NCBI RefSeq assembly: GCF_001183985.1
Contig: NZ_LFZW01000001.1
Location: forward strand, 832,333 to 896,332
DNA: 64,000 bases
From: Peribacillus loiseleuriae
Lineage (GTDB): Bacteria; Bacillota; Bacilli; Bacillales; DSM-1321
Direction of reading: 5' to 3'
The translations under genes were made by a program, and so were the position numbers. The notes under the pieces are model-generated. The model searched no databases, was not told where the DNA came from, and saw only the letters and a program-made list of their open reading frames with translations. Of this stretch, positions 1-64,000 are shown in pieces. How positions within the stretch are numbered: position 1 is the first letter of the stretch; each line of letters starts with the position of its first letter.

Positions 1-296
1 CTGTAAGAGTTTAAATAAATATAACGGTTTATATTTACTTAATCAGAACGTTTTAGAAAGCTATATCAAATTAGACTAAGGCTTATAGCAAAAGCTTGTC
101 TCTTTTCATAGGATAAAGAAAAGCTTATTGGATTTAACCTAAATAGGATTGCATAACCGAGGAAACCGTATTTTAAAAGTTGAACTGGAAAAATAAAAGG
201 ATTCCAGAATAAGTGGTTGTGTCTTTTTTTTGAAGAGATTGTCAATTGATTATTATAGCAGTTTAGTAATGAATAACTTTTATGAGGTGAAGAACA

Positions 297-1217
297 TTGA
301 AGGTAGATGCTGTTTTTGAAGGTGGTGGGGTTAGGGGAATTGCTTTTATAGGAGCAATTCAAGCGATGGAAGAGGAAAAAGTGGAATGGGAAAGATTGGC
401 GGGGACATCAGCGGGGGCTGTAGTAGCCGCACTTTTGGCAAGCGGCTATAAAAGCTATGAAATTAGAGATCAGCTAAGTGAAATTGATTTCTCAAAGCTT
501 CGAGGTAGGACGATCCTGAATCGAGTCCCCGTTTTGGGCACCTTTTTAGCACTTATGGTTCATCTTGGATGTTATAAAAACGATTATTTAGAAACATGGA
601 TGGATTCACTTCTTGCAGAAAAGGGCATTAAGACATTTGCGGATCTTCCAAAAGGGAAGCTGAAGATTATTGCTTCTGATATTTCGAATGGCCAAATGCT
701 TATTTTGCCAGATGATTTGGATCGTTATAGGATGACTCCTGCTGATTTAAAAATTTCAACTGCCGTTATGATGAGTACCTCATTACCATTTTTCTTCCGT
801 CCGGTTATTTGGAAATCAAAAGATCGTAACAAATCCTACATTTTAGATGGTGGATTGCTAAGTAACTTCCCAATATGGATATTTGATACAGACAACCCTC
901 GCTTTCCAACGTTAGGCTTCCATTTTGTGAAAAATGAAGTGAACATAAATGCCGTTATACCAACGCCAATCCACCTTTTTAAAAATATATTTAAAACGAT
1001 GCTTCAAGCCCATGATTTAAGAAATATGAACAAAGAAACAATTGAACGCACGATTCAAATTCCTACTGGTGACATCAGCGCAACTGATTTTGAACTGAAT
1101 AAGGATGAAATCGATTTTCTCTATAAAACAGGCTATAATTCTACTAAAGAATTTTTGTCGAAGTGGGATTTTGAACAATATAAGATCAAACGAACGCAAA
1201 GATTGAAGAATAAGTAG
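297..1217 (+). CDS. Patatin-like phospholipase family protein
   Basis: This is a predicted serine acyl hydrolase acting on lipids, probably cytoplasmic because there is no signal peptide. The N-terminus has the glycine-rich oxyanion motif GGGVRG (residues 9-14). The nucleophile elbow GTSAG follows with Ser38, and the catalytic aspartate sits in DGG (Asp184), so the Ser-Asp dyad of patatins is complete. A length of 306 aa is normal for short bacterial patatins. The start is TTG, chosen because GAGGTGA lies about 8 bases upstream and the motif follows at once. It appears monocistronic. The substrate cannot be read from the sequence. Confidence 0.9.
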   Translation: MKVDAVFEGGGVRGIAFIGAIQAMEEEKVEWERLAGTSAGAVVAALLASGYKSYEIRDQLSEIDFSKLRGRTILNRVPVLGTFLALMVHLGCYKNDYLETWMDSLLAEKGIKTFADLPKGKLKIIASDISNGQMLILPDDLDRYRMTPADLKISTAVMMSTSLPFFFRPVIWKSKDRNKSYILDGGLLSNFPIWIFDTDNPRFPTLGFHFVKNEVNINAVIPTPIHLFKNIFKTMLQAHDLRNMNKETIERTIQIPTGDISATDFELNKDEIDFLYKTGYNSTKEFLSKWDFEQYKIKRTQRLKNK

Positions 1218-1959
1218 TTAAAAGAAAACTCTATCTCTTCAAAACAAAAGAGCAGGCTCTTCTCGTTACATGTGTTTTCTGTTTAGCAGTTTTGCTTGAA
1301 ATAGTAACCATTATTTACGCAAGCAGTGTTTCGTCATAGGAAAGGTTCGTACTTTCATACCTTCCCTTACGATTCGAATCTGAAATGAACTGTTAATCCG
1401 ACTTAAATGGATGAATAGTAATCATGGGAAACTATCGTAAATTACGTTATGAGTTTCATAGGTTCAATCGCAAGGCAAGGTGTTGGGCGGAATCCTTCAT
1501 TGGGAAGAGGGATCGTGAGCGGAAGCTAGCAATATGCAACCGACTCCTAATAACACTAGTGGTAACTATAATCAACACAACAAAAAGTTCCAACAAACCT
1601 TTGAGGGTTATGTTGATAAAAATAAAGTACGATGAATTACTATGTATGGAAAATAGAAGAAATACTTGTGAACTTTTACTAATTTACGAGTGTTTTTCAT
1701 TGTGCAAAGCAGGAAGTGACTGTAATAGGGATTTATCATTATTCTTTAATTCAGACGACTGTAAATGACCATAAATCTTTCATTCATTTTTGTTCAGTAT
1801 ACTAGAAAAAGCCTCATTGTATTGGCTTTTAGATTAAAATGTTGATTTAATTATCAGAATAATATAACTAAAGTGATAAATTATATGTTAACATAGTTTT
1901 ATAGAGAGTTTTACATACTATTTTGTTGCAAGCAAAGCTTGTTTGAAAGGGAGAAATCA
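1218..1959. other. Gene-poor stretch with possible degraded ORF
   Basis: No convincing gene is present. An open frame at 1424-1768 (+) has no good ribosome site and an amino-acid mix unlike a real protein. Inside it, two other frames read more naturally: GVGRNPSLGRGIVSGS around 1477-1530, then an Asn/Gln-rich stretch at 1534-1635 ending in GYVDKNKVR. This could be the tail of a frameshifted gene, but I do not recognise a family. From about 1780 the DNA is AT-rich and probably holds the promoter of the next gene. Confidence 0.4.
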
Positions 1960-2973
1960 ATGATTATTGGACTGTTAATTATTTTACTTCTAGTGTTGTT
2001 TTTACCTTTTTTTGTTAAAAGAATTGAAGAGAACTTAGAAGTATTTTTGTTTATCATGGGTTTTTTAGCTGCAATCGTTGGCGGCGTATTTGACAAGAAT
2101 CTTCTAATTAAAGCATTAGAGGATCCGATTAAAATTACGATTGCCGTTTTGGTGGCTGGGCTATTATTTAAGTGGCTGAAGACACCTTTAGAAAAAGGGA
2201 TTCTAGGCATAAGTCGTGCGATGCCTTTTCGGTTATTTATTGCTCTAATTGTTATTATCTTAGGCTTGATTTCAAGTGTGATTACGGCGATTATTGCTGC
2301 ATTAATTTTAGTTCTAATTGTCAGTGTTCTTACACTTGACCGCCAATCGGAAGTTCGGCTTGTCGTTTTAGCTTGCTTCTCTATTGGTCTTGGAGCAGCG
2401 TTAACACCGATTGGTGAGCCACTTTCAACCATCGCCATCAGTAAATTAGGAGAGGATTTCTTTTATCTCTTGCGATTAATCGGCCCTGAAGTTATACCTG
2501 CTGTGCTGATTTTCGGGATTCTTGCTGCGTTACTGGTTCATCCGAAACAAAATCAAGATGGATTGTCCAATAATCAATCGAGTGAAACCTATCGTGAAAT
2601 TATGATTAGAACGATAAAAATTTATTTGTTTGTCATGGGACTGACCCTTCTTGGGGAAGGGTTTCAAACGTTGATTAACCGTTACTTGCTTGATTTAAAT
2701 ACGGGGATCTTATACTGGATTAATATGATTTCAGCAGTCCTTGATAATGCGACTCTCGCTGCTGCCGAAATCAGCCCATCGATGGATGAACCGACCATAA
2801 AGGCAATCCTACTTGGTCTATTGATAAGTGGTGGAATGCTTATACCAGGAAATATTCCGAATATTATTTCAGCTGGAAAGTTAGGGATCACAAGTAAGGA
2901 GTGGGCTAAATTTGGCCTTCCTGTTGGCTTAGCTACTATGGTTGTTTTCTTTATTGTTATCACTTTATATTAA
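1960..2973 (+). CDS. DUF1646 family membrane protein, ion-transporter-like
   Basis: This 337-residue polytopic membrane protein has about ten hydrophobic segments spread over its whole length. The charged loop motif TPIGEPLSTIA in the middle resembles the TPxGxP loops of the ion transporter (IT) superfamily, which includes NhaD and ArsB. The overall pattern fits DUF1646, a family of predicted cation or organic-ion carriers with no established substrate. ATG at 1960 is preferred over TTG at 1939 because AAAGGGAG lies 6-8 bases upstream of the ATG. The gene stands alone and is followed by a hairpin. The membrane location is certain; the family name is from memory of its pattern. Confidence 0.75.
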   Translation: MIIGLLIILLLVLFLPFFVKRIEENLEVFLFIMGFLAAIVGGVFDKNLLIKALEDPIKITIAVLVAGLLFKWLKTPLEKGILGISRAMPFRLFIALIVIILGLISSVITAIIAALILVLIVSVLTLDRQSEVRLVVLACFSIGLGAALTPIGEPLSTIAISKLGEDFFYLLRLIGPEVIPAVLIFGILAALLVHPKQNQDGLSNNQSSETYREIMIRTIKIYLFVMGLTLLGEGFQTLINRYLLDLNTGILYWINMISAVLDNATLAAAEISPSMDEPTIKAILLGLLISGGMLIPGNIPNIISAGKLGITSKEWAKFGLPVGLATMVVFFIVITLY

Positions 2974-3004
2974 TGGGCATGGATATGTGCTTGTAAATAA
3001 GACG

Positions 3005-3042
3005 AAAAAGGACTCCATTACAGTTTGAAGGGGCTCCTTTTT
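3005..3042 (+). terminator. Rho-independent terminator after DUF1646 gene
   Basis: An imperfect hairpin, AAAAAGGACTCC paired with GGGGCTCCTTTTT, lies 30 bases after the stop codon. Confidence 0.6.
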
Positions 3043-3230
3043 GTTTGGTAATCATGTGATAAACGAGTAAGTACCATATCGTAGTAAATGCTGACTTAAC
3101 TCTCTGAATCAATCTAACTTTTGAAATAAATCAATCTACATCTCATATTTGTGTGTCATACAAAAAAAGTAATATAATATAGTTAGGACTTAAAATGTTC
3201 TCGAAAAATACAAACTTGGAGGGGAAAACA

Positions 3231-4217
3231 ATGAGCAATCAAATTAAAATAGGAATCGTAGGGTATGGTAATCTCGGCAGAGGAACAGTAGAGGCAATTA
3301 AACAATGTCCGGATATGGAGCTTGTTGCGATTTTTACAAGAAGAACACCTGACAGTATTTCGGTAAATGAACCAAATGTGAAGGTTTTACATATCTCCAA
3401 AGCAGTGGATTATAAGGATGAAATAGATGTTATGATTTTATGTGGTGGATCGGCAACGGATCTTCCAGAACAAGGCCCTGATTTTGCCCAATTGTTTAAC
3501 ACGATAGACAGTTATGACACACATGCTAAAATTCCTGAATATTTTAATTCAGTTGATCGTGCTGCAAAAGAAAGTGGGAAGACTAGCATTATCTCTGTTG
3601 GCTGGGATCCAGGTTTGTTCTCGATCAATCGTTTAATGGCAGAAGCGATTTTGCCGAACGGTGAAAATTACACGTTCTGGGGGAAAGGTGTTAGCCAAGG
3701 GCACTCAGATGCTGTTCGTAGAGTTGAAGGTGTAAGAGGGGCTGTTCAATATACAGTACCAATCGAGGATGCAGTTGAAAAAGTAAGAAGTGGAGTGAAT
3801 CCTGAATTATCCACTGCAGAGAAACATCTTCGTGTTTGCTATGTCGTAGCGGAAGACGGATATGATCAAGCAAAAATCGAACAAGACATTGTAACGATGC
3901 CGAACTACTTTGCCGACTATAAAACAGAAGTAAACTTTATTACAGAAGAAGAATTAAAAGAGAATCATTCACAATTGCCACATGGTGGCTTTGTTATTCG
4001 TGGTGGGAAAACAGGATCAGAAAATAAACAAATTATTGAATTCTCACTTAATCTCGAGAGCAATCCAGAATTTACAGCAAGTGTATTAGTCGCATATGCG
4101 CGAGCTGCTTATCGCTTAAACAAAGAGGGTCAAGTGGGGGCCAAAACCGTTTATGAGGTTGCACCTGTATATTTATCTCCAAAGTCTGCAGAAGAATTAA
4201 GAAGAGATTTATTGTAG
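3231..4217 (+). CDS. ddh: meso-Diaminopimelate dehydrogenase
   Basis: The enzyme (EC 1.4.1.16) converts L-2-amino-6-oxopimelate (tetrahydrodipicolinate) plus ammonia and NADPH to meso-DAP in one step, bypassing the acyl-transfer branches of lysine and peptidoglycan synthesis. The N-terminus has the Rossmann motif IGIVGYGNLGRG (glycines at 11, 13 and 16). The family blocks ILCGGSATDLPEQ, VGWDPGLFS, WGKGVSQGHSDAVRR and LPHGGFVIR are all present. A length of 328 aa matches the family. ATG at 3231 is chosen over 3195 because GGAGGGG lies 7 bases before it. Ddh occurs in only some Bacillales, so it is a useful taxonomic hint. It is monocistronic. Confidence 0.96.
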   Translation: MSNQIKIGIVGYGNLGRGTVEAIKQCPDMELVAIFTRRTPDSISVNEPNVKVLHISKAVDYKDEIDVMILCGGSATDLPEQGPDFAQLFNTIDSYDTHAKIPEYFNSVDRAAKESGKTSIISVGWDPGLFSINRLMAEAILPNGENYTFWGKGVSQGHSDAVRRVEGVRGAVQYTVPIEDAVEKVRSGVNPELSTAEKHLRVCYVVAEDGYDQAKIEQDIVTMPNYFADYKTEVNFITEEELKENHSQLPHGGFVIRGGKTGSENKQIIEFSLNLESNPEFTASVLVAYARAAYRLNKEGQVGAKTVYEVAPVYLSPKSAEELRRDLL

Positions 4218-4265
4218 GATTTTCATTAGAGTTCCATAAAGCTAAATACACATTTAACAAAAATG

Positions 4266-4368
4266 GGTGTCTCAAAAGGATCTGACCTCGCACTCTAAAT
4301 CAGTATTTTAGTGTTTCATACACTTATCTTATACTGTATTTAGTTGTTGCGGGGTCTGACCCTTTTTT
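4266..4368 (+). repeat. Family A palindromic repeat, copy A1
   Basis: This copy runs from GTGTCTCAAAAGGATCTGACC to GGGGTCTGACCCTTTTTT. Its arms pair as AAGGATCTGACC with GGTCTGACCCTT. The copy at 56333-56430 is nearly its reverse complement along the full length, including the interior. It lies downstream of ddh and ends in a T-run, so it may also serve as the terminator. Confidence 0.8.
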
Positions 4369-4547
4369 CATTGGAGCGAAAAGCACCAATTCCGGCGTGA
4401 AAACCTTAGATTCTGACTTGTAATCTTCATTTAGGGTATAGTGCGTATCTAGTTCAAAGGTCTTTTCCTAAAATTGATTCATAGTATTTATAGAAAAACC
4501 CTTTACACAATTAAAATCATTAATTAACTGCAGAAAGGGGATTCTTT

Positions 4548-5900
4548 TTGGAAAAGACGAAACTGACAGGTCGAATTGTAACACCGAATGATTCTGATTA
4601 TGAGCAAGCGAGAATAAATCTGAATTTAAGTATACCTAAGTTTCCAAGGGTAATCGTTTTTTGTCAAAATGTTCAAGATGTAGTGAATGCATTAAAATGG
4701 GCGAGAGAGAATCGTGTCCCTTTCCGTTTGAGAAGCGGTCGCCATAGTTTTGAAAATTTTTCTTTAGTGAACAGAGGCCTGATTATTGATGTAAGTGAAA
4801 TGAATCAAATAATATGTAATCGCCAAAGCTTAACCGCGAAGATTGAGGCAGGTGCTGGATTAGGGAAAGTATATCAAGAATTATGGAAATACGGAGTCAC
4901 CATTCCGGCTGGAACATCCGTCAATACGGGAATTGTCGGCCTCACGCTTGGCGGTGGAATTGGTTTATTAACAAGATTATTTGGACTGACTTGTGATAAT
5001 CTTCTTGAACTTGAAATGGTTAAAGCATCTTCCAATAGAGATGCGGAAGTTATTAAAGCTAATAAATATGAAAATAGCGATTTATTTTGGGCTTCCCGTG
5101 GTGGTGGTGGCGGGAACTTTGGCATTGTCACGTCCTTAACATTTAGGGTACATCCAATCTCAGACGTATCAATTTTCTCGATTACATGGGGATGGGAGGA
5201 TTTTGAGGAGGTCTTTAACGTATGGCAGAATTGGGCACCATTTGCGAATAAACGCCTTACTTCTACTATTGAATTAAGAGCGAAGGAAGTAAACAGAATT
5301 GAAGTACTTGGGGAATTTGTTGGCCCTATTGCCAAGTTAAAACAGCTAATTCAGCCGTTATTAAAAGCCGGCAGTCCCGTACATCAAAGAATAAAAGAGG
5401 TGCCGTATATTGATACGGTTCAATTTTTTGATTCTCCAAGCGGAGACCGTCCAACCAATTTTAAGAGATCCGGTTCGTTTATAGAAGAACCACTTCCTAG
5501 AGAAGCCATTCTAAAGATGAAACAATTCTTGGCCAGAGCACCTAATGAAAATGCAGCCATATGGCATCAATCACTGGGGGGGGCAGTGGGGCGACTTGGT
5601 CCTAAAGATACAGCCTACTATTACCGAGAAGCCATTATTGCTCAGGAGTATATTTCTTCTTGGAATTCCACTAGTGAGGAACGGCAAAACATTCATTGGA
5701 TTGAAAGTCTAAGGAGGGGGCTATCACAGAATACAATGGGCGATTATGTGAACTGGCCGGATATTTATATCAAAGAATGGCCAAACGCCTACTATGGAGA
5801 AAATGCCAACCAGCTTAGAAAAGTTAAAACCGTTTATGATCCGTATAACGTATTTACATTTCCTCAAAGTATCCCTCCCTTCAATAAACGAATATTTTAA
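4548..5900 (+). CDS. FAD-binding oxidoreductase, berberine-bridge type (YgaK-like)
   Basis: This is a predicted FAD-linked oxidase of the PCMH/BBE family. The N-terminal FAD domain carries RLRSGRHSFEN, where His66 is the expected covalent FAD ligand, followed by the GLTLGGGIGLLTRLFGLTCDN segment across about residues 137-157 and the usual SRGGGGGNFGIV block. The C-terminal tail, YYGENANQLRKVKTVYDP followed by NVFTFPQSI, is the typical BBE domain. At 450 aa the length is normal and resembles B. subtilis YgaK. The TTG start is supported by AGAAAGGGG. The position that carries a second flavin-linking Cys in bicovalent members reads AGTSVNTG, so attachment is probably by His only. The substrate is unknown; many relatives oxidise sugars or alkaloids. 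Confidence 0.9.
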   Translation: MEKTKLTGRIVTPNDSDYEQARINLNLSIPKFPRVIVFCQNVQDVVNALKWARENRVPFRLRSGRHSFENFSLVNRGLIIDVSEMNQIICNRQSLTAKIEAGAGLGKVYQELWKYGVTIPAGTSVNTGIVGLTLGGGIGLLTRLFGLTCDNLLELEMVKASSNRDAEVIKANKYENSDLFWASRGGGGGNFGIVTSLTFRVHPISDVSIFSITWGWEDFEEVFNVWQNWAPFANKRLTSTIELRAKEVNRIEVLGEFVGPIAKLKQLIQPLLKAGSPVHQRIKEVPYIDTVQFFDSPSGDRPTNFKRSGSFIEEPLPREAILKMKQFLARAPNENAAIWHQSLGGAVGRLGPKDTAYYYREAIIAQEYISSWNSTSEERQNIHWIESLRRGLSQNTMGDYVNWPDIYIKEWPNAYYGENANQLRKVKTVYDPYNVFTFPQSIPPFNKRIF

Positions 5901-6121
5901 TAACGAAAGGAAATGACTCTGAAGGCAATGCTTAACGAGTCATTTTCTTTTATCATTTTCCGAAGTATCCATCTAAACAACAGGGGATTGCGTGCCAATT
6001 CCAATGTTTTTAAGGGATTTAATATCTTTCGTAGTTGCAAGTACGTATATAACGGGTTTAGTTGATCAAGTTCATTTTCGGTAGGCAAATAATCATGATA
6101 AGCTTCGCCTGTTTCTTTCAC
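5897..6121 (-). pseudogene. Unidentified C-terminal gene remnant
   Basis: A reverse-strand frame reads plausibly as protein for about 60 residues, for example KETGEAYHDYLPTENELDQL and then LARNPLLFRWILRKMIKEND. It also stays open upstream of the GTG at 6121 to about 6154 (NRVVIVKETGEA), with no ribosome site. Its last 15 codons fall in the terminator hairpin of the convergent gene. Good coding texture, no start signal and an improvised end suggest the tail of a lost gene. I do not recognise the family. Confidence 0.3.
5908..5948. terminator. Hairpin terminator after FAD oxidoreductase
   Basis: GAAATGACTC pairs with GAGTCATTTTC and is followed by TTTT. The symmetry allows it to work in both directions. 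Confidence 0.75.
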
Positions 6122-6250
6122 GATAACAACTCTATTTGTAAATGTTTTGTTAATCTATGATTCTGTTGGAGGATTTTCCTATAAGTTAAAGAAATCATAG
6201 CAGTACACAATACAAGCTTCTAATGGAGAAAACAAGTAGGAGGATATACT

Positions 6251-7195
6251 TTGATATCAAAAGTAGCAGTTCGTACCCCCTTTATAATGAATATGTGGGA
6301 GCGTCACCCTAAAGTTTGGAGATTTTTGATTGACTTGGGGATTTACCTTAAATTTAAAACATTAAACATTGATAAAATTCCAAACAAAATCGTATTACCT
6401 TCGACCAATGTACTATATGTTAATTCAGAGGAAAATCGTGGTAGAGCGCTATTAATTAGCAATGGAATCACACAAAAGCGGCTCTCCTATTTTTGGAGCA
6501 CATCTGTAAAAGAGTTTTCACCAGATTTGATCATAGACGTAGGAGTAAACTATGGTGAATGTCTTTTTTCTACAACCTATTCAGATCGAACAATTATATA
6601 TGGAATCGAGGCAAATCACCATCTAATTCAATACATTATTAAGTCCAGAGAGGTTCATCCGAATAAAACCCAAATCACGATTATCAATGCCTTTGCATCA
6701 GACAAAGACGACGAACAGAAAGAATTCTTTATCGATAAACATTGGTCGGGGACATCTTCTGCTTCCTATATGCCTTCTCACAATATGATTGAAAAGGTAC
6801 CAGTTCGAACCATCACGATTGATTCAATCATTAAGAAAGACTTAACTAACGGAACCGTTCTATTTAAAGTAGATGTAGAAGGGTATGAAGCATTCGTCTT
6901 AAAAGGAATGTTCGAGTTATTCGAGAGATGTGAATCTGCGATTGGTTTTATTGAATTTAATAGTGAATATATTGAAAAATCAGGAATAAAAATAGAGGCG
7001 TTTTTTTCTTTTTTGCAAAAGTACTTTACGATTTACATGTATATAGAAGATGATATCTTAGTTAAAGCTGACGATGTTCATTATGAAGATTTAAAAATGA
7101 TTTTTGGAACGGACTATATTCATACAGATTTACTAGTTGTAACAGATGAAGAGAACATGGGAGTATTTAATTTCGATATACAAGCTAAGGCCTAA
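6251..7195 (+). CDS. FkbM family SAM-dependent methyltransferase
   Basis: This is a predicted O-methyltransferase of the FkbM type, often acting on glycans or polyketides. After an N-terminal region of about 90 residues with no recognised domain, SAM motif I reads DLIIDVGVNYGE. The acidic end of strand 2 is IYGIEAN, and the characteristic FkbM core FKVDVEGYEAFVLKG lies near residue 210. A length of 314 aa is usual. The TTG start has GTAGGAGGA 6-8 bases upstream. The neighbours give no pathway, as no glycan cluster surrounds it, so the acceptor is unknown. Confidence 0.88.
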   Translation: MISKVAVRTPFIMNMWERHPKVWRFLIDLGIYLKFKTLNIDKIPNKIVLPSTNVLYVNSEENRGRALLISNGITQKRLSYFWSTSVKEFSPDLIIDVGVNYGECLFSTTYSDRTIIYGIEANHHLIQYIIKSREVHPNKTQITIINAFASDKDDEQKEFFIDKHWSGTSSASYMPSHNMIEKVPVRTITIDSIIKKDLTNGTVLFKVDVEGYEAFVLKGMFELFERCESAIGFIEFNSEYIEKSGIKIEAFFSFLQKYFTIYMYIEDDILVKADDVHYEDLKMIFGTDYIHTDLLVVTDEENMGVFNFDIQAKA

Positions 7196-7197
7196 AA

Positions 7198-7247
7198 AAT
7201 AGTGAGAAGAAGCCCATTCATTCAGGATGGACTTCTTCTCACTATTT
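7198..7247. terminator. Strong bidirectional terminator
   Basis: AATAGTGAGAAGAAGCCC pairs with GGACTTCTTCTCACTATT, a stem of about 17 base pairs. It lies 3 bases after the methyltransferase stop. AT-runs on both sides would let it also terminate leftward transcription. Confidence 0.85.
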
Positions 7248-7425
7248 GATTTGTCATAAGCACTTGCGGCTAATTTACCTCGGTTTAACAGCGCCTGTAA
7301 ATCCCTGATTGGTGAGATGCACAGACGTTGCCATAGAATTAGTCTGTAATTCATTGAATTTTAGTTTGCAGTATCGCTTTATCGAATAACTTCCAAGTTG
7401 ATTTAAGGACTGAACGGCTTGTTTC

Positions 7426-8733
7426 CTATACCATTTTTGTAAAGTGAGTGTCTTGAGTCATACGATCGCTCATTGAAGAGACTGGTAGGAGAATAGAGAA
7501 ACAGGTTCCTTTCCCATGCTCGCTAGTCACATGAATGTTCCCATTCATCCCTTTAATAATACTAAATGAAACCATCATTCCAAGTCCCGTTCCTTTTTCC
7601 TTTGTTGTAAAATAAGGTTCCCCAAGACGATCGATTTGTTCTTGTGTCATCCCTGTTCCTTCATCCTGAATATTAATATGGATCGTGGTACCTTCATAGT
7701 TTAAATGGATTTTAATTTCTCCGTGATTTGACATCGACTCAATTCCATTTTTCATGATATTAATCAAGCATTGTTGGAATTTTTTTCTGTCCCCTTTAGC
7801 AACATAATAATGATGATCATCTACTAAAGATAACTTCACCTGTATTCCATTCATATTGGCTAAGGGGATAATGACATTGACGGCATGCTGAATTTCCTCA
7901 TTAATATTAATATTTTCTTCTATATCGAATGCTGGTTTGGCAAAAGTTAAATAATCGTTAATCACTTCTGTAGCACGATCCAATTCTTGTAACGCAATAA
8001 TTGCATACTCTTTTCTCGCTTGTGTGGCTTCACCTTCAGATAACATTTGGATAAATCCTCGGCTGACAGTAAGTGGATTTCTGACTTCATGAGAGATGCT
8101 TGCAGCAAGATGGCTTACAATTTGTAATTTTTCTGCTTTCACTAACTTTTGTAGCACCTGAAAATTTGTTTGGATCACTTCCCAAAGAAGAGTGGAAATG
8201 GATATGCCGATGATATGAATGGCGACATACTTCGTCCAAAACAAGTTATCTAAACTAGCGCCAAATATATGTATTGAAACAAATAATGAACTAAATAAGG
8301 CAAAAATAATTAACGCTAAACTTAACGCTACTTTTTGTTTAATGTTCATTTGTAAATAGTATTTAGATAAGAAGAATACGAATACACCGATAAAGGTGAA
8401 TGTGATTGCTGTCACATAAAAACCCACATCATTACCTTGAAAATAGCGGATGATTAGAACTAATAACAATTGAAGAAAACCTAAGCGAAATCCTCCGATT
8501 AAACCACCTAAAATAAAGGGAATCCAGCGAAGGTCCCAGACGAAATTTTTGTCAAGAGCAACAGGAATTAGCATACATAGGATAAGAGAGATTACTGGAA
8601 AAATACCAATAACCCAGCCTTTTATTTCTTCTAATCGATACGCATATTTAATCAAATAAACCATTTGTACTAAAAATAGAGAAAGAAGAATAAATAAAAA
8701 GTTGATAAGTAAATCCTTCGTCAAAAGATCCAT
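7426..8733 (-). CDS. KinB-like membrane sensor histidine kinase
   Basis: The N-terminal half (residues 1-190) holds six hydrophobic helices with the GGLIGGFRLGFLQ pattern of 5TM-5TMR_LYT-type sensors. The HisKA H-box ASISHEVRNPLTVSRGF contains the phospho-accepting His215. The HATPase part has the N-box NIMKNGIESM, the G1 box DEGTGM and the G2 box GTGLGM. Topology, the 435 aa length and the H-box match B. subtilis KinB, a phosphorelay kinase for Spo0F. The gene stands alone with no response regulator beside it, as expected for sporulation kinases. Assignment to the phosphorelay is inference; the kinase fold is plain. Confidence 0.9.
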   Translation of the reverse strand: MDLLTKDLLINFLFILLSLFLVQMVYLIKYAYRLEEIKGWVIGIFPVISLILCMLIPVALDKNFVWDLRWIPFILGGLIGGFRLGFLQLLLVLIIRYFQGNDVGFYVTAITFTFIGVFVFFLSKYYLQMNIKQKVALSLALIIFALFSSLFVSIHIFGASLDNLFWTKYVAIHIIGISISTLLWEVIQTNFQVLQKLVKAEKLQIVSHLAASISHEVRNPLTVSRGFIQMLSEGEATQARKEYAIIALQELDRATEVINDYLTFAKPAFDIEENININEEIQHAVNVIIPLANMNGIQVKLSLVDDHHYYVAKGDRKKFQQCLINIMKNGIESMSNHGEIKIHLNYEGTTIHINIQDEGTGMTQEQIDRLGEPYFTTKEKGTGLGMMVSFSIIKGMNGNIHVTSEHGKGTCFSILLPVSSMSDRMTQDTHFTKMV

Positions 8734-9284
8734 AGCTGCACCGAACTTTCAATAATAGTATGAATAATTAAAATATTATATGTGAAGTATACCAAAATAA
8801 GTAAATTATTACTAGAGGTAATTAGAAAAGTGGGGGTTTTGGGGAACAAAAGAAATTAAAGAAAATTTGTAATAAAAGGTCAAGAAATTCGAGGAGCGAT
8901 GTGTTAAAGATGTGTGTATACAGTAGTCTTTTTTTTATAAGTCGAACGAGGAAAAGTAGCATCGGAGAACCTCTTCACAAAAAGGTCTGACAAAATTTAT
9001 GCCAGACTCTTACTATATCTTAAACGATTTATTATGGATGATATCTGGTGTCAAATAGGTTATAAAGCCTTGATATGTTCAATCTCTTTATATATGAGAC
9101 TTGTAATTTTTGTGATTATATCCATTGATAATCGCTTTTTCAGAGTTTCACCGGAAAGGAAAAAGAAAGGATATCAGTTCCCATCTTTGAAAAAATAGCG
9201 TGATATAACTACTTCATAATCAATAATAGTATTTTGATGACTGTTTTAGCTTGATAGTACAAATAGAGTAAGAGCACTTTACCA
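8734..9284. other. Intergenic, no gene recognised
   Basis: AT-rich DNA between the kinase start and the mtnE stop. It probably contains the kinase promoter (around 8735-8830). A short hairpin-like stretch, AGGTCTGACAAAATTTATGCCAGACTC (in two arms, around 8985-9011), could stop transcription. No ORF with a ribosome site and sensible composition was seen. Confidence 0.5.
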
Positions 9285-10448
9285 TTAGAATAGATTGAGT
9301 TTTCCAATCCGATCAACGGCCTTCACCAACAACTCTTCATCCACCAATAAACCGACTCGGATATAGCCTTCACCATATTCCCCAAAACCTCTTCCAGCAG
9401 CTACCGCTACATCCGCTTTCTCAAGCAAATAATCGGCGAAAGCCTCACTTGTAAAACCGTTAGGAACAGGCAACCAAGCGAAGAATGATCCAGTCGGCGC
9501 TTCGACTTTCCAGCCAATATTTTGGCATGCCGCAATAAAAGCATTTCGACGTTGTTCATAACGGATTACGAGGTCTTCGACACATTGCTGATTATCTGTA
9601 AGCGCTGCAACTGCGGCCTTTTGCACAGCAGGAAATAGACTGACGTATAAATGATCCTGGATAAGGTTTAAAGCTTCGATTATTTTGGGGTTCCCGACTG
9701 CAAAGCCAACACGCCAACCAGCCATATTGTAGGTTTTCGATAAGGTATACATTTCCACACCAACGTCTTTTGCACCGTCAACTTCAAGAAAGCTTACTGG
9801 TTTTTTTTCATCAAAACCGATGGCGCCATAGGCAAAATCATGCAAAATCGTAATGGAATGTTTTTTCGCAAAAGCAACCGTTTCTTCGAAGAAAGTCCGA
9901 TCTACTGTAGCTCCAGTCGGATTGTTCGGATAGTTAAGATACATTAATTTTGTTGCTTCCCTTTGTTTTAGCGGTATAGCGTTGAAATCAGGTAAAAAGT
10001 GATTTTCAGCTTTAAGCGGGAAGGTCTGATACTCAACGTTCGCCAATACTGCACCAGATAAATAATCCGGGTAACCTGGATCAGGTAATAACATGAGTTC
10101 ACCTTCATTTAACAAGCACATCGGCAACTCAACTAAACCGGTTTTCGTCCCGAATAAAATAGCTACTTCAGTCTCTGGGTTGATATCTACGCCATATTGT
10201 TTTTTATAAAATTCGCTAGCAGCGATCTTCAACTCATTAAGTCCGCGAAACGGAGAATATTTGTGAGTTTGAGGGTCCTCTGCCGCAGTTTGCAGTGCTT
10301 TGATGATGTGAGGTGGTGTCGGCTGATCTGGGTTGCCTTGCCCTAAATTGATGACATCCCGTCCTTCAGCAATTGCTTTGCCTACCTTTTCAACAAGACT
10401 TGCAAAAAATTGTACTGGTAATTTTTTTAATCGTTCTGAATATTCCAT
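9285..10448 (-). CDS. mtnE: Aminotransferase of methionine salvage (MtnE)
   Basis: This PLP-dependent fold-type I aminotransferase makes methionine from 4-methylthio-2-oxobutyrate in the last step of the methylthioadenosine salvage cycle. It has PNNPTG, HDFAYGA and the PLP lysine Lys238 in YTLSKTYNMAGWRVGF. Conservation with B. subtilis MtnE runs over the whole length, from LPxQFFASLV and INLGQGNPDQPTP to GFGEYGEGYxRVGLL and RIGKLNLF. ATG at 10448 is preferred over an upstream GTG because AAGGTGG lies 5 bases ahead. It is divergent from mtnU with 81 bases between them, the same pairing seen in Bacillus. The rest of the salvage genes are not in this window. Confidence 0.93.
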   Translation of the reverse strand: MEYSERLKKLPVQFFASLVEKVGKAIAEGRDVINLGQGNPDQPTPPHIIKALQTAAEDPQTHKYSPFRGLNELKIAASEFYKKQYGVDINPETEVAILFGTKTGLVELPMCLLNEGELMLLPDPGYPDYLSGAVLANVEYQTFPLKAENHFLPDFNAIPLKQREATKLMYLNYPNNPTGATVDRTFFEETVAFAKKHSITILHDFAYGAIGFDEKKPVSFLEVDGAKDVGVEMYTLSKTYNMAGWRVGFAVGNPKIIEALNLIQDHLYVSLFPAVQKAAVAALTDNQQCVEDLVIRYEQRRNAFIAACQNIGWKVEAPTGSFFAWLPVPNGFTSEAFADYLLEKADVAVAAGRGFGEYGEGYIRVGLLVDEELLVKAVDRIGKLNLF

Positions 10449-10470
10449 GTGAACCACCTTTATGAAAGAG

Positions 10471-10497
10471 TTGCTATTTAATCTAAAATTTTATAAT
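10471..10497 (+). promoter_or_regulatory. Candidate sigma-A promoter for mtnU
   Basis: TTGCTA and TATAAT are separated by 15 bases, about 30 bases before the mtnU start. The spacing is slightly short. Confidence 0.4.
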
Positions 10498-10529
10498 ATT
10501 TAGATAAAAAAGTCTAGAGGTGGCAAAAA

Positions 10530-11312
10530 ATGAAGGTTGCTTGTGTGCAAATGGATATCGCTTTTGGTGAGCCAGGTAAAAATTTTACAGCGATTGAAAA
10601 ATACATTGAAGAAGCGGCAAATGCACAAGTAGATGTTATTGTTTTTCCAGAAATGTGGAATACGGGCTACGCTCTCGATCAACTTGATAGACTAGCTGAT
10701 CGAGAGGGAAGTATGGCAAGAAAGATGTTGGCTCATCTTGCCAAAAAACATCAAGTAAATATTGTAGGTGGTTCAGTAGCAACGAAAAGGGGAGGTAAAT
10801 TCTTTAACACAATGTATATCGTAGACAGAACGGGGAAAATAGTCGCTGCCTACGATAAAGCCCATCTGTTCAAGTTGATGGATGAGCATGTATATTTGAA
10901 CGAAGGACAAAGCATGAATGTATTCGAAATGGATGGTATTACCTGTGGCGGGGTCATCTGTTATGATGTACGTTTTCCCGAATGGATTCGTACACATACT
11001 TTAAATGGAGCTAAGATTATGTTTATACCGGCTGAGTGGCCAAAGCAACGGATCGACCATTGGCAATTATTATTGCAAGCTCGGGCGATTGAAAATCAAT
11101 GTTTTATCGTGGCTGTCAACCGCGTCGGCAAGGACCCAAATAATGAATTTAATGGTCATTCCATGGTCATTGCACCTTGGGGTGAGCTACTTATTAGCAA
11201 TCAAACAGAGGAAGGGATCTTGTACGCGGAACTTGATTTAGAGGAAGTCGATCGGGTGCGGAAGACGATTCCAGTTTATCAAGACAGGCGGACGGATTTA
11301 TACGAATCATAA
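10530..11312 (+). CDS. mtnU: Nitrilase-family amidohydrolase (MtnU-like)
   Basis: This carbon-nitrogen hydrolase has the complete catalytic triad Glu41 (VFPEMW), Lys110 (YDKAHLF) and Cys144 (VICYDVRFP). At 260 aa it matches B. subtilis MtnU (YkrU). Such enzymes act as omega-amidases that remove 2-oxoglutaramate formed when MtnE uses glutamine as amino donor; here that role is inferred from the divergent mtnE next door. AGAGGTGG sits 7 bases before the ATG. It is followed at about 110 bases by a SAM riboswitch that does not control it. Confidence 0.9.
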   Translation: MKVACVQMDIAFGEPGKNFTAIEKYIEEAANAQVDVIVFPEMWNTGYALDQLDRLADREGSMARKMLAHLAKKHQVNIVGGSVATKRGGKFFNTMYIVDRTGKIVAAYDKAHLFKLMDEHVYLNEGQSMNVFEMDGITCGGVICYDVRFPEWIRTHTLNGAKIMFIPAEWPKQRIDHWQLLLQARAIENQCFIVAVNRVGKDPNNEFNGHSMVIAPWGELLISNQTEEGILYAELDLEEVDRVRKTIPVYQDRRTDLYES

Positions 11313-11423
11313 GGGGGGAAAATGGGTACACTGCTAGAGTAGTAGTGTTTTATTATTTTTAAAAAATTGACAATAATAAGGTGTTTTTATAATATATTAA
11401 TTACATGAAATTTAACCATGATA

Positions 11424-11525
11424 CTTATCCAGAGCGACCGAGGGACTAGGCCCTATGACGTCCAGAAACCCCAAATATTAGGAAGGCGCCAATCCGGCAG
11501 AATGATCTTCATTCTGAAAGATAAG
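11424..11525 (+). promoter_or_regulatory. SAM-I (S-box) riboswitch
   Basis: The P1 stem is CTTATC with GATAAG. The internal blocks follow the S-box order: AGAGCGACCGAGGGACTAGG, CCCTATGACGTCCAGAAACC, GGAAGGCGCCAATCC, GGCAGAATG and CTGAAAGATAAG. A terminator hairpin follows at 11546-11578, the layout of a SAM-off switch. The only reading frame after it is a 15-codon stub, so the switch is orphaned. Confidence 0.92.
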
Positions 11526-11545
11526 TCGAGATTCTTTCGTATTTC

Positions 11546-11578
11546 GATGCTCCTTTCAGTTGAAGGGAGCATTTTTCT
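11546..11578 (+). terminator. Riboswitch expression-platform terminator
   Basis: GATGCTCCTTT pairs with AAGGGAGCAT, followed by TTTTT. It lies 20 bases after the S-box P1 stem. Confidence 0.85.
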
Positions 11579-11640
11579 GTAGGATGAAAAGTCTATCTTT
11601 TTTTAATGACTTGTTAATTTGGAGAAATATGAGGAATCGT

Positions 11641-11688
11641 ATGATCAAAATTCGTAATCTTTCTAAGATATACAAAAAGAAAAAGTAG
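11641..11688 (+). pseudogene. Stub of a MetN-like ABC ATPase
   Basis: After the riboswitch, GAGGA and ATG open the peptide MIKIRNLSKIYKKKK, which then hits TAG. This is the usual first strand of ABC ATPases and closely fits the MetN start (M-I-x-x-x-x-V/L-S-K-x-Y/F). MetNIQ methionine importers are classic S-box targets. No Walker A or later part exists downstream in any frame, so most of the gene and any metI or metQ have been lost. The identity rests on 15 residues plus the riboswitch. Confidence 0.55.
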
Positions 11689-12651
11689 TTGTACTTCGGA
11701 TAAAGGTTTGATTTAACAGAAGTATAAAAGAATACCTAAATAACGGTAGTGTATAAAAAAGATTCACTTCTAAGTTTTATTATTAACTATTCTTATGTAG
11801 CTATACCAATAAACTATTGTAAGTGCGCTAATAAATGAACAAGATAAGAGGCTAGGTGGTGGTTCGAAATTTGAATCGTCCTTAGCTTCTGTTATGCTAT
11901 AGCTTCGTTTAAGATAGCTTATGAACAAGACCTGTGACCTTCGAATTAAATCTACAGATCATCCTCTTTCGGCCGTATGTTCTTTTTTTCGCCAATTACT
12001 CTTTCCACAATCTCTCGCGAAACCCTTCATGAGGCCAGCAAGATTGTGGCTTTTTTTGTTTTGTAGCCTGAAAGCCGTTTTAATCGCTGAAGTTTCAAAA
12101 TATAAAAGCTCTTCCTGTGTTTGAAGTGTGCGCTGTATCTGCTATAAAGCTTGTCCACAAAAGACCCCACTGAGTTGTGTATCAAGCAAAATTGTATAAA
12201 CCCAGCCAGTCTGCCAAAAGTGATTATTAAACGTAAAGTGGAATTTGTGTATGTAACGAATGCGGAAAGTTGTTAACCCAATGAACTAATAGCTATAGTT
12301 CGTCCAATCGAATATTTTATGCAAATTGCTTATTGAAATTTGTCATACATTCCTTAGTATATTAACCCCCAAATTGCTAACGATAACTACCTGTAAGATA
12401 TTTAACCTTCATGTTGATTCGATTTGTTCATTGGCTAGAATGTTTAACCAGTTTAGGAGATTATTTCTACCTGTATTTTCTTACTATTGGATAAAAAGGA
12501 ATAAATTAGGATTTTGGGCCTGTTTAAAAAACATTGAACTGGTGGAGGCTATGGCACATATGGAGCAGACTTTCGATCCTACATAAAAGTGTATAGTTAT
12601 GAAAAAAGTCTCCATATTCAAAACAATATCATAGTAAAAGGGGTATATAAT
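11689..12651. other. Gene-poor stretch with one strong hairpin
   Basis: No supported protein gene was found. Frames at 11921-12124 and 12326-12586 lack ribosome sites and protein-like composition. The one clear structure is a terminator-like hairpin at 12005-12057, listed separately, which implies a rightward transcript, possibly a small RNA starting around 11850-11930. The region may be the eroded remains of the operon once controlled by the SAM riboswitch. Confidence 0.45.
12005..12057 (+). terminator. Long-loop terminator of an unidentified transcript
   Basis: CCACAATCT pairs with AGATTGTGG and is followed by CTTTTTTT. The 27-base loop has a small inner stem. No coding gene lies upstream to use it. 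Confidence 0.6.
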
Positions 12652-12873
12652 ATGGCAGAAGAAAAAAATAATAGTAAGAACCAGGCATCTAACATTAAAA
12701 AAGTGAACGCTGGGGACATGATCGAAATAAAAAGTGGCCTCGAACAAGGGAAGAAAGGGAAAGTAGTAATGGTGCGGGAAAACTCTGTTATTGTGGAAAT
12801 TGGAAGAAATACAAAAAAGGACGAACCAATAAATACTGTGGTAAATCATAAAAATTATAAACTAATTAAGTAA
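12652..12873 (+). CDS. DUF2187 family protein (YkvS-like, KOW-like)
   Basis: This 73-residue basic protein has a charged, Asn/Lys-rich N-terminus and one KOW-like beta module, GDMIEIKSGLEQGKKGKVV, followed by SVIVEIG and VVNHKNYKLI. The pattern matches B. subtilis YkvS (DUF2187), small proteins of unknown function common in Bacillus. ATG at 12652 is preferred because AAAAGGGG lies 8-9 bases ahead. A nucleic-acid-binding role is only suggested by the KOW resemblance. A strong terminator follows. Confidence 0.85.
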   Translation: MAEEKNNSKNQASNIKKVNAGDMIEIKSGLEQGKKGKVVMVRENSVIVEIGRNTKKDEPINTVVNHKNYKLIK

Positions 12874-12880
12874 ATGAGAG

Positions 12881-12929
12881 AAAGGTTCAGTCCCAACTAC
12901 ATTCAAGTAGTGAGGGAGTGAACCTTTTG
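12881..12929 (+). terminator. Terminator after DUF2187 gene
   Basis: AAAGGTTCAGTCCC pairs with GGGAGTGAACCTTTT, with an inner ACTAC/GTAGT extension. Confidence 0.85.
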
Positions 12930-13209
12930 GGACACTCGCATTTTAACTTTCTTTCAAACAAAAGCCCTGTTCATTTGCAACGATGATGAAAATCAAGCTC
13001 AATAATCAGGAAAAAGACCATACGAAATAAAAAGCAAGCTATTTTAAAAAAAGAGCGATGCCCTATTGGTGGCCAAGAAACTTCTAATATATTTTCGGAA
13101 TATCCTAAGTTATCTACCCTTCGGACAGAATTTTGTACAATGGAAGCTTGATTTTGATTATCAGAATAATCTTCGTCCAAGTCTACATACAATTCTTTTC
13201 TTTGTTTAA

Positions 13210-13320
13210 TTAGAATCTACGTCTTCTTCTCTCTATTTCGATTTCAAAAGGGAAAAACCGTCTTCTTCTAAAGGTGTTACGAAAAAGCAGGTCTCTTCGA
13301 CCGAAACCAAAAAATAGCAT
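13210..13320 (-). CDS. Small Phe/Arg-rich protein, 36 aa
   Basis: A 36-codon frame starts at ATG 13320, eight bases after a near-perfect AAAGGAGG on the reverse strand. The peptide is MLFFGFGRRDLLF, then RNTFRRRRFFPF, then EIEIERRRRRF. About half of it is Phe or Arg. The strong ribosome site and biased composition argue for a real gene. Tiny Arg/aromatic-rich proteins in Bacillales are often spore-associated, but that is a guess and I do not recognise the family. Confidence 0.55.
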   Translation of the reverse strand: MLFFGFGRRDLLFRNTFRRRRFFPFEIEIERRRRRF

Positions 13321-14096
13321 TTGATTAATCCTCCTTTCAGTCTGATTAGCTGGCTCTCTTAATATACGCACTCAGAAAATAATGAATGGACAAGTGCTGA
13401 TAAAAAGTAACATAGTCAGGAAAAATGTACACTATCAACCATGCTTGACCTCATACTTTTACTGTTCTTGTTAGGCTATTATAAATGGGGTATGTAAATT
13501 AGAGGGGGAAATTATCAGCTATGTTGGAGTAGTACATTCATTCACTCCCATTCAAATTAAAAAGCCCATAATAAAGTAGGCCTAGGAAAATCGCTTATGA
13601 AAAAAGTTGAGCCATTGAATAATCATAGCTCTACCTTCTTTTTTAGAATAAAGGCAAAGCTGGTACAACTTATCAAAAAGGATTAATCCCCATAAGCGCT
13701 ACCCCAAAAGGGTGCGATAGTCTATGATGAGCCGTGATCGTTTACGTCAGGCTAACGGATGGGGGGGCTCTATGGCATCATAATGTATCGAGCTTCTTCG
13801 CCAGCCATATAATCAATATAGGCAGTAGTTTCCACTTTCATCCTCTGTGGTAGTGCAGCGCTCAATTATGCCATTATTTGATGGCTTATTTAGGTTTTAT
13901 GTATATTTGGCAAAGATAGATGCAAATTCTTAATTTGCTTCGTGGAAAACACGGTTTTGGAATAGGAATCACTTAAAAATTTCTATATTTTTCAATCCAA
14001 ATGCTTGATTTCGCCTTTCGTCAAGCAGCTTGAAATTCTGTACGGTGGACTTACCTAGGAATTCAAGAAGTATGCATATTTCGAAAGGCAAAGTCT
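13321..14096. other. Gene-poor stretch
   Basis: No supported gene. A hydrophobic 18-codon frame at 13441-13497 (MLDLILLLFLLGYYKWGM) lacks a ribosome site. A GC-richer patch at about 13680-13780 contains GCGCTACCCCAAAAGGGTGCG and GAGCC...GGCTC complementarity and may be structured RNA or a gene remnant, but it matches no RNA class I know. The sequence from about 14050 probably carries the promoter of the sigma-factor gene. Confidence 0.4.
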
Positions 14097-14594
14097 TTGG
14101 AAAAATTCACTGAAATGGCTGAACAATATAGACCGATGATTTACAGTATTATTCAGTCTTTGTCCATTTATAAGAATCAAGAAGAATTCTATCAAGTGGG
14201 ATTGATTGCATTGTGGGAGGCACAAACGAAATTTGATTCCAGTCGGGGTGCCTTATTTTCTACGTATGCCTATAAAGTGATCAAAGGAAAACTATTAAAT
14301 GAACTTCGGAAAAATGTACGGATCGATGATACTTACACCGTAACGGACATAAGTGTCATGGCTGAAGATCCTGCTTTATCATCCTGTGATCTTCATCTGG
14401 AGTCCGAGTATTTATCCTGTTATTGCAAAAATCTTACAGAAGCGCAAAAGCGATGGGTAATCGGCACATTTCGGGACCATTTGAGTATTAGTGAAATGGC
14501 TGATATTTATGGAGTTTCTAACAGTGCCGTAAAATCATGGCGAAAATCGGCTATTATGAAACTGCAAAAAAACTTGGTTGAACACTATATTTGA
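14097..14594 (+). CDS. Sigma-70 family RNA polymerase sigma factor, short
   Basis: This 165-residue alternative sigma factor has region 2 (QVGLIALWEAQTKFDSSRG, then FSTYAYKVIKGKLLNELRK, residues 42-86) and a C-terminal region 4 helix-turn-helix (LSISEMADIYGVSNSAVKSW, residues 130-149). No region 1.1 or 3 is present, so it is ECF-sized, although region 2 resembles SigH or ComX-type factors. The TTG start has GAAAGGCAAAG upstream. No anti-sigma gene lies beside it, so regulon and control are unknown. Confidence 0.85.
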   Translation: MEKFTEMAEQYRPMIYSIIQSLSIYKNQEEFYQVGLIALWEAQTKFDSSRGALFSTYAYKVIKGKLLNELRKNVRIDDTYTVTDISVMAEDPALSSCDLHLESEYLSCYCKNLTEAQKRWVIGTFRDHLSISEMADIYGVSNSAVKSWRKSAIMKLQKNLVEHYI

Positions 14595-14989
14595 TGCAAA
14601 CTCAATTTGAAGAAATGAAAGAGCTATGAAGATGTATGGCCTGCAAATTCATTTTAGAAAAGTGATTTTGCAGGTAATTTTATTAGACGATCGGTTTCAC
14701 AAGGATTTACTACAGTAAAAAGAACAGGAATTATATCCTGCCCTTACAATGAATTATTTTTCATATAAACTTCATTTGATTTTAGGTCATTGTTCATATA
14801 GACATTTATTATCTCTGAATCTGCACATATCGAACCCGTATTGTGAATAGACATAAACTTGTGGCTGTTAAATGAAGAAGTAAAAAGACTCCGTTTAAGA
14901 CTATTGGAATACGTATTCTTGAGTTATTTACGTCCTGTTTGGATTGAAATCGACAAATAAGTCACAATATAACGTAGGGGAGATTTAAC
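14595..14989. other. Intergenic, no gene seen
   Basis: AT-rich sequence containing the terminal region of the sigma-factor transcript and, near 14900-14975, the likely promoter of the HPr-like gene. A weak inverted repeat, GGCCTGCAAATTC / TTTTGCAGGT (14638-14676), could act as a terminator. Confidence 0.4.
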
Positions 14990-15256
14990 ATGGCAGAAAA
15001 GACATGCACAATTATTAATGAAACAGGGATTCACGCACGTGCAGCAACAAACCTAGTACGAACGGCAAGTCAATATACTGCTGATATTAGTCTGGAGTAT
15101 AAAGGTAAATCAATCAACTTAAAATCAATTTTGGGTGTGATGTCCCTTGGTATTCCCAATGATGCAGTAATCAAAATAACGGCTGTAGGTTCTGATGCAA
15201 ATGAAGCCATTGTTGCTTTATCAGATACGATGAATCATACAGGTCTTGCAGAATAA
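14990..15256 (+). CDS. HPr family phosphocarrier protein (PTS), P18A variant
   Basis: An 88-residue HPr with the EI-phosphorylated His15 and Arg17 in [11 protein letters not shown], and the HPr-kinase site Ser46 in [12 protein letters not shown]. Length and order match HPr exactly. The usual HARPA reads HARAA, so Pro18 is replaced. No ptsI follows; a terminator comes 50 bases later. It may be the main HPr in a rearranged context or a paralogue. Having both His15 and Ser46 separates it from Crh, which lacks His15. AGGGGAG precedes the ATG. Confidence 0.92.
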
Positions 15257-15304
15257 TTTAGATGGTGGCATACCTTTGGTAAGTGTAATAAACACTTGAA
15301 TTTG

Positions 15305-15338
15305 GACAGATGAAGAAATCTTCGTCTGTTTTTTTGTT
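15305..15338 (+). terminator. Terminator after HPr gene
   Basis: GACAGATGAAGA pairs with TCTTCGTCTGT, followed by TTTTTTT. Confidence 0.85.
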
Positions 15339-15886
15339 GTGTCTAGAAAACTATACACAATTATTTAAGTGAATCACTTTTATTTATCTACTCGCATCCA
15401 GTGCAAATGCCTTCGAAATGGGGAAAATAGTTTCGGTGAAAAAGTCGTATCTGAGCCTTTTCATTTACTAAATATCCGAAAATTATGAAACTGTGCCATA
15501 ATAGGAATAATTAAATCGATAAACGATTGAAAATTAAAAAAGCAGAGTTAGTGTGCATGTGAATGATGATACATTTCAGAAGAAAAAAGTTCACGAATAG
15601 TCCCAGATAGTTTAATGAAAACACGAATCAATGTAGGGAAAAGTTTATAAGAAATGTTAGTTTCTTAGACTACGAGTGACTTTCTTTAGGATCTTTTACG
15701 ATAGCAGTTAGACCAAGAGATACTAAATATGTGGCATTAACATGACTGATATTTGTTTGAGAAGGATGATACCTCAATATACAGTGATAGATCCTGTTTA
15801 TAATCACAAATTTTACGTGATCAAATTGCGCCGGAGTGTTACTGTCCTATTCTTTTGTAAAATGAACATGTGAAGGGGGATGTTTC
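15339..15886. other. Intergenic, no gene seen
   Basis: About 550 AT-rich bases. No frame combines a ribosome site with protein-like composition, and no strong hairpin is apparent. Confidence 0.5.
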
Positions 15887-16378
15887 ATGGTTGAAGTGAA
15901 ATCTGTAAAAATTGATGGAGAAAATATCCATGTCTTCAAAAGCGCAATCTATATATTTGTAACTAGTACTGGAAATACATTGGAGTTAAATATGATTGTT
16001 AGTGAGGTAATCGTAAAAAAATATAAAAAGGAGGAAAATTTAATTATCGAGATCGAGTTACAAGATGGCCGAATTATCGGTTCAATTATGCAACTGAAAA
16101 TATGGTCGGGAACATTGCCTCAGCTTAATTTATATTGTGAATTGAATGATCTAGAAGAGTATCATGATTTCGAAAAGGTGACGGAAAACGAGTCGTTTTT
16201 TCCAAACATAGAAGAAGGCATCACGTTAGAAGAAATCAGAAAAGTTGAAATGCCCAATGAGAAAGTAACGTTAAAATTAAATTTACCAATCGACCAAAAG
16301 GAATGGTTATCTAAGCAAAAAAACGCGATATTAAATGAGATTTTTAAAGAAATGATTTATGAAGTTTGGAGAAAATAA
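15887..16378 (+). CDS. Hypothetical protein, 163 aa
   Basis: I do not recognise this protein. It is acidic and soluble, with no signal peptide or membrane segment. The first 85 residues alternate hydrophobic and charged residues as in beta strands (VKSVKIDGENIHVF, then LIIEIELQDGRIIG). The C-terminal third is rich in Lys and Glu and looks helical (DQKEWLSKQKNAILNEIFKE). AAGGGGG sits 8 bases before the ATG, so translation is likely. It is monocistronic and followed by family A repeat A2. Confidence 0.7.
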   Translation: MVEVKSVKIDGENIHVFKSAIYIFVTSTGNTLELNMIVSEVIVKKYKKEENLIIEIELQDGRIIGSIMQLKIWSGTLPQLNLYCELNDLEEYHDFEKVTENESFFPNIEEGITLEEIRKVEMPNEKVTLKLNLPIDQKEWLSKQKNAILNEIFKEMIYEVWRK

Positions 16379-16429
16379 GTTTCAAAGAAATCATTAGATG
16401 ACTGGAACTAAAGACATCAAGTTAAAAGA

Positions 16430-16519
16430 AGGGTCTGACCTCGCACTCTATACACAGTATATTATAATCTGTATATAGTCGTCGCAAGGTCTGACCCTTT
16501 TGTTATGGGACAGCCCCTT
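16430..16519 (+). repeat. Family A palindromic repeat, copy A2
   Basis: The core runs AAGGGTCTGACCTCGCACTC to CGCAAGGTCTGACCCTTTTG. It is followed by TATGGGACAGCCCC, which matches the right outer arm of other copies. The interior is shorter than in A1. Confidence 0.8.
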
Positions 16520-16557
16520 TTTGATAATTTTTTTAGAAAAGGATACGGATGGACTAA

Positions 16558-17292
16558 ATGAAAACAAATAAACTAGATAAATTGAAAAGACCACTCTATA
16601 TAAATGTATATGACGAGCTCCTGCTTCAAATTACGAAAGGAGAATACCCTGTAGGCAGTAGACTCCCTTCAGAACCAGATTTAGCAAGTAGTCTAGGGAT
16701 TAGTCGAGCAACTTTACGACAAGCTTTAGCACTTTTGCAAGATGATGGATTAGTAAGAAATATACGCGGGAAAGGAAATTTTGTGATCGATTCGTTTTAT
16801 AAACAAGAGGGAGTTCAATTAGAAAAATTAAGTAATCCCGTGCATAAGTGCCATATAAGTACATTTGACCGAATTGATACACATTACCGACTGGATACGG
16901 AAACGAATTATACGAAACAAGTATTAAAAAGAGATTCATCTACAGTAGTAGCTTTAGAACGTTTGTATAGAAAGGGAGACGATTTAGTAGCCTATGCTTT
17001 TACTTTTATGTCCATGCAAACGGTAGAAAGTTTATCCTTGGACTTAAATAATAAGGATGAACTACTGGATTTTCTAGAGAACCAAGCGTATTTGAATGCC
17101 AACCATGGAGAAATTGAAATCAAATATACCCGTACTGTTAATCTAGTCAACAAGAAAGAAAAGTTAATCGGTCAAAATGAATGTTTTTTACTATTGGAAA
17201 GCCTTTACGGCAATTCAGAATACCCATTAATGTATAATAAATTTTATATACCGCAACAGTTCTCGAAGATAAAATTAAATATTTACAAATAG
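16558..17292 (+). CDS. GntR/HutC family transcriptional regulator
   Basis: This DNA-binding repressor-type protein has an N-terminal winged helix (PLYINVYDELLLQITKGEYP, then GSRLPSEPDLASSLGISRAT; residues 12-78) with GKGNFV at the wing. A C-terminal UTRA ligand-binding domain follows (about 85-240). A length of 244 aa is typical of the HutC subfamily. The ribosome site is weak (AAGGATACGGATGG). No metabolic gene is adjacent, so its effector and targets cannot be inferred. Confidence 0.9.
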   Translation: MKTNKLDKLKRPLYINVYDELLLQITKGEYPVGSRLPSEPDLASSLGISRATLRQALALLQDDGLVRNIRGKGNFVIDSFYKQEGVQLEKLSNPVHKCHISTFDRIDTHYRLDTETNYTKQVLKRDSSTVVALERLYRKGDDLVAYAFTFMSMQTVESLSLDLNNKDELLDFLENQAYLNANHGEIEIKYTRTVNLVNKKEKLIGQNECFLLLESLYGNSEYPLMYNKFYIPQQFSKIKLNIYK

Positions 17293-17814
17293 CTAATGGA
17301 ATAACACACAATAGACCCTATAAATTTTAAAACTAGAGGAATTTCTGCCTCATATATCCCTGTTAGGATGGGAGCACATAAACTTCCTAGGAGAATATTT
17401 GGTTAAATGGAGATTTCGAAAAATCTGTATTCCTTTATAAAAGTAGTGGCCGAAAATTTTTGCGGATTCCACTGTTAGAGGGACAACGTATGATTGTACG
17501 TTAGTAAAGAGAATAACAACGCTTATTTGTTGTTGAGCAATCTGTGAGCTATTTATTAAACAAGAGTGGTATTGCGAGTTCAAATCTCGTCTCTTAGAGA
17601 CGGGATTTTATATTCTTTTGAAACTATCGCCAGAAAGACGTCATAAATTTGTAGAGAAAATGAAAAACACATTGCAAAAGGCTCTTTAAGCTTGAGTTTA
17701 TATGAAAAGAAAAGACGAGCAAATAATGATTATATGTTTATCCAGACAAGAGGAAATTTTAGATTATTAATCATCAATTAAAAAGTTCATAGTATGAAAG
17801 AAAGGTTGTACAAC
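17293..17814. other. Intergenic with a short hairpin and eroded coding texture
   Basis: A compact hairpin lies at 17584-17608 (AATCTCGTCTC / GAGACGGGATT followed by TTAT) and could be a terminator. At 17640-17770, fragments such as HKFVEKMKNTLQKAL and MKRKDEQIMIICLSRQEEIL appear in different frames broken by stops. They look like an eroded gene I cannot identify. Confidence 0.35.
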
Positions 17815-18714
17815 GTGAAATTAGCAGCAATGTTCAAAATGATTCTAGCTATGTCTATTTTTGGTTCAATTGGTTTTTTTACAGTGAAGACAGGTGTTCC
17901 AGCGATTGAGTTAGTTTTCGTTCGGTGTATTTTTGCAACGATTTTTCTAAGCTTATGCTGGTTATTAACAGGTCATCACAAAGTCGAGGTATGGAATAAG
18001 CGTGAATTATTAGTTACATTGATATGTGGCATATTCTTAGTATTGAATTGGGTATTTCTATTTAAAGCATTTGAGCAAATGTCTATTACTATATCTATTT
18101 CAATTTATCATTTAGCCCCAATATTCGTTTTGATTTTGGGAAGTCTTGTTTTAAAAGAAAGAATGAATATAATGTCGTTGATAGCTATAGTTGTATGCTT
18201 TCTTGGCAGTATATTAGTAGTAGGTACGAATGGTTATTCATCATTAACAGACTTAGTAAATTCAGGATTTATATGGGCTTTACTTGCAGCGATATGTTAT
18301 GCAATGACCATGCTCTTAGGTAAAGGCATTAACCAATTAAGTGCTTATGCGATGACTTTTGTTCAGACCTTCATTGGAATCATCATATTATTTCCATTTA
18401 TTGATTTGAGTAAGTTTGATAATTTAACATTTTTTAACTGGCTATTTATTTTGGGGACAGGCTTTATCCATACAGGGTTAGTCTATTATTTATTCTTTGA
18501 TAGTCTAAGAAAATTGCCTACATCAGTAATATCTGCTTTGGTTTTTCTTGATCCTGCCGTAGCTATATTATTAGATATTATCATTGTAGGGTTCAGACCT
18601 TCTTTGATGCAGATTATCGATATACTATTAATTTTTAGTGGTATGGTTTATACGTTAGTAAAACCTAAAAAGAATGGAAAATATGAAACAATTGAAGGGA
18701 ATCTTAACCCTTAA
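17815..18714 (+). CDS. EamA/DMT superfamily transporter
   Basis: This drug/metabolite transporter has ten predicted transmembrane helices in two EamA repeats of about 140 residues each. The second repeat starts near SGFIWALLAAICYAMTMLLG. The length of about 300 aa is standard. GTG at 17815 is preferred because AGAAAGGTTG lies 8 bases upstream; ATG at 17794 is in frame but has no ribosome site. Members export amino acids or metabolites; the substrate is unknown. It stands alone. Confidence 0.88.
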   Translation: MKLAAMFKMILAMSIFGSIGFFTVKTGVPAIELVFVRCIFATIFLSLCWLLTGHHKVEVWNKRELLVTLICGIFLVLNWVFLFKAFEQMSITISISIYHLAPIFVLILGSLVLKERMNIMSLIAIVVCFLGSILVVGTNGYSSLTDLVNSGFIWALLAAICYAMTMLLGKGINQLSAYAMTFVQTFIGIIILFPFIDLSKFDNLTFFNWLFILGTGFIHTGLVYYLFFDSLRKLPTSVISALVFLDPAVAILLDIIIVGFRPSLMQIIDILLIFSGMVYTLVKPKKNGKYETIEGNLNP

Positions 18715-18995
18715 ATGAAGGAGTTAGAAGCTTTCGGATGCGATTAGGTAGAAGAGCATGAGAAGGATTATGCTTTTTGTAGTTTTGCAATAAAGTTGCA
18801 CCGGAAATTTTCTCGCAGGGGTTACGTTTTATAACTTATTCCGCTGTTGGAGTTACTTGAAACTTTAAAAGATATTGTAATTTAATAGAGATTGTAATTA
18901 TCTGTGTGTAATAATAATGGTACGGACAGATAGCAAACCATAATGGATTCCAGTTGTCTAGAAATACTTATATTATTGGAAGAGAGGGAATAGTC

Positions 18996-19973
18996 ATGAA
19001 GCTGAAAGTCATTGTCTATAAGAAAGTGGATCAAAGTGTATTGGATTTTATTCAAAAGACTTGTCAGGTTGTTTATTTTGAGAAGCTTGATTCACAAAAC
19101 TATCCTGAATTTCTACATGAGTTAAAGGACGCCCAGGGTATATTAGGTTCAGGATTAAAGGTGGATAAGAGTTTACTAGATCAGGCCCCATGTTTAAAAA
19201 TTGTGTGCAATATTTCGGTCGGCTACGACAATTTGGACTTGACAGAGCTGTCTGAGCGCGGGATTATGGCAACGAATACGCCAGAAGTATTGAACGAGAC
19301 AGTTGCAGATACGATTATGGGATTAATTTTATCAACGGCTAGAAGGATGCCAGAATTGGATCAAAGGGTTAAGGCAGGACAGTGGGGAAACAATCTCGCG
19401 GAAAAGTGGTTTGGGTTGGATGTCCATCATAAAGTATTAGGAATTATCGGAATGGGTGGAATTGGCTCTGCGGTTGCCAAAAGAGCTCATTTTGGATTTG
19501 ATATGGATATCTTATATCATAATAGATCTAGAAATGACGAAGCCGAACAAAAGTATGGGGCTACATATTGTTCGATGGAAGATTTGCTAAAGCAGTCTGA
19601 TTTTGTATGTGTAATGACACCACTTACTCCTCAGACTGAAAAGTTAATTGGCAAAAGAGAGTTCAAATTCATGAAAAAGACGGCGATTTTTATCAATTGC
19701 TCAAGAGGAAAAGTTGTGGACGAAGGCGCTTTAATTCATGCGCTAGATAGTGGAGAAATTCATGCAGCTGGACTAGATGTTTTTGAAAAAGAGCCGGTCA
19801 ATTCGGATAATCCATTGCTTTCGATGAAGAATGTTGTCGCTTTGCCACATATCGGTTCCGCAACTTATGAAACTCGCTTGAAAATGGCGATGCTAGCAGC
19901 AACGAACCTGGTTGCCGGATTACAAGGGGAAATTCCACCTACGTGGATTAATAATAGGATACAGGTAAAGTAG
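18996..19973 (+). CDS. D-2-hydroxyacid dehydrogenase (glyoxylate/hydroxypyruvate reductase type)
   Basis: This NAD(P)-dependent reductase of the D-isomer 2-hydroxyacid dehydrogenase family has the nucleotide motif GIIGMGGIGSAVAKR. The catalytic Arg lies in INCSRGKVVDE, the Glu in FEKEPV and the His in LPHIGSAT. NISVGYDNLD is the usual substrate-side motif. It resembles GhrB and B. subtilis YvcT, which act on glyoxylate or 2-ketogluconate. ATG at 18996 has AGAGAGGGA ahead; an upstream ATG at 18954 has none. The exact substrate is not determinable. A terminator follows. Confidence 0.9.
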   Translation: MKLKVIVYKKVDQSVLDFIQKTCQVVYFEKLDSQNYPEFLHELKDAQGILGSGLKVDKSLLDQAPCLKIVCNISVGYDNLDLTELSERGIMATNTPEVLNETVADTIMGLILSTARRMPELDQRVKAGQWGNNLAEKWFGLDVHHKVLGIIGMGGIGSAVAKRAHFGFDMDILYHNRSRNDEAEQKYGATYCSMEDLLKQSDFVCVMTPLTPQTEKLIGKREFKFMKKTAIFINCSRGKVVDEGALIHALDSGEIHAAGLDVFEKEPVNSDNPLLSMKNVVALPHIGSATYETRLKMAMLAATNLVAGLQGEIPPTWINNRIQVK

Positions 19974-20019
19974 CTGCACAGCGATCGGAATAATTAGTGG
20001 AAATAAAATAGTAGAATTG

Positions 20020-20053
20020 CCGGATAGTCCTTTTGGGGCTATCCGTTTTTTTA
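20020..20053 (+). terminator. Terminator after hydroxyacid dehydrogenase
   Basis: CGGATAGTCC pairs with GGGGCTATCCG, then TTTTTTT. Confidence 0.85.
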
Positions 20054-20173
20054 GTAGGTGACAGTCTCCTCCCAAAGTGCTGGACAAGGAGCTAAATCTA
20101 ATTAGTTGAGATAGAAAAGCTTATAAGAATTGTGTTTTAGATTGAGGGATAACCAATTAAGAAAAGAATTAGA

Positions 20174-20208
20174 AGAAGGCACTAGCGTACAAGCATGTGC
20201 CTTTTCCT
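20174..20208. terminator. Hairpin between convergent genes
   Basis: AAGGCAC pairs with GTGCCTTTT near the end of the leftward lipoprotein gene. Confidence 0.55.
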
Positions 20209-20212
20209 GATA

Positions 20213-21253
20213 CTATTGAGCAGACGGAGCAAATGTTTTGGCAATATAGGTCGTAACCGGACCATACTGATCTTGTCTATTTGCCGGGTAGGAAATGGAA
20301 AATTTATTGAAGATTTCTTGACCAAAGAAGAATTGATTATAGAAGATTTGCCCATTTTCTTCGTAGGAAACTACATACCAATCATCTGTAAATTTTTGAT
20401 AGGCAATTTGTCCAGGGATGCTATTTATTTCTTCTTGGTAATAGGTTTCGATTGATTCTCCTTCGTTCACAGTATTCGTATGACCGCCATAAGCAGTGAC
20501 TTCAAATTCTGCATTATAGAAACTTGCTCCATCCCCATTAGTAGGCGGGGTATCCATCTTTAAACCTTCAGGATATTGCATCGAAAAACCAAAGCGATCG
20601 TTTTCATATGACCGATACTTGAATGTTTCAGTTTTCTTTTTTTTGTTCTTTTTGCTGTTTGATTTTACTTCGTTATTACCTGTTTCATTTTGTTGCAGGA
20701 CAGGCTCATTGGTAGTTAAAGCTACTGTTACTTGTACAGATAGTTTAGTTACTTCAGATTGATAGTCGGCTAAAACTTTGTTTGTTTCGATGTCTTTTTG
20801 TAAAAGCTGAATCTTTTCTTCTGCTAAATTGTAGCTCTCTTTTGTGATCAGGCTTTTAACAAGGTCAAGGTCTTTTTGGAAAGAAGCTGTGATACTTTGA
20901 TCTGAATGGATAAGGTCTCGAAGACTTTTCGCTTCTGACTGCAAGGTTTTTAATCCATTTCTATGATTCATAACTGTATTAAGTGAGTCAATGGCAGAAT
21001 CATATTGTTTTTGTTCATAGGCGCTCAGCGCATTTTTCATTTGAGTGGCCTGATCAAAATAGGAAGAGGCATCTTCGTCTCCTGCTTTTTCTTTTAAAGC
21101 TATTTCAAAATAGATAGCTGCCTGGTGATAATCCTTTACTATCAAGCTTTCGATCCCCTTGTCCATAGCATTTTGATATTTGTCATTAGAACAAGATGCG
21201 AGTAATAATAAGCTAACAATGATAAGTGCTAGTATCTTGATTGTTGATTTCAT
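20213..21253 (-). CDS. Lipoprotein with TPR-like helical region
   Basis: A secreted lipoprotein anchored through Cys21: a Lys-containing N-terminus, a hydrophobic stretch and the lipobox LLASCSN. Residues 25-190 are alpha-helical repeats resembling TPRs (KGIESLIVKDYHQAAIYFEI, AYEQKQYDSAIDSL). A low-complexity linker SNSKKNKKKK follows. The C-terminal domain (about 215-346) begins YENDRFGFSMQYPEGL, a pattern common to PsbP-like surface domains. The function is unknown. It is transcribed opposite to both neighbours. Confidence 0.8.
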   Translation of the reverse strand: MKSTIKILALIIVSLLLLASCSNDKYQNAMDKGIESLIVKDYHQAAIYFEIALKEKAGDEDASSYFDQATQMKNALSAYEQKQYDSAIDSLNTVMNHRNGLKTLQSEAKSLRDLIHSDQSITASFQKDLDLVKSLITKESYNLAEEKIQLLQKDIETNKVLADYQSEVTKLSVQVTVALTTNEPVLQQNETGNNEVKSNSKKNKKKKTETFKYRSYENDRFGFSMQYPEGLKMDTPPTNGDGASFYNAEFEVTAYGGHTNTVNEGESIETYYQEEINSIPGQIAYQKFTDDWYVVSYEENGQIFYNQFFFGQEIFNKFSISYPANRQDQYGPVTTYIAKTFAPSAQ

Positions 21254-21489
21254 ATGCTCTCCATTCTATTATGTAATTCAACAGCAAATCAAATTCTACC
21301 AAATGATCAAGGTTTTGTCTTAAATTTCTGAGATGTTTGAGTGTATGTAAAGGCAGAGTATACTTATGAAAAAAGAAGTTCTGATACAAGTGGATGTACC
21401 CAAATATGCATTTTCTAATTTTAGTTTGAAGATCTACTGATTTTAGTCTAAAATGAACTGATGTAAATATAAATCCGTTTCATTACGGT

Positions 21490-21524
21490 AGAGGTTTCTA
21501 GCTACCCTCTCTAAAAAACTAAGG
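21490..21524 (+). promoter_or_regulatory. preQ1-I riboswitch
   Basis: AGAGGTTTCTAGCTACCCTC followed by TCTAAAAAACTAAGG carries the conserved loop CTAGCTACCCTCT and the A-rich tail with CTAA of preQ1 class I aptamers. It lies just upstream of queC, its standard target, and is followed directly by a terminator hairpin, so preQ1 should turn the operon off. Confidence 0.92.
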
Positions 21525-21558
21525 AAAACAGTACTGCTTTCTTAGTAGTGCTGTTTTT
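21525..21558 (+). terminator. preQ1 riboswitch terminator
   Basis: AAACAGTACTGCT pairs with AGTAGTGCTGTTTTT, directly adjoining the aptamer. Confidence 0.85.
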
Positions 21559-21581
21559 CTGTCGAAAAGGGGATTTTTTTA

Positions 21582-22241
21582 ATGAAGCAAGAGAAGGCAG
21601 TAGTAGTTTTTAGTGGCGGTCAGGATAGTACGACTTGCTTATTCTGGGCGATGAAGCAGTTTAAGGAAGTTGAGGCAGTTACGTTTGATTATAATCAGCG
21701 CCATCGGTTAGAGATTGATTGTGCCAAGCAGATTGCCGACGAACTTGGGATTAAACATCATATTCTGGATATGTCGCTGCTCAACCAATTGGCGCCTAAT
21801 GCATTAACGCGTGATGACATTGCCGTGAGTGATGGAGAAGAGGGGGAGCTTCCTTCCACCTTTGTTCCGGGGAGAAATTTGTTGTTCTTATCTTTTGCTG
21901 GGGTACTTGCCAGCCAAGTCGGAGCCAAGCATATTATTACAGGTGTGTGTGAAACAGACTTTAGCGGCTATCCGGACTGCCGAGATATTTTCATAAAATC
22001 ATTGAATGTGACGTTAAATCTATCGATGGATCAGCCATTTGTTATTCATACACCGCTTATGTGGATGAATAAGGCGGAGGCATGGGGCATGGCGGATGAG
22101 TTAGATGTTTTGGAATTTGTTCGTAATAAGACACTAACCTGTTATAACGGAATCATGGCAGATGGTTGCGGGGATTGTCCGGCTTGTAAATTGCGTCGAA
22201 AAGGCCTTGATGACTACTTGAGTCAGAAGGTGAAGAATTAA
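21582..22241 (+). CDS. queC: 7-cyano-7-deazaguanine synthase
   Basis: ATP-dependent conversion of 7-carboxy-7-deazaguanine to preQ0 in queuosine synthesis. The PP-loop SGGQDS lies at residues 11-16. A C-terminal zinc site is formed by the cysteines of LTCYNG and [11 protein letters not shown]. At 219 aa the length is typical. It is first in a preQ1-controlled operon, with AAAAGGGG ahead of the ATG. Its stop overlaps the queD start (TAATG). Confidence 0.96.
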
Positions 22242-22717
22242 TGTATGGCTTTCGCGTAGTAGATAAATTGCAAAAGATCAATGAAGATATTAAATCCGAT
22301 CAATTAAAATATCATGCTAAACGAGTACTTGTTAGTAAGGAATTTACTTTTGATGCGGCCCATCATTTACATTGTTATGAAGGGAAATGCAAAAATCTTC
22401 ATGGCCATACTTATCGGGTCATTTTTGGCCTTAGTGGTTTTATCGATGATCGTGGCTTACTCATTGATTTTGGCGATATTAAAGAAATTTGGAAAAATGA
22501 GATTGAAATTTTTCTTGATCATAAATATTTAAACGAGACGTTGCCGCTAATGAATACAACTGCTGAAAATATGGTCGTTTGGATTTATGAAAAAATGGCG
22601 GACGCATTAAACAAGAGACAAGAACAATATGATGGAGCAAGGGTGGAATTTGTCCGTCTTTATGAAACGCCGACAAGCTATGCCGAGGCAAAAAGGGAGT
22701 GGATGGAACATGAGTAA
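22241..22717 (+). CDS. queD: 6-carboxy-5,6,7,8-tetrahydropterin synthase
   Basis: QueD converts 7,8-dihydroneopterin triphosphate to 6-carboxytetrahydropterin. The zinc ligands appear as the His residues in DAAHHLHCYEGKC and NLHGHTYRV. The catalytic region includes Cys in YEGKCKNLHGH and the later DHKYLNE. It has about 30 extra N-terminal residues ([18 protein letters not shown]) before the conserved fold. The start overlaps the queC stop by one base, indicating coupled translation. Confidence 0.95.
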   Translation: MYGFRVVDKLQKINEDIKSDQLKYHAKRVLVSKEFTFDAAHHLHCYEGKCKNLHGHTYRVIFGLSGFIDDRGLLIDFGDIKEIWKNEIEIFLDHKYLNETLPLMNTTAENMVVWIYEKMADALNKRQEQYDGARVEFVRLYETPTSYAEAKREWMEHE

Positions 22718-23438
22718 AATTCCTGTTATGGAGATATTCGGACCAACCATTCAAGGGGAAGGCATGGTCATCGGTCAAAAGACGATGTTTGTTAGAACGG
22801 CGGGTTGTGATTATGCTTGCTCATGGTGTGACTCGTCTTTTACATGGGATGGATCGGGTAAACATCTCATTAAGCAAATGGAGCCAGACGAAATTTGGTG
22901 TCAGTTAAAAGAACTAGGAGGAGATGGTTTTTCTCATGTAACCATCTCCGGTGGAAACCCAGCTCTATTGAAGAATCTTACTGGATTGGTCCAATTATTA
23001 AAGCAAGAAAACATGAAAACCTGTCTTGAAACGCAAGGGTCAAAGTGGCAAGATTGGATGCTTTCGATTAATGAGCTGACGATTTCACCTAAACCGCCTA
23101 GTTCAGGGATGATCACAAACTTTGACTCACTTGATATGATCCTCAATAAGCTCATGTCAGACGATTTTTCAGGAAATGTGAGTTTAAAGGTCGTTGTATT
23201 CAATGATGCTGATTTTAACTATGCAAAGGCAATTCATAGAAGATACCCTGGCATTCCTTTTTACATGCAGGTGGGGAATGATGATACGAAGACTGTAAAT
23301 GATGCTGTGTTAATTACTCATTTGCTGCAAAAATATGAAGAGTTAATCGATCGTGTGATACAAGATGAAGAGTTAAAAGAAATTAAAGTACTCCCTCAGC
23401 TCCATGCACTAGTATGGGGAAACAAACGAGGTGTGTAA
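22710..23438 (+). CDS. queE: 7-carboxy-7-deazaguanine synthase, radical SAM
   Basis: QueE performs the radical SAM ring contraction of 6-carboxytetrahydropterin to CDG. The N-terminal hallmark EIFGPTIQGEG is followed by the cluster motif C-x3-C-x2-C in GCDYACSWCDSSF, as in the Bacillus enzymes. The SAM-binding glycines lie in TISGGNPAL. ATG at 22710 is chosen: it follows AAAGGGAG and gives the family N-terminus MSKIPVMEIFGP. It overlaps queD by 8 bases. The protein is 242 aa. Confidence 0.96.
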   Translation: MSKIPVMEIFGPTIQGEGMVIGQKTMFVRTAGCDYACSWCDSSFTWDGSGKHLIKQMEPDEIWCQLKELGGDGFSHVTISGGNPALLKNLTGLVQLLKQENMKTCLETQGSKWQDWMLSINELTISPKPPSSGMITNFDSLDMILNKLMSDDFSGNVSLKVVVFNDADFNYAKAIHRRYPGIPFYMQVGNDDTKTVNDAVLITHLLQKYEELIDRVIQDEELKEIKVLPQLHALVWGNKRGV

Positions 23439-23454
23439 GAGAAAGGGATAATAA

Positions 23455-23994
23455 ATGATTAGAATTTTACTATATTTAATTGCCATTGTAACAGCCAATG
23501 TTGTGACAGCTTCTTTCGCACCTTTATCGATTGGTGTATTTATTGTGCCAATGGGAACGCTATTTATCGGGGCAACTTTTATCCTAAGAGATTTGGTGCA
23601 AAATGCATTTGGCAGAAAGAAAACCTATTTGGCAATCGGAATCGCTTTAGCTTTGTCGGCGATTGTGTCATATATATTGGGAGACACATTATTAATCGTT
23701 CTTGCGTCCGCCATTTCGTTTGTCATCTCAGAAACAACTGATACGGAAATTTACTCAAGATTGAAGCTCCCGATGGCTTGGCGAGTTTTTTACAGCGGGC
23801 TAGTTGGCGGAGTTCTTGATTCTGCTATCTTTGTCATTATTGGCTTAAGCCCATTGGGTGCTAATTTCCTACCATGGGAAGCTGTACCTTTTGCAATTCT
23901 TGGTCAAGTGATTGTGAAGACCGTTATACAGAGCCTTGGCGCAATGGTGCTCCATCGTGTAATCATTTCGCGGAACCAAGTAGAGATAGCTTGA
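23455..23994 (+). CDS. VUT family queuosine-precursor transporter (YpdP/YhhQ type)
   Basis: This 179-residue membrane protein has five or six hydrophobic helices. The family marks ANVVTASFAP and GATFILRDLVQNAFGR near the N-terminus, and GGVLDSAIFV later, match the Vut_1 (PF02592) proteins that import queuosine precursors such as preQ0 and preQ1. It sits 16 bases after queE under the preQ1 switch, supporting salvage of the same precursor. AGAAAGGG precedes the ATG. In B. subtilis queF takes this operon position; it is absent here. Confidence 0.9.
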   Translation: MIRILLYLIAIVTANVVTASFAPLSIGVFIVPMGTLFIGATFILRDLVQNAFGRKKTYLAIGIALALSAIVSYILGDTLLIVLASAISFVISETTDTEIYSRLKLPMAWRVFYSGLVGGVLDSAIFVIIGLSPLGANFLPWEAVPFAILGQVIVKTVIQSLGAMVLHRVIISRNQVEIA

Positions 23995-24167
23995 ATCATT
24001 TTTGAATATACATTGAGAAGGATAAAAATAAGAAGATAAAGATTTATAATCGCATGTAGGCTCTTTTAGTCCTTTTCTTACAGGTCTAGATGAGATCAAA
24101 GAGATTATTATCTAATTGGTATTTAATTGATTACGAAGACATTTTTTGTTTATCTAGCTCCATAAAA

Positions 24168-24217
24168 TAGCCCAAATTTTGGCCATACGTAAAGTGGTCA
24201 AGATTTGGGCTATTCTC
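24168..24217 (+). terminator. Terminator after queuosine operon
   Basis: AATAGCCCAAATTTTGGCC pairs with GGTCAAGATTTGGGCTATT. Confidence 0.75.
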
Positions 24218-24587
24218 TTGATCATCACGGAAACGTGAATAAAAAAAGAATTTTATATAAGACTGGTTGGCGGTATATCCATCGTCAAATCTACTGGATA
24301 TTGCATTTAAAAATACAACAGGTCAATTTTATAAAAACGATACGCTAGTGTTTTTGTTTTAGTTTGTTTGAAATATTATCCGTATAAATAAAACCTAGAA
24401 TAGGTTAAATGTCTTACTTGATCTTCCAACTCCCCTTCTTTCCACCTATTTACCATAAAATTGCGGACTAGATATAATTGTAGGTGATATTAGGAAAAAA
24501 GAGAGGGGAGCTTGATCATTATTTTAGGAACAAAGAAAACCACCTTACCAGCTTCCTTGTTTGAAAGGATAAGAGGAGGCAGACTAA
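24218..24587. other. Intergenic, no gene seen
   Basis: AT-rich DNA before the LXG remnant. GGGAGCTTGATC and, closer, AAGAGGAGG (24571-24579) are ribosome-site-like. The latter serves the remnant ORF. Confidence 0.4.
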
Positions 24588-24766
24588 ATGAAAATGTTAG
24601 ATGTAGATGCGTTACATAAGGGAATCGATGCTACAATTGAAAAATTGTTGAGCTTGCAGAATAAATGAAACAAGTAGAAAATGATGTAAAAGGATTGGTT
24701 GCCCTAGACGATTGGCTTAAAGGAGAGGGAGGGAAGGAAATCCGTTCCTATTCAAAATGTGAATGA
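24588..24766 (+). pseudogene. N-terminal remnant of an LXG-domain polymorphic toxin
   Basis: A strong AAGAGGAGG precedes ATG at 24588. The frame reads MKMLDVDALHKGIDATIEKL, then LSLQNK and TGA. The neighbouring frame continues without loss: MKQVENDVKGLVALDDWLKG, then EGGKEIRSYSKCE. Together they reproduce the opening of LXG domains (KxLDVxxLHxGIxxTIxxL, then VxxLVxLxDxLKGxGGxxIR), the secretion modules of type VII-secreted toxins such as B. subtilis YeeF and YobL. The rest of the LXG domain, the toxin domain and an immunity gene are missing, so it is dead. Confidence 0.7.
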
Positions 24767-25052
24767 AGTTATATGTGAAAATAATATCGACTTGAAATCT
24801 ACTTTTTTGGATCCCAGCTAACTGTTGAATATGCATTGTTTTATGATGCTTTAGATCTTTGTCCTGAATAATAAAGTAACTTAATGAGATTTCGAAGGTT
24901 ATTTGATAAAGGAGCACCTTAAATAGTATGTTTGAATAAATGAGTGGTGGTCAACAGATTGCCACTCTTTTAATATGAATCTTTGATGATCTTTTTAGGT
25001 ATACTATGGTGGAAAAAAACAAGGAGATAACGGAACATCCCCTTTTCAATCA

Positions 25053-26045
25053 TTAACTTTTTAAAATATCTTCAATTCTATCAAGTTCTTCTTGAGAGAA
25101 TGAAAGATTATTTAATGCAGCAACATTTTCTTCGATTTGACTTACTCGGCTTGCGCCAATTAATGCAGAAGTAACCTTTCCACCTCTTAGTACCCAAGCA
25201 AGTGCCATTTGCGCCAGGTTTTGACCGCGTTCAGCTGCCACTTGATTTAATTTTATTACGCGATTTACAACGTCTTCACTCACTTGATCCGTTCCTAATG
25301 CACCAGTAGATTTAGCAGCTCTGGAATCAGTCGGAATGCCATTTAGATATTTATTTGTTAAAAGACCTTGTGCTAAAGGACAGAAAGCAATCGATCCAAC
25401 ACCATTTTCTTGTAATACATCCTGTAAGCCATCCTCAATCCAGCGGTTCAACATGGAATAGCTTGGTTGATGAATGACGAGTGGTGTGCCTAATCGATTT
25501 AGGATTTTAATCGCTTCCTCTGTTTGTTCCGCATTATAACTCGAAATGCCTACATATAATGCTTTCCCTTGGCGAACGATTGAGTCTAACGCACCCATCG
25601 TTTCTTCCAAAGGCGTGTTCGGATCTGGACGATGTGAATAGAAAATATCGACATAATCCAGCCCCATGCGCTTTAAACTTTGATCTAAACTTGCGACAAG
25701 ATACTTCTTCGACCCCCATTCACCGTATGGGCCTGGCCACATATAATAACCAGCTTTTGATGAAATAATCATTTCATCCCGGTAAGGAGCAAAATCTGTT
25801 TTTAATATATTTCCGAACATTTCTTCCGCAGATCCTGCAGGAGGACCATAGTTGTTTGCTAGGTCAAAATGGGTGACTCCTAGATCAAATGCTTTTCTGA
25901 GCATTGCGCGCCCATTTTCATATGGATCCACTCCGCCGAAGTTATGCCATAGGCCAAGTGAAATCGCTGGAAGTTGTAGTCCAGATTGCCCGCTTCTATT
26001 GTATTTCATTGTGTCATATCTTGTATCATCCGCTCTATAAACCAT
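25053..26045 (-). CDS. Aldo/keto reductase, YghZ/Gpr type
   Basis: This NADPH-dependent reductase has a TIM barrel. Catalytic residues are Asp and Tyr in HFDLANNYG, Lys in SSKAGYYMWPG and His in YSHRPD. The N-terminus YDTMKYNRSGQSGLQLPAIS and then LGLWHNFG is the signature of the YghZ branch, described as L-glyceraldehyde-3-phosphate or methylglyoxal reductase. ATG at 26045 with GGAGGT 7 bases ahead is preferred over an upstream ATG. A cre-like site lies about 80 bases upstream, suggesting catabolite control. It is monocistronic. Confidence 0.92.
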   Translation of the reverse strand: MVYRADDTRYDTMKYNRSGQSGLQLPAISLGLWHNFGGVDPYENGRAMLRKAFDLGVTHFDLANNYGPPAGSAEEMFGNILKTDFAPYRDEMIISSKAGYYMWPGPYGEWGSKKYLVASLDQSLKRMGLDYVDIFYSHRPDPNTPLEETMGALDSIVRQGKALYVGISSYNAEQTEEAIKILNRLGTPLVIHQPSYSMLNRWIEDGLQDVLQENGVGSIAFCPLAQGLLTNKYLNGIPTDSRAAKSTGALGTDQVSEDVVNRVIKLNQVAAERGQNLAQMALAWVLRGGKVTSALIGASRVSQIEENVAALNNLSFSQEELDRIEDILKS

Positions 26046-26121
26046 TGTAAACCTCCTAAAGAAGTGATACTTCATATTATAATACTTCACCTTCAATTGT
26101 CGATATTTTTAAACTATTAAT

Positions 26122-26137
26122 ATAAAGCGTTTTCAAA
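26122..26137 (-). promoter_or_regulatory. cre-like CcpA site upstream of aldo/keto reductase
   Basis: Read on the reverse strand, TTTGAAAACGCTTTAT fits the cre consensus WTGNAANCGNWNNCW except for the late C. Confidence 0.5.
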
Positions 26138-26523
26138 CGAGCTGGATATTAAGTAATTTACCATTGCGGTACGATAGGAATGTCTACAGTCACTTTGTGT
26201 ATGTGATCATAAATAAAAAATAGTAGTAATTTTTGATATTGTGTATAATTTAATGCAGCAAATTAAATGATCAGTTTTATCCAACTAGCAGACATTTACA
26301 TTTAATAGAGCAATAGTTAACATAAATAATGTGATTATTTAACTCATTTGTATTTTTGCAGGTTATTAGGGAATTCCAATAGTCAAAAAGGTTGTAAAAG
26401 TACAAGTAAAGAAGTAAGGATTGAAGATCCTCAAACTTCTGGGTGCCTTGTTTGAATGAATCCATTAATCATCTAGAAAAATCTATATGATTAAAATCGA
26501 AGTTTAAAATGGGGGGCGAGTCC
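26138..26523. other. Intergenic, no gene seen
   Basis: AT-rich separation between divergent genes. It should contain the promoters for both. No ORF is supported. Confidence 0.45.
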
Positions 26524-27129
26524 ATGAATGAACAGTATTATGATGCATTACTAAACATAAAAACAGCAGGTGATCAAAAGGGATTCAATCATTCTATGCA
26601 TTATCATCGGTATGAGCCAACACCATACAGTGCGCTCGAAATATTATTTAACACCTATGAATTGAAAAGTAGTGATCGGGTTGTTGATTTTGGTTGTGGA
26701 AAAGGGCGGTTAAATTTTTATATCTATCATTTATTTCAGGCGACTGTTGTTGGGATTGAAATGAACGAAAGGTTTTGTAAAGAAGCGATTGAAAATCGAA
26801 CAAGATATATGAAAAAAGCAAAAAACAGGACAGATAAAATCCATTTCCATTGCTGCTTAGCAGAAGAATATCAGATGAATCCGTTAGATAATCGTTATTA
26901 TTTTTTTAATCCATTCTCTATTCAAATTTTTATGCAGATTATTAACAATATCTTGCTTTCAGTTGAGGAATTCAAACGGGAAATCGAGCTGATTTTGTAT
27001 TATCCTTCAGATGATTATCTCTATTTTTTAGAGAACCAAACGTCATTTGAATTAAAAGAAGAAGTCATCCTGCCAGACTATGCGCATAATCCTTATGAGA
27101 AATTTTTAATTTATCGATTAGTTTATTAG
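26524..27129 (+). CDS. Class I SAM-dependent methyltransferase
   Basis: This 201-residue cytoplasmic methyltransferase has SAM motif I RVVDFGCGKGRLNFY and the acidic strand-2 end VVGIEMNERF. The post-I region includes FFNPFSIQIF where many members have the substrate-side Pro motif. The N-terminus YYDALLNIKTAGDQKGFNHS is conserved in a group of Bacillus proteins of unknown substrate. ATG at 26524 follows TGGGGGG. It appears to be monocistronic. Confidence 0.82.
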   Translation: MNEQYYDALLNIKTAGDQKGFNHSMHYHRYEPTPYSALEILFNTYELKSSDRVVDFGCGKGRLNFYIYHLFQATVVGIEMNERFCKEAIENRTRYMKKAKNRTDKIHFHCCLAEEYQMNPLDNRYYFFNPFSIQIFMQIINNILLSVEEFKREIELILYYPSDDYLYFLENQTSFELKEEVILPDYAHNPYEKFLIYRLVY

Positions 27130-27140
27130 AAGGATATATG

Positions 27141-27181
27141 GAGGTTGTTCCAAAGAGGGGACACGCATTTGGGACATCCTC
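27141..27181. repeat. Family A solo end (A6)
   Basis: GAGGTTGTTCC and GGGACATCCTC form the same outer inverted repeat seen around copies A3 and A4, but the GGGTCTGACC core is gone. It could also act as a weak terminator for the methyltransferase. Confidence 0.5.
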
Positions 27182-27340
27182 TGGTGATTGAGTATGTCGG
27201 TTAAAGAGGAAGGATTTTTCTCTTGTCAATTAAATACCAGCAGGTGACCAGAGTTAGAAAAAGTTGCCGGTTGTTTCTCCCTCCAAAATGTATAACACTT
27301 AAGGTAGCAAGAAAGCAGTCAAACACATAGGAGGGAAATT

Positions 27341-27979
27341 ATGAAAAATAAGAGATTGCTACTTTCACTAATGATTTGCATGGCCATTATTTTTTCTGTG
27401 GTTACTATTCAGCCTTCTGTTTCCAAAGCACAGACAGATGGTCATGATCCAGTTATCTTCATTCACGGTGCAGGCGGAAACAGCGCAGCCTTTTACGGCA
27501 TAAAAAATTACCTGAAAAAACAAGGCTGGTCCGATGATGAACTGTATGCTATTGAATTGATGAATAAATCTGGTGTTAGTTTGAATAATCAAAAACAACT
27601 TGCTTCTTATGTAGATGAAGTGTTAAAGAAAACAGGAAAGAGCAAGGTTGATATTATTGGACACAGTGCGGGAGGCCTGAATACCCTGACTTATATTCTC
27701 AATGGTGGGGGAAGCAAGGTAAACGATGTGGTAACGTTGGGTTCTCCAAACAAATATGTAACATCGAAAGCTCCCGTAGGTACAGATCCTAACCATAAAA
27801 TCCGTTATACTTCGATTTACAGTACCAATGACTATGTGGTACCCACTTGGCTTTCAACACTTCAGGGAGCGAAAAACGTTCAAATCAGCGGTGTAGACCA
27901 TGTTGGAATGCTCGTCAACAGTAAAGTCTACGAGCTGATTAAAGAAGGGTTGAATGGCGGAGGAGAAAATACAAATTAA
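27341..27979 (+). CDS. lipA: Secreted lipase, LipA family
   Basis: An extracellular small alpha/beta-hydrolase lipase. A Sec signal peptide covers about residues 1-30 (KNKRLLLSL, hydrophobic core, ending near SKA). The mature protein begins near HDPVIFIHGAGG and ends GLNGGGENTN, almost as B. subtilis LipA does, and the total of 212 aa is identical. The triad is Ser109 (GHSAG), Asp164 (STNDYVV) and His187 (GVDHVGM). The elbow is GHSAG instead of the AHSMG of LipA. Like LipA it has no lid. AGGAGGG precedes the ATG, and a terminator follows at 28091. Confidence 0.96.
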   Translation: MKNKRLLLSLMICMAIIFSVVTIQPSVSKAQTDGHDPVIFIHGAGGNSAAFYGIKNYLKKQGWSDDELYAIELMNKSGVSLNNQKQLASYVDEVLKKTGKSKVDIIGHSAGGLNTLTYILNGGGSKVNDVVTLGSPNKYVTSKAPVGTDPNHKIRYTSIYSTNDYVVPTWLSTLQGAKNVQISGVDHVGMLVNSKVYELIKEGLNGGGENTN

Positions 27980-28090
27980 CAAAAGATTCTTATCTTGAGC
28001 TTAGTTTAACAATATTAAGCATAGACAGAAATCAAGAATGATATGGATTGAGAGTTTCAATACTGCTAGATACTTGATTTATAGAGAAAA

Positions 28091-28138
28091 CAAGGGCTAT
28101 CCTAAAGTCGTACTATTGACTTATCGGGTAGCCTTTTT
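28091..28138 (+). terminator. Terminator after lipase gene
   Basis: AAGGGCTATCC pairs with GGGTAGCCTT, followed by TTTTT. Confidence 0.8.
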
Positions 28139-28290
28139 TTCTCTAAAAAATGTATAGAAAAGCGCATAGTAATAAAGTGATTGGCTACTTTTCAAATACA
28201 GCCGAATGAAAGAGTTGCTTCAAGTTGAATCGAATAATATCTCCCAAACAATCCACTAACCTGATTTTTAGGACGATAAATTTGTAGTCG

Positions 28291-28413
28291 TTACTGATTA
28301 TTAGGTAATTTCTCTTCAGGATGACCGTTACCTTGCCTCTTTTTATTTTGCTCCTCTTTTTTCTGTGTATCATGTAGTTTCTCAACATAGTCATGTGTGC
28401 TTTCTTTTTTCAT
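28291..28413 (-). CDS. DUF4023-like small protein, 40 aa
   Basis: Forty codons from ATG 28413, preceded on the reverse strand by CGAGGAGGAATAACG, a strong ribosome site. The peptide MKKESTHDYVEKLHDTQKKE, then EQNKKRQGNGHPEEKLPNNQ, is highly charged. It fits the DUF4023 pattern (STHxxVEKLHxTQ, then GxGHPxxKLPN) found as tiny proteins across Bacillus. The function is unknown. Good signal and family fit make it a likely real gene. Confidence 0.75.
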   Translation of the reverse strand: MKKESTHDYVEKLHDTQKKEEQNKKRQGNGHPEEKLPNNQ

Positions 28414-28866
28414 CGTTATTCCTCCTCGTTTATCAAGTAGTTTTTAATGTAACCAAAAACCTTAGAAAGATGTACAACCAACAAACGGAAATTCTTTATT
28501 CAGCATTAACGCAATAAAGAGGTATATTTTTTATTAAGAAGTTTGGTGCTTAGTTGTAGCGTCTAACCCTAACCCTCAAAGTTATAAGCCAATCAATCTG
28601 ATTACTCCTCATACATTTCGCTTGTATCATACTAACTTTTAGCAAATGAATTCCAAAAGGTGGGGAGGGAAATAGACGAGTATCGAAAGGAGCACGTTAG
28701 TTGGAGAATAAACAGTCCAAGTAGGTTAGTAAAGCACCAAAACTTGCGAAAAATCGTTGTATAAACAACAAAGTTTGCAAAAAGTGCTTTAAAATATAAA
28801 AAATAGAAACTATATGGTATATACTCTGTAATGAAGAAGGGTGATGAGGAGTGATGGCTACCAACT
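28414..28866. other. Intergenic, no further gene seen
   Basis: AT-rich DNA between the divergent DUF4023-like gene and the fetA-like gene. A short leader frame (MKKGDEE, 28831-28854) lies just before the fetA-like start. No hairpin or known riboswitch was recognised. Confidence 0.4.
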
Positions 28867-29601
28867 ATGACTACAGAAGTTGAATTTATAAACGTCAGTA
28901 AGACATATTTGAATCGGCAGGAGGTAGTGCATGTATTAAAAGGGGTTAGTGGGGAGGTAGAAAAAGGGTCGATTGTCACTATTATTGGACCATCGGGATC
29001 AGGGAAGAGTACGATTTTATCTCTTTGTAATTTGTTGCTTACTCCTGATGAAGGGGAGGTACGCATTCAAGGAAAGGATGTTCGAAATTGGGATATCCAA
29101 AAGCTTAGACGGCGGGTTGGTATTGCCTTTCAAGGTGCTCCTATGCTCACGGGAACAGTACTTGATAATTTGTCTTTGCCTTTACGACTGCAGGGTAGAA
29201 CGTTAGAAAATCCAAAGAAGTATATGGAGTTTGTCGGACTGACAGAAGATCATTTATCACGTCAGGCCAAAGAGCTTTCAGGTGGGCAGAGACAAAGATT
29301 ATCGCTTGCTAGAACACTTGTGAACGATCCAGCTATTTTATTGCTCGATGAAGTGACATCTGCATTGGATTCTTTGTCTGCACATGAGGTAGAAGAACTT
29401 ATTTTACGGATTAACCGTGAACAGAATACGACGATTCTCTGGGTTACTCATGATCAATCGCAAGCAGAAAGAGTAGGCGATCAAACGTGGCTCGTAATCG
29501 ATGGAAGAGTAGTCGAAGCGGCTCCTACTAAACAATTTTTTGTTAAGCCAAAAGAAGAGCAAACGAAACAATTTTTGGAGTTGAGGAGGGGGTACAAATG
29601 A
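28867..29601 (+). CDS. fetA: ABC transporter ATP-binding protein, FetA/YbbL type
   Basis: This cytoplasmic ATPase has Walker A GPSGSGKST (41-49), Q-loop FQGAPM, signature LSGGQ (137-141), Walker B LLLDE (158-162) and switch His in THDQ. It overlaps by four bases with a FetB-type permease, so the pair forms the FetAB class of exporter, described in E. coli as an iron exporter that protects against oxidative stress. An in-frame stop at 28852 fixes the start at ATG 28867 or later. The AGGAG there is about 17 bases away, so initiation may be weak or coupled to a short leader frame. Confidence 0.88.
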   Translation: MTTEVEFINVSKTYLNRQEVVHVLKGVSGEVEKGSIVTIIGPSGSGKSTILSLCNLLLTPDEGEVRIQGKDVRNWDIQKLRRRVGIAFQGAPMLTGTVLDNLSLPLRLQGRTLENPKKYMEFVGLTEDHLSRQAKELSGGQRQRLSLARTLVNDPAILLLDEVTSALDSLSAHEVEELILRINREQNTTILWVTHDQSQAERVGDQTWLVIDGRVVEAAPTKQFFVKPKEEQTKQFLELRRGYK

Positions 29602-30353
29602 GCTTGATTGCCCTTCTCTGCAGTTTTGGATTTGTTATTTTTTCCTTTTTTCTTTCGCAAGCATTTAAATTGGGACTTGGTCGAGACTTGATTATTACGA
29701 GTATTCGGGCCACCATTCAATTATTGATTGTTGGCTATATTCTTAACACGGTATTCGGTTTTGAGAATCCACTCGCTATGATTTTGATGCTTCTAGTTAT
29801 GGTGTTCGTAGCAACTAAAAATGCAGCAAAACGCGGCAAAGGTTTGCCACGTATTTTTTGGAAAATTTTCTTAACGATTAGTATCGTTGAGATTATCACT
29901 CAAGGGTTTTTACTGGGATTACAGATTGTACCGGCGACTCCGCAATATATTATTTCTATTAGTGGGATGATTATCGGGAACTCAATGGTTATCGCCAATC
30001 TTTTCTTAAATCGTTTAAAAGCTGAGTTGGAAATGAGAAAAGAAGAAGTGGTGCTCGTCTTATCACTTGGAGGCAGTGTCAAACAATCCATCTATCCAAT
30101 CTTAAAACAATCCATACGGTCCAGTTTAATCCCAACGATTGAAGGGCAAAGAACAATTGGTCTAGTCCAGCTTCCTGGCATGATGACCGGACAGATTATA
30201 GCTGGAGCTGACCCTGTACAAGCTATTCGTCTTCAACTATTGATTGTATTTATGATCTTGTTTGCAGCAGTCCTGACCGCTATTATCTTAGCGTTTCTCA
30301 TTTATCCAAAGTTATTTAATAAGGATCAGCAATTGGATATCAGTGCTTGGTAA
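29598..30353 (+). CDS. fetB: FetB-type ABC transporter permease
   Basis: A polytopic membrane protein of 251 aa with about seven helices, matching the FetB/UPF0014 family. It has the early ATIQLLIVGYIL, the central charged VATKNAAKRGKG loop and the family hallmark QRTIGLVQLPGMMTGQIIAGADPVQAIRLQL (here cited in its two halves, about residues 185-218). The start overlaps the ATPase stop, with GAGGAGGGG ahead, so expression is coupled. It is predicted to export iron or a related substrate. Confidence 0.92.
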   Translation: MSLIALLCSFGFVIFSFFLSQAFKLGLGRDLIITSIRATIQLLIVGYILNTVFGFENPLAMILMLLVMVFVATKNAAKRGKGLPRIFWKIFLTISIVEIITQGFLLGLQIVPATPQYIISISGMIIGNSMVIANLFLNRLKAELEMRKEEVVLVLSLGGSVKQSIYPILKQSIRSSLIPTIEGQRTIGLVQLPGMMTGQIIAGADPVQAIRLQLLIVFMILFAAVLTAIILAFLIYPKLFNKDQQLDISAW

Positions 30354-30396
30354 AATACAAGATTTGTGAATTCAAGTAAAAAGAAAGGTGATAAGC

Positions 30397-30927
30397 ATGA
30401 ACATTACAATCAAACAAGAAACCAGTTCGGATTATCGAACAGTCGAAACTCTGATAAAGTCAGCTTTTGAGACTGCAGAGTATACAGACCATGATGAACA
30501 CAATCTAGTGGCGAGACTGAGAAAGAGTGATGCTTTAATTCCAGAGCTCTCCTTGCTTGCCATGATTGAGAACGACATTGTGGGTCATATTTTATTTACA
30601 AAAGTCACGATACATAATGGTAAGGAAAAGCGCCTATCCCTTGCACTTGCACCAGTTGCAGTTTTACCTAATTACCAAGGTAAAGGGATTGGTAGCAAGC
30701 TCATTCTAGAGGGAATAAATCGAGCAAAATCGCTTGGGTTTGGATCTGTGATTGTGCTCGGGCATAAAGATTATTATCCGCGTTTTGGATTTGTTCCAGC
30801 AAGCAAATATGGGATAATGGCACCGTTTGAAGTACCAAATGAAGCGTTTATGGCATTGGAGCTGAAATCGGGAGCCTTACATTCTGTTACTGGAACCGTA
30901 GAATATGCGAAAGAATTCTTTACATGA
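30397..30927 (+). CDS. GNAT N-acetyltransferase, YhbS-like
   Basis: This 176-residue acetyl-CoA-dependent acyltransferase has the acetyl-CoA loop VLPNYQGKGIGSKLI and the C-terminal block VIVLGHKDYYPRFGFVPAS typical of the YhbS group. ATG at 30397 is preferred over a GTG at 30388 because AAAGGTG lies 6 bases before it. It follows the fetB gene by 43 bases and may be co-transcribed, but no functional link is apparent. The acceptor is unknown. Confidence 0.88.
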   Translation: MNITIKQETSSDYRTVETLIKSAFETAEYTDHDEHNLVARLRKSDALIPELSLLAMIENDIVGHILFTKVTIHNGKEKRLSLALAPVAVLPNYQGKGIGSKLILEGINRAKSLGFGSVIVLGHKDYYPRFGFVPASKYGIMAPFEVPNEAFMALELKSGALHSVTGTVEYAKEFFT

Positions 30928-30959
30928 GTCAGCTAATTGAATGAAACGGAGTTAGTGAA

Positions 30960-31168
30960 ATGTCAGTAATTGATTTTAAAGCAGCTCAAAATGGTCGAAG
31001 CTTCCTAAGAATATACAACAGATCCTCATAAACAATGTTTACTGCTCCTCATGTGGAGAGACTACAATTACAGAACTTACGTTGCATAATGACAAATTGG
31101 GTGTTGTTCTCAAAGGTATATGTAAGAGATGCGGGGAGAATGTTGCAAGGTTGGTAGAAGTTAAGTAA
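30960..31168 (+). pseudogene. Frameshifted small zinc-ribbon protein
   Basis: GGAGTTAGTGA precedes ATG at 30960, opening MSVIDFKAAQ. The frame then fails, while another frame continues KWSKLPKNIQQILINNVYCS, then SCGETTI and CKRCGENVARLVEVK to a stop at 31168. Two CxxC pairs (CSSC and CKRC) make a zinc ribbon of about 65 residues, like small proteins common in Bacillus and phages. A one-base indel near 30990 breaks it; a sequencing error would look the same. Confidence 0.55.
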
Positions 31169-31279
31169 AAAGGGTGAAAGTTCCAAGATCATCTTTAGGT
31201 CTGAATGTATCGCAGCAAAAAAACAAATAATATTTATACCATCAATTAAACATCAAACGAATTGGAAGGAAGAATCATT

Positions 31280-31609
31280 ATGAAATTGAATCAAATTGTG
31301 GACAATGTAAAATCGACTTTTCGACAAGCAGCTGTCCTTGTGAAATCTGCCATTACAGGAACATATACTACGATCCAAGAATTGGCGGACTATGTACTTC
31401 ATCATTCAGAAACACAAAGGATGAACCGCACTCTTTTGGGGATCTCCTATTCGTTTTATCATTTGGAAAAAGAGGGGATTCACTATTATTTAGAAATGAG
31501 GGATTCTCATATTTTACAGTTAGACGTGCATACGGCTGACCAAAAGATTGTATCCTATCGTTCTTATCGTGATCAAGATCAGTTACATACAAAACGAATC
31601 TGGCGTTAA
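31280..31609 (+). CDS. Hypothetical protein, 109 aa, C-terminus ends in repeat
   Basis: I do not recognise this family. It is a soluble protein with a helical N-terminal half (KLNQIVDNVKSTFRQAAVLV, then KSAITGTYTTIQELADYVLH) and a beta-like second half (GIHYYLEMRDSHILQLDVHT). GGAAGGAAG precedes the ATG at 31280. The last codons and the stop (TGGCGTTAA) lie in family B repeat B1, so the natural C-terminus may have been replaced. Confidence 0.65.
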   Translation: MKLNQIVDNVKSTFRQAAVLVKSAITGTYTTIQELADYVLHHSETQRMNRTLLGISYSFYHLEKEGIHYYLEMRDSHILQLDVHTADQKIVSYRSYRDQDQLHTKRIWR

Positions 31610-31787
31610 AACCGCCACCCTTTACCGTGAGGGAGCCATCCAGTAGCATGCTACACTCGCCTAATCACACTGGTGGCGGTGCGGAGCCGGAATTTTGGCT
31701 GCTTTTTCTCGATAAAATCCGTATACCTGCTAAGTAGATTGGCTATATGAGTAAGTCGCGAAGTCCCGTCCCCATGTCCTTCATACT
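31602..31787 (+). repeat. Family B repeat, copy B1
   Basis: An element of about 185 bp from GGCGTTAAAAC to CCCCATGTCCTTCATA. It shares blocks in the same order with 32604-32782 and, reversed, 48582-48762: CTCGCCTAATC, GGTGGCGGTGCGGAGC, GTAGATTGGCTAT, AAGTCGCGAAG. It overlaps the end of the preceding gene. Confidence 0.85.
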
Positions 31788-31830
31788 AAAATGAAAATTT
31801 CCGAGCCGCGTTTAGGTCAATCCTAATAAC

Positions 31831-31880
31831 AATAAGCGACCTGATTATCTTTTTAGAATAACCAAGTCGCTTAACTTTTT
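31831..31880. terminator. Bidirectional terminator
   Basis: AAGCGACCTGATTAT pairs with ATAACCAAGTCGCTT, followed by TTTTT. It can serve the hypothetical gene or the small reverse-strand gene. Confidence 0.75.
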
Positions 31881-31904
31881 CCTATAATCATGATGTCTTT
31901 CCTT

Positions 31905-32039
31905 TCACTTTATCATTTGGTCTTCCAATGGTTTTGGTGCATAATCATCAAATTGATTAAACATATAAGTGAGGTACGAGTTTAATTCAAATCGATCTTC
32001 TTGAAAAAAATCGGTCAGCCTTTTTGTGTCCATTTGCAA
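31905..32039 (-). CDS. Small hypothetical protein, 44 aa
   Basis: A 44-codon frame from TTG 32039 (or ATG 32033). On the reverse strand TGGAGGTGA stands 5 bases ahead of the TTG. The peptide MQMDTKRLTDFFQEDRFELN, then SYLTYMFNQFDDYAPKPLED, is acidic and looks helical. I do not recognise it. The strong ribosome site, sensible composition and downstream terminator support a real gene. It lies between two copies of repeat family B. Confidence 0.5.
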   Translation of the reverse strand: MQMDTKRLTDFFQEDRFELNSYLTYMFNQFDDYAPKPLEDQMIK

Positions 32040-32437
32040 TAGATTCACCTCCATTTAACTAGTAAACTGCCTTTTTATTATAATTGCCAAACTATGATTC
32101 TTTTATACATGAAAAGTAAAAAAATAGTGAAGTTTAAATGAATGGTATAATCCATTTTTTTGTATGAAGGTAAAGAGGGGAAAGAGCTACACTATCCTAA
32201 GAAGCATGAACGAATAACACTAATTCGTGAGTAAGAAAATGTTGCTCCGAAACCCCCAGCTTATTGTAGGAAGTTTGGGTATTTATGAATGAAGACGCCC
32301 TTCATACTAGATGTTGGCCTTTAAACACGATATTCATTTCTTCTATACTATGTTTATAAAAAATCTTCTGTATTGGCCCCGCCTTCGCCAATTACAATGA
32401 TGACCCCGCATGTCATCCGCCTATAAATGATTTTAAT

Positions 32438-32452
32438 AGAAAACGCTTACAT
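32438..32452 (-). promoter_or_regulatory. Perfect cre site without an intact gene
   Basis: On the reverse strand ATGTAAGCGTTTTCT fits all fixed positions of WTGNAANCGNWNNCW. Leftward of it only a 20-codon stub (32416 to 32354, MTCGVIIVIGEGGANTEDFL) and broken frames remain. Confidence 0.6.
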
Positions 32453-32603
32453 TTGCAAATGTTTCTGTTAATCAAATTTCGACATAATACTAGGACAATT
32501 TACTTCTTGGTGACTTCAAATTCTTTTCAGTGTATAGATGATGGATTGTCTTCCTTACAGAGACTATTCGTAAATCCAAAGTATTGTCGAATAAAATCCG
32601 AAT

Positions 32604-32782
32604 GGCGTTAAAACGTCATCTGTTGCTATGAAGGATTTATCATGAAGCACGCTATACTCGCCTAATCAATGGTGGCGGTGCGGAGCAAGAATTTCGGATG
32701 CATTATAGATCATGAAAGTATACCTGCTAAAGTAGATTGGTTATCCTAATAAGTCGAAAAGCCCGTCCCCATGTCCTTCATA
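32604..32782 (+). repeat. Family B repeat, copy B2
   Basis: Same orientation as B1, 1.0 kb away. It has GGCGTTAAAAC, CTCGCCTAATC, GGTGGCGGTGCGGAGC, GTATACCTGCTAAAGTAGAT and CCCGTCCCCATGTCCTTCAT. ATGAAGGAT near the left and GTCCTTCAT at the right end can pair. Confidence 0.85.
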
Positions 32783-32783
32783 A

Positions 32784-32816
32784 AAAAGATGTCAGCCTAA
32801 ATAGACGACATCTCTT
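32784..32816 (-). terminator. Terminator of the pcp operon
   Basis: Read leftward, AGAGATGTCGTC pairs with GGCTGACATCT and ends in TTTTTT. Confidence 0.75.
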
Positions 32817-32856
32817 TAAATAAAGTAAGGTTTTTAGTACGTATCATAATGAGAGA

Positions 32857-33507
32857 TTAGTGTATTGTGCCACCAATTTCACGAATATCATCTTTTTCAG
32901 TAGCTGCAATGACTGCTACGGTTTTGAGCCCACGTACAATAACATCAAGACTTAAACTAGGAGAACCATTTTCAATCGTTTGCTCTGGAATATATGGAAT
33001 ATGGATAAAACCGCCACGGATTTGCGACGCGTGATTAGTTAAATAGTGCATTAATCCATAAAATAGATGGTTACAAACATAAGTCCCCGCTGTGTTGGAA
33101 ACGGAAGCAGGGACTCCATCTTTCCTCATATGATGAACCATTCGTTTGATCGGCAAAGTTGACCAATATGCAGCTGGGCCGTCCTCTGAAATAGGTTCAT
33201 CAATTGGTTGGTTTTTCTGATTATCTGGAATTCGTGCATCATCGACATTAATGGCGATTCTCTCAGGAGTTATTTGTGTACGTCCCCCAGCTTGGCCAAC
33301 ACAAATGACTACATTTGGCTCATATGTTTCAATCGCTTTTATCGCGGCTTTGATTGAATCGTGAAAGACAGTAGGCACTACTTGAGTTACGATCTCTACG
33401 TCATCTATGATAACACCTTCTAATTGCTTGACTGCTTCTAGAGCTGGGTTTACTGTATCATTCCCGAATGGCTCGAAGCCAGTTATCAATACCTTTTTTC
33501 TCATCAT
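32857..33507 (-). CDS. pcp: Pyroglutamyl-peptidase I
   Basis: This cytoplasmic cysteine peptidase removes N-terminal pyroglutamate from peptides. Catalytic residues, numbered from MRKK, are Glu81 (GGRTQITPERIAIN), Cys144 (NTAGTYVCNH) and His168 (GGFIHIPYIPEQ). A length of about 216 aa is standard. The ATG at 33507 overlaps the last base of the DUF979 stop (TAATG), while ATG at 33504 has better spacing from GGGAGGT; either is possible. It is the last gene of a three-gene operon with two membrane proteins. Confidence 0.95.
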   Translation of the reverse strand: MMRKKVLITGFEPFGNDTVNPALEAVKQLEGVIIDDVEIVTQVVPTVFHDSIKAAIKAIETYEPNVVICVGQAGGRTQITPERIAINVDDARIPDNQKNQPIDEPISEDGPAAYWSTLPIKRMVHHMRKDGVPASVSNTAGTYVCNHLFYGLMHYLTNHASQIRGGFIHIPYIPEQTIENGSPSLSLDVIVRGLKTVAVIAATEKDDIREIGGTIH

Positions 33508-34469
33508 TAAACCTCCCATTTCACAAGTAAATACATAAGTACGATATTGAATGCAAGCACTAGTAATGCTGTTGGAATTTGGACACGAATGACATGATTT
33601 TTATCTTTCAAATCTAATAAGGCGGCAGGAACGATATTGAAATTTGCTGCCATTGGTGTCATAAGTGTTCCACAATAACCAGCAAACATAGAGATTGCAG
33701 CAATGTGATTCGGATTTGCGTCAAATTTTGTAATCAAAAATGGTACAGCAATGCCAGCAGCCATTACCGGAAACGCTGCGAATGCATTTCCCATAATCAT
33801 CGTAAATAGTGCCATTCCAATACAGAATACAAAAACGATCATAAATAAGGAATTTTCCGGAATGAACTGAGTCACGAGATCAGATACAACTGTTCCGACT
33901 CCAGCTTTTGTAAAGATTGTTCCTAATGTTGCTAAAAGTTGTGGCAATACAACAGCCCAGCCAATTGCTTCTAAAAGTCGGCGAGATTCCTTTATCGCTG
34001 TTTGTGGGGTGTTTTTTGTCAACATCATCGCTGTAATAATTGCAATCAAACAGGCCACACCTAATGCAACTAAGGTTGTATTTTTGGGGTCAAAGATAAA
34101 TAAGGAACCAATTTTTACTCCTTCGAATCCTTTTGCTCCGGCAACTGTTAAGAGGGGGATAAGTAGGGCAGGTAAGAATAACCAACTGCCTAAACGTTTA
34201 CGCTGTGTTTCTCGCTGTTGATCGGATGATTCACCATATTTTCCTTTGCGAAGCCCACCCATACCAACGATAAGTACCATCAAAATAACCATTAGCCCAA
34301 TATAAAATGGTGGTATAACACTTCCTAATAATAGAGTGATGGAGTAGATGAAATAAAATAATCCGGATAAAAGTCGACGAGGATTCGCTTTATCGGCAAA
34401 AGTATATAAGGAACAGCATAATCCAATGATCCCCATTACAATGTAAATAAATTCTACTGAAAAAATCAT
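33507..34469 (-). CDS. DUF979 family membrane protein
   Basis: A 320-residue integral membrane protein with about ten helices and a central charged loop (GGLRKGKYGESSDQQRETQR). Sequence blocks such as GAKGFEGVKIGSLFIFDPKN and MFAGYCGTLMTPMAANFNIV fit DUF979. The latter resembles the TxxGN/PMAxN loops of the ion-transporter superfamily. It overlaps DUF969 by four bases and pcp by one. The three-gene set recurs in Firmicutes, so a transporter for a peptide or for pyroglutamate is a reasonable inference, not an established fact. Confidence 0.9.
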   Translation of the reverse strand: MIFSVEFIYIVMGIIGLCCSLYTFADKANPRRLLSGLFYFIYSITLLLGSVIPPFYIGLMVILMVLIVGMGGLRKGKYGESSDQQRETQRKRLGSWLFLPALLIPLLTVAGAKGFEGVKIGSLFIFDPKNTTLVALGVACLIAIITAMMLTKNTPQTAIKESRRLLEAIGWAVVLPQLLATLGTIFTKAGVGTVVSDLVTQFIPENSLFMIVFVFCIGMALFTMIMGNAFAAFPVMAAGIAVPFLITKFDANPNHIAAISMFAGYCGTLMTPMAANFNIVPAALLDLKDKNHVIRVQIPTALLVLAFNIVLMYLLVKWEV

Positions 34470-35155
34470 CGAATCACATCCTTCTTAGCTTTTGAACCTA
34501 ATTTACGATCAAGCTTTTTATCCAACAAGTAAAGTCTTATTGAATGAACAATAAAGGCGAAAATCGCTGTTGGAATTCCCCAAAGCGCCATTGAAATTGG
34601 ATCTGCTTCAATTCCATTTTGATCAAAGAAGCCTTTCATTAATAAAATCGCCCCAACGGCGACAAATATATCCTCACCGAAAAATAAGCCGATATTATCA
34701 GCCGCCGCCGCATGGGCACGAATTTCTTCCCGATCTTCCTCTGGCACTTCACCATATTTTGCCTTAGCAGCTCCTTCAGCCATCGGTGCAAGAAGAGGTC
34801 GCACGGTTTGAGGGTGCCCACCAATGCTAAGTAATCCGAGAGCAGCTCCAACTTCACGGCACAGTAAATAAATAGTGATAATTCGACCGGCCGTCGCTGC
34901 TTTAATTTTTGAAACGAGGTGCCCTGCTTGATTTTGTAACCCACTTCTCTCTAAAAGCCCAATTACCGGAAGTGTTACGAGTAAAATCGACATATAACGA
35001 TTCGTTGTGAATGCTTCCCCAAATTGCGTAATAATATCCACGATAGGTAAACCTGCAATTAAGCCTGTTACCAAACCGGAAACTGTCACGACAACAAGCG
35101 GATTTAACCTTATTGCAAAGCCAATAATAATTAAGGCAACTCCAATTAAAACCAT
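34466..35155 (-). CDS. DUF969 family membrane protein
   Basis: A 229-residue membrane protein with about five helices. GLLSIGGHPQTVRPLLAPMA and RAHAAAADNIGLFFGEDIFV are its most distinctive blocks and fit DUF969. It probably pairs with the DUF979 protein as two halves of one carrier, since each alone is half the size of a typical IT-superfamily member; this is inference. AAGGAGA lies 9 bases before the ATG. Family A copy A3 lies directly upstream, where the operon promoter should be. Confidence 0.88.
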   Translation of the reverse strand: MVLIGVALIIIGFAIRLNPLVVVTVSGLVTGLIAGLPIVDIITQFGEAFTTNRYMSILLVTLPVIGLLERSGLQNQAGHLVSKIKAATAGRIITIYLLCREVGAALGLLSIGGHPQTVRPLLAPMAEGAAKAKYGEVPEEDREEIRAHAAAADNIGLFFGEDIFVAVGAILLMKGFFDQNGIEADPISMALWGIPTAIFAFIVHSIRLYLLDKKLDRKLGSKAKKDVIR

Positions 35156-35185
35156 CTAACCACATCTCCTTAGAATAATGTCTAA

Positions 35186-35295
35186 AAAAGGGTCTAATCA
35201 CGCACTCTACACACAGTTCATAGTGATACATACGCTTAATTTGAACTGTATATTGCGGTTAGTATCTGACCCTTTACATATGGGACAACCTCTTT
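35186..35295 (-). repeat. Family A palindromic repeat, copy A3
   Basis: AAAGGGTCTAATCACGCACT at the left and GTATCTGACCCTTTACATAT at the right, then GGGACAACCTC as outer arm. The interior ACAGTTCA/TGAACTGT forms an inner stem. It lies just upstream of the DUF969 gene. Confidence 0.75.
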
Positions 35296-35808
35296 AATTT
35301 TATATAAACGTTATTTTAGCATAATTATAAGAAGGATAGATAGTCAGTATTTTATGTGAAATTAATTTATTCTTGGCATTTTATTCATCATCAAATGAAA
35401 AGTCGAATTAGATAAGTGGTAATTGAAATAGGTGTTGATGAAGGTGAAGTTCAAAAAATGAATATAATCATCATTAAACACGCATTCTCCCCATTTTCAA
35501 GCTGAAGAAAAGACAAGTGAGGAGGAGTAAGTGAAATGGAGACGTAAAATTGTCGAGTTTCTTCTTTGATATTGTGGGTCTTTTCTTTCATACATCTAGG
35601 CTTTGTTATTGATTCCTCAAATGTACGATTTAGTGGACATGAGTGCTACCTCTACTCCCTAAAGTTAGTCAAATAGTGACGAGGGCTTCAGTATGCTATC
35701 GAAAAGTGATAAAATTGTACCTTGGAATCTAAGTTGTATAGGAAAGCAGCCTTACATGTTCGCACTTGTTTAATGATCTTGAAATGACTAGTAAAGATGG
35801 AGGATTAT
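35296..35808. other. Intergenic, possible broken small membrane ORF
   Basis: GAGGAGG at 35520-35526 precedes a GTG frame of only 12 codons (35531-35569). Another frame then reads a hydrophobic stretch SLILWVFSFIHLGFVIDSSN to about 35675. It could be a frameshifted small membrane protein but has no family match. The remainder is AT-rich and holds the yhdT-panF promoter. Confidence 0.35.
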
Positions 35809-36081
35809 ATGAAAGACAAACGATTTAAAATAGCCCATAAGGAAGCAAAAATAGGAGTCGCACTTGTTGTAATAAATTTTATTTTGTGGTTTGGTTTTGC
35901 TTACGGATTAGGTTCAGGTGACCCAGCCTCTTATAACTATGTGTTTGGCCTGCCAGAATGGTTTTTTTACAGCTGTGTCTTAAGTTTTATTGTGATGTTC
36001 ATCCTTGTTGTATTTAGTGTGAAATTCCTGTTCAAGGAAGTTTCGTTTGAAGAGGAAGAAGAAAGAGGGGATCACACATGA
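35809..36081 (+). CDS. YhdT family small membrane protein (DUF997)
   Basis: A 90-residue protein with two transmembrane helices (about 16-38 and 54-78). The N-terminal motif AHKEAKIGVALVVINFILWF and the FGLPEWFFYSC block match YhdT. The gene usually precedes panF and its product is thought to assist the symporter. ATG at 35809 follows TGGAGGATTAT. Its stop overlaps the panF start (ATGA), giving coupled translation. Confidence 0.9.
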   Translation: MKDKRFKIAHKEAKIGVALVVINFILWFGFAYGLGSGDPASYNYVFGLPEWFFYSCVLSFIVMFILVVFSVKFLFKEVSFEEEEERGDHT

Positions 36082-37535
36082 ACTGGCAAGTTATTATTCC
36101 TTTACTTTTATTCTTAGTCGTTATATTTTCTGTTGGTTTCTGGGCAAGTAGGTACGTTCGATCAACAGACTCCTTTCTCCAAGAATATTTTCTTGGCGAT
36201 AGACAGTTAGGTGGATTTGTATTAGCCATGACGATGATTGCTACATATGGAAGTGCTAGTAGTTTTATCGGTGGTCCAGGGGTGGCATATACGAAAGGGC
36301 TTGGATGGGTTCTTCTTTCCATGGCACAGCTTCCCGCAGGCTACTTTGTATTAATGGTTTTAGGAAAGAAATTTGCAATTATCGCACGTAAATACAAGGC
36401 GATTACTTTAATTGATTTTTTGAAGGAAAGGTATAAAAGTAAGGCCGTTGTCATCATATCGGCCATTAGTATCATCGTGTTTCTATTCTCTTCGATGGCC
36501 GCGCAATGGGTAGGGGGAGCAAGGCTGATTGAATCTTTGACAGGTTTGTCTTATACTACAGCATTGTTTATTTTTGCTGTTTCAGTTCTCGTGTATGTCA
36601 TAATTGGTGGCTTTAGAGCTGTCGCTTTAACCGAAACCGTTCAAGGGGTCGTCATGTTATTGGGTACGATTATTTTACTAGTCGCTACTATTATAGCTGG
36701 TGGTGGCATACCCAATATTATTCAAGAGCTTGTGGCGGAAAATCCAAACCTTGTCTCCCCTTATGGAGCGGAACGAGATTTAACACCTATTTATGTTTCT
36801 TCTTTCTGGATTTTAGTAGGAGTTGGGGTTATTGGTTTACCGCAAATCGCAGTGCGAGCGATGTCCTATAAAAATTCAAAGGGAATGCATCAAGCAATCA
36901 TCATCGGAACTTTTGTCATCGGAACAATTATGCTTGGGATGCATGTAATCGGCGTTTTTGCAAGAGCGATTCTACCGGGCATTGAAATTGGCGATAAAGT
37001 CATGCCGACGCTCACGCTAGATGTTTTACCGCCATTTTTAGCAGGCCTCGTACTCGCTGCACCAATGGCCGCCATCATGTCTACCGTGAACTCGCTATTA
37101 ATTTTGATTAGTTCAGCGATTGTAAAGGACCTTTATTTAAACTATCTAAACCCAAAAGCTACCGAAAATCAGGTGAAACGAGCGAGCTTTTGGGTTACGA
37201 CACTAATAGGGGTTTCCGTGATCCTCTTTGCCTTAAGCCCACCAGATTTGCTCATTTGGTTAAATCTATTCTCATTCGGTGGGTTAGAATCAGTCTTTAT
37301 TTGGCCGATTGTCTTTGGGCTTTATTGGAGTAAAGGAAATAAATATGGAGCCATTTCATCGATGATTGTCGGGATGGGATCCTATATTTTATTTGACCGA
37401 CTCAATCCAAACGCTTTAGGCATGCACACCGTTGTTTTACCTGTTTTTTTATCACTCATTGCTTATGTAATTATTAGTAAGATGACAGATAAATACGTAC
37501 TTTCATCAAATCTGCATTTAGAATCAAATGGATGA
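36078..37535 (+). CDS. panF: Sodium/pantothenate symporter
   Basis: A sodium:solute symporter family protein (485 aa, about 13 helices) that imports pantothenate for coenzyme A synthesis. Typical SSS-family features are FLGDRQLGGFVLAMTMIATY near the N-terminus, GGFRAVALTETVQGVVML in the middle and APMAAIMSTVNSLLILISSA at the sodium site. Linkage to yhdT identifies it as the PanF branch. A terminator follows at 37560. Confidence 0.93.
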   Translation: MNWQVIIPLLLFLVVIFSVGFWASRYVRSTDSFLQEYFLGDRQLGGFVLAMTMIATYGSASSFIGGPGVAYTKGLGWVLLSMAQLPAGYFVLMVLGKKFAIIARKYKAITLIDFLKERYKSKAVVIISAISIIVFLFSSMAAQWVGGARLIESLTGLSYTTALFIFAVSVLVYVIIGGFRAVALTETVQGVVMLLGTIILLVATIIAGGGIPNIIQELVAENPNLVSPYGAERDLTPIYVSSFWILVGVGVIGLPQIAVRAMSYKNSKGMHQAIIIGTFVIGTIMLGMHVIGVFARAILPGIEIGDKVMPTLTLDVLPPFLAGLVLAAPMAAIMSTVNSLLILISSAIVKDLYLNYLNPKATENQVKRASFWVTTLIGVSVILFALSPPDLLIWLNLFSFGGLESVFIWPIVFGLYWSKGNKYGAISSMIVGMGSYILFDRLNPNALGMHTVVLPVFLSLIAYVIISKMTDKYVLSSNLHLESNG

Positions 37536-37559
37536 GCAACTGATATCTGTACAGAATAG

Positions 37560-37612
37560 GAAAAAGCGTCGTGCATCATCTGTATTATCGATGGTGCATG
37601 GCGCTTTTTTAT
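37560..37612. terminator. Bidirectional terminator
   Basis: AAAAAGCGTCGTGCATCAT pairs with ATGGTGCATGGCGCTTTTTT between panF and the convergent acyltransferase gene. Confidence 0.85.
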
Positions 37613-37668
37613 TAACTAAAGGAAACTGCCTTATTCATTCAAATCCCCGCAATTCTTCGCTAAAAGAT

Positions 37669-38328
37669 TCAGCTGATCATGAATCTTTTGATAGACAATT
37701 TTTCGTTCTTTGTTAAAATCTTCGCCATCCCTGAAATAAATGGAGGGATCAGCGATAATTTTTTTTTACTTTTACTGGCATATAAAGGGACAAAACATAC
37801 ATGTTGACCTGTGATTTTATAATAGTATTTTTCTAAGTAAAGAAAACCTTCATACATTGCGTTCGTACGTGAAGACGTATCACTGTAATCTATATCTGGA
37901 AAAATGACGATGTCTTCTCCGTTTTGTAAGGCAGCAACACTCTGGTTAAATGTTTGCATGATTTGTCTAGAACCTCTATATACAGGGATCCCTTTTCCTG
38001 AATGTACAAGCTTTGTAATGAGATAGGATAGCGGCAACGCACAGATTTTAGCAAGATGTTTATTCATCCCAATTCTTTTTGTAAACGTGTATTTCGCATA
38101 TTGCTTATAACAGGCTGTTTGATTAAGAAAAACATGTAGAATCCAAGCATGTAAACTTTTTGGGAACCAAAGCATAATGACAAATGGACCAAATGTATTT
38201 TGATGGTGGGAAATATATGCGACAGGACCGCTTATTTGATTTGGGATTTGAATATGGTATGTAGGAGACATCTTTCTGATGATAAATTGGACAAATCGAA
38301 AAAATGTCCCGTAAAAGTTACCTTTCAT
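37669..38328 (-). CDS. Lysophospholipid acyltransferase (LPLAT) family protein
   Basis: A 1-acyl-glycerol-phosphate-acyltransferase-like protein of 219 aa. The first motif reads SHHQNTFGP where PlsC has HxxxxD, so the catalytic His is present but the Asp is replaced. The later blocks GKGIPVYRGSR and GEDIVIFPDIDYS follow the family order. The ATG at 38328 overlaps the glycosyltransferase stop by 11 bases, so the two are co-translated. The pairing suggests modification of a polyprenyl- or glycerolipid-linked glycan, which is inference. Confidence 0.8.
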   Translation of the reverse strand: MKGNFYGTFFRFVQFIIRKMSPTYHIQIPNQISGPVAYISHHQNTFGPFVIMLWFPKSLHAWILHVFLNQTACYKQYAKYTFTKRIGMNKHLAKICALPLSYLITKLVHSGKGIPVYRGSRQIMQTFNQSVAALQNGEDIVIFPDIDYSDTSSRTNAMYEGFLYLEKYYYKITGQHVCFVPLYASKSKKKLSLIPPFISGMAKILTKNEKLSIKRFMIS

Positions 38329-39376
38329 TATGTTCACCGATGACCTGCCTTTTGGTATTATTATCATTTTTAAACACCCAATAAAGTTGAATTTGATGGC
38401 TGATGCTCCCTAATAAAAGGACGATGCAAATTTTTGCGAGAATTACATTCATACCCATATAGATCGTTGCCGAAGCTACCAGCACGTAGGAAGCTAACAT
38501 AATTCCGATACATAATAGATAATATTTGAAAATCGAATGGGTTAGTTTGTTCTGACTGCTAAAAACAAATGTCCGATTCATATAGAAATTGCTTGAAGAA
38601 GAAAGGACACGGGAAACAAATATGGCAAAAAAAATGCGAACTTCAAGCGGTAATCCGACTAATAGCACATTGTTTAGCAAAATAAAACTGCTGATATCAA
38701 TAACACCCGACAGTATTGTTGAATAAAAATAACGGAGAAATCCAGAGAGAAGTTTTGTAAATATCTTGATGGAATCGAATACAGAATGATAATGCGAACT
38801 GGCATTATTATCAAAGTATAATGTCTGTATCGATATCTCATTAAATGGGATATTCTTTTTGTTTGCATAGATTAACATATTGATTTCATATTCGTAGCGT
38901 TCTCCTTTAAGTTCCAAAATCCTAGGGAGTTCTATAGTTGGAATGCCTCTTAACCCGGTTTGGGTGTCTTTTAATTTAGAACCATATAAAAATTGAAAGA
39001 AAAAACTTGTGATCCTGTTACCAAGTAAACTTCGGAATGGTACATCGGCTTCGCTAAAATCCCGAACACCTAGAGTGATATCGTTTTCATTGTTTTCTAG
39101 TGCGCGAGCGATTATACACACATCATCTACGGCGTGCTGCCCGTCAGCATCAGCTGTTACCACACCTTTTAAATGTTGATATGTTTTAAGAAAATATTCA
39201 AAAGCAGTCTTTAATGCTCTACCTTTCCCTTTATTAATATCATGCGTTAAGACCGTACAATGTTCAATCACGCTTAATTCAGTGAAAATATACGTTAAAT
39301 CTTCTTTACTACCATCATTTATAACAATAATTTCGGCTGCCCCTTCTGCTAATAATCTGTGGACATAATCAACCAA
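38318..39376 (-). CDS. Glycosyltransferase family 2-GtrA fusion, frameshifted near the start
   Basis: The N-terminal GT2 domain (about 1-210) is of the dolichol-phosphate-mannose-synthase type: IIVINDGSKED, VTADADGQH for nucleotide and metal binding, and DTQTGLRGI. The C-terminal GtrA domain (about 215-335) has four helices, with FYMNRTFVF typical. The intact frame begins only at TTG 39376, inside the first strand. The missing start is present in another frame: AAAGGAG, ATG at 39419, then MNNCAIIIPVLN, the expected GT2 opening. A single indel around 39377-39386 therefore breaks the gene or is a sequencing error. It is in an operon with the acyltransferase. Confidence 0.85.
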   Translation of the reverse strand: MVDYVHRLLAEGAAEIIVINDGSKEDLTYIFTELSVIEHCTVLTHDINKGKGRALKTAFEYFLKTYQHLKGVVTADADGQHAVDDVCIIARALENNENDITLGVRDFSEADVPFRSLLGNRITSFFFQFLYGSKLKDTQTGLRGIPTIELPRILELKGERYEYEINMLIYANKKNIPFNEISIQTLYFDNNASSHYHSVFDSIKIFTKLLSGFLRYFYSTILSGVIDISSFILLNNVLLVGLPLEVRIFFAIFVSRVLSSSSNFYMNRTFVFSSQNKLTHSIFKYYLLCIGIMLASYVLVASATIYMGMNVILAKICIVLLLGSISHQIQLYWVFKNDNNTKRQVIGEHNER

Positions 39377-39419
39377 ACTGATTGTTAAGGACAGGAATTA
39401 TTATGGCACAATTGTTCAT

Positions 39420-39834
39420 AATAATAATCTCCTTTAAGTGATATCTCACACCTTACATAAATATTCAGCTTCTTATAGAGGAAGGTTCTAATAATTGTAA
39501 AAGGTAGTGGAAAAAAGCCCAAGGAGTAAATGGGTGCAAAGTGCTATGTGGATATAATATTTAAACTTTTTTAACTACTTTTCTTATATATTTTTCTATA
39601 TTAAAATATGACTCGGCATCATGGTTTATGTTTACTAATGGGTTTATCTCCGGTGTTACTTTGCAAAAATAGTGGTAACCGAGATTTCGTTAAATTATGC
39701 TTGGTATTTAAACTGTTTCAAGTGGAAGGGGATTAGTGGATAATTCTCAGATTGGCTGTTGTGCGAAGAGAAGGGGCTACTAACTGTGGATCAGGGGTTA
39801 GTCACCCCCACCTACTCGATCTAGTCACGATATA
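39420..39834. other. Intergenic, no gene seen
   Basis: Contains the ribosome site and promoter region of the leftward glycosyltransferase gene. A short hairpin GGGGTTAGTCACCCC (39792-39806) lies just downstream of the IclR gene stop. Nothing else is recognised. Confidence 0.45.
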
Positions 39835-40596
39835 TCAATCTCGATACCCTAAATGACGGGAAATATTTATTGATGTATCCCGTGCTTTTTTAACTAGCTC
39901 GTCATTCACTCGTTCCATAGTAATGCGGTTACTTGGACCGGAAATACTGAAGCTTGCGATTACTTTACCTTGAAAGTCCCATATCGGTACGGCAATGCAA
40001 CGGATGTCTTCTTCATTTTCGATATTGTCCAAAGCATAACCTTGTTTTTTCACAGTTTCAACTTCTTCTTTTAGCCCTTCTTTTGTTGTAATGGTCTTAG
40101 CTGTTTTAGATATAAAGTCAATCTTTGAAACGACTTCTTCGTACTCAGCCTCACTCATGCCGGATAGTAAAATTTTACCTACACCAGTACAGTACATCGG
40201 TGCTTTGCTACCAATTCGAGAGTACATTCGAATCGTTTGATTACTTTCAATTTTGTCAACATACATGACTTTACCCTTATCTTCTATACACAGATGGATT
40301 GTCTCATTTACATCTTCAGACAGCCTTTCAAGAAATGGTCTGGCAATTTGAATAACCGTTACATTACTTAAAATATTACGTGACAAATAGATGAGTTGGT
40401 AACCAAGCTTGTATTTTTCTGTCTCGCCATCTTTAACGACGTAGTTCATATTCAAAAGTGTAGATAGAAGCCTGTGAGTTGTGCTTTTAGATAGACCCAC
40501 TTGATCTGATAAGCGGGTGATCTGGATCCCATCCGGATAATCTGACAAAACATTTAATAGAGTGAGTGCACGTTCTAATGATTGAACATTTGACAT
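39835..40596 (-). CDS. IclR family transcriptional regulator (probable KDG regulator)
   Basis: An N-terminal winged helix (SLERALTLLNVLSDYPDGIQ, then ITRLSDQVGLSKSTTHRLLS; residues 5-65) is followed by the IclR effector domain, including GVGKILLSGM and IRCIAVPIWD. At 253 aa the length is normal. It is divergent from kdgK-eda, a common arrangement for the IclR regulator of 2-keto-3-deoxygluconate use. The operator candidate at 40928-40952 fits this. GAGGAGAATT precedes the ATG. The ligand is inferred from context. Confidence 0.9.
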   Translation of the reverse strand: MSNVQSLERALTLLNVLSDYPDGIQITRLSDQVGLSKSTTHRLLSTLLNMNYVVKDGETEKYKLGYQLIYLSRNILSNVTVIQIARPFLERLSEDVNETIHLCIEDKGKVMYVDKIESNQTIRMYSRIGSKAPMYCTGVGKILLSGMSEAEYEEVVSKIDFISKTAKTITTKEGLKEEVETVKKQGYALDNIENEEDIRCIAVPIWDFQGKVIASFSISGPSNRITMERVNDELVKKARDTSINISRHLGYRD

Positions 40597-40891
40597 AATT
40601 CTCCTCCTTCTCCTGAATGATAATAAAAGTATACTTTATAAAAGGCTATGTTAAACAAGATTGTTGATAAAAAGCTTTTGGGGACATCCTCGCCAAGAGC
40701 TAAAATGAGAGCCTTAATCAACATTGCCTTACCAAAAGAGGTACTCGTAAAAATTTCATTGGAAATTTTGAAATGCTGTTCCGTGTAATCATATTAGAAT
40801 TAACTTGCTTTGTAAATACAGGGGATTCAAGGGGACAAAGTAGCTGTGAAGATACTGGAAAATAACTTTTTCAACAATAATAATCTTTCTG

Positions 40892-40956
40892 TTGAAAAAA
40901 TTCAGAAACTAGATATAATTAATTTATGGAATGTTGTTCCGTTATGTGGAACGGTT
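40892..40956 (+). promoter_or_regulatory. kdgK promoter with overlapping palindromic operator
   Basis: TTGAAA (40892) and TATAAT (40914) are 16 bases apart. Just downstream, GGAATGTTGTTCC (40928-40940) and GTTCCGTTATGTGGAAC (40936-40952) form two overlapping palindromes with GGAAC/GTTCC half-sites, typical of IclR-type operators. Binding there would block transcription. Confidence 0.65.
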
Positions 40957-41070
40957 GAGGAAGATCTTTTTTTGAAATGCATTTTTTGAAAGCGGATTCA
41001 ATGATTATTAAAAAGGCTATGAATCTAAAATACTTATCTAATTTCAAACCTTGAGAGGATGGAGAACGTT

Positions 41071-42018
41071 ATGGATATTATTACAATTGGGGATGGCATG
41101 ATAACGTTTGATCCCCAGACAAAAGGCCCGCTTCGTTTTGTGCATCAATTTGAACGAAAAATTGGTGGAGCGGAATTAAATGTCATTTTAGGATGTGCTA
41201 GGTTGGGTTTAAAATCCGGGTGGATCAGTCGGCTAGGAAAAGACGAATTCGGCCGGCATATTATAAACACTATGCGCGGAGAAGGTATTGACGTTTCGGA
41301 AGTGAAAATGGTCGAAGGTTATGCAACTTCACTGAACTTTAAAGAGGTTCAGGAATCAGGTTCTGGTCGCACTTTCTACTACCGTACCAAATCACCAACG
41401 GAAACATTAACACAAGAATTATTACCGGAAGAGTATATTCGTCAGGCAAAAATATTACATGTAACGGGTGTATTCCCTGCTATTCAAGAGAACAATCGTG
41501 CTGTCATTTTACGAGCACTGCAAATCGCAAAAAAACATGGTGTGAAAGTTTCGCTAGATCCAAATATCCGGTTACGACTTTGGTCGAAAGAACAGGCGCG
41601 AAGCACAATACTATCCTATTTACCGTATGTTGACTATTTGCTTGTTGGTCGAGATGAGTTAGAACTGATCTTTGAAACTTCCAATGATCTGGAGTTAATT
41701 GAAGCAATGAGCCTCTATACATTTGAGCAAGTAATTGTGAAAGATGGGGCGAGTGGATGCTATTCACTTATCAACGGTGCTTGGGTACATACACCAGGAA
41801 TGCACGTTGCTAAGGTGGTTGATACTGTTGGCGCGGGAGATGGGTTTGATTCAGGCTTTTTATTCGGCACTATTCGAGGATGGCCCATTCAAAAAACTCT
41901 TGAGTTTGCCAATGCGATAGGTGCAATGGTTGTTCAAGTTCAAGGTGACAATGAGGGGCTTCCATATTTAGAAGAGGTAGAAGTCTTTTTAGGGAAACGG
42001 GAAATGATTGAGCGGTAA
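41071..42018 (+). CDS. kdgK: 2-keto-3-deoxygluconate kinase
   Basis: A PfkB-family sugar kinase of 315 aa that phosphorylates KDG to KDPG. Family marks are the N-terminal GDGMITFDPQTKGPLRFV, the sugar-binding GGAELNVILGCARLGLKSGW and the C-terminal catalytic DTVGAGDGFDSGF with the base Asp. ATG at 41071 is preferred because GGAG lies 7 bases upstream; ATG at 41059 would have almost no spacing. Eda follows, so pectin- or uronate-derived KDG flows through both enzymes to pyruvate and glyceraldehyde-3-phosphate. Confidence 0.92.
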   Translation: MDIITIGDGMITFDPQTKGPLRFVHQFERKIGGAELNVILGCARLGLKSGWISRLGKDEFGRHIINTMRGEGIDVSEVKMVEGYATSLNFKEVQESGSGRTFYYRTKSPTETLTQELLPEEYIRQAKILHVTGVFPAIQENNRAVILRALQIAKKHGVKVSLDPNIRLRLWSKEQARSTILSYLPYVDYLLVGRDELELIFETSNDLELIEAMSLYTFEQVIVKDGASGCYSLINGAWVHTPGMHVAKVVDTVGAGDGFDSGFLFGTIRGWPIQKTLEFANAIGAMVVQVQGDNEGLPYLEEVEVFLGKREMIER

Positions 42019-42102
42019 GTGATAGTTGAACGTTTAATAAAGATTGGATGAAAACGAAACAACTTGCTCACTGAAAAAAGTTTTGAAAGGAATGGATGAA
42101 TC

Positions 42103-42759
42103 ATGATAATAGACAAACTTAAGCAAATCCCAGTTATACCGGTCTTACGAAAAATACCGTATGAGAAAAGTTCAGCCATTGTGCAAGCATTATTATCTGG
42201 AGGTATAAAGGTTGTAGAAATTACAATGGAAACGGAACATGCCGAAGATATGATCCGTGAATCGGTTTCATCATTCGGTGATCAAATGATCGTCGGAGCG
42301 GGCACTGTACTAGATATCGAAGACTGCAAGCGTGCCATTGATGCAGGAGCACAATTTCTAGTCGCACCGGTCCTAGATGAAGACGTAATTCGTTATTCAT
42401 CTGAACGAGGAGTTCCCACCATTCCTGGTGTATTTACTCCAAGTGAAATGCTTCGTGCGTTTAAACTAGGGGCCCCGATGGTTAAGTTATTTCCTGCTTC
42501 CGTTCTTGGACCAAACTTTATTAAAGATGTCAAAGGGCCGCTAAGTCATATTCCTATCATGTGCACAGGTGGAATAACAATGGATACTGCAAAACATTAT
42601 TTGGATGCAGGTGCAACAGCAGTCGGTGCCGGAAGCGCTTTACTACGGAAGGATTTGATTGCAGAAAGTAATTGGGGAGGTCTTACGGAGGAAGCGTTAA
42701 GGTGGATGGAATCGATTAAAGCGATGAACAGTAGCACCAGCTCCATGATGAGGCTATAA
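42103..42759 (+). CDS. eda: KDPG/KHG aldolase
   Basis: A class I aldolase (218 aa) splitting 2-keto-3-deoxy-6-phosphogluconate into pyruvate and glyceraldehyde-3-phosphate. It has the catalytic Glu39 (KVVEITM), Schiff-base Lys128 (GAPMVKLFPAS) and the phosphate loop CTGGI. PVIPVLRKIPYEKS near the N-terminus carries the substrate Arg. It lies 84 bases after kdgK, with GAAAGGA before the ATG, presumably in the same transcript. Confidence 0.95.
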   Translation: MIIDKLKQIPVIPVLRKIPYEKSSAIVQALLSGGIKVVEITMETEHAEDMIRESVSSFGDQMIVGAGTVLDIEDCKRAIDAGAQFLVAPVLDEDVIRYSSERGVPTIPGVFTPSEMLRAFKLGAPMVKLFPASVLGPNFIKDVKGPLSHIPIMCTGGITMDTAKHYLDAGATAVGAGSALLRKDLIAESNWGGLTEEALRWMESIKAMNSSTSSMMRL

Positions 42760-42803
42760 CAAGGAAAAGAAATATGAACCGCTGAATAGAGAGGGGGATC
42801 ATT

Positions 42804-43130
42804 ATGTAAGCAGGTTTATATAGATCTGAAAAAAACGTACAGGTTGGTGAATTAGCGAAACCTATCCATAAGGAAAATGAAGCCCTTATTAAAGTAGCTT
42901 ATGCTGGGATTTGTGCAACCGATATGATGATTTATTCAGGTAAACGTCCGCGTGCAAAAGCACCACACACAATGGGGCATGAATTTAGTGGAGTTATCGA
43001 AGAGATAAATGGGGAATCACAGTGTAGTTAAGGGGATCGCGTTTGTTATAGAACCTACAATCAGCTGTGGCAAGTATGAGGCTTGTTTATCAGGTAACTC
43101 TCATGTCTGTAAAACGTTAAGAGTAATTAT
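42804..43130 (+). pseudogene. Zinc-dependent alcohol dehydrogenase, decayed fragment
   Basis: GAGAGGGGGATC and ATG at 42804 are followed at once by TAA. After that stop the frame reads AGLYRSEKNVQVGELAKPIH, VAYAGICATDMMIYSGKRP and TMGHEFSGVIEEINGE, the N-terminal half of a medium-chain dehydrogenase with its catalytic zinc Cys (GICATD) and His-Glu (GHE). Two frame changes later come the structural zinc cysteines, IEPTISCGKYEACLSGNSHV and CK. The cofactor domain is absent. It lies third in the kdg operon, where it may once have oxidised a related sugar acid or polyol. Confidence 0.8.
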
Positions 43131-43288
43131 TAGTAGTAGATAGCGGTTGGATGGGAAGATAAGCTGAGTCGTCTTTTGATTCTGATAATTCTATCTATAG
43201 TATATTTGCAAAAAGGAAGTAATAACTGTCCCTGCTAAATTGAATACTAGAAAGAGGATTATAGTATTCAATATGATATTAGATTTAT

Positions 43289-43327
43289 ACATCAGAAAGA
43301 TACACAGTTATGTATCTTTCTGATTAA
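43289..43327. terminator. Terminator at the end of the RpiR gene
   Basis: ATCAGAAAGATAC pairs with GTATCTTTCTGAT. It overlaps the stop of the leftward regulator gene. Confidence 0.7.
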
Positions 43328-44166
43328 TAATTATCGTATAACGCCTTTAATGTTTTTTCTCGAAAGTGAATTCTATTTTTATAATCCTTTGCGATAAGTT
43401 CGGTATAGATTAAATCAAATAGCAAAAAGAGTGGCAAGGATGGCGAAATATTCTGTCCCATATGCATATTGCTTTTATTCATGGCGAGTAGAGTTAGGTC
43501 AGCTAGCTGTGATAGCTCAGAGTCGTTTTCACCGGTGAAAACTAAAATGGAGGCCCCTTGTTCCTTCGCAATACTTATTGCCCGAATGACTTCTTTCGTC
43601 CTGCCAGTGACAGATATTCCAATCACAACACTTTGGTGTGTGCTTAGTGCTGCGTCCATCACGGCTTGATGTGGATCGGTAATGGTTTCAACATTTAATC
43701 CGATTCGAAAAAACTTTGATTTAAATTCCTGGGCAGCTACACCTGAGTTACCGATGCCATAAACATGGATTTTACTTGCGTGAGTAAGTAGGGAGACGGC
43801 TTGTTGAATGTCAGGATATGTGACTTTTCTAAAGGTATTTTCAATAATATCCAGGTGATTTTGATATAGTTGGGCAAAATAGTCCATTTGTTTAATAGTA
43901 GTCGTAGTGCTTGGTTTATCTCTGAGGTCCACATATCTTTTTAGTTCATGCTTAAACTCATTGAATCCCGAAAAAGATAATTTTTGACAAAAACGAGTAA
44001 TAGTTGCTGGTGAAATATGCATTTTCTTTGCAATTTGACTACTAGTTAATTGACTGGTTTCATCAGGGTGTTTAATGATATATTGAGCAAGTTCTACTTC
44101 TGTGCTTGTGAATTTGTCCATACTGCACTCAATTCCATGCAAGAGGTTTTCACCTAAATACTCCAT
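43324..44166 (-). CDS. MurR/RpiR family transcriptional regulator
   Basis: A 280-residue regulator with an N-terminal HTH_6 domain (TSSQIAKKMHISPATITRFC, about 40-62) and a C-terminal SIS sugar-phosphate-binding domain (about 120-250; KIHVYGIGNSGVAAQEFKSK, then VVIGISVTGRT). ATG at 44166 has AGGTGA 5 bases ahead; an upstream GTG is less likely. It lies downstream of and co-directional with the PTS-nanE operon, so its likely ligand is an amino-sugar phosphate such as ManNAc-6-P or GlcNAc-6-P. That is inference. Confidence 0.9.
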   Translation of the reverse strand: MEYLGENLLHGIECSMDKFTSTEVELAQYIIKHPDETSQLTSSQIAKKMHISPATITRFCQKLSFSGFNEFKHELKRYVDLRDKPSTTTTIKQMDYFAQLYQNHLDIIENTFRKVTYPDIQQAVSLLTHASKIHVYGIGNSGVAAQEFKSKFFRIGLNVETITDPHQAVMDAALSTHQSVVIGISVTGRTKEVIRAISIAKEQGASILVFTGENDSELSQLADLTLLAMNKSNMHMGQNISPSLPLFLLFDLIYTELIAKDYKNRIHFREKTLKALYDNY

Positions 44167-44261
44167 GTTGTTCACCTATCTGTGTGGGATTTTTACTGCT
44201 ATTTTTTATATTATAGGATACCCATTCCGCTTGTCCAATTTACATGAGTGTTCCGATCCAT

Positions 44262-44303
44262 AATAAAAATGACTCAAAGCAATCAGCCGAGTCATTTTTA
44301 TTA
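44262..44303. terminator. Terminator after nanE
   Basis: AATAAAAATGACTC pairs with GAGTCATTTTTATT between nanE and the regulator gene. Confidence 0.8.
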
Positions 44304-44379
44304 TCTATTAGACTTTGTAAAAATCGTTTGATTAATAAATATTATTTAACAGAAGTCGAAATTTAATCTGAACAAACGA

Positions 44380-45069
44380 TTAGAGCAAAGCGTCAACAAA
44401 TCGTTTTGTAATTTGCTGTGGTCTTGTAATGGCTCCGCCAACTACTACAGCATGAACATTGATATCTAATACGGAACGAGCAATTTCTGGCGTAGAGACG
44501 TTTCCTTCCGCAAGAACTTTAGCATGTTTCACTACTCCTACGATTTGTTTAATGACCGCGTAATGATTGAAATCAATTGTCAATCCTTGTGTTTCAGCCG
44601 TATAGCCATATAATGTTGGAGCAACGATATCAAATCCTAGTTGATCCGCATGAATGGCTTCTTCTACAGTTGAGACATCGGCCATTAGAATCGCCTGAGG
44701 ATATTTAGATCTTACCTCGTGATAAAACTGATCTAATGTGCTCCCATCAGGTCTTATGCGTGCTGTTGCATCAGTCGCAATGATTTCAGCACCTGTCGCC
44801 ATTAATGCATCAATCTCTTTCATAGTAGGAGTGATAAAAACAGGATTCTCTCCATACACTTGCTTGATGATTCCGATAACTGGAAGGTCTACTTGCTTTT
44901 TGATTTCTAAAATGTCAGAGACCGAGTTTGCACGAATTCCTTTGGCGCCACCTTCTTTAGCTGCAACAGCCATGCGCCCCATGATATGGGAACTGTGTAA
45001 AGGTTCTCCCTCCAAAGCTTGACAAGATACAATTAATCCTTTAGTGATTTGATCTAATACTGATTGCAT
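44380..45069 (-). CDS. nanE: N-acetylmannosamine-6-phosphate 2-epimerase
   Basis: A TIM-barrel epimerase of 229 aa that converts ManNAc-6-P to GlcNAc-6-P. It has the N-terminal GLIVSCQALEGEPLHSSHIM, the catalytic Lys in VIGIIKQVYGENPVFITPT and ATDATARIRPDG, and the phosphate loop LAEGNVSTPE. ATG at 45069 follows AAGGAAG. The PTS gene ends 32 bases upstream, so the two are co-transcribed and the pair suggests uptake of ManNAc as its 6-phosphate. No nanA, nagA or nagB is nearby. Confidence 0.93.
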   Translation of the reverse strand: MQSVLDQITKGLIVSCQALEGEPLHSSHIMGRMAVAAKEGGAKGIRANSVSDILEIKKQVDLPVIGIIKQVYGENPVFITPTMKEIDALMATGAEIIATDATARIRPDGSTLDQFYHEVRSKYPQAILMADVSTVEEAIHADQLGFDIVAPTLYGYTAETQGLTIDFNHYAVIKQIVGVVKHAKVLAEGNVSTPEIARSVLDINVHAVVVGGAITRPQQITKRFVDALL

Positions 45070-45100
45070 TCTGTACACTTCCTTGTTAGAGTGATAATCT

Positions 45101-46639
45101 TCATTCATGTCCTAAGTACTCTTCTACTTCGTTTTTAACAATAGTAACCTGTGGGCCGTATACAACTTGAATACCATTGCCTTTTTTCACAATCCCCTTT
45201 GAACCGGTTTGTTTAATCACATCATCCTTAACCAAGGATTCATCTTTAACAGTTACTCGAAGTCGAGTGGCACAACAATCTACTACATCAATATTAGTAG
45301 CTCCACCTAATCCTTCGACAATTGTTTTTGCACGATCAGTAGCGGTCACTTGTTGTGCAACAGTCTGTTCCTCATCTTCACGTCCAAGAACTTTGAAATT
45401 TTTTCTCTTAATAAGGAATTTAAATGTGAAATAATATAAGAAGAACCAAGGAATACCGATTAGTAATACATAAATCCAATTTGTTTTAGCCATACCTTGA
45501 AGGATACCAAATAATGTGAAATCAATGAATCCTCCAGAGAAAGTTTGTCCAATTGTAATATTAAAGATATCGGCCATCATAAAGGCTAACCCGTCAAACA
45601 AAGCATGAACAAAATAGAGTAGTGGAGCAACAAACAAGAAACTAAATTCAAGTGGTTCGGTGATTCCGGTTAAAAAAGAAGTTAAAGCTGCTGAAAGAAG
45701 TATCCCTGCAACGACTTTTTTATTTTTTGGCTTAGCACAATGATAGATAGCAAGAGCCGCTCCTGGAAGACCAAACATCATTGTAATGAAACGACCAGAC
45801 ATAAACCTTGAAATGCCTTCATAATAGTGTTCGGTGTTCGGGTCGGCTAATTGTGCAAAGAAGATGTTTTGCGTACCATTTACAATATGCCCACCAATTT
45901 CCATCGTACCACCTAATGCTGTTTGCCAGAATGGTAAGTAGAAAATATGATGTAATCCCATTGGCCCAAGCATACGTAGAATAAAGCCATAGAAAAATGT
46001 TCCGATTGTACCTGTGCTTGTAACTAATGAACCTAATTGATTAATGAAAAGTTGGAAATAAGGCCAAACGATAAATAAAACGGCTCCCACGATAATCGAT
46101 GTAAAAGAAACAACGATCGGGATGAAACGAGAGCCTCCGAAAAATCCCAAAACCTGTGGTAACTGGATCTTATTGTATTTATTGTGTAACAGGGCCGCCA
46201 CAATCCCAATGACAATCCCACCAAAAACACCCGTTTCTAATGTTTGGATACCAACTGCCATTCCTTGGCCTGCACCAGCTAAATTATCTTTAGCAAGTTT
46301 CCCGGTAATGGAGAGCAAGGCATTAATTGAGCTATTCATTACAAAATACCCAATCATCGCAGCCAGACCAGCTGTTCCTTTATCTGAACGGGCCAGACCT
46401 ACTGCAACACCGACTGCAAAAATAATCGGTAGGTTACCAAAGACGATACTCCCTGCCGCGCTCATAATGGTAAAAATGGCTTGAAGCCATGCAATATCTA
46501 AAAATGGATAAGCTGAAACCGTATTTGGGTTTGATAGCGCCCCACCAATACCAAGCAGCAAACCAGCAGCTGGCAAGACAGCAATCGGAAGCATAAATGA
46601 TTTACCAAACTGCTGGGCTTTCTCAAAAGCATTTTTCAA
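45101..46639 (-). CDS. PTS glucose-family transporter EIICB (amino-sugar type)
   Basis: A membrane permease fused to a phosphotransfer domain. EIIC covers about residues 1-410 with ten helices and the signature GITEPLEFSFLFVAP. EIIB (about 435-512) has the phosphorylated Cys456 in VDCCATRLRV, in place of the usual DACxTRLR. There is no EIIA domain, so a trans-acting EIIA-Glc is needed. The context with nanE and an RpiR regulator points to ManNAc or a related amino sugar rather than glucose. The TTG start has AAGGAGGG 8 bases ahead, and a cre-like site lies about 80 bases upstream. Confidence 0.9.
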   Translation of the reverse strand: MKNAFEKAQQFGKSFMLPIAVLPAAGLLLGIGGALSNPNTVSAYPFLDIAWLQAIFTIMSAAGSIVFGNLPIIFAVGVAVGLARSDKGTAGLAAMIGYFVMNSSINALLSITGKLAKDNLAGAGQGMAVGIQTLETGVFGGIVIGIVAALLHNKYNKIQLPQVLGFFGGSRFIPIVVSFTSIIVGAVLFIVWPYFQLFINQLGSLVTSTGTIGTFFYGFILRMLGPMGLHHIFYLPFWQTALGGTMEIGGHIVNGTQNIFFAQLADPNTEHYYEGISRFMSGRFITMMFGLPGAALAIYHCAKPKNKKVVAGILLSAALTSFLTGITEPLEFSFLFVAPLLYFVHALFDGLAFMMADIFNITIGQTFSGGFIDFTLFGILQGMAKTNWIYVLLIGIPWFFLYYFTFKFLIKRKNFKVLGREDEEQTVAQQVTATDRAKTIVEGLGGATNIDVVDCCATRLRVTVKDESLVKDDVIKQTGSKGIVKKGNGIQVVYGPQVTIVKNEVEEYLGHE

Positions 46640-47173
46640 AATTATTCCCTCCTTGTGTGCGAATCATGTTGTTTATGTTATAAGGTACCCCTTATGGGCT
46701 TATTATATATATGCGGAAAAGCGCTTTCAATGGAATGGCTGGAGATATCAAGCTTTTTCAGCGATTGGACGATTAGTTTGAAAGGATTTTCAATTGAAAA
46801 AACAATACTGATAATTATAAATATACTAATGACTCTTGGGATTGATTTATGAGGAATTCAACTTAACTGAAAGAATGAATGCCACTTTTCTTCGAATGGT
46901 TTTAGATGATTACTTGTGATTACGACTGATATAGATCAAGACTAAGCGAAAATCGGGAGATCCCGAGCCACATATCAAGATTTACGATCCAGAATCAAGA
47001 TTTACGCGCCAGAAGGAATACATTACGATCTGTAATGAAAGTAAAACGGAAATCTTTCATTCAACATTAATCATTCGAATGTTTGAAGGCGACTGACACT
47101 CTATTCTTGTGAAAGGACTTCAAAATTGTTAAATTATTTTGTAAACAGATAATTAATTAGGCTGGGATGGTTC
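46640..47173. other. Divergent intergenic region with a short tandem repeat
   Basis: Besides the cre-like site it holds two 19-base near-identical tandem units, TCAAGATTTACGATCCAGA and TCAAGATTTACGCGCCAGA, at 46975-47013. No ORF with a ribosome site is present. Confidence 0.5.
46715..46730 (-). promoter_or_regulatory. cre-like CcpA site upstream of PTS operon
   Basis: On the reverse strand TTGAAAGCGCTTTTCC matches the cre consensus at all fixed positions but one, within a GAAAGCGCTTTC palindrome. Confidence 0.65.
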
Positions 47174-47728
47174 ATGAAGAAAGCTTTAATCATTATAGAC
47201 GTACGAAATGCTTTTGATGATCAGAAATGGGGGGAACGAAATAATCCAAATGCAGAAGAAAATATAAGTAAACTACTAAAACTGTGGAGAAACAAAGGGT
47301 GGCAAGTGATTCATATTCAACATTTGTCAGATTCTCTACATTCTCTTTTTCATCCGAAAAGTGATGGCTTTATTATCAAAGAGTTGGTGAAGCCACTAGA
47401 AGATGAAGTTGTCCTAACTAAGAAGGTAAATAGCGCGTTTATCGGAACCAATTTAGAAGAGTTTCTAAGATCAAGTGAGATCGGCACAGTTGTCATAACA
47501 GGTTTGACGACACCTCATTGTGTCTCGACAACGACAAGAGTGAGTGGCAATTTAAGATTCCATACACACATACTATCTGACGCAACTGCGGCTTTTGGTC
47601 TGAAGGATCAAAATGATCAATATTATGATGCAGAGACAATCCACGCTATTTCTCTTGCTACTTTGCATGAAGAATTTGCTACTGTTTTAACGACAGAACA
47701 ACTTATTAATAAGTTAAGTCTAAGATAG
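47174..47728 (+). CDS. Isochorismatase-family cysteine hydrolase
   Basis: A 184-residue alpha/beta hydrolase with the triad Asp9 (IIIDVRNAF), Lys84 (TKKVNSAF) and Cys116 (TPHCVSTT), plus the cis-peptide region TGLTTPHCV. Members hydrolyse amides such as nicotinamide or N-carbamoyl compounds; this one cannot be assigned to a substrate. The ribosome site is weak (GGGATGG). It is monocistronic. Confidence 0.88.
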   Translation: MKKALIIIDVRNAFDDQKWGERNNPNAEENISKLLKLWRNKGWQVIHIQHLSDSLHSLFHPKSDGFIIKELVKPLEDEVVLTKKVNSAFIGTNLEEFLRSSEIGTVVITGLTTPHCVSTTTRVSGNLRFHTHILSDATAAFGLKDQNDQYYDAETIHAISLATLHEEFATVLTTEQLINKLSLR

Positions 47729-47874
47729 GGTCACAATGTCTGTGTTAGAGTATCTTTTAGAGTAAGTGATTCATATAAATGGAAGTGGTACAGGAACTGA
47801 AGTTTGTCGAATAACAGAGAAAAGGAAATGAATAATTGAGACTGTACCACTCAAAAGGGCCAGCCTCATTTCAT

Positions 47875-48060
47875 TTATGAACGCTGAATCATCGAGGTGG
47901 AATAGTTTTTCACTAATTTTTGTAGATTTTTATGTCCTTCTCTTACTTTAATTGTTTCTTCAATGATTTTTTGGAAGCCTTCCAAGTCTTTGTCGGATGC
48001 ATTCAATACGGATCTAGTCACACTTTCGGCGATTTGTTGTAGGTTTATTTCTGAACTCAT
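47875..48060 (-). CDS. Small hypothetical helical protein, 61 aa
   Basis: ATG at 48060 follows GGAAAGGTGG by 9 bases. The peptide MSSEINLQQIAESVTRSVLN, then ASDKDLEGFQKIIEETIKVR and EGHKNLQKLV, looks fully helical and amphipathic. I do not recognise a family. Signal and composition support a real gene. Confidence 0.55.
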   Translation of the reverse strand: MSSEINLQQIAESVTRSVLNASDKDLEGFQKIIEETIKVREGHKNLQKLVKNYSTSMIQRS

Positions 48061-48264
48061 AGACAACGACCACCTTTCCACTTATTTGTTAGGGCATGTG
48101 TTTCTCCACTTTACTTATTTATGGAAAGAGTGTGCAATTTCCTGCTAGTCCATTGATAAACTTATCTACAATTATCAGCAGGTTTCCTAAGCGTTAGTGT
48201 AATTTCAACAAGGCCGTCGGATTTTAGAAGGGATATTAGCTCTTTCCTATTTTCTTCCTCGATA

Positions 48265-48542
48265 ATGACTTTTATAAAAGAACTCCAACTGTATTAACAG
48301 GTATTCCTTTAGCGATAGCGGCTACGATTTATGAAGGTTTAGGCGGTGACGCTAATGTAACATCCGTTGATAATTGTACAACTCGCTTAAGAATTGAAGT
48401 GAAAAACATGATTGCTCAAAAAATGATTAAGGCTACAGGTGTACCGGTAATTAATATTGTCGGTCCACAAAGCATTCAAGTTATTGTTGGAACACAGGTA
48501 CAATTCGTAGCAGATGAAATCATAAAGCTTAGAAATCATTGA
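48265..48542 (+). pseudogene. PTS EIIB domain fragment
   Basis: An open frame without a start reads KRTPTVLTGIPLAIAATIYE, then GLGGDANVTSVDNCTTRLRI. It has the EIIB phospho-Cys in DNCTTRLR and ends VGTQVQFVADEIIKLRNH. It is the C-terminal 90 residues of a glucose-family EIICB; the membrane domain is missing. It differs from the EIIB at 45101, so it is a different gene. A family B repeat begins 40 bases downstream. Confidence 0.8.
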
Positions 48543-48581
48543 TCAGAGCAAAGAGTGTGGAAACTTTCCGCGCTCTTTTTG

Positions 48582-48762
48582 TATGAAGGACATGGGCGGG
48601 GCTTCGCGACTTACTAACATTGCTAATCTACTTTACAGATATTCTTATTTTATTTAGAAAGTATTTCAAAATCCGGCTCCGCACCGCCACCATTGCGATT
48701 AGGCGAGTGTAGCGAACTATATGTTTGATCCTTCATGGCAAATGGTGAAGTTTTAACGCCAT
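48582..48762 (-). repeat. Family B repeat, copy B3
   Basis: Reverse orientation. It begins TATGAAGGACATGGGCGGGG and ends GTTTTAACGCC. Within it GGCTCCGCACCGCCACC and GATTAGGCGAGTGTAGCG are the reverse complements of the B1/B2 core. It directly follows the EIIB fragment. Confidence 0.85.
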
Positions 48763-48867
48763 ACATGTTTAGTATTCACATTCCTAAAAGAGAAATTGAT
48801 TTTTCAGAAAAATATAGATATTATTATAAACATATAATAATTATACATATGGGAGAGGATTTTTCTA

Positions 48868-49554
48868 ATGAAGTCGATTTATACAGGGAAAACGAAGGAT
48901 GTTTATGCGCTTGAAAACGGAAATTATTTATTAAAATTTAAAGACGATGTAACTGGGGAAAATGGTGTCTTCGATCCAGGTGCCAATACAGTCGGCTTAA
49001 CGCTTGAAGGTGCAGGTCGAGCAGGCCTCAGTTTAACGAAGCACTTTTTTGAAATTTTAAAAGAAAAAGAAATCCCTACACATTACATAGAAGCCAATAT
49101 TGAAGAAGCGACGATGACGGTGAAGCCGGCAACCGTATTCGGCAGAGGGCTTGAAGTAATTTGCCGTTACAAGGCAGTTGGAAGTTTTCTCCGTCGTTAT
49201 GGGATGTATGCAGAAGAAGGGCAACCATTAGATGCATTTGTAGAAGTCACTTTGAAAGATGATGAACGCCAAGATCCACCGATTAGTGAAGATGCACTCG
49301 ATATGTTAGGTATATTAACAAAAGCGGAATATACCGTATTAAAAAACCTTACTGAACAAATCGGTAACGTTGTAAAAGATGAGTTAGCGAAAAAAGATAT
49401 CGAATTATACGATATTAAATTTGAATTTGGTAGAGTCGGCGAAGATAAGCAAATCGCGTTAATCGATGAAATCTCTGGTGGAAACATGAGAGCTTATAAA
49501 AATGGTAACTATATCGAACCTCTGGAATTAGAGAAATTGATGTTGGAAGTTTGA
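48868..49554 (+). CDS. purC: SAICAR synthase (PurC), stand-alone copy
   Basis: ATP-dependent synthesis of SAICAR from CAIR and aspartate. At the N-terminus it has IYTGKTKDVYAL and LLKFKDDVTGENGVFDPGAN, then the substrate block VFGRGLEVICRYKAVGSFLR. The metal and ATP region has DIKFEFGRVGEDKQIALIDE. At 228 aa it is near the normal size. The adenine-loop region and FDPGAN differ from the usual TAFNGxK form, so it may be a second, divergent paralogue. No other pur gene or purine riboswitch is adjacent. GGGAGAGGA precedes the ATG. Confidence 0.88.
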   Translation: MKSIYTGKTKDVYALENGNYLLKFKDDVTGENGVFDPGANTVGLTLEGAGRAGLSLTKHFFEILKEKEIPTHYIEANIEEATMTVKPATVFGRGLEVICRYKAVGSFLRRYGMYAEEGQPLDAFVEVTLKDDERQDPPISEDALDMLGILTKAEYTVLKNLTEQIGNVVKDELAKKDIELYDIKFEFGRVGEDKQIALIDEISGGNMRAYKNGNYIEPLELEKLMLEV

Positions 49555-49683
49555 TTTATATATAGTGAGTTTAATGGACCGTTTAGATGTGAAAGATAAT
49601 TTTTAGAGTATCCTTATGGTCGTGATAATCACTAAGGTGAAAAAGGTTGTTATCGGTGCTTGATCGTTAAGACTAGATGTCAT

Positions 49684-49739
49684 CAAAACACCCCCAATCT
49701 TGATCGTCTCTATGGGATTAAGATTGGGGTTGTTTTTTT
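49684..49739 (+). terminator. Terminator after purC
   Basis: AACACCCCCAATCTTGATC pairs with GATTAAGATTGGGGTTGTT and is followed by TTTTT. Confidence 0.85.
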
Positions 49740-49853
49740 GATCAAAAGATTAATTTTAAACAATATTTTACTTTGATGCTATTGTTAATGTTTTATAATT
49801 ACGGTATCAGTATTTTATTTATACAAAAAAGTATATGAAATGGAGGGTTTAAA

Positions 49854-50306
49854 ATGGACAAATTCATGGAACGAGCAGTAGAACTAGCAGTAGAAAATGT
49901 TCGTGATGGTGGTCAACCTTTTGGTGCAGTACTTGTGAAGAATAACAACATTGTAGCTGAAGGCGTGAACGAACTGCACAAAACATATGATATAAGCGGG
50001 CATGCAGAATTACTTGCGATCCGGCGTGCTCAAGAGCAAGTACAAACGAATGATCTATCAGGTTATACAATGTATGCAAGTGGGGAGCCTTGTCCGATGT
50101 GTTTATCGGCCATGTACTTTGCTGGAATCGAAAAGATTTTTTACTGTGCATCAGTTGAGAATGCGGTTGAAGTTGGATTAGGGAAATCAAAAGTAATATA
50201 TGAAGACTTACTAAAAACAAAAGCAGAACGCGCACTTTCGATGATACAAATGCGATTGAAAGAAGGGCAAGAAAATCCAATGAAGCTTTGGAAGGAGCAA
50301 TCATGA
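49854..50306 (+). CDS. Nucleoside/base deaminase (CDA fold, GuaD-like)
   Basis: A 150-residue zinc deaminase with the ligands His50 and proton-shuttle Glu52 (GHAELLAI), and Cys80 and Cys83 (EPCPMCLSAM). The C-terminal IYEDLLKTKAERAL and ENPMKLW resemble guanine deaminase GuaD of B. subtilis more than TadA, so a free base is the likely substrate. It lies 300 bases after purC but is separated by a terminator. TGGAGGG precedes the ATG. Confidence 0.9.
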   Translation: MDKFMERAVELAVENVRDGGQPFGAVLVKNNNIVAEGVNELHKTYDISGHAELLAIRRAQEQVQTNDLSGYTMYASGEPCPMCLSAMYFAGIEKIFYCASVENAVEVGLGKSKVIYEDLLKTKAERALSMIQMRLKEGQENPMKLWKEQS

Positions 50307-50334
50307 TGTTAGAGAAATATAGGTTTTGCTGAAA

Positions 50335-50375
50335 TGAGCCAACGTTTTATAAAAGATAAAAGGTTGGCTCATTTT
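50335..50375 (+). terminator. Terminator after deaminase gene
   Basis: GAGCCAACGTTTT pairs with AAAAGGTTGGCTC, followed by TTTTTT. Confidence 0.85.
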
Positions 50376-50450
50376 TTCAAAACAGGCTATTTCTATTTGG
50401 TTCGTTAATCAGGTTATTAAAAGTAGAACATTCTCCTAAATATACTATCT

Positions 50451-51365
50451 TCATCTTTTTTCTATATATACTTCTCCAAGAATTTCTTTAGTTTCATAAT
50501 CAACTTCCGAAAGTTTTGTTTGTAAAAAAGAGTTTACTTCGCTTTGTTCCACATTATATAGAACTTCTATTTCTTTTGAGAACAAGAGTCCTTCTTTTTC
50601 AAGAGTTTTGGCTAATTCAGGAATGGGCTGTGCTTGAGGCTTATTCGCAAGTACTTGTTCTAGTCCATTTACATAGAATTCAAGTGGACGTGCACCGACG
50701 ATTTTTACACCTTTATTCTCCTCGTTTACCATGATGATTGTTGGGAAACCACGTACGCCAAGACTTCTAGCAAGGGCAAAGTCTTGATCCAAAAGCTGCT
50801 GTCCATTAGGAAGTTCTGCTTCTTTCACGATAGATTCTCCGTCAAGGCCCATTTGATTGACAAGATTAATCAAAATTTGTTCCTCACCAATATTTTGATT
50901 AAAGGCAAAAACAGCTTCTCTTGCGCGACGTAAAAAAGTTTTAGCTAGGTGTTCATCTTTTTGTTGAATGATTTTAAATACTCGAGACGGTGGATAGGAT
51001 GATTGAATCGGATTCGTAAGGAATAATGAACCGTCAATCGGCATACGAGAATGTTCACCAACTTCTCTCCAATGACCGGCTACATCTGCAGGACCGCCAA
51101 TACCATTCGCTACGTCTGCGAAGCCATCCCAACTTTCCAGCAGTCCGCCCATTACAGTATGGAATTTAACATAATGTCCGTATTGCTCTTCAAATTTTCG
51201 CAGAACTGGCTCTAGTGCCCAGCAATGGGAGCAGATAGGGTCTGTCACATAATAAAGGTGAATCACTTCTTGGGATTGATTCAGATCAATGGTTTCCATT
51301 GCGTCTTCTCCTGGGTCACCGCATACTCCTGTTTCTAAATCACAAACCATATTATTTTTTTGCAT
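50451..51365 (-). CDS. DsbA-family thioredoxin-fold protein
   Basis: A 304-residue protein with a thioredoxin fold carrying Cys45 and Cys48 in DPICSHCWALEP, an inserted helical domain and the cis-Pro loop GVRGFPTIIM. There is no signal peptide, so it acts in the cytoplasm; it resembles the DsbA/FrnE-like and SpxH-like group. An extra CDLETGVC motif near the N-terminus (Cys8, Cys15) adds a second Cys pair. AGAGGT precedes the ATG. It lies 18 bases downstream of an HxlR regulator gene in the same operon, so it may be induced by thiol or electrophile stress. Confidence 0.85.
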   Translation of the reverse strand: MQKNNMVCDLETGVCGDPGEDAMETIDLNQSQEVIHLYYVTDPICSHCWALEPVLRKFEEQYGHYVKFHTVMGGLLESWDGFADVANGIGGPADVAGHWREVGEHSRMPIDGSLFLTNPIQSSYPPSRVFKIIQQKDEHLAKTFLRRAREAVFAFNQNIGEEQILINLVNQMGLDGESIVKEAELPNGQQLLDQDFALARSLGVRGFPTIIMVNEENKGVKIVGARPLEFYVNGLEQVLANKPQAQPIPELAKTLEKEGLLFSKEIEVLYNVEQSEVNSFLQTKLSEVDYETKEILGEVYIEKR

Positions 51366-51383
51366 ATTATTTACCTCTTTTCT

Positions 51384-51701
51384 TTACTGATTTTTATACT
51401 GTTGAGCCCACTCTTGGATCGGCACGAGGGCAGCTGTCAAGGCACGACCTTTTTCTGTTAATTCATACGAAATGCTGACGGATGAGCCAGTTTTCACTTT
51501 TTTTTCAATTAATTGATACTCGATAAGCTCAGAAAGTTTTTGGGAAAGAGCTCTAGGCGTAATATCCGTAAGATCCCTTTTTATATCAGAAAAATGAGCT
51601 GTGCCATTTGGACAAAGGGATAGGTAATGGATAATTAGTCCATTCCATTTCTTTCCTAATATTTGCATTGAAAATTCTAAATAAGGACAAATGTTAATCA
51701 A
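51384..51701 (-). CDS. HxlR family transcriptional regulator
   Basis: A single-domain winged-helix regulator of about 105 aa with family marks GKKWNGLIIHYL, FSDIKRDLTDITPRALSQKL and YELTEKGRAL. Cys6 in INICPY near the N-terminus stands where redox-sensing HxlR/HypR proteins have their reactive Cys. The start is taken as TTG 51701 because AGAAGG precedes it; a GTG six bases upstream is part of the ribosome site. It is co-transcribed with the DsbA-like gene. Confidence 0.88.
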   Translation of the reverse strand: MINICPYLEFSMQILGKKWNGLIIHYLSLCPNGTAHFSDIKRDLTDITPRALSQKLSELIEYQLIEKKVKTGSSVSISYELTEKGRALTAALVPIQEWAQQYKNQ

Positions 51702-51787
51702 AATCACCTTCTTTGTATATTAAGTATATCAAGTATAAAAAATATATCAAGTGGTTTTTGTTGAAATCAGGATAACGTTAATTGGGA

Positions 51788-51830
51788 TAAAAAAAAGCCA
51801 ACCATTCAACAAAATGAAAGTCAGCTTTAC
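51788..51830 (-). terminator. Probable terminator of the LysR gene
   Basis: Read leftward, AAAGCTGACT pairs imperfectly with GGTTGGCTTT and runs into TTTTTT. Confidence 0.5.
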
Positions 51831-51849
51831 TTTGATATTACTATTTAAT

Positions 51850-52752
51850 TCAGTTATCAATTTCATTTTTCTCCAGTTTATCTTTTACAAAATTGATCCA
51901 AGTTCTTGTTGCAAGGGAAATATAACTACCCTTTCGCCAAGCAATGCCAATTTGCCAATGTACTTGTTGATCAATGAGAGGCAGCACTTTTATCCCCTTA
52001 TTCCTTACCGTTATCTCATTCACACTGCTTTGGGGGAGGATGGTGATCCCCATATTAAATGAAACCAATTCTAGTATGAACTTCCATTGGGACGTTTCAC
52101 AAATAATATTTGGTTCAAATCCTAGTCTTCTGCATTCCGTCATAATTAAGTTGTGAACGGTAAATCCTTCACGAAAAATAATAAACTTTACATCCTGTAA
52201 TTCTGACCATCTTACCTGGGCCTTGTTTGCGAACTCATGATCTTGATGGACGAGAAGACGAAGATCCCCATCCAGAAAAGAAAAATGATTAAATGTTTCA
52301 TCAGTAGGTAAATCTACAACAACTACGTCAAGATCGCCATTAATTAAGGCCTTTTTTAAATTACTAGCACCATCCTCAACGAATTGTATAGTGATTTCAG
52401 GATATAGATTGTAGAATTCTGACATAATTTCAGTGAGAATTTCTGTTCCGACAGAGGAGAAAATCCCCATTTTAATGGTTCCTTTATGTCCGCTTTTAAT
52501 ATCATCTAACTCTTGGTAAAAGTGTTGTAATGAATGGGAAATTTGTTGCCCATATTGAAAGAGCAATCGTCCTGTATCAGTAAGTTCTAACTTTCTAGTT
52601 GTCCGAACCAATAATGTTATTCCCAATTCATTTTCTAAGTCTTTCACAACGTTACTAATAGTAGGTTGCGAAATATACAAGTGTTCTGCTGCTTTTGAAA
52701 AGCTTCCATATTTGACTACTTCGGAAAAGTATTGAATTTGTCTGATGTCCAT
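51850..52752 (-). CDS. LysR family transcriptional regulator
   Basis: A 300-residue LysR-type regulator with an N-terminal winged helix (MDIRQIQYFSEVVKYGSFSK, then AAEHLYISQPTISNVVKDLE) and a C-terminal co-inducer domain from about residue 90. It is transcribed away from a lipocalin-like gene and an SDR gene, the usual layout for a regulator and its target. The 177-base gap holds AT-rich dyads such as ATAGTATAAAAAATATG and GATTATACTATAC that could be its site. AGGTAAATG lies at the start. Confidence 0.92.
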   Translation of the reverse strand: MDIRQIQYFSEVVKYGSFSKAAEHLYISQPTISNVVKDLENELGITLLVRTTRKLELTDTGRLLFQYGQQISHSLQHFYQELDDIKSGHKGTIKMGIFSSVGTEILTEIMSEFYNLYPEITIQFVEDGASNLKKALINGDLDVVVVDLPTDETFNHFSFLDGDLRLLVHQDHEFANKAQVRWSELQDVKFIIFREGFTVHNLIMTECRRLGFEPNIICETSQWKFILELVSFNMGITILPQSSVNEITVRNKGIKVLPLIDQQVHWQIGIAWRKGSYISLATRTWINFVKDKLEKNEIDN

Positions 52753-52929
52753 TCATTTACCTCACTTATAAGTATTGCAAATATATAGTATAAAAAATAT
52801 GTATTTATATAATAAATTAATATTGATTATACTATACTACAAAACCAATAGTAAAAATAATGCATGGGGGTTTAGTCTTTCAAAGAATCGATCCATTTTG
52901 CAAATATACAAAAAAGGAGAGAATAAATC

Positions 52930-53367
52930 ATGGAGTTTAAGAAAGAAATGGTAGTCGGTATTTGGAGTTTAGTTTCATACGAAGTGACGGACAATGAAGG
53001 GAACAAAACATTTCCAATGGGGGAAGATTGCACAGGCTTTATTATGTATCATCCAGATGGGTATATGTCCGCGCAAATGATGAGTCCAGGACGTCCAGCA
53101 TATGCATCAGGTGCATTACATACTGGAACACAAGAAGAAATGGTAGCCGCAGCTCAAGGCTATCTTGCTTACTGTGGTCCTTATGAAGTGGATGAAGAGA
53201 ATCTTATTGTAATCCATCATATGTCAGTTAGTATGAATCCAACATGGTTGGGCGATACACAACCACGTTATGTCAAGTTAAATGGGGACCTTCTTGAGAT
53301 TGCGAGCCCACCCATTATTGTGGATGGCAAAGAACAAAATACTAAATTAATATGGAAACGAGTTTAA
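52930..53367 (+). CDS. Lipocalin-like domain protein
   Basis: A 145-residue beta-barrel protein of the Lipocalin_5 type (PF13924). It begins VVGIWSLVSYEVTDNEGN, has GFIMYHPDGYMSAQMM, the AYCGPYEVDEE turn and ends TKLIWKRV. Such proteins are often fused or linked to oxidoreductases and are thought to bind small hydrophobic ligands. AAAAGGAGAG precedes the ATG. It lies 32 bases before the SDR gene and is surely co-transcribed. Confidence 0.85.
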   Translation: MEFKKEMVVGIWSLVSYEVTDNEGNKTFPMGEDCTGFIMYHPDGYMSAQMMSPGRPAYASGALHTGTQEEMVAAAQGYLAYCGPYEVDEENLIVIHHMSVSMNPTWLGDTQPRYVKLNGDLLEIASPPIIVDGKEQNTKLIWKRV

Positions 53368-53399
53368 GCAGTCTATTTAAACAATGGAGGATAAGAATC

Positions 53400-54161
53400 A
53401 TGACAACACAAAAAGAACGTACAATACTCGTAACAGGAGCAGCACAAGGGATTGGTTATGCCATTGCAGAATCTTTCATAAATAATGGGGACTTTGTTGC
53501 GATCTTGGATTTGAATTTAGAAGCAGCAGAAAGTGCAGCAGCGAGGCTAGGGACTGCAAAGGGATATAAAGTAGACGTTGCAAACGAGGATAATGTAAAA
53601 TCTGTCATCGATCAAATTATTTCTGAACGAGGGACTGTAAATGTATTAGTTAATAATGCAGGCCTGCAACATATTTCTCCAGTGGAAGATTTCCCTTTAG
53701 AGAAATGGAATCTTTTAATCGACGTTATTTTGACTGGGACATTCTTAATGACGAAACATGTACTTCCTACTATGAAAAAACAACAAAAAGGACGCATTAT
53801 TAATATATCCTCTGCACATGGCAGAGTGCCCGATGCTTATAAATCCGCTTATTGCGCTGCTAAATATGGCCAAGTAGGATTTACTCAAGTAACGGCATTA
53901 GAAACTGCACAAGATGGCATCACTTGTAATACGATTATGCCTGGACCAGTACGGACAGAATTAATTGAAAAGCAATTACCAAAACTAGCCGAACAGGATG
54001 GAACAACCGTAGAAGTAGCGCTAAATCACCATATCTTAGGTAAACAATGGATGAAACGTTTACTTGAACCTTCAGAAATTGGTGCTACAGCTGTTTTCTT
54101 AGCATCAGACGGTGCAGCTGCAATCACGGGTGAAGGAATCGGGGTTACAGGCGGGATTTAA
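53400..54161 (+). CDS. SDR oxidoreductase, 3-hydroxybutyrate-dehydrogenase-like
   Basis: A classical short-chain dehydrogenase of 253 aa with the NAD loop TGAAQGIG (12-19), NNAG (85-88), catalytic Ser138, Tyr151 and Lys155 (SAYCAAKYG), and PGPVRTELIEKQ. The last block and the KQWMKRLLEPSEIGATAVFL segment fit D-3-hydroxybutyrate dehydrogenases, though other beta-ketoacyl reductases are close. ATG at 53400 follows TGGAGGA. In an operon with the lipocalin-like gene under a divergent LysR regulator. Confidence 0.9.
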   Translation: MTTQKERTILVTGAAQGIGYAIAESFINNGDFVAILDLNLEAAESAAARLGTAKGYKVDVANEDNVKSVIDQIISERGTVNVLVNNAGLQHISPVEDFPLEKWNLLIDVILTGTFLMTKHVLPTMKKQQKGRIINISSAHGRVPDAYKSAYCAAKYGQVGFTQVTALETAQDGITCNTIMPGPVRTELIEKQLPKLAEQDGTTVEVALNHHILGKQWMKRLLEPSEIGATAVFLASDGAAAITGEGIGVTGGI

Positions 54162-54279
54162 TCGCTTGTACCTACTATTTTTACTCGATTTTGCCCGATT
54201 AGGTCTAAGTTTCATGCATTTTCAGCAAATCTAGATGGATCCTTCATATAGACATATGTGCAGAATGACAGATAAATTA

Positions 54280-54386
54280 GAGGATGTCCCATAAGGTTTT
54301 AGATCACGCAACTATACAGATTCAAGTAAGTAACACGATAATCTGTGTGCCGAATGCGAGGTTAGACCCTACTTGGACATCCTCTT
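54280..54386. repeat. Family A palindromic repeat, copy A4
   Basis: This copy has both outer arms: AGAGGATGTCCCATAAGG at the left and CTTGGACATCCTCT at the right. Inside are TAGATCACGCAAC and TGCGAGGTTAGACCCT, then an inner CAGATT/AATCTG stem. It is the most complete copy for the outer inverted repeat. Confidence 0.8.
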
Positions 54387-54523
54387 TGTGTTATTGTAAA
54401 AGACCTGTCGAAAAATCTAATAATTTTCTTGGAGTGACTACAGGCCAATCCTCTAGGTCTTTTTTTAATGAATCGAAAGTAAGATATAAAGATGTATATA
54501 GAGAAGAAAGTAGGGTGAATATA

Positions 54524-54694
54524 ATGGAGGAAGAAAAAAATCTTGATCTCGAGCGTAAGTTAGATGAAGTAATCAAAAGACTAGACCAAATGGAAAGACA
54601 AAATCAGAATCATCGAGGCAGTTTTGGGCACAATATCTGGGCACTTGTACCGATAGTCGCGATTGTTATGTGGGGATTACAGCGGATATTATGA
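54524..54694 (+). CDS. Small coiled-coil membrane protein, 56 aa
   Basis: ATG at 54524 follows TAGGGTGA. The N-terminal part EEEKNLDLERKLDEVIKRLD, QMERQNQ has heptad spacing typical of a coiled coil. The C-terminal 20 residues NIWALVPIVAIVMWGLQRIL form one transmembrane helix. I do not recognise a named family; similar tail-anchored small proteins are common in Bacillus. Confidence 0.7.
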   Translation: MEEEKNLDLERKLDEVIKRLDQMERQNQNHRGSFGHNIWALVPIVAIVMWGLQRIL

Positions 54695-54752
54695 ATTCTA
54701 GGGAAACGTCCAGTTTTGCTTTATTCACTTAAAAATTCATAAGCCCATTCAA

Positions 54753-54781
54753 AAAAGGAGCTGGAAACTGCTTCTTTTTTT
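54753..54781 (+). terminator. Probable terminator
   Basis: AAAAAAGGAGC and GCTTCTTTTTTTT form a short stem with a strong T-run after the small membrane protein gene. Confidence 0.55.
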
Positions 54782-54861
54782 TGTCCTTTTGAAGGTTTTC
54801 AAATTTGTAATGTTACTTAGCTTTTGTTAACATATAATTAAGTAACATTAGGAGGAAGCTG

Positions 54862-55425
54862 ATGGAGTATGTCGATCCGATAAAAGATATAGAGAATATT
54901 ACTGCAATGAAAGAAATTTTGGAGAAGCAATCTAAGCGGGATTTATTGCTTTTTGTATTTGGGATTAATACAGGTATTAGAATTAGTGATTTACTTTCGC
55001 TTAAAATAGATGATATTTGGGATGGGGCAAAGATAAAAGAATTTCTCTGTCTTCGTGATGATAAGAATGATGAAGAGAAGGCGTATTATATAAATAATAG
55101 CGTGAAAAGTGTCTTAAACAATTACTTGGATGGTTTAGGCTTTACGGGCAGTGACTATCTTTTTAAGTCAAAAAAGAATGCACAGCCGATTACACGCCAG
55201 CAAGCTTATCGAATCATAAATCACGCAGCGAAAGAAGTAGGAATCACAGGGAAAATCGGTACACATACTCTTAGAAAAACCTTCGGATATCATGCTTATC
55301 GAAAAGGGATTGCGATTTCCATATTAATGTCGATTTATCATCACCATTCCCCAGCAGAAACCTTACGTTATTTAGGAATTGAAAAATCTGAGGAACAACT
55401 GATAAAGGTGGATGTTAATCTGTAA
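54862..55425 (+). CDS. Minimal tyrosine recombinase/integrase
   Basis: A site-specific recombinase catalytic domain without the N-terminal core-binding domain (187 aa against about 300 for XerC/D). The catalytic residues are Arg40 (GINTGIRISD), His135 and Arg138 (GTHTLRKT), His162 (HHHSPAET) and Tyr170 (LRYLGI), so it looks active. AGGAGG precedes the ATG. No att-like direct repeat or cargo was seen. Short recombinases of this type are widespread in Bacillus chromosomes; their target is not known to me. Confidence 0.88.
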   Translation: MEYVDPIKDIENITAMKEILEKQSKRDLLLFVFGINTGIRISDLLSLKIDDIWDGAKIKEFLCLRDDKNDEEKAYYINNSVKSVLNNYLDGLGFTGSDYLFKSKKNAQPITRQQAYRIINHAAKEVGITGKIGTHTLRKTFGYHAYRKGIAISILMSIYHHHSPAETLRYLGIEKSEEQLIKVDVNL

Positions 55426-55463
55426 TTGGTCAGGCGTCTTTAGTTCGATCAATCACTTAACGA

Positions 55464-55497
55464 CAAAAAAACCTCCACTAGATTCATCATGCGGAGG
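55464..55497 (-). terminator. Terminator of the universal stress protein gene
   Basis: Read leftward, CCTCC and GGAGG close a hairpin followed by TTTTTTT, 12 bases after the stop. Confidence 0.7.
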
Positions 55498-55508
55498 ATA
55501 GTATATCG

Positions 55509-56195
55509 TTATTGTATATCGTCATATGTTTCGAGTGTCATGTCAACATTTGTTAAATCATGAATGAAGTCATCCGTAACATGAACCTGTAGAGTTTCTT
55601 TATTTTTCATGAATTTGAAAATGCCATTATTAAAATCAGTGCCGTGTTCTTTGAAGAAGATTCCTTCAAATTCAACATCTTTTGTATGAATGAAGCTAAC
55701 GCGGTAATGGTCGCCTTCTTTCACAAGGTATGCACGGACCCCTTTCTCAAATTGGCCCTCTTCGTCTTTAAGGGAACGAGCAACTGAGACGATATGAAGA
55801 TCAATAAATGGAATTTCACGTAATAGCGAATTAATTACGGATCCCCTTGCAATTTGTTCCCAACGGCTTTGGGCTGTTTGACCGAGAATAATCTGTGTAA
55901 TATGTTTATCCCTCGCTATTTCAGCAATTACTTTAGTAACAGGTCGTTTTTCATTATCCCTAATGATAAATTCCTCGGCATTGTGTTGTTCGGCTAATTG
56001 TTTCCATCTCTCAATATAAAATGATTTTTCCGCATCCAAATCATCAAAAGGCTTTGGGTCAATGGTTAAGATATAGAGTGGACAATCAAGCATATTTGCA
56101 ATTTTACATCCGCGTTGAATGAGGCGCTCTCCGTTTGGTCCATAATAAACGCAGACGAGGATACTTTCATCCATACGCCCTTTCAATTTCTTCAT
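55509..56195 (-). CDS. Universal stress protein, KdpD-USP-like
   Basis: A 228-residue cytoplasmic protein. The first 135 residues form a USP domain (ILVCVYYGPNGERLIQRGCK, then ITQIILGQTAQSRWEQIARG where ATP-binding USPs have GxxGxxxxxxxGS). The ILVCVYYGPNGERLIxRG opening is typical of the USP domain of KdpD potassium sensors, but no kinase domain follows. The last 90 residues are a separate beta-rich region. ATG at 56195 is chosen because GAGGTG precedes it. It is divergent from the mrp operon, which suggests a link to monovalent-cation homeostasis. Confidence 0.82.
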   Translation of the reverse strand: MKKLKGRMDESILVCVYYGPNGERLIQRGCKIANMLDCPLYILTIDPKPFDDLDAEKSFYIERWKQLAEQHNAEEFIIRDNEKRPVTKVIAEIARDKHITQIILGQTAQSRWEQIARGSVINSLLREIPFIDLHIVSVARSLKDEEGQFEKGVRAYLVKEGDHYRVSFIHTKDVEFEGIFFKEHGTDFNNGIFKFMKNKETLQVHVTDDFIHDLTNVDMTLETYDDIQ

Positions 56196-56332
56196 TTTTA
56201 TGTTCACCTCGAGTTGATGTGAATGTAACAGGATTTTACATTCCGTTAAACTATGTATGACTATAGCTTATGCTTCATCAACAGTCAATCAAATAGAGAA
56301 AGTTCCACGAATGCCTATTTTGGAGAGCGAAG

Positions 56333-56430
56333 CAGAGGATCAGACCCCGCAACAAATAAATACGGTATAAGATACGTGTATGAACGCTACATACTGATTT
56401 AGAGTGCGAGGTCAGATCCTTATGTGACAC
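56333..56430 (-). repeat. Family A palindromic repeat, copy A5
   Basis: AGGATCAGACCCCGCAACAA to GAGTGCGAGGTCAGATCCTT, then ATGTGACAC. It is close to the exact reverse complement of A1, interior included. It lies between the stress protein gene and mrpA, within their shared upstream region. Confidence 0.85.
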
Positions 56431-56473
56431 TATCTTCATTAAATTCACATTTTAATAAAAGGAGGGGGATTGA

Positions 56474-58879
56474 TTGAATTGGTTACCCATTATGATATTG
56501 ATTCCATTTATTTTTGCGATATTTGTTCCACTTATTTATAAACTTTTGACACCGCGAATTCATACGGGCTGGTTTGTACTTTTTGTGCCGCTTACGTTAT
56601 TTATCTATCTGTTACGTTATATCCCTGCTATTGCTAAGGGGAAGACTATTCATAATACGGTACCTTGGATTCCGTCTGCAGGTATCAATTACACCACCTA
56701 TTTGGATGGATTAGGGCTCATTTTCGGCCTTCTGATTACTGGGGTTGGTGCTCTCGTTATTCTATACTCCATTTATTACATGTCAAAACACCGCGAAGCA
56801 CTCCATAACTTTTATGTTTATTTGCTTTTATTTATGGGTGCGATGCTTGGTCTTGTCTTTTCCGATAACATTCTAGTCTTATATGTATTTTGGGAATTAA
56901 CAAGTATTTCCTCGTTTTTATTAATTGCGTACTGGTCACAACGAAAAAAATCCCGTCAAGGTGCTCTAAAATCAATGCTTATTACGATATTTGGTGGTCT
57001 TGCAATGCTCGCAGGGTTTATCATGCTGTCCATGATGACAAATACGTATAGCATTCGTGAAATGATAACCCAAGTAGATATCATGACTGCGAATTCTTTA
57101 TTTCTTCCGGCTATGATTTTGATTCTAATAGGAGCTTTCACGAAATCTGCCCAATTTCCATTCAGTACTTGGTTACCTGATGCAATGGAAGCACCGACAC
57201 CGATTAGTGCCTATTTGCATTCAGCTACGATGGTAAAGGCAGGTATTTATTTAGTTGCCCGATTTACACCTGTTTTTGGAGGAAGCTCGGAATGGTTTTG
57301 GATTGTTTCAGGAGTAGGAATGATCACATTACTATATGGCTCTGTAAATGCAGTAAAACAAACGGATTTAAAAGCATTATTGGCCTATTCGACGATTAGC
57401 CAATTAGGTTTGATCATGAGCTTACTTGGTTTAGGGTCCGCTGCGATGTATTTCGGACATGGTGATGAGTCAACCATGTACGCAGTGGCTGTTTTAGCCG
57501 CCATTTTCCACCTCATCAACCATTCTACCTTTAAAGGGAGTCTGTTTATGGTCGTAGGCATCATTGACCATGAAACAGGAACGCGCGATATTCGTAAATT
57601 AGGCGGTCTAATGCACCTCATGCCGATTTCCTTTACGCTTACGATTATCGGTAGCTTTTCCATGGCAGGTCTGCCTCCATTTAACGGTTTTTTAAGCAAA
57701 GAACTGTTCTTCACAGGCGTATTACAGGCCGCACATCTGAATGTGTTTAATATGGAGACTTTCGGAATGCTATTTCCTGTGATTGCATGGGTAGCCAGTG
57801 TTTTCACGTTTATTTATTGTATGATTCTCGTATTTAAAACATTTACAGGGAAGTATCAACCAAAGAGGCTGGAAAAGGAAGCACATGAAGCGCCAATCGG
57901 GATGTTGATTCCACCGATCATATTAGCTTCTCTTGTTATTGCCATCTTCTTTTTCCCAAATGTCGTTTCAAAGTATCTTCTTCAGCCTGCCGTCGTCGCA
58001 ATCTTGCCGGACTTTGCTCAAAATGGTGGCGCTCATGTACAAATTAGTGCTTGGCATGGGTGGAATACAGAGTTATTCATGACAATTGGCGTTGTAGCAT
58101 TAGGTGTATTCATGTTCATCTTTTTGAAAAAATGGATCAGAATCTATGGGATTTTCCCTCAAGCATTAACATTAGATCATCTCTATAATCAGGGAATTGA
58201 GAAAATCGAATCTATTTCATATCGGTTGACGAACCGCTATATGACGGGCTCTATCCGTGACTATTTAGTCTATATATTCACGTTTATGATTCTGATGTTG
58301 GGCGGGGCTATTTGGCTGTTGAATGGCATATCCTTTGATTCTTCAAATGATGCGCCGATTAATATGTATGAAGGTGGATTAGTAGCAGGGATGGTCATCG
58401 CTGCATGTACCGTACTTTTCTCAAAATCAAGGATGACTTCCTTAATTGCTGTTGGTGCCCTTGGTTATCTGGTTTCCATGCTCTTCGTTATTTTCCGTGC
58501 ACCGGATTTAGCTCTTACTCAGTTGGTTGTTGAAACGGTGACAACTGCATTGTTCTTATTATGTTTTTATCATCTACCAGAACTCAGCAAGAATATCGGT
58601 CGAATGCGATTCAAAGCGACGAACCTTATTGTTTCTATTGGCGTCGGCATGGTTGTAACCATTATGGCGTTGTCTGCCAATGGAACCCGTCTCTTTGAAC
58701 CAATCTCAAGCTATTTTGAGGACTCGTATGAGCTTGCTGGTGCTAAAAACATCGTAAACGCAATCCTGGTTGATTTCCGTGGATTTGACACAATGCTGGA
58801 AATTTCTGTTCTGTGTATTGCTGGTCTAGGGGTTTACACATTAATAAAACTTCGATTAACAGGGAGGGATAAGGAATGA
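56474..58879 (+). CDS. mrpA: Na+/H+ antiporter subunit A
   Basis: The largest subunit of the Mrp complex (801 aa), which exports Na+ for H+ and supports pH and salt tolerance. It has about 20 membrane helices. The NuoL-like core carries the family Glu and Lys sites in VFWELTSISSFLL and TKSAQFPFSTWLPDAMEAPT, followed by SAYLHSATMVKAG. The C-terminal 170 residues hold the NuoJ-like part. The TTG start has GGAGGGGG 6 bases ahead. First of seven genes; its stop overlaps mrpB (ATGA). Confidence 0.96.
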   Translation: MNWLPIMILIPFIFAIFVPLIYKLLTPRIHTGWFVLFVPLTLFIYLLRYIPAIAKGKTIHNTVPWIPSAGINYTTYLDGLGLIFGLLITGVGALVILYSIYYMSKHREALHNFYVYLLLFMGAMLGLVFSDNILVLYVFWELTSISSFLLIAYWSQRKKSRQGALKSMLITIFGGLAMLAGFIMLSMMTNTYSIREMITQVDIMTANSLFLPAMILILIGAFTKSAQFPFSTWLPDAMEAPTPISAYLHSATMVKAGIYLVARFTPVFGGSSEWFWIVSGVGMITLLYGSVNAVKQTDLKALLAYSTISQLGLIMSLLGLGSAAMYFGHGDESTMYAVAVLAAIFHLINHSTFKGSLFMVVGIIDHETGTRDIRKLGGLMHLMPISFTLTIIGSFSMAGLPPFNGFLSKELFFTGVLQAAHLNVFNMETFGMLFPVIAWVASVFTFIYCMILVFKTFTGKYQPKRLEKEAHEAPIGMLIPPIILASLVIAIFFFPNVVSKYLLQPAVVAILPDFAQNGGAHVQISAWHGWNTELFMTIGVVALGVFMFIFLKKWIRIYGIFPQALTLDHLYNQGIEKIESISYRLTNRYMTGSIRDYLVYIFTFMILMLGGAIWLLNGISFDSSNDAPINMYEGGLVAGMVIAACTVLFSKSRMTSLIAVGALGYLVSMLFVIFRAPDLALTQLVVETVTTALFLLCFYHLPELSKNIGRMRFKATNLIVSIGVGMVVTIMALSANGTRLFEPISSYFEDSYELAGAKNIVNAILVDFRGFDTMLEISVLCIAGLGVYTLIKLRLTGRDKE

Positions 58880-59301
58880 AGAAGCCGAATGATGTCATCT
58901 TACATTCAGTTACAAAAGCGGCTGTCGTGATTATCCTGACATTCTCTATTGATCTTTTCTTCGCTGGTCATCATGACCCTGGTGGAGGATTTATAGGAGG
59001 CCTTGGTTTTGCTTCAGCCTTGACTCTGCTATTACTGGCTTTTGATATTGAATGGGTCCGTGAAAACATTCCAATCGATTTTAAGGTGGTGACAGCGAGT
59101 GGAGTATTAATTGCTGTACTCACTGGTTTAGGCAGTGTGGTTTTTGATGCCCCATTTTTAAGTCAAACTTTCGATTATTTCAATCTGCCTATTTTCGGGA
59201 AGACAGAACTTGCCACCGCTGTTATTTTTGATTTTGGAGTCGCGTTGGCTGTCATTGGAACAGCTGTCACGATTATTCTGAGTATTGCGGAGGATCGATA
59301 A
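58876..59301 (+). CDS. mrpB: Na+/H+ antiporter subunit B
   Basis: A 141-residue membrane subunit with four helices. The conserved block FFAGHHDPGGGFIGGLGFAS is the MnhB/MrpB hallmark. It overlaps mrpA by four bases and has GGGAGGGA ahead of the ATG. The next gene starts one base after its stop. Confidence 0.95.
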   Translation: MKKPNDVILHSVTKAAVVIILTFSIDLFFAGHHDPGGGFIGGLGFASALTLLLLAFDIEWVRENIPIDFKVVTASGVLIAVLTGLGSVVFDAPFLSQTFDYFNLPIFGKTELATAVIFDFGVALAVIGTAVTIILSIAEDR

Positions 59302-59302
59302 G

Positions 59303-59641
59303 ATGGAAACATTAATGTCTATCCTTGTTGGACTATTATTTTCAATAGGCACGTATTTAATTTTGTCGAAAACTTTGTTAAGGATCGTATTAGGAGCATC
59401 CATAATCAGTCATGGGGTCAATTTACTCATTCTTACGATGGGTGGACTAAAGAAAGGTGGTCTCCCGCTATTAGGAGGGAATAACCTTTCTTATACAGAT
59501 GCCTTACCCCAGGCGTTAATTCTAACAGCAATCGTCATTAATTTTGCAGTGACTGCGCTTTTTTTAGTGCTATGTTATCGCACGTATCAAGTTGTAGGCA
59601 CGGATGATTCGGAGCAATTGAGAGGTAATGAAGATGAATAA
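59303..59641 (+). CDS. mrpC: Na+/H+ antiporter subunit C
   Basis: A NuoK-like subunit of 112 aa with three helices. Family features are IVLGASIISHGVNLLILTMG and DALPQALILTAIVINFAVTA. ATG at 59303 follows GGAGGATCG, giving the MrpC start METLMSILVG. It overlaps mrpD by 8 bases. Confidence 0.94.
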   Translation: METLMSILVGLLFSIGTYLILSKTLLRIVLGASIISHGVNLLILTMGGLKKGGLPLLGGNNLSYTDALPQALILTAIVINFAVTALFLVLCYRTYQVVGTDDSEQLRGNEDE

Positions 59642-61124
59642 TGTTGTACTACTACCAATTATTATACCGTTACTTACTGGGATGATTATGATTATCTTTC
59701 GGAAAAATATTCGGTTTCAACGGGCTTTTAGTATCTTTGCCATTTTAGCAACTGGAGCTGTATCTGTTTTTCTGATGGCGCAAATTAGAGCGAAGGGGAT
59801 CCAAACCCTTCAGTTAGGTGGATGGCAGGCGCCTTTTGGGATTAGCATGGTGGCAGATATGTTTTCCGCCTTGCTTCTTCTCACAACAAGTGTCGTTTCG
59901 TTCTGTTGTTTACTATTTGCTTTCCGTTCCATTGGGAAAGAGCGTGAAGCGTCTTATTTTTACCCGATGGTTTTATTCCTCATTACAGGGGTTAATGGCT
60001 CCTTTTTGACTGGAGATTTATTTAACTTATACGTTTGTTTTGAAGTTATGTTGATCTCGTCTTATGTGCTTATTACCTTAGGGGGGACAAAAAAACAGTT
60101 ACGGGAGTCCATTAAATATGTTCTGACAAATATCGTTTCGTCCTTCCTGTTTCTGGTGGCGATTGCGTATTTGTATGCGATGACAGGGACCTTGAATTTA
60201 GCTCATCTGTCTGTGCGTATTGCCGAAGCAGGACAGGATGGACTCATGACAACCGTTGCGATTTTGTTTTTAATTGTATTTAGTATGAAAGCTGCCCTAT
60301 TCCTATTCTTTTGGCTGCCAGGCTCTTATAGTGCCCCGCCAACTGCCATCGCTGCGCTTTTTGCAGGATTATTAACAAAAGTAGGGATATACGCCTTATT
60401 CCGTATGTTCACGCTTGTATTTTATCATGAGCCACAAATCACTCATTTAATTATTGGCGTTTTAGGTGCATTGACGATGCTATTAGGGGCCATCGGAGCA
60501 ATTGCTTATTGGGATATTAAAAAGATCCTTACGTATAACGTCATGGTAGGGGTAGGCTTCATTATGGCAGGTTTGGCATCCTTTACACCGGTGGCTATGA
60601 CTGGCTCCATTTACTATCTGATTCATGACATGATTATTAAAGCCCTCATCTTCCTAATTGGAGGAACGATGATTCATCTTACTGGAACGAGTAAGCTCAA
60701 AGAAATCAGCGGACTCATCGGCACACATCCATATTTAGGCTGGCTGTTCTTTATCGCCGCACTATCACTTTCAGGGATTCCACCATTGAGTGGTTTTCTT
60801 GGCAAAGTTTACATTACTCAAGGGACGTTTGAAACAGGGTACTATTGGCTTGGTGCAATTGGTCTCATTACGAGCTTAATGGTTTTGTTTTCTATTATGA
60901 AAATCTTTATGAACGGCTTTTGGGGTGAAACGTACTTAAGTGAAGAGATGGAAAAAGGGACAACTAAGGGATTGATGTTCCCTATAGGCCTTCTAACGGT
61001 TGCAACCATTGTTCTAGGAGTAGGGGCAGAGGGTATTATCGAATATGTGAATCTTGCGACTGAAAGTTTAATGAATCCGAAACTTTATATCGAAGCTGTA
61101 TTTCGGGGAAATGTGACTCCTTAG
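59634..61124 (+). CDS. mrpD: Na+/H+ antiporter subunit D
   Basis: A NuoM/N-like antiporter subunit of 496 aa with about 14 helices. The proton-path residues lie in FNLYVCFEVMLISSYVLI (Glu) and MKAALFLFFWLPGSYSAPPT (Lys). ATG at 59634 is preferred over 59628 because the ribosome site GAGAGG is 8 bases away. After its stop come 189 bases before mrpE, unlike the overlaps elsewhere in the operon. Confidence 0.95.
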   Translation: MNNVVLLPIIIPLLTGMIMIIFRKNIRFQRAFSIFAILATGAVSVFLMAQIRAKGIQTLQLGGWQAPFGISMVADMFSALLLLTTSVVSFCCLLFAFRSIGKEREASYFYPMVLFLITGVNGSFLTGDLFNLYVCFEVMLISSYVLITLGGTKKQLRESIKYVLTNIVSSFLFLVAIAYLYAMTGTLNLAHLSVRIAEAGQDGLMTTVAILFLIVFSMKAALFLFFWLPGSYSAPPTAIAALFAGLLTKVGIYALFRMFTLVFYHEPQITHLIIGVLGALTMLLGAIGAIAYWDIKKILTYNVMVGVGFIMAGLASFTPVAMTGSIYYLIHDMIIKALIFLIGGTMIHLTGTSKLKEISGLIGTHPYLGWLFFIAALSLSGIPPLSGFLGKVYITQGTFETGYYWLGAIGLITSLMVLFSIMKIFMNGFWGETYLSEEMEKGTTKGLMFPIGLLTVATIVLGVGAEGIIEYVNLATESLMNPKLYIEAVFRGNVTP

Positions 61125-61313
61125 GATAAGGTGTTATTGCTTAGGAAATTATTCGAAATAATGTAGGCAAGCTACAAGCTAATTCGTCTGTCCGTATTTA
61201 GCGCCTAGCTTGTGAAAAAGATGATTGCGTAAAGTTAGTAAAAACACGCCTGCAGAGTTTGATCGAGGCACTTGTAATGTATCTTTTGAAATGATTGAAA
61301 GGGGTGAATGAAT
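61125..61313 (+). other. Unusual spacer within the mrp operon
   Basis: No ORF. It contains GGCAAGCTACAAGCTAATTC and GCGCCTAGCTTGTG, which share complementary AAGCT/AGCTT parts and could fold. No T-run follows, so it is not an obvious terminator. A family A or B repeat is not present. Confidence 0.5.
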
Positions 61314-61802
61314 ATGCCTTTCCAAGTATTAATCAATCTATTTATTGCTCTTTTATGGATGTTTCTCCAAGATGAATGGAGCGTGTTAACTTTTTTTAGC
61401 GGCTATTTAGTTGGGATGCTTGTTCTGTTTCTGATGCGTCGCTTTTTTCCTCAATCCTTTTATTTGAGTACTTTTCTTTCTATTTTGAAATTATTTCTCG
61501 TCTTCATTCGAGAATTGATCACGTCAAGTGTGCTTGTGATTCGACAAGTGATACGGCCGAGGATCAATATTACTCCGGGAATTTTCTCCTTGAAAACGGA
61601 TTTAGAAGGGGATTTGGAAGTTACACTACTCGCCTTACTTCTGACTTTGACCCCAGGTTCTGTTGTGGTTGAAATTTCTTCGGACTCGAAGGTATTTTAC
61701 ATTCATGCGATGGACATTCCAGAATCGAGCGATGCCGTTATTAAGTCGAGTAAAGTATTTGAGAAGGCCATTAAGGATGTGACTCGTAAATGTTCAAATT
61801 AA
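61314..61802 (+). CDS. mrpE: Na+/H+ antiporter subunit E
   Basis: A 162-residue subunit with two or three N-terminal helices and a soluble C-terminal domain. ATG at 61314 gives MPFQVLINLFIALLWM, the usual MrpE opening, and lies 9 bases after AAAGGGG. LLALLLTLTPGSVVVEIS and FYIHAMDIP are family blocks. It overlaps mrpF by 13 bases. Confidence 0.94.
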   Translation: MPFQVLINLFIALLWMFLQDEWSVLTFFSGYLVGMLVLFLMRRFFPQSFYLSTFLSILKLFLVFIRELITSSVLVIRQVIRPRINITPGIFSLKTDLEGDLEVTLLALLLTLTPGSVVVEISSDSKVFYIHAMDIPESSDAVIKSSKVFEKAIKDVTRKCSN

Positions 61803-62074
61803 TCTTGATGATTTCTTTATTTTTCTTGACCCTTTCTATGATGGTTGCTCTTTACCGGGTAATAAAGGGGCCTTCCATGCCTGACCGAGTTCAGGCGTTA
61901 GATACAATAAGCATTAGCTTAATTGGAGGAGTAGCCATTTGTTCTGTTTTGTTTCATACTCATGCTTTATTAGAAATCATCTTAATACTCGGTATTCTTT
62001 CGTTTGTCGGAACCATTGCTTTTGCAAGATTTATCGAAAGAGGTGTTGTCATTGAACGCAAACGTATCAAGTGA
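61790..62074 (+). CDS. mrpF: Na+/H+ antiporter subunit F
   Basis: A 94-residue subunit with three helices. The conserved loop GPSMPDRVQALDTISISLIG is diagnostic. The start lies within the end of mrpE and the stop within the start of mrpG, so the three are translated as a coupled group. Confidence 0.94.
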   Translation: MFKLILMISLFFLTLSMMVALYRVIKGPSMPDRVQALDTISISLIGGVAICSVLFHTHALLEIILILGILSFVGTIAFARFIERGVVIERKRIK

Positions 62075-62405
62075 AGTAATTGCTGCTGTCCTTATTTTGG
62101 TCGGCACGATCTTCAGCTTTCTTAGTGCAGTCGGCTTAATCCGATTACCTGACGTGTATACCCGTTCACATGCAGCATCCAAAAGTTCAACTTTAGGTGT
62201 CCTTTGTACGCTTCTCGGGGCATTACTTTATTTCTGGATAACCGATGGATATTTTAGTATCCGCTTGATTTTGGGCATTTTCTTTGTGTTCCTAACTGCT
62301 CCGGTTGCGGCTCATCTTATTTGCCGAGCTGCTTACCGCTCAAATGTAGAGTTGGCTAAAGAAAGTGTTCAAGATGACCTGAAAGAAGTTTTGAAGAGAG
62401 ACTGA
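62052..62405 (+). CDS. mrpG: Na+/H+ antiporter subunit G
   Basis: A 117-residue subunit with three helices. The hallmark GLIRLPDVYTRSHAASKSST is present. TTG at 62052 is chosen because AGAGGTG lies 7 bases upstream; the longer open frame before it overlaps mrpF fully. It closes the seven-gene operon. Confidence 0.92.
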   Translation: MNANVSSEVIAAVLILVGTIFSFLSAVGLIRLPDVYTRSHAASKSSTLGVLCTLLGALLYFWITDGYFSIRLILGIFFVFLTAPVAAHLICRAAYRSNVELAKESVQDDLKEVLKRD

Positions 62406-62668
62406 CTGCTTTTTGGATTGAGACAGAGAGACGTTCATTTAAAGGCTATACCTGATTAATTGGAATAATTTTTGTTATATGTGGCTTATTGTGAAATGTA
62501 GATGTTATCTTCCATTTTATTGAATCTGGTTTCCCAATGATAAATAAGTCGTTTTTAATACTAGTTAGTGGCGTTTTAACACAAAGTTGTTTTGTTATTT
62601 TTCTTCCTTGAATATTTAAAGGGAAACGAAATTGAATAAGGAAAGTTTATGTTTTAGGAGGTATATGT

Positions 62669-62890
62669 ATGGTGGAAATAAAATATGAAATCAAAGAAAG
62701 CATTGGCTCCATCTCGCAATCCCCTAAAGGGTGGAACAAAGAACTCAATCTGATCAGCTGGAATGGAAAAGAACCAAAATTTGATCTACGAGATTGGGCA
62801 CCTGAACATGAAAAGATGGGGAAGGGGCTCACTTTAACACTGGATGAGGTAAAGGCGTTGAGAAATTTGTTGAATGGTTTGGAGTTGTAG
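62669..62890 (+). CDS. PC4/YdbC family ssDNA-binding protein
   Basis: A 73-residue protein of the transcriptional coactivator p15/PC4 family. IKYEIKESIGSIS and GWNKELNLISWNGKEPKFDL, then RDWAPEHEKMGKGLTLTLDE, follow YdbC, whose lactococcal relative binds single-stranded DNA. AGGAGG precedes the ATG. It stands alone with its own terminator. Confidence 0.9.
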   Translation: MVEIKYEIKESIGSISQSPKGWNKELNLISWNGKEPKFDLRDWAPEHEKMGKGLTLTLDEVKALRNLLNGLEL

Positions 62891-62945
62891 GTTTCAATCA
62901 TATTATTTGCTACTTGGAAATGATGTAACAGGTATCTTTTTTTAT

Positions 62946-62980
62946 GAACAGAAGGAGTGTTATGCTCCTTCTGTTTTTGA
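62946..62980 (+). terminator. Terminator after YdbC-like gene
   Basis: AACAGAAGGAG pairs with CTCCTTCTGTT, followed by TTT. Confidence 0.85.
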
Positions 62981-63134
62981 ATGATGTTTTAAAGTATATC
63001 CTTATTTTTCTATATGAGTTAATTAATTTAATTTTTTTATATGTATTCACCGTGAAATTTTGTCATAAGACGGAAAGACAAATATTTGACAACTAAGGTG
63101 CATTCCACCTTAAGTATCTCTGTTAGAACAATTT

Positions 63135-63149
63135 TTGAAAGCGTAACCA
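63135..63149 (+). promoter_or_regulatory. Perfect cre site before a dead sugar transporter
   Basis: TTGAAAGCGTAACCA fits every fixed position of WTGNAANCGNWNNCW. The sequence CAGGAGGAG follows at 63159-63167 and would have been the ribosome site of the first transporter gene. Confidence 0.6.
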
Positions 63150-63159
63150 AAAAAGGTTC

Positions 63160-64000
63160 AGGAGGAGAATCATAGTAAAAATACAAAAAAGGCCGTTCAA
63201 TTCTATGTTGATTTACTACATGATGCAGGGCAGCCAGGTGCTACGAGTACAGGTTTCATGGAAGTTTTAATTCTTATGTCCACTGGTAAAGCAGCAATGT
63301 GGTACGATGCATCTGTTGCAGCAGGATTTTTGAATAACCGAGATAATTCTCAAGTAGTTGGCAAAATTGTCTATAATTTGCTCCAAAGCAAGCTAAAGAT
63401 AATAATGGTTGGTTATATGCTTGGTTGTTAGCTATTGAATCAGCAAGTAAAAATAAAGATGAGGCATTTGAAGTTATTAAGTGGGCAACAAGCAAAGAGT
63501 ATATTGAAAAGTCGGCGAAACAGGAGGCACCATCAGGAACACGTATTTCCACCTATGGAAACCCGAAATATAAAGAAGAGATGACTTTTCATTCTGGTTT
63601 ATTTCTACCCTAGTCACTGGGGTTATTATCCCCTTATATTTAATCCTTAAAAATTTACATTTATTAGATTCCTTAACAGGTTTAATTATTCTTTACGCTG
63701 GTATGAATGTACCTTTGACAATATGGATGATGCGATCATTTTTTGATGATACTTCGTACGAAATTATAGAGGCAACCCAATTGGATGGTGCAACTGGATT
63801 ACAATGATTCTTACTGTAGTTCTTTCATTAGTAAGACCGAGCTTGACTTCGACAGCACTTCTATCTATGGCATTTGCTTGGAATGAATTTTTCTTTACTG
63901 TTGTTAGCATGAGTTACACAGATGCAGCAACGCTTCCAGTCTATATGTCATCTTTCATGACCCAATAGGAGGTTTGTTCTGAGCAAAGATGGCAGCAGAA
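63160..64000 (+). pseudogene. Fused wreck of a sugar/polyol ABC transporter
   Basis: After the ribosome site the frame enters directly into the middle of an extracellular solute-binding protein: NTKKAVQFYVDLLHDAGQPG, then STGKAAMWYDASVAAGFL. A shift near 63375 is followed by DNNGWLYAWLLAIESASKNK, DEAFEVIKWATSKEY to about 63601. The next bases change frame and read the second half of an inner-membrane permease: LVTGVIIPLYLILKNLHLLD, APxNxPL-like GMNVPLTIWMMRSFFDD, and the EAA loop IIEATQLDGATG, broken by TGA, then FAWNEFFFTVVSMSYTDAAT. The first permease, most of the binding protein and half of the second permease are deleted. The remnant runs off the window. Confidence 0.85.

Follow-up and report, generated by a model that had tools for sequence, protein, structure and literature searches.

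In SAM-I (S-box) riboswitches, U57 pairs with the adenine of SAM. The passages of PMC3764141 that bear on this pocket describe C44 and U57 as both highly conserved in SAM-I, and they assign recognition of the methionine part of SAM to the G11-C44-G58 triple. Riboswitches adjoining pseudogenes have also been reported, and are termed fortuitous in the excerpts of PMC9943018. Among the papers listed by a search of one open-access literature library, none, judged by titles and the opening lines of abstracts, concerned a decayed riboswitch. Here we describe an S-box leader in the window, i.e. the whole stretch of 64,000 nt of Peribacillus loiseleuriae DNA that was analyzed. With a probability of about 0.87, this leader is the 5′ remnant of a metNPQ operon and a non-functional relic with a decaying aptamer.

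DNA searches were run across 36 genomes of the genus, its own genome included, and relatives were compared using one genome per species. A close relative, G044, was matched to Peribacillus huizhouensis DSM 105481 (NZ_JACJHX010000014.1), with MetN, MetP and MetQ 100% identical. Another, G009, was matched to NZ_LMVB01000002.1, filed as Paenibacillus sp. FJAT-29882. Upstream of the leader, the window has an aminotransferase gene on the minus strand (9285-10457), which we take to be mtnE (NF005977 transaminase, over the cut-off; same order in G019 and G044). It is followed on the plus strand by a carbon-nitrogen hydrolase gene (10530-11312; PF00795), presumably mtnU, whose protein is 91% identical to that of G044 (L080) and 93% to that of G009 (L085). 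Promoter-like hexamers, recognized by consensus match, lie at 11367-11393 on the plus strand: TTGACA and TATAAT are perfect at a spacing of 15 nt, or TTGACA and TAATAT match at 10 of 12 positions at 17 nt. The same hexamers and spacing occur in G044, although such sites are common in this AT-rich region (seven observed vs 5.3 expected from shuffling).

The S-box match at 11422-11527 (plus strand) scored 60 bits with the RF00162 covariance model (cut-off 44.4, E = 2.1e-11), and was the sole SAM riboswitch that Rfam found in the window. The score and the synteny described below rule out a chance match. A PreQ1 riboswitch was also matched at 21485-21528 (41 vs a cut-off of 39 bits), and it is found in G044 as well (L079 17723-17766). 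Within the leader, CTGAAAG (11514-11520) and CTTTCAG (11553-11559) are complementary and might pair as an antiterminator (11514-11559, plus strand); both segments are retained in G044. The expression platform has an intrinsic terminator (11546-11577, plus strand), as a reading made earlier from the sequence without database searches (hereafter the sequence-only reading) had proposed. Its hairpin (11546-11573) has a folding energy of -17.7 kcal/mol (z = -4.96; 0 of 200 shuffles as stable). The MetN-like start followed by a stop that the same reading noticed was also borne out. It is a 15-codon ORF, MIKIRNLSKIYKKKK, on the plus strand (11641-11688), running from the ATG at 11641 to the TAG at 11686-11688, and the G044 alignment resolves it into 14 metN codons, a junction codon and the stop. 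The ABC ATPase and NIL domains of MetN are absent from this 14-codon stub.

The sequence-only reading suggested that a methionine importer had been lost while its riboswitch remained, and proposed a comparison with the syntenic locus in relatives. That comparison strongly supports the loss. In the G044 locus (L079), the same neighbors flank mtnU, the promoter-like hexamers, an S-box, metN (5662-6675), metP (6665-7336) and metQ (7512-8348). The best NCBIfam models for the three proteins were MetN, MetI and MetQ, all under the curated cut-offs; Pfam found ABC_tran and NIL, BPD_transp_1 and NlpA lipoprotein domains, respectively, over the cut-off. Window positions 11350-11684 are collinear with L079 up to position 5705. 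The next bases, 11685-11723 (plus strand), once flanked metQ on its 3′ side and now directly follow the metN stub, with 36 of 39 positions identical to L079 8405-8443; reading the bases from 11685 as a frame-shifted metN is therefore wrong. At the junction 11684/11685, L079 5706-8404 is missing, a segment of 2,699 bp that begins at metN codon 15 and extends 56 bp beyond the metQ stop. The alignment thus shows the window to be the G044 locus minus one 2,699-bp segment, and it is from this collinearity that a former metNPQ arrangement in the window is deduced. A single deletion accounts for the present structure.

This deletion perhaps occurred between short imperfect direct repeats. In G044, both deletion ends are surrounded by an imperfect direct repeat roughly 20 nt long; when up to 5,000 flank pairs were drawn at random from the same region, 20 scored as high. 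The repeats only suggest this route, since simple recombination between the G044 repeats would not give the junction now seen. Just beyond the former metQ flank, 86 bp of the window (11724-11809) have no counterpart in G044, where the stretches on either side are adjacent.

The sequence-only reading had called the S-box aptamer complete. Its outline is indeed present, but P3 is lost, and substitutions have altered two of the ligand-contact positions. We searched with an S-box model among 115 sources (the window and 114 loci), of which 70, picked as carrying or neighboring S-boxes, were covered. Once duplicates were removed, the 74 matches gave 65 distinct sequences: the window S-box and 64 others. 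Among these 64, 52 columns were at least 85% conserved, and the window breaks two of them. At 11466 the window has A, where 63 of the 64 have C and one has T; at 11487 it has C, where all 64 have U. Mapped by the P3 pattern GCA-C / GUGC to the numbering of PDB 2GIS, these positions are C44 and U57, so that the conserved contact nucleotides of P3 have changed from C44 to A and from U57 to C. The P3 arm itself has a folding energy of only -0.9 kcal/mol in the window, with 159 of 200 shuffles as stable, vs -12.9 kcal/mol in G044, and the four-helix fold including P3 is not formed. The S-box score is likewise 60 bits in the window vs 85.7 bits for the G044 orthologue. At least three conserved columns were broken in 14 of the 65 distinct S-boxes (maximum 10), and L010, L014 and L018 of the same genome break at least three yet precede long frames. 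By the number of broken columns, then, the window S-box is not unusual; it is their positions that matter, and we infer that the leader no longer binds SAM.

Substitutions were polarized with seven outgroups under a 60% majority rule, with gaps left out. All seven aptamer substitutions that separate the window from G044 were assigned to the window branch (7:0), a small count (two-sided binomial P about 0.016) in which one of the seven is shared by one outgroup with the window. As a control, mtnU gave 27:26 for the window vs G044 (30 undecided) and 25:16 for the window vs G009 (27 undecided); given the latter count, the window lineage may be somewhat faster overall. We also considered the clustering of the aptamer changes in P3 as a sign of selection and rejected it, because 1270 of 20000 random placements were as tight or tighter. 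From 11497 to 11577, the window and G044 are identical, with a one-base indel at about 11578. This pattern fits a leader that was under selection until recently, in which the ligand pocket is now decaying first. The leader retained its promoter-like hexamers, P1, P4 and terminator; with nothing left to regulate, the aptamer probably lost selection, and P3 and the two SAM-contact positions have mutated.

The same genome contains at least 19 S-boxes, all over the cut-off, in a whole-genome search that scored 150 of 293 first-look candidates. The window S-box is the weakest at 60 bits, the others ranging from 70.3 to 99.8 bits. Of the 18 other loci, 16 have a frame of 100 aa or more whose start lies no farther than 700 nt from the aptamer (beyond 500 nt in L004, L005, L012 and L017); at L008 and L013, only frames of 63 and 64 aa follow. 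For the window S-box, the longest frame starting within 700 nt has 67 aa and begins 393 nt on, and no sulfur or methionine gene under its control lies downstream, metNPQ being deleted. Searching for an intact importer operon elsewhere, as the sequence-only reading had advised, we found two S-box metNPQ operons. Their MetN-type ATPases, at G000:C1:4349501 and 4541867, are 51% and 49% identical to G044 MetN, and each gene stands just behind an S-box and is followed by metP and metQ homologues. A third related cluster at 3296606 has a shorter ATPase (54% over residues 2-225, 224 residues). No close full-length orthologue of the lost metN was found in the genome, the best match being 51% vs 73% between G044 and G019. 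A move of the operon to another place in the genome was therefore ruled out: none of the remaining full-length MetN proteins exceeds 51% identity to the lost type. Judging from the scores, these proteins look like paralogues that G044 also has. The metNPQ operons that are still present probably explain why the loss could be tolerated.

Among 12 stretches examined in relatives, the order mtnU, S-box, metNPQ was found in one (G019). The S-box after mtnU precedes mtnK in five (G002, G011, G015, G021 and G023), four contain mtnU, and the search of these stretches detected no S-box (G005, G009, G014 and G018), and two have an S-box and metNPQ without mtnU (G003 and G032). The mtnK-preceding S-boxes lie in five genomes of the same genus (L047 2789-4183, L048 2617-4027, and likewise in L051, L055 and L056). 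We also observed two group I intron matches in L051 (2225-2804; G023), and, in L110 (846-1425; G019), two tandem S-boxes upstream of a metN, with a weak third match on the opposite strand. In 13 named loci, the mtnU, S-box, metNPQ order was present in four (Robertmurraya kyonggiensis, R. yapensis, an Alkalihalobacillus macyae MAG and Caldibacillus thermoamylovorans), and one (Amphibacillus marinus) had an S-box with metQ-metN-metP. No S-box was found in the other eight, one of which is the G009 locus itself; among these, L091 extends only about 400 bp past mtnU, and L083 and L084 have a tRNA there. From these samples, the metNPQ arrangement is widespread, not universal.

G009 lost the operon separately. 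Its mtnU has 91% DNA identity, and neither an S-box nor metN was found in the stretch that holds it. The 30-mer right after the mtnU stop agrees at 27 positions with the end of metQ in G044; its best matches elsewhere in L079 reached 16 (before 7400) and 19 (after 8400). This comparison shows that the G009 deletion took the promoter and riboswitch and left the last metQ codons. The metQ tail survives in G009 but not in the window, and the leader survives in the window but not in G009; neither deletion can derive from the other, and the two losses are therefore independent. Pairwise mtnU differences were 59/780 for G009 and G044, 68/777 for G009 and the window, and 83/780 for the window and G044.

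The relic is perhaps still transcribed; its probable product is an RNA of roughly 180 nt ending at the terminator, or a read-through of a few hundred bases, and such a leader RNA would have neither a SAM response nor a target. Most likely, the leader does nothing now. The identity of 11497-11577 and the retained promoter-like hexamers could instead reflect residual selection. We therefore weighed whether the leader persists as a small RNA, made constitutively from its own promoter, ending at about 11577 and acting in trans on mRNAs with no tie to SAM. The hexamers, the terminator and the identical stretch fit this, and SreA, a terminated SAM riboswitch acting in trans, offers a precedent in the portions of PMC8079631 describing it. 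However, terminator identity is equally expected after a recent deletion, the whole leader is gone in G009, and the aptamer changes, all on the window lineage, are not significantly clustered. We regard a retained small RNA as quite unlikely. Very unlikely, in our estimate, is the related idea that the leader, once freed of its operon, is turning into a constitutive, SAM-blind trans-acting RNA, its pocket lost and its promoter and terminator kept.

The DNA following the stub is gene-poor, as the sequence-only reading stated: the next gene with family support, encoding a DUF2187 protein, lies at 12652-12873 (plus strand), and the longest ORF in between has 86 aa (12326-12586). A hairpin downstream of the former metQ (11847-11890, plus strand) is conserved across three species, with z = -4.4 in the window, -6.6 in G044 and -4.7 in G009. 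It has a poor U tail and is absent from the terminator scan results, and it may be the old 3′ end of the operon. The transcript end that had been placed at 12005-12057 does contain a hairpin (12005-12049, plus strand; -15.4 kcal/mol, z = -2.03, 8 of 200 shuffles as stable), with a T run from 12051 that is better than that of the hairpin at 11847-11890. To call it the next transcript end is doubtful, considering the earlier, better supported hairpin of the three species. It also overlaps a decayed helix-turn-helix gene fragment on the minus strand (12022-12207; E = 7e-4, 38% identity). The gene also occurs in both G044 and G009 (88% identity, with one TAG included in the match), and only distant homologues (27% and 35%) were among the matches listed for its own genome. 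In both G044 and G009, a fuller copy of the helix-turn-helix gene is located downstream of mtnU at a distance of about 9-10 kb; the matching place in the window (about 20064-20203) has no such gene, and the piece sits some 8 kb away at 12022-12207.

A SAM switch still working in a new job, with read-through controlling an extended non-coding RNA or, about 1 kb farther on, the DUF2187 gene, would be favored by the deletion, which pulls downstream DNA about 2.7 kb nearer the promoter, and by the intact terminator and putative antiterminator sequences. However, the SAM-contact positions and P3 are altered, the conserved hairpin and a second terminator-like hairpin lie in between, and DUF2187 keeps an upstream region that is 74-75% similar in G044 and G009. 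We consider this highly improbable, and we found no positive support for a non-coding RNA now under the control of the switch: the SAM pocket has changed, and the aptamer changes are all on the window lineage. A new non-coding RNA ending at 12005-12049 is a weak candidate, since the hairpin there is weaker (z = -2.03) and overlaps the decayed helix-turn-helix fragment. Least probable of these readings is that the aptamer mutated first, leaving metNPQ permanently on or off until its later deletion: the sequence does not record the order and both changes are on the same lineage, but the intact loci (G044, G019 and outgroups) all have C44 and U57, and none of the 64 other S-boxes has both changed, which is weak evidence from few genomes.

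A decaying relic thus remains our preferred reading of the leader. It gives one locus in three states within one genus: intact in G044, with a decaying leader in the window, and independently erased in G009. For regulon prediction, it is relevant that a riboswitch scoring above the Rfam cut-off can, as is probable here, be dead. The locus also offers a small natural test of which parts of a riboswitch decay first. It reveals no new mechanism and is a well-resolved, ordinary genetic fossil.

Compared with SAM-I (RF00162), the leader is homologous by covariance score and synteny, sharing the outline of P1, P2 and P4, the terminator and the putative antiterminator; it differs in lacking a folding P3, in the substituted C44 and U57, and in having no gene downstream. 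As the contact nucleotides, P3 and the controlled gene all fail in this way, we did not class it as a functional member of SAM-I; by ancestry it is an S-box leader. With the S-box metNPQ operons of G044, G019, Robertmurraya and Caldibacillus, it shares the upstream neighbor, the leader and the first 14 metN codons, but the rest of metN and all of metP and metQ are missing. The riboswitches of PMC9943018, in the parts of that source describing them, are antisense to a gene, whereas the one in the window is sense to its deleted gene. SreA of Listeria is comparable, both being S-box leaders that have a terminator and belong to operons for methionine-type ABC transporters; SreA, as far as the cited portions of PMC8079631 describe it, retains its operon, whereas the window leader has lost its own.
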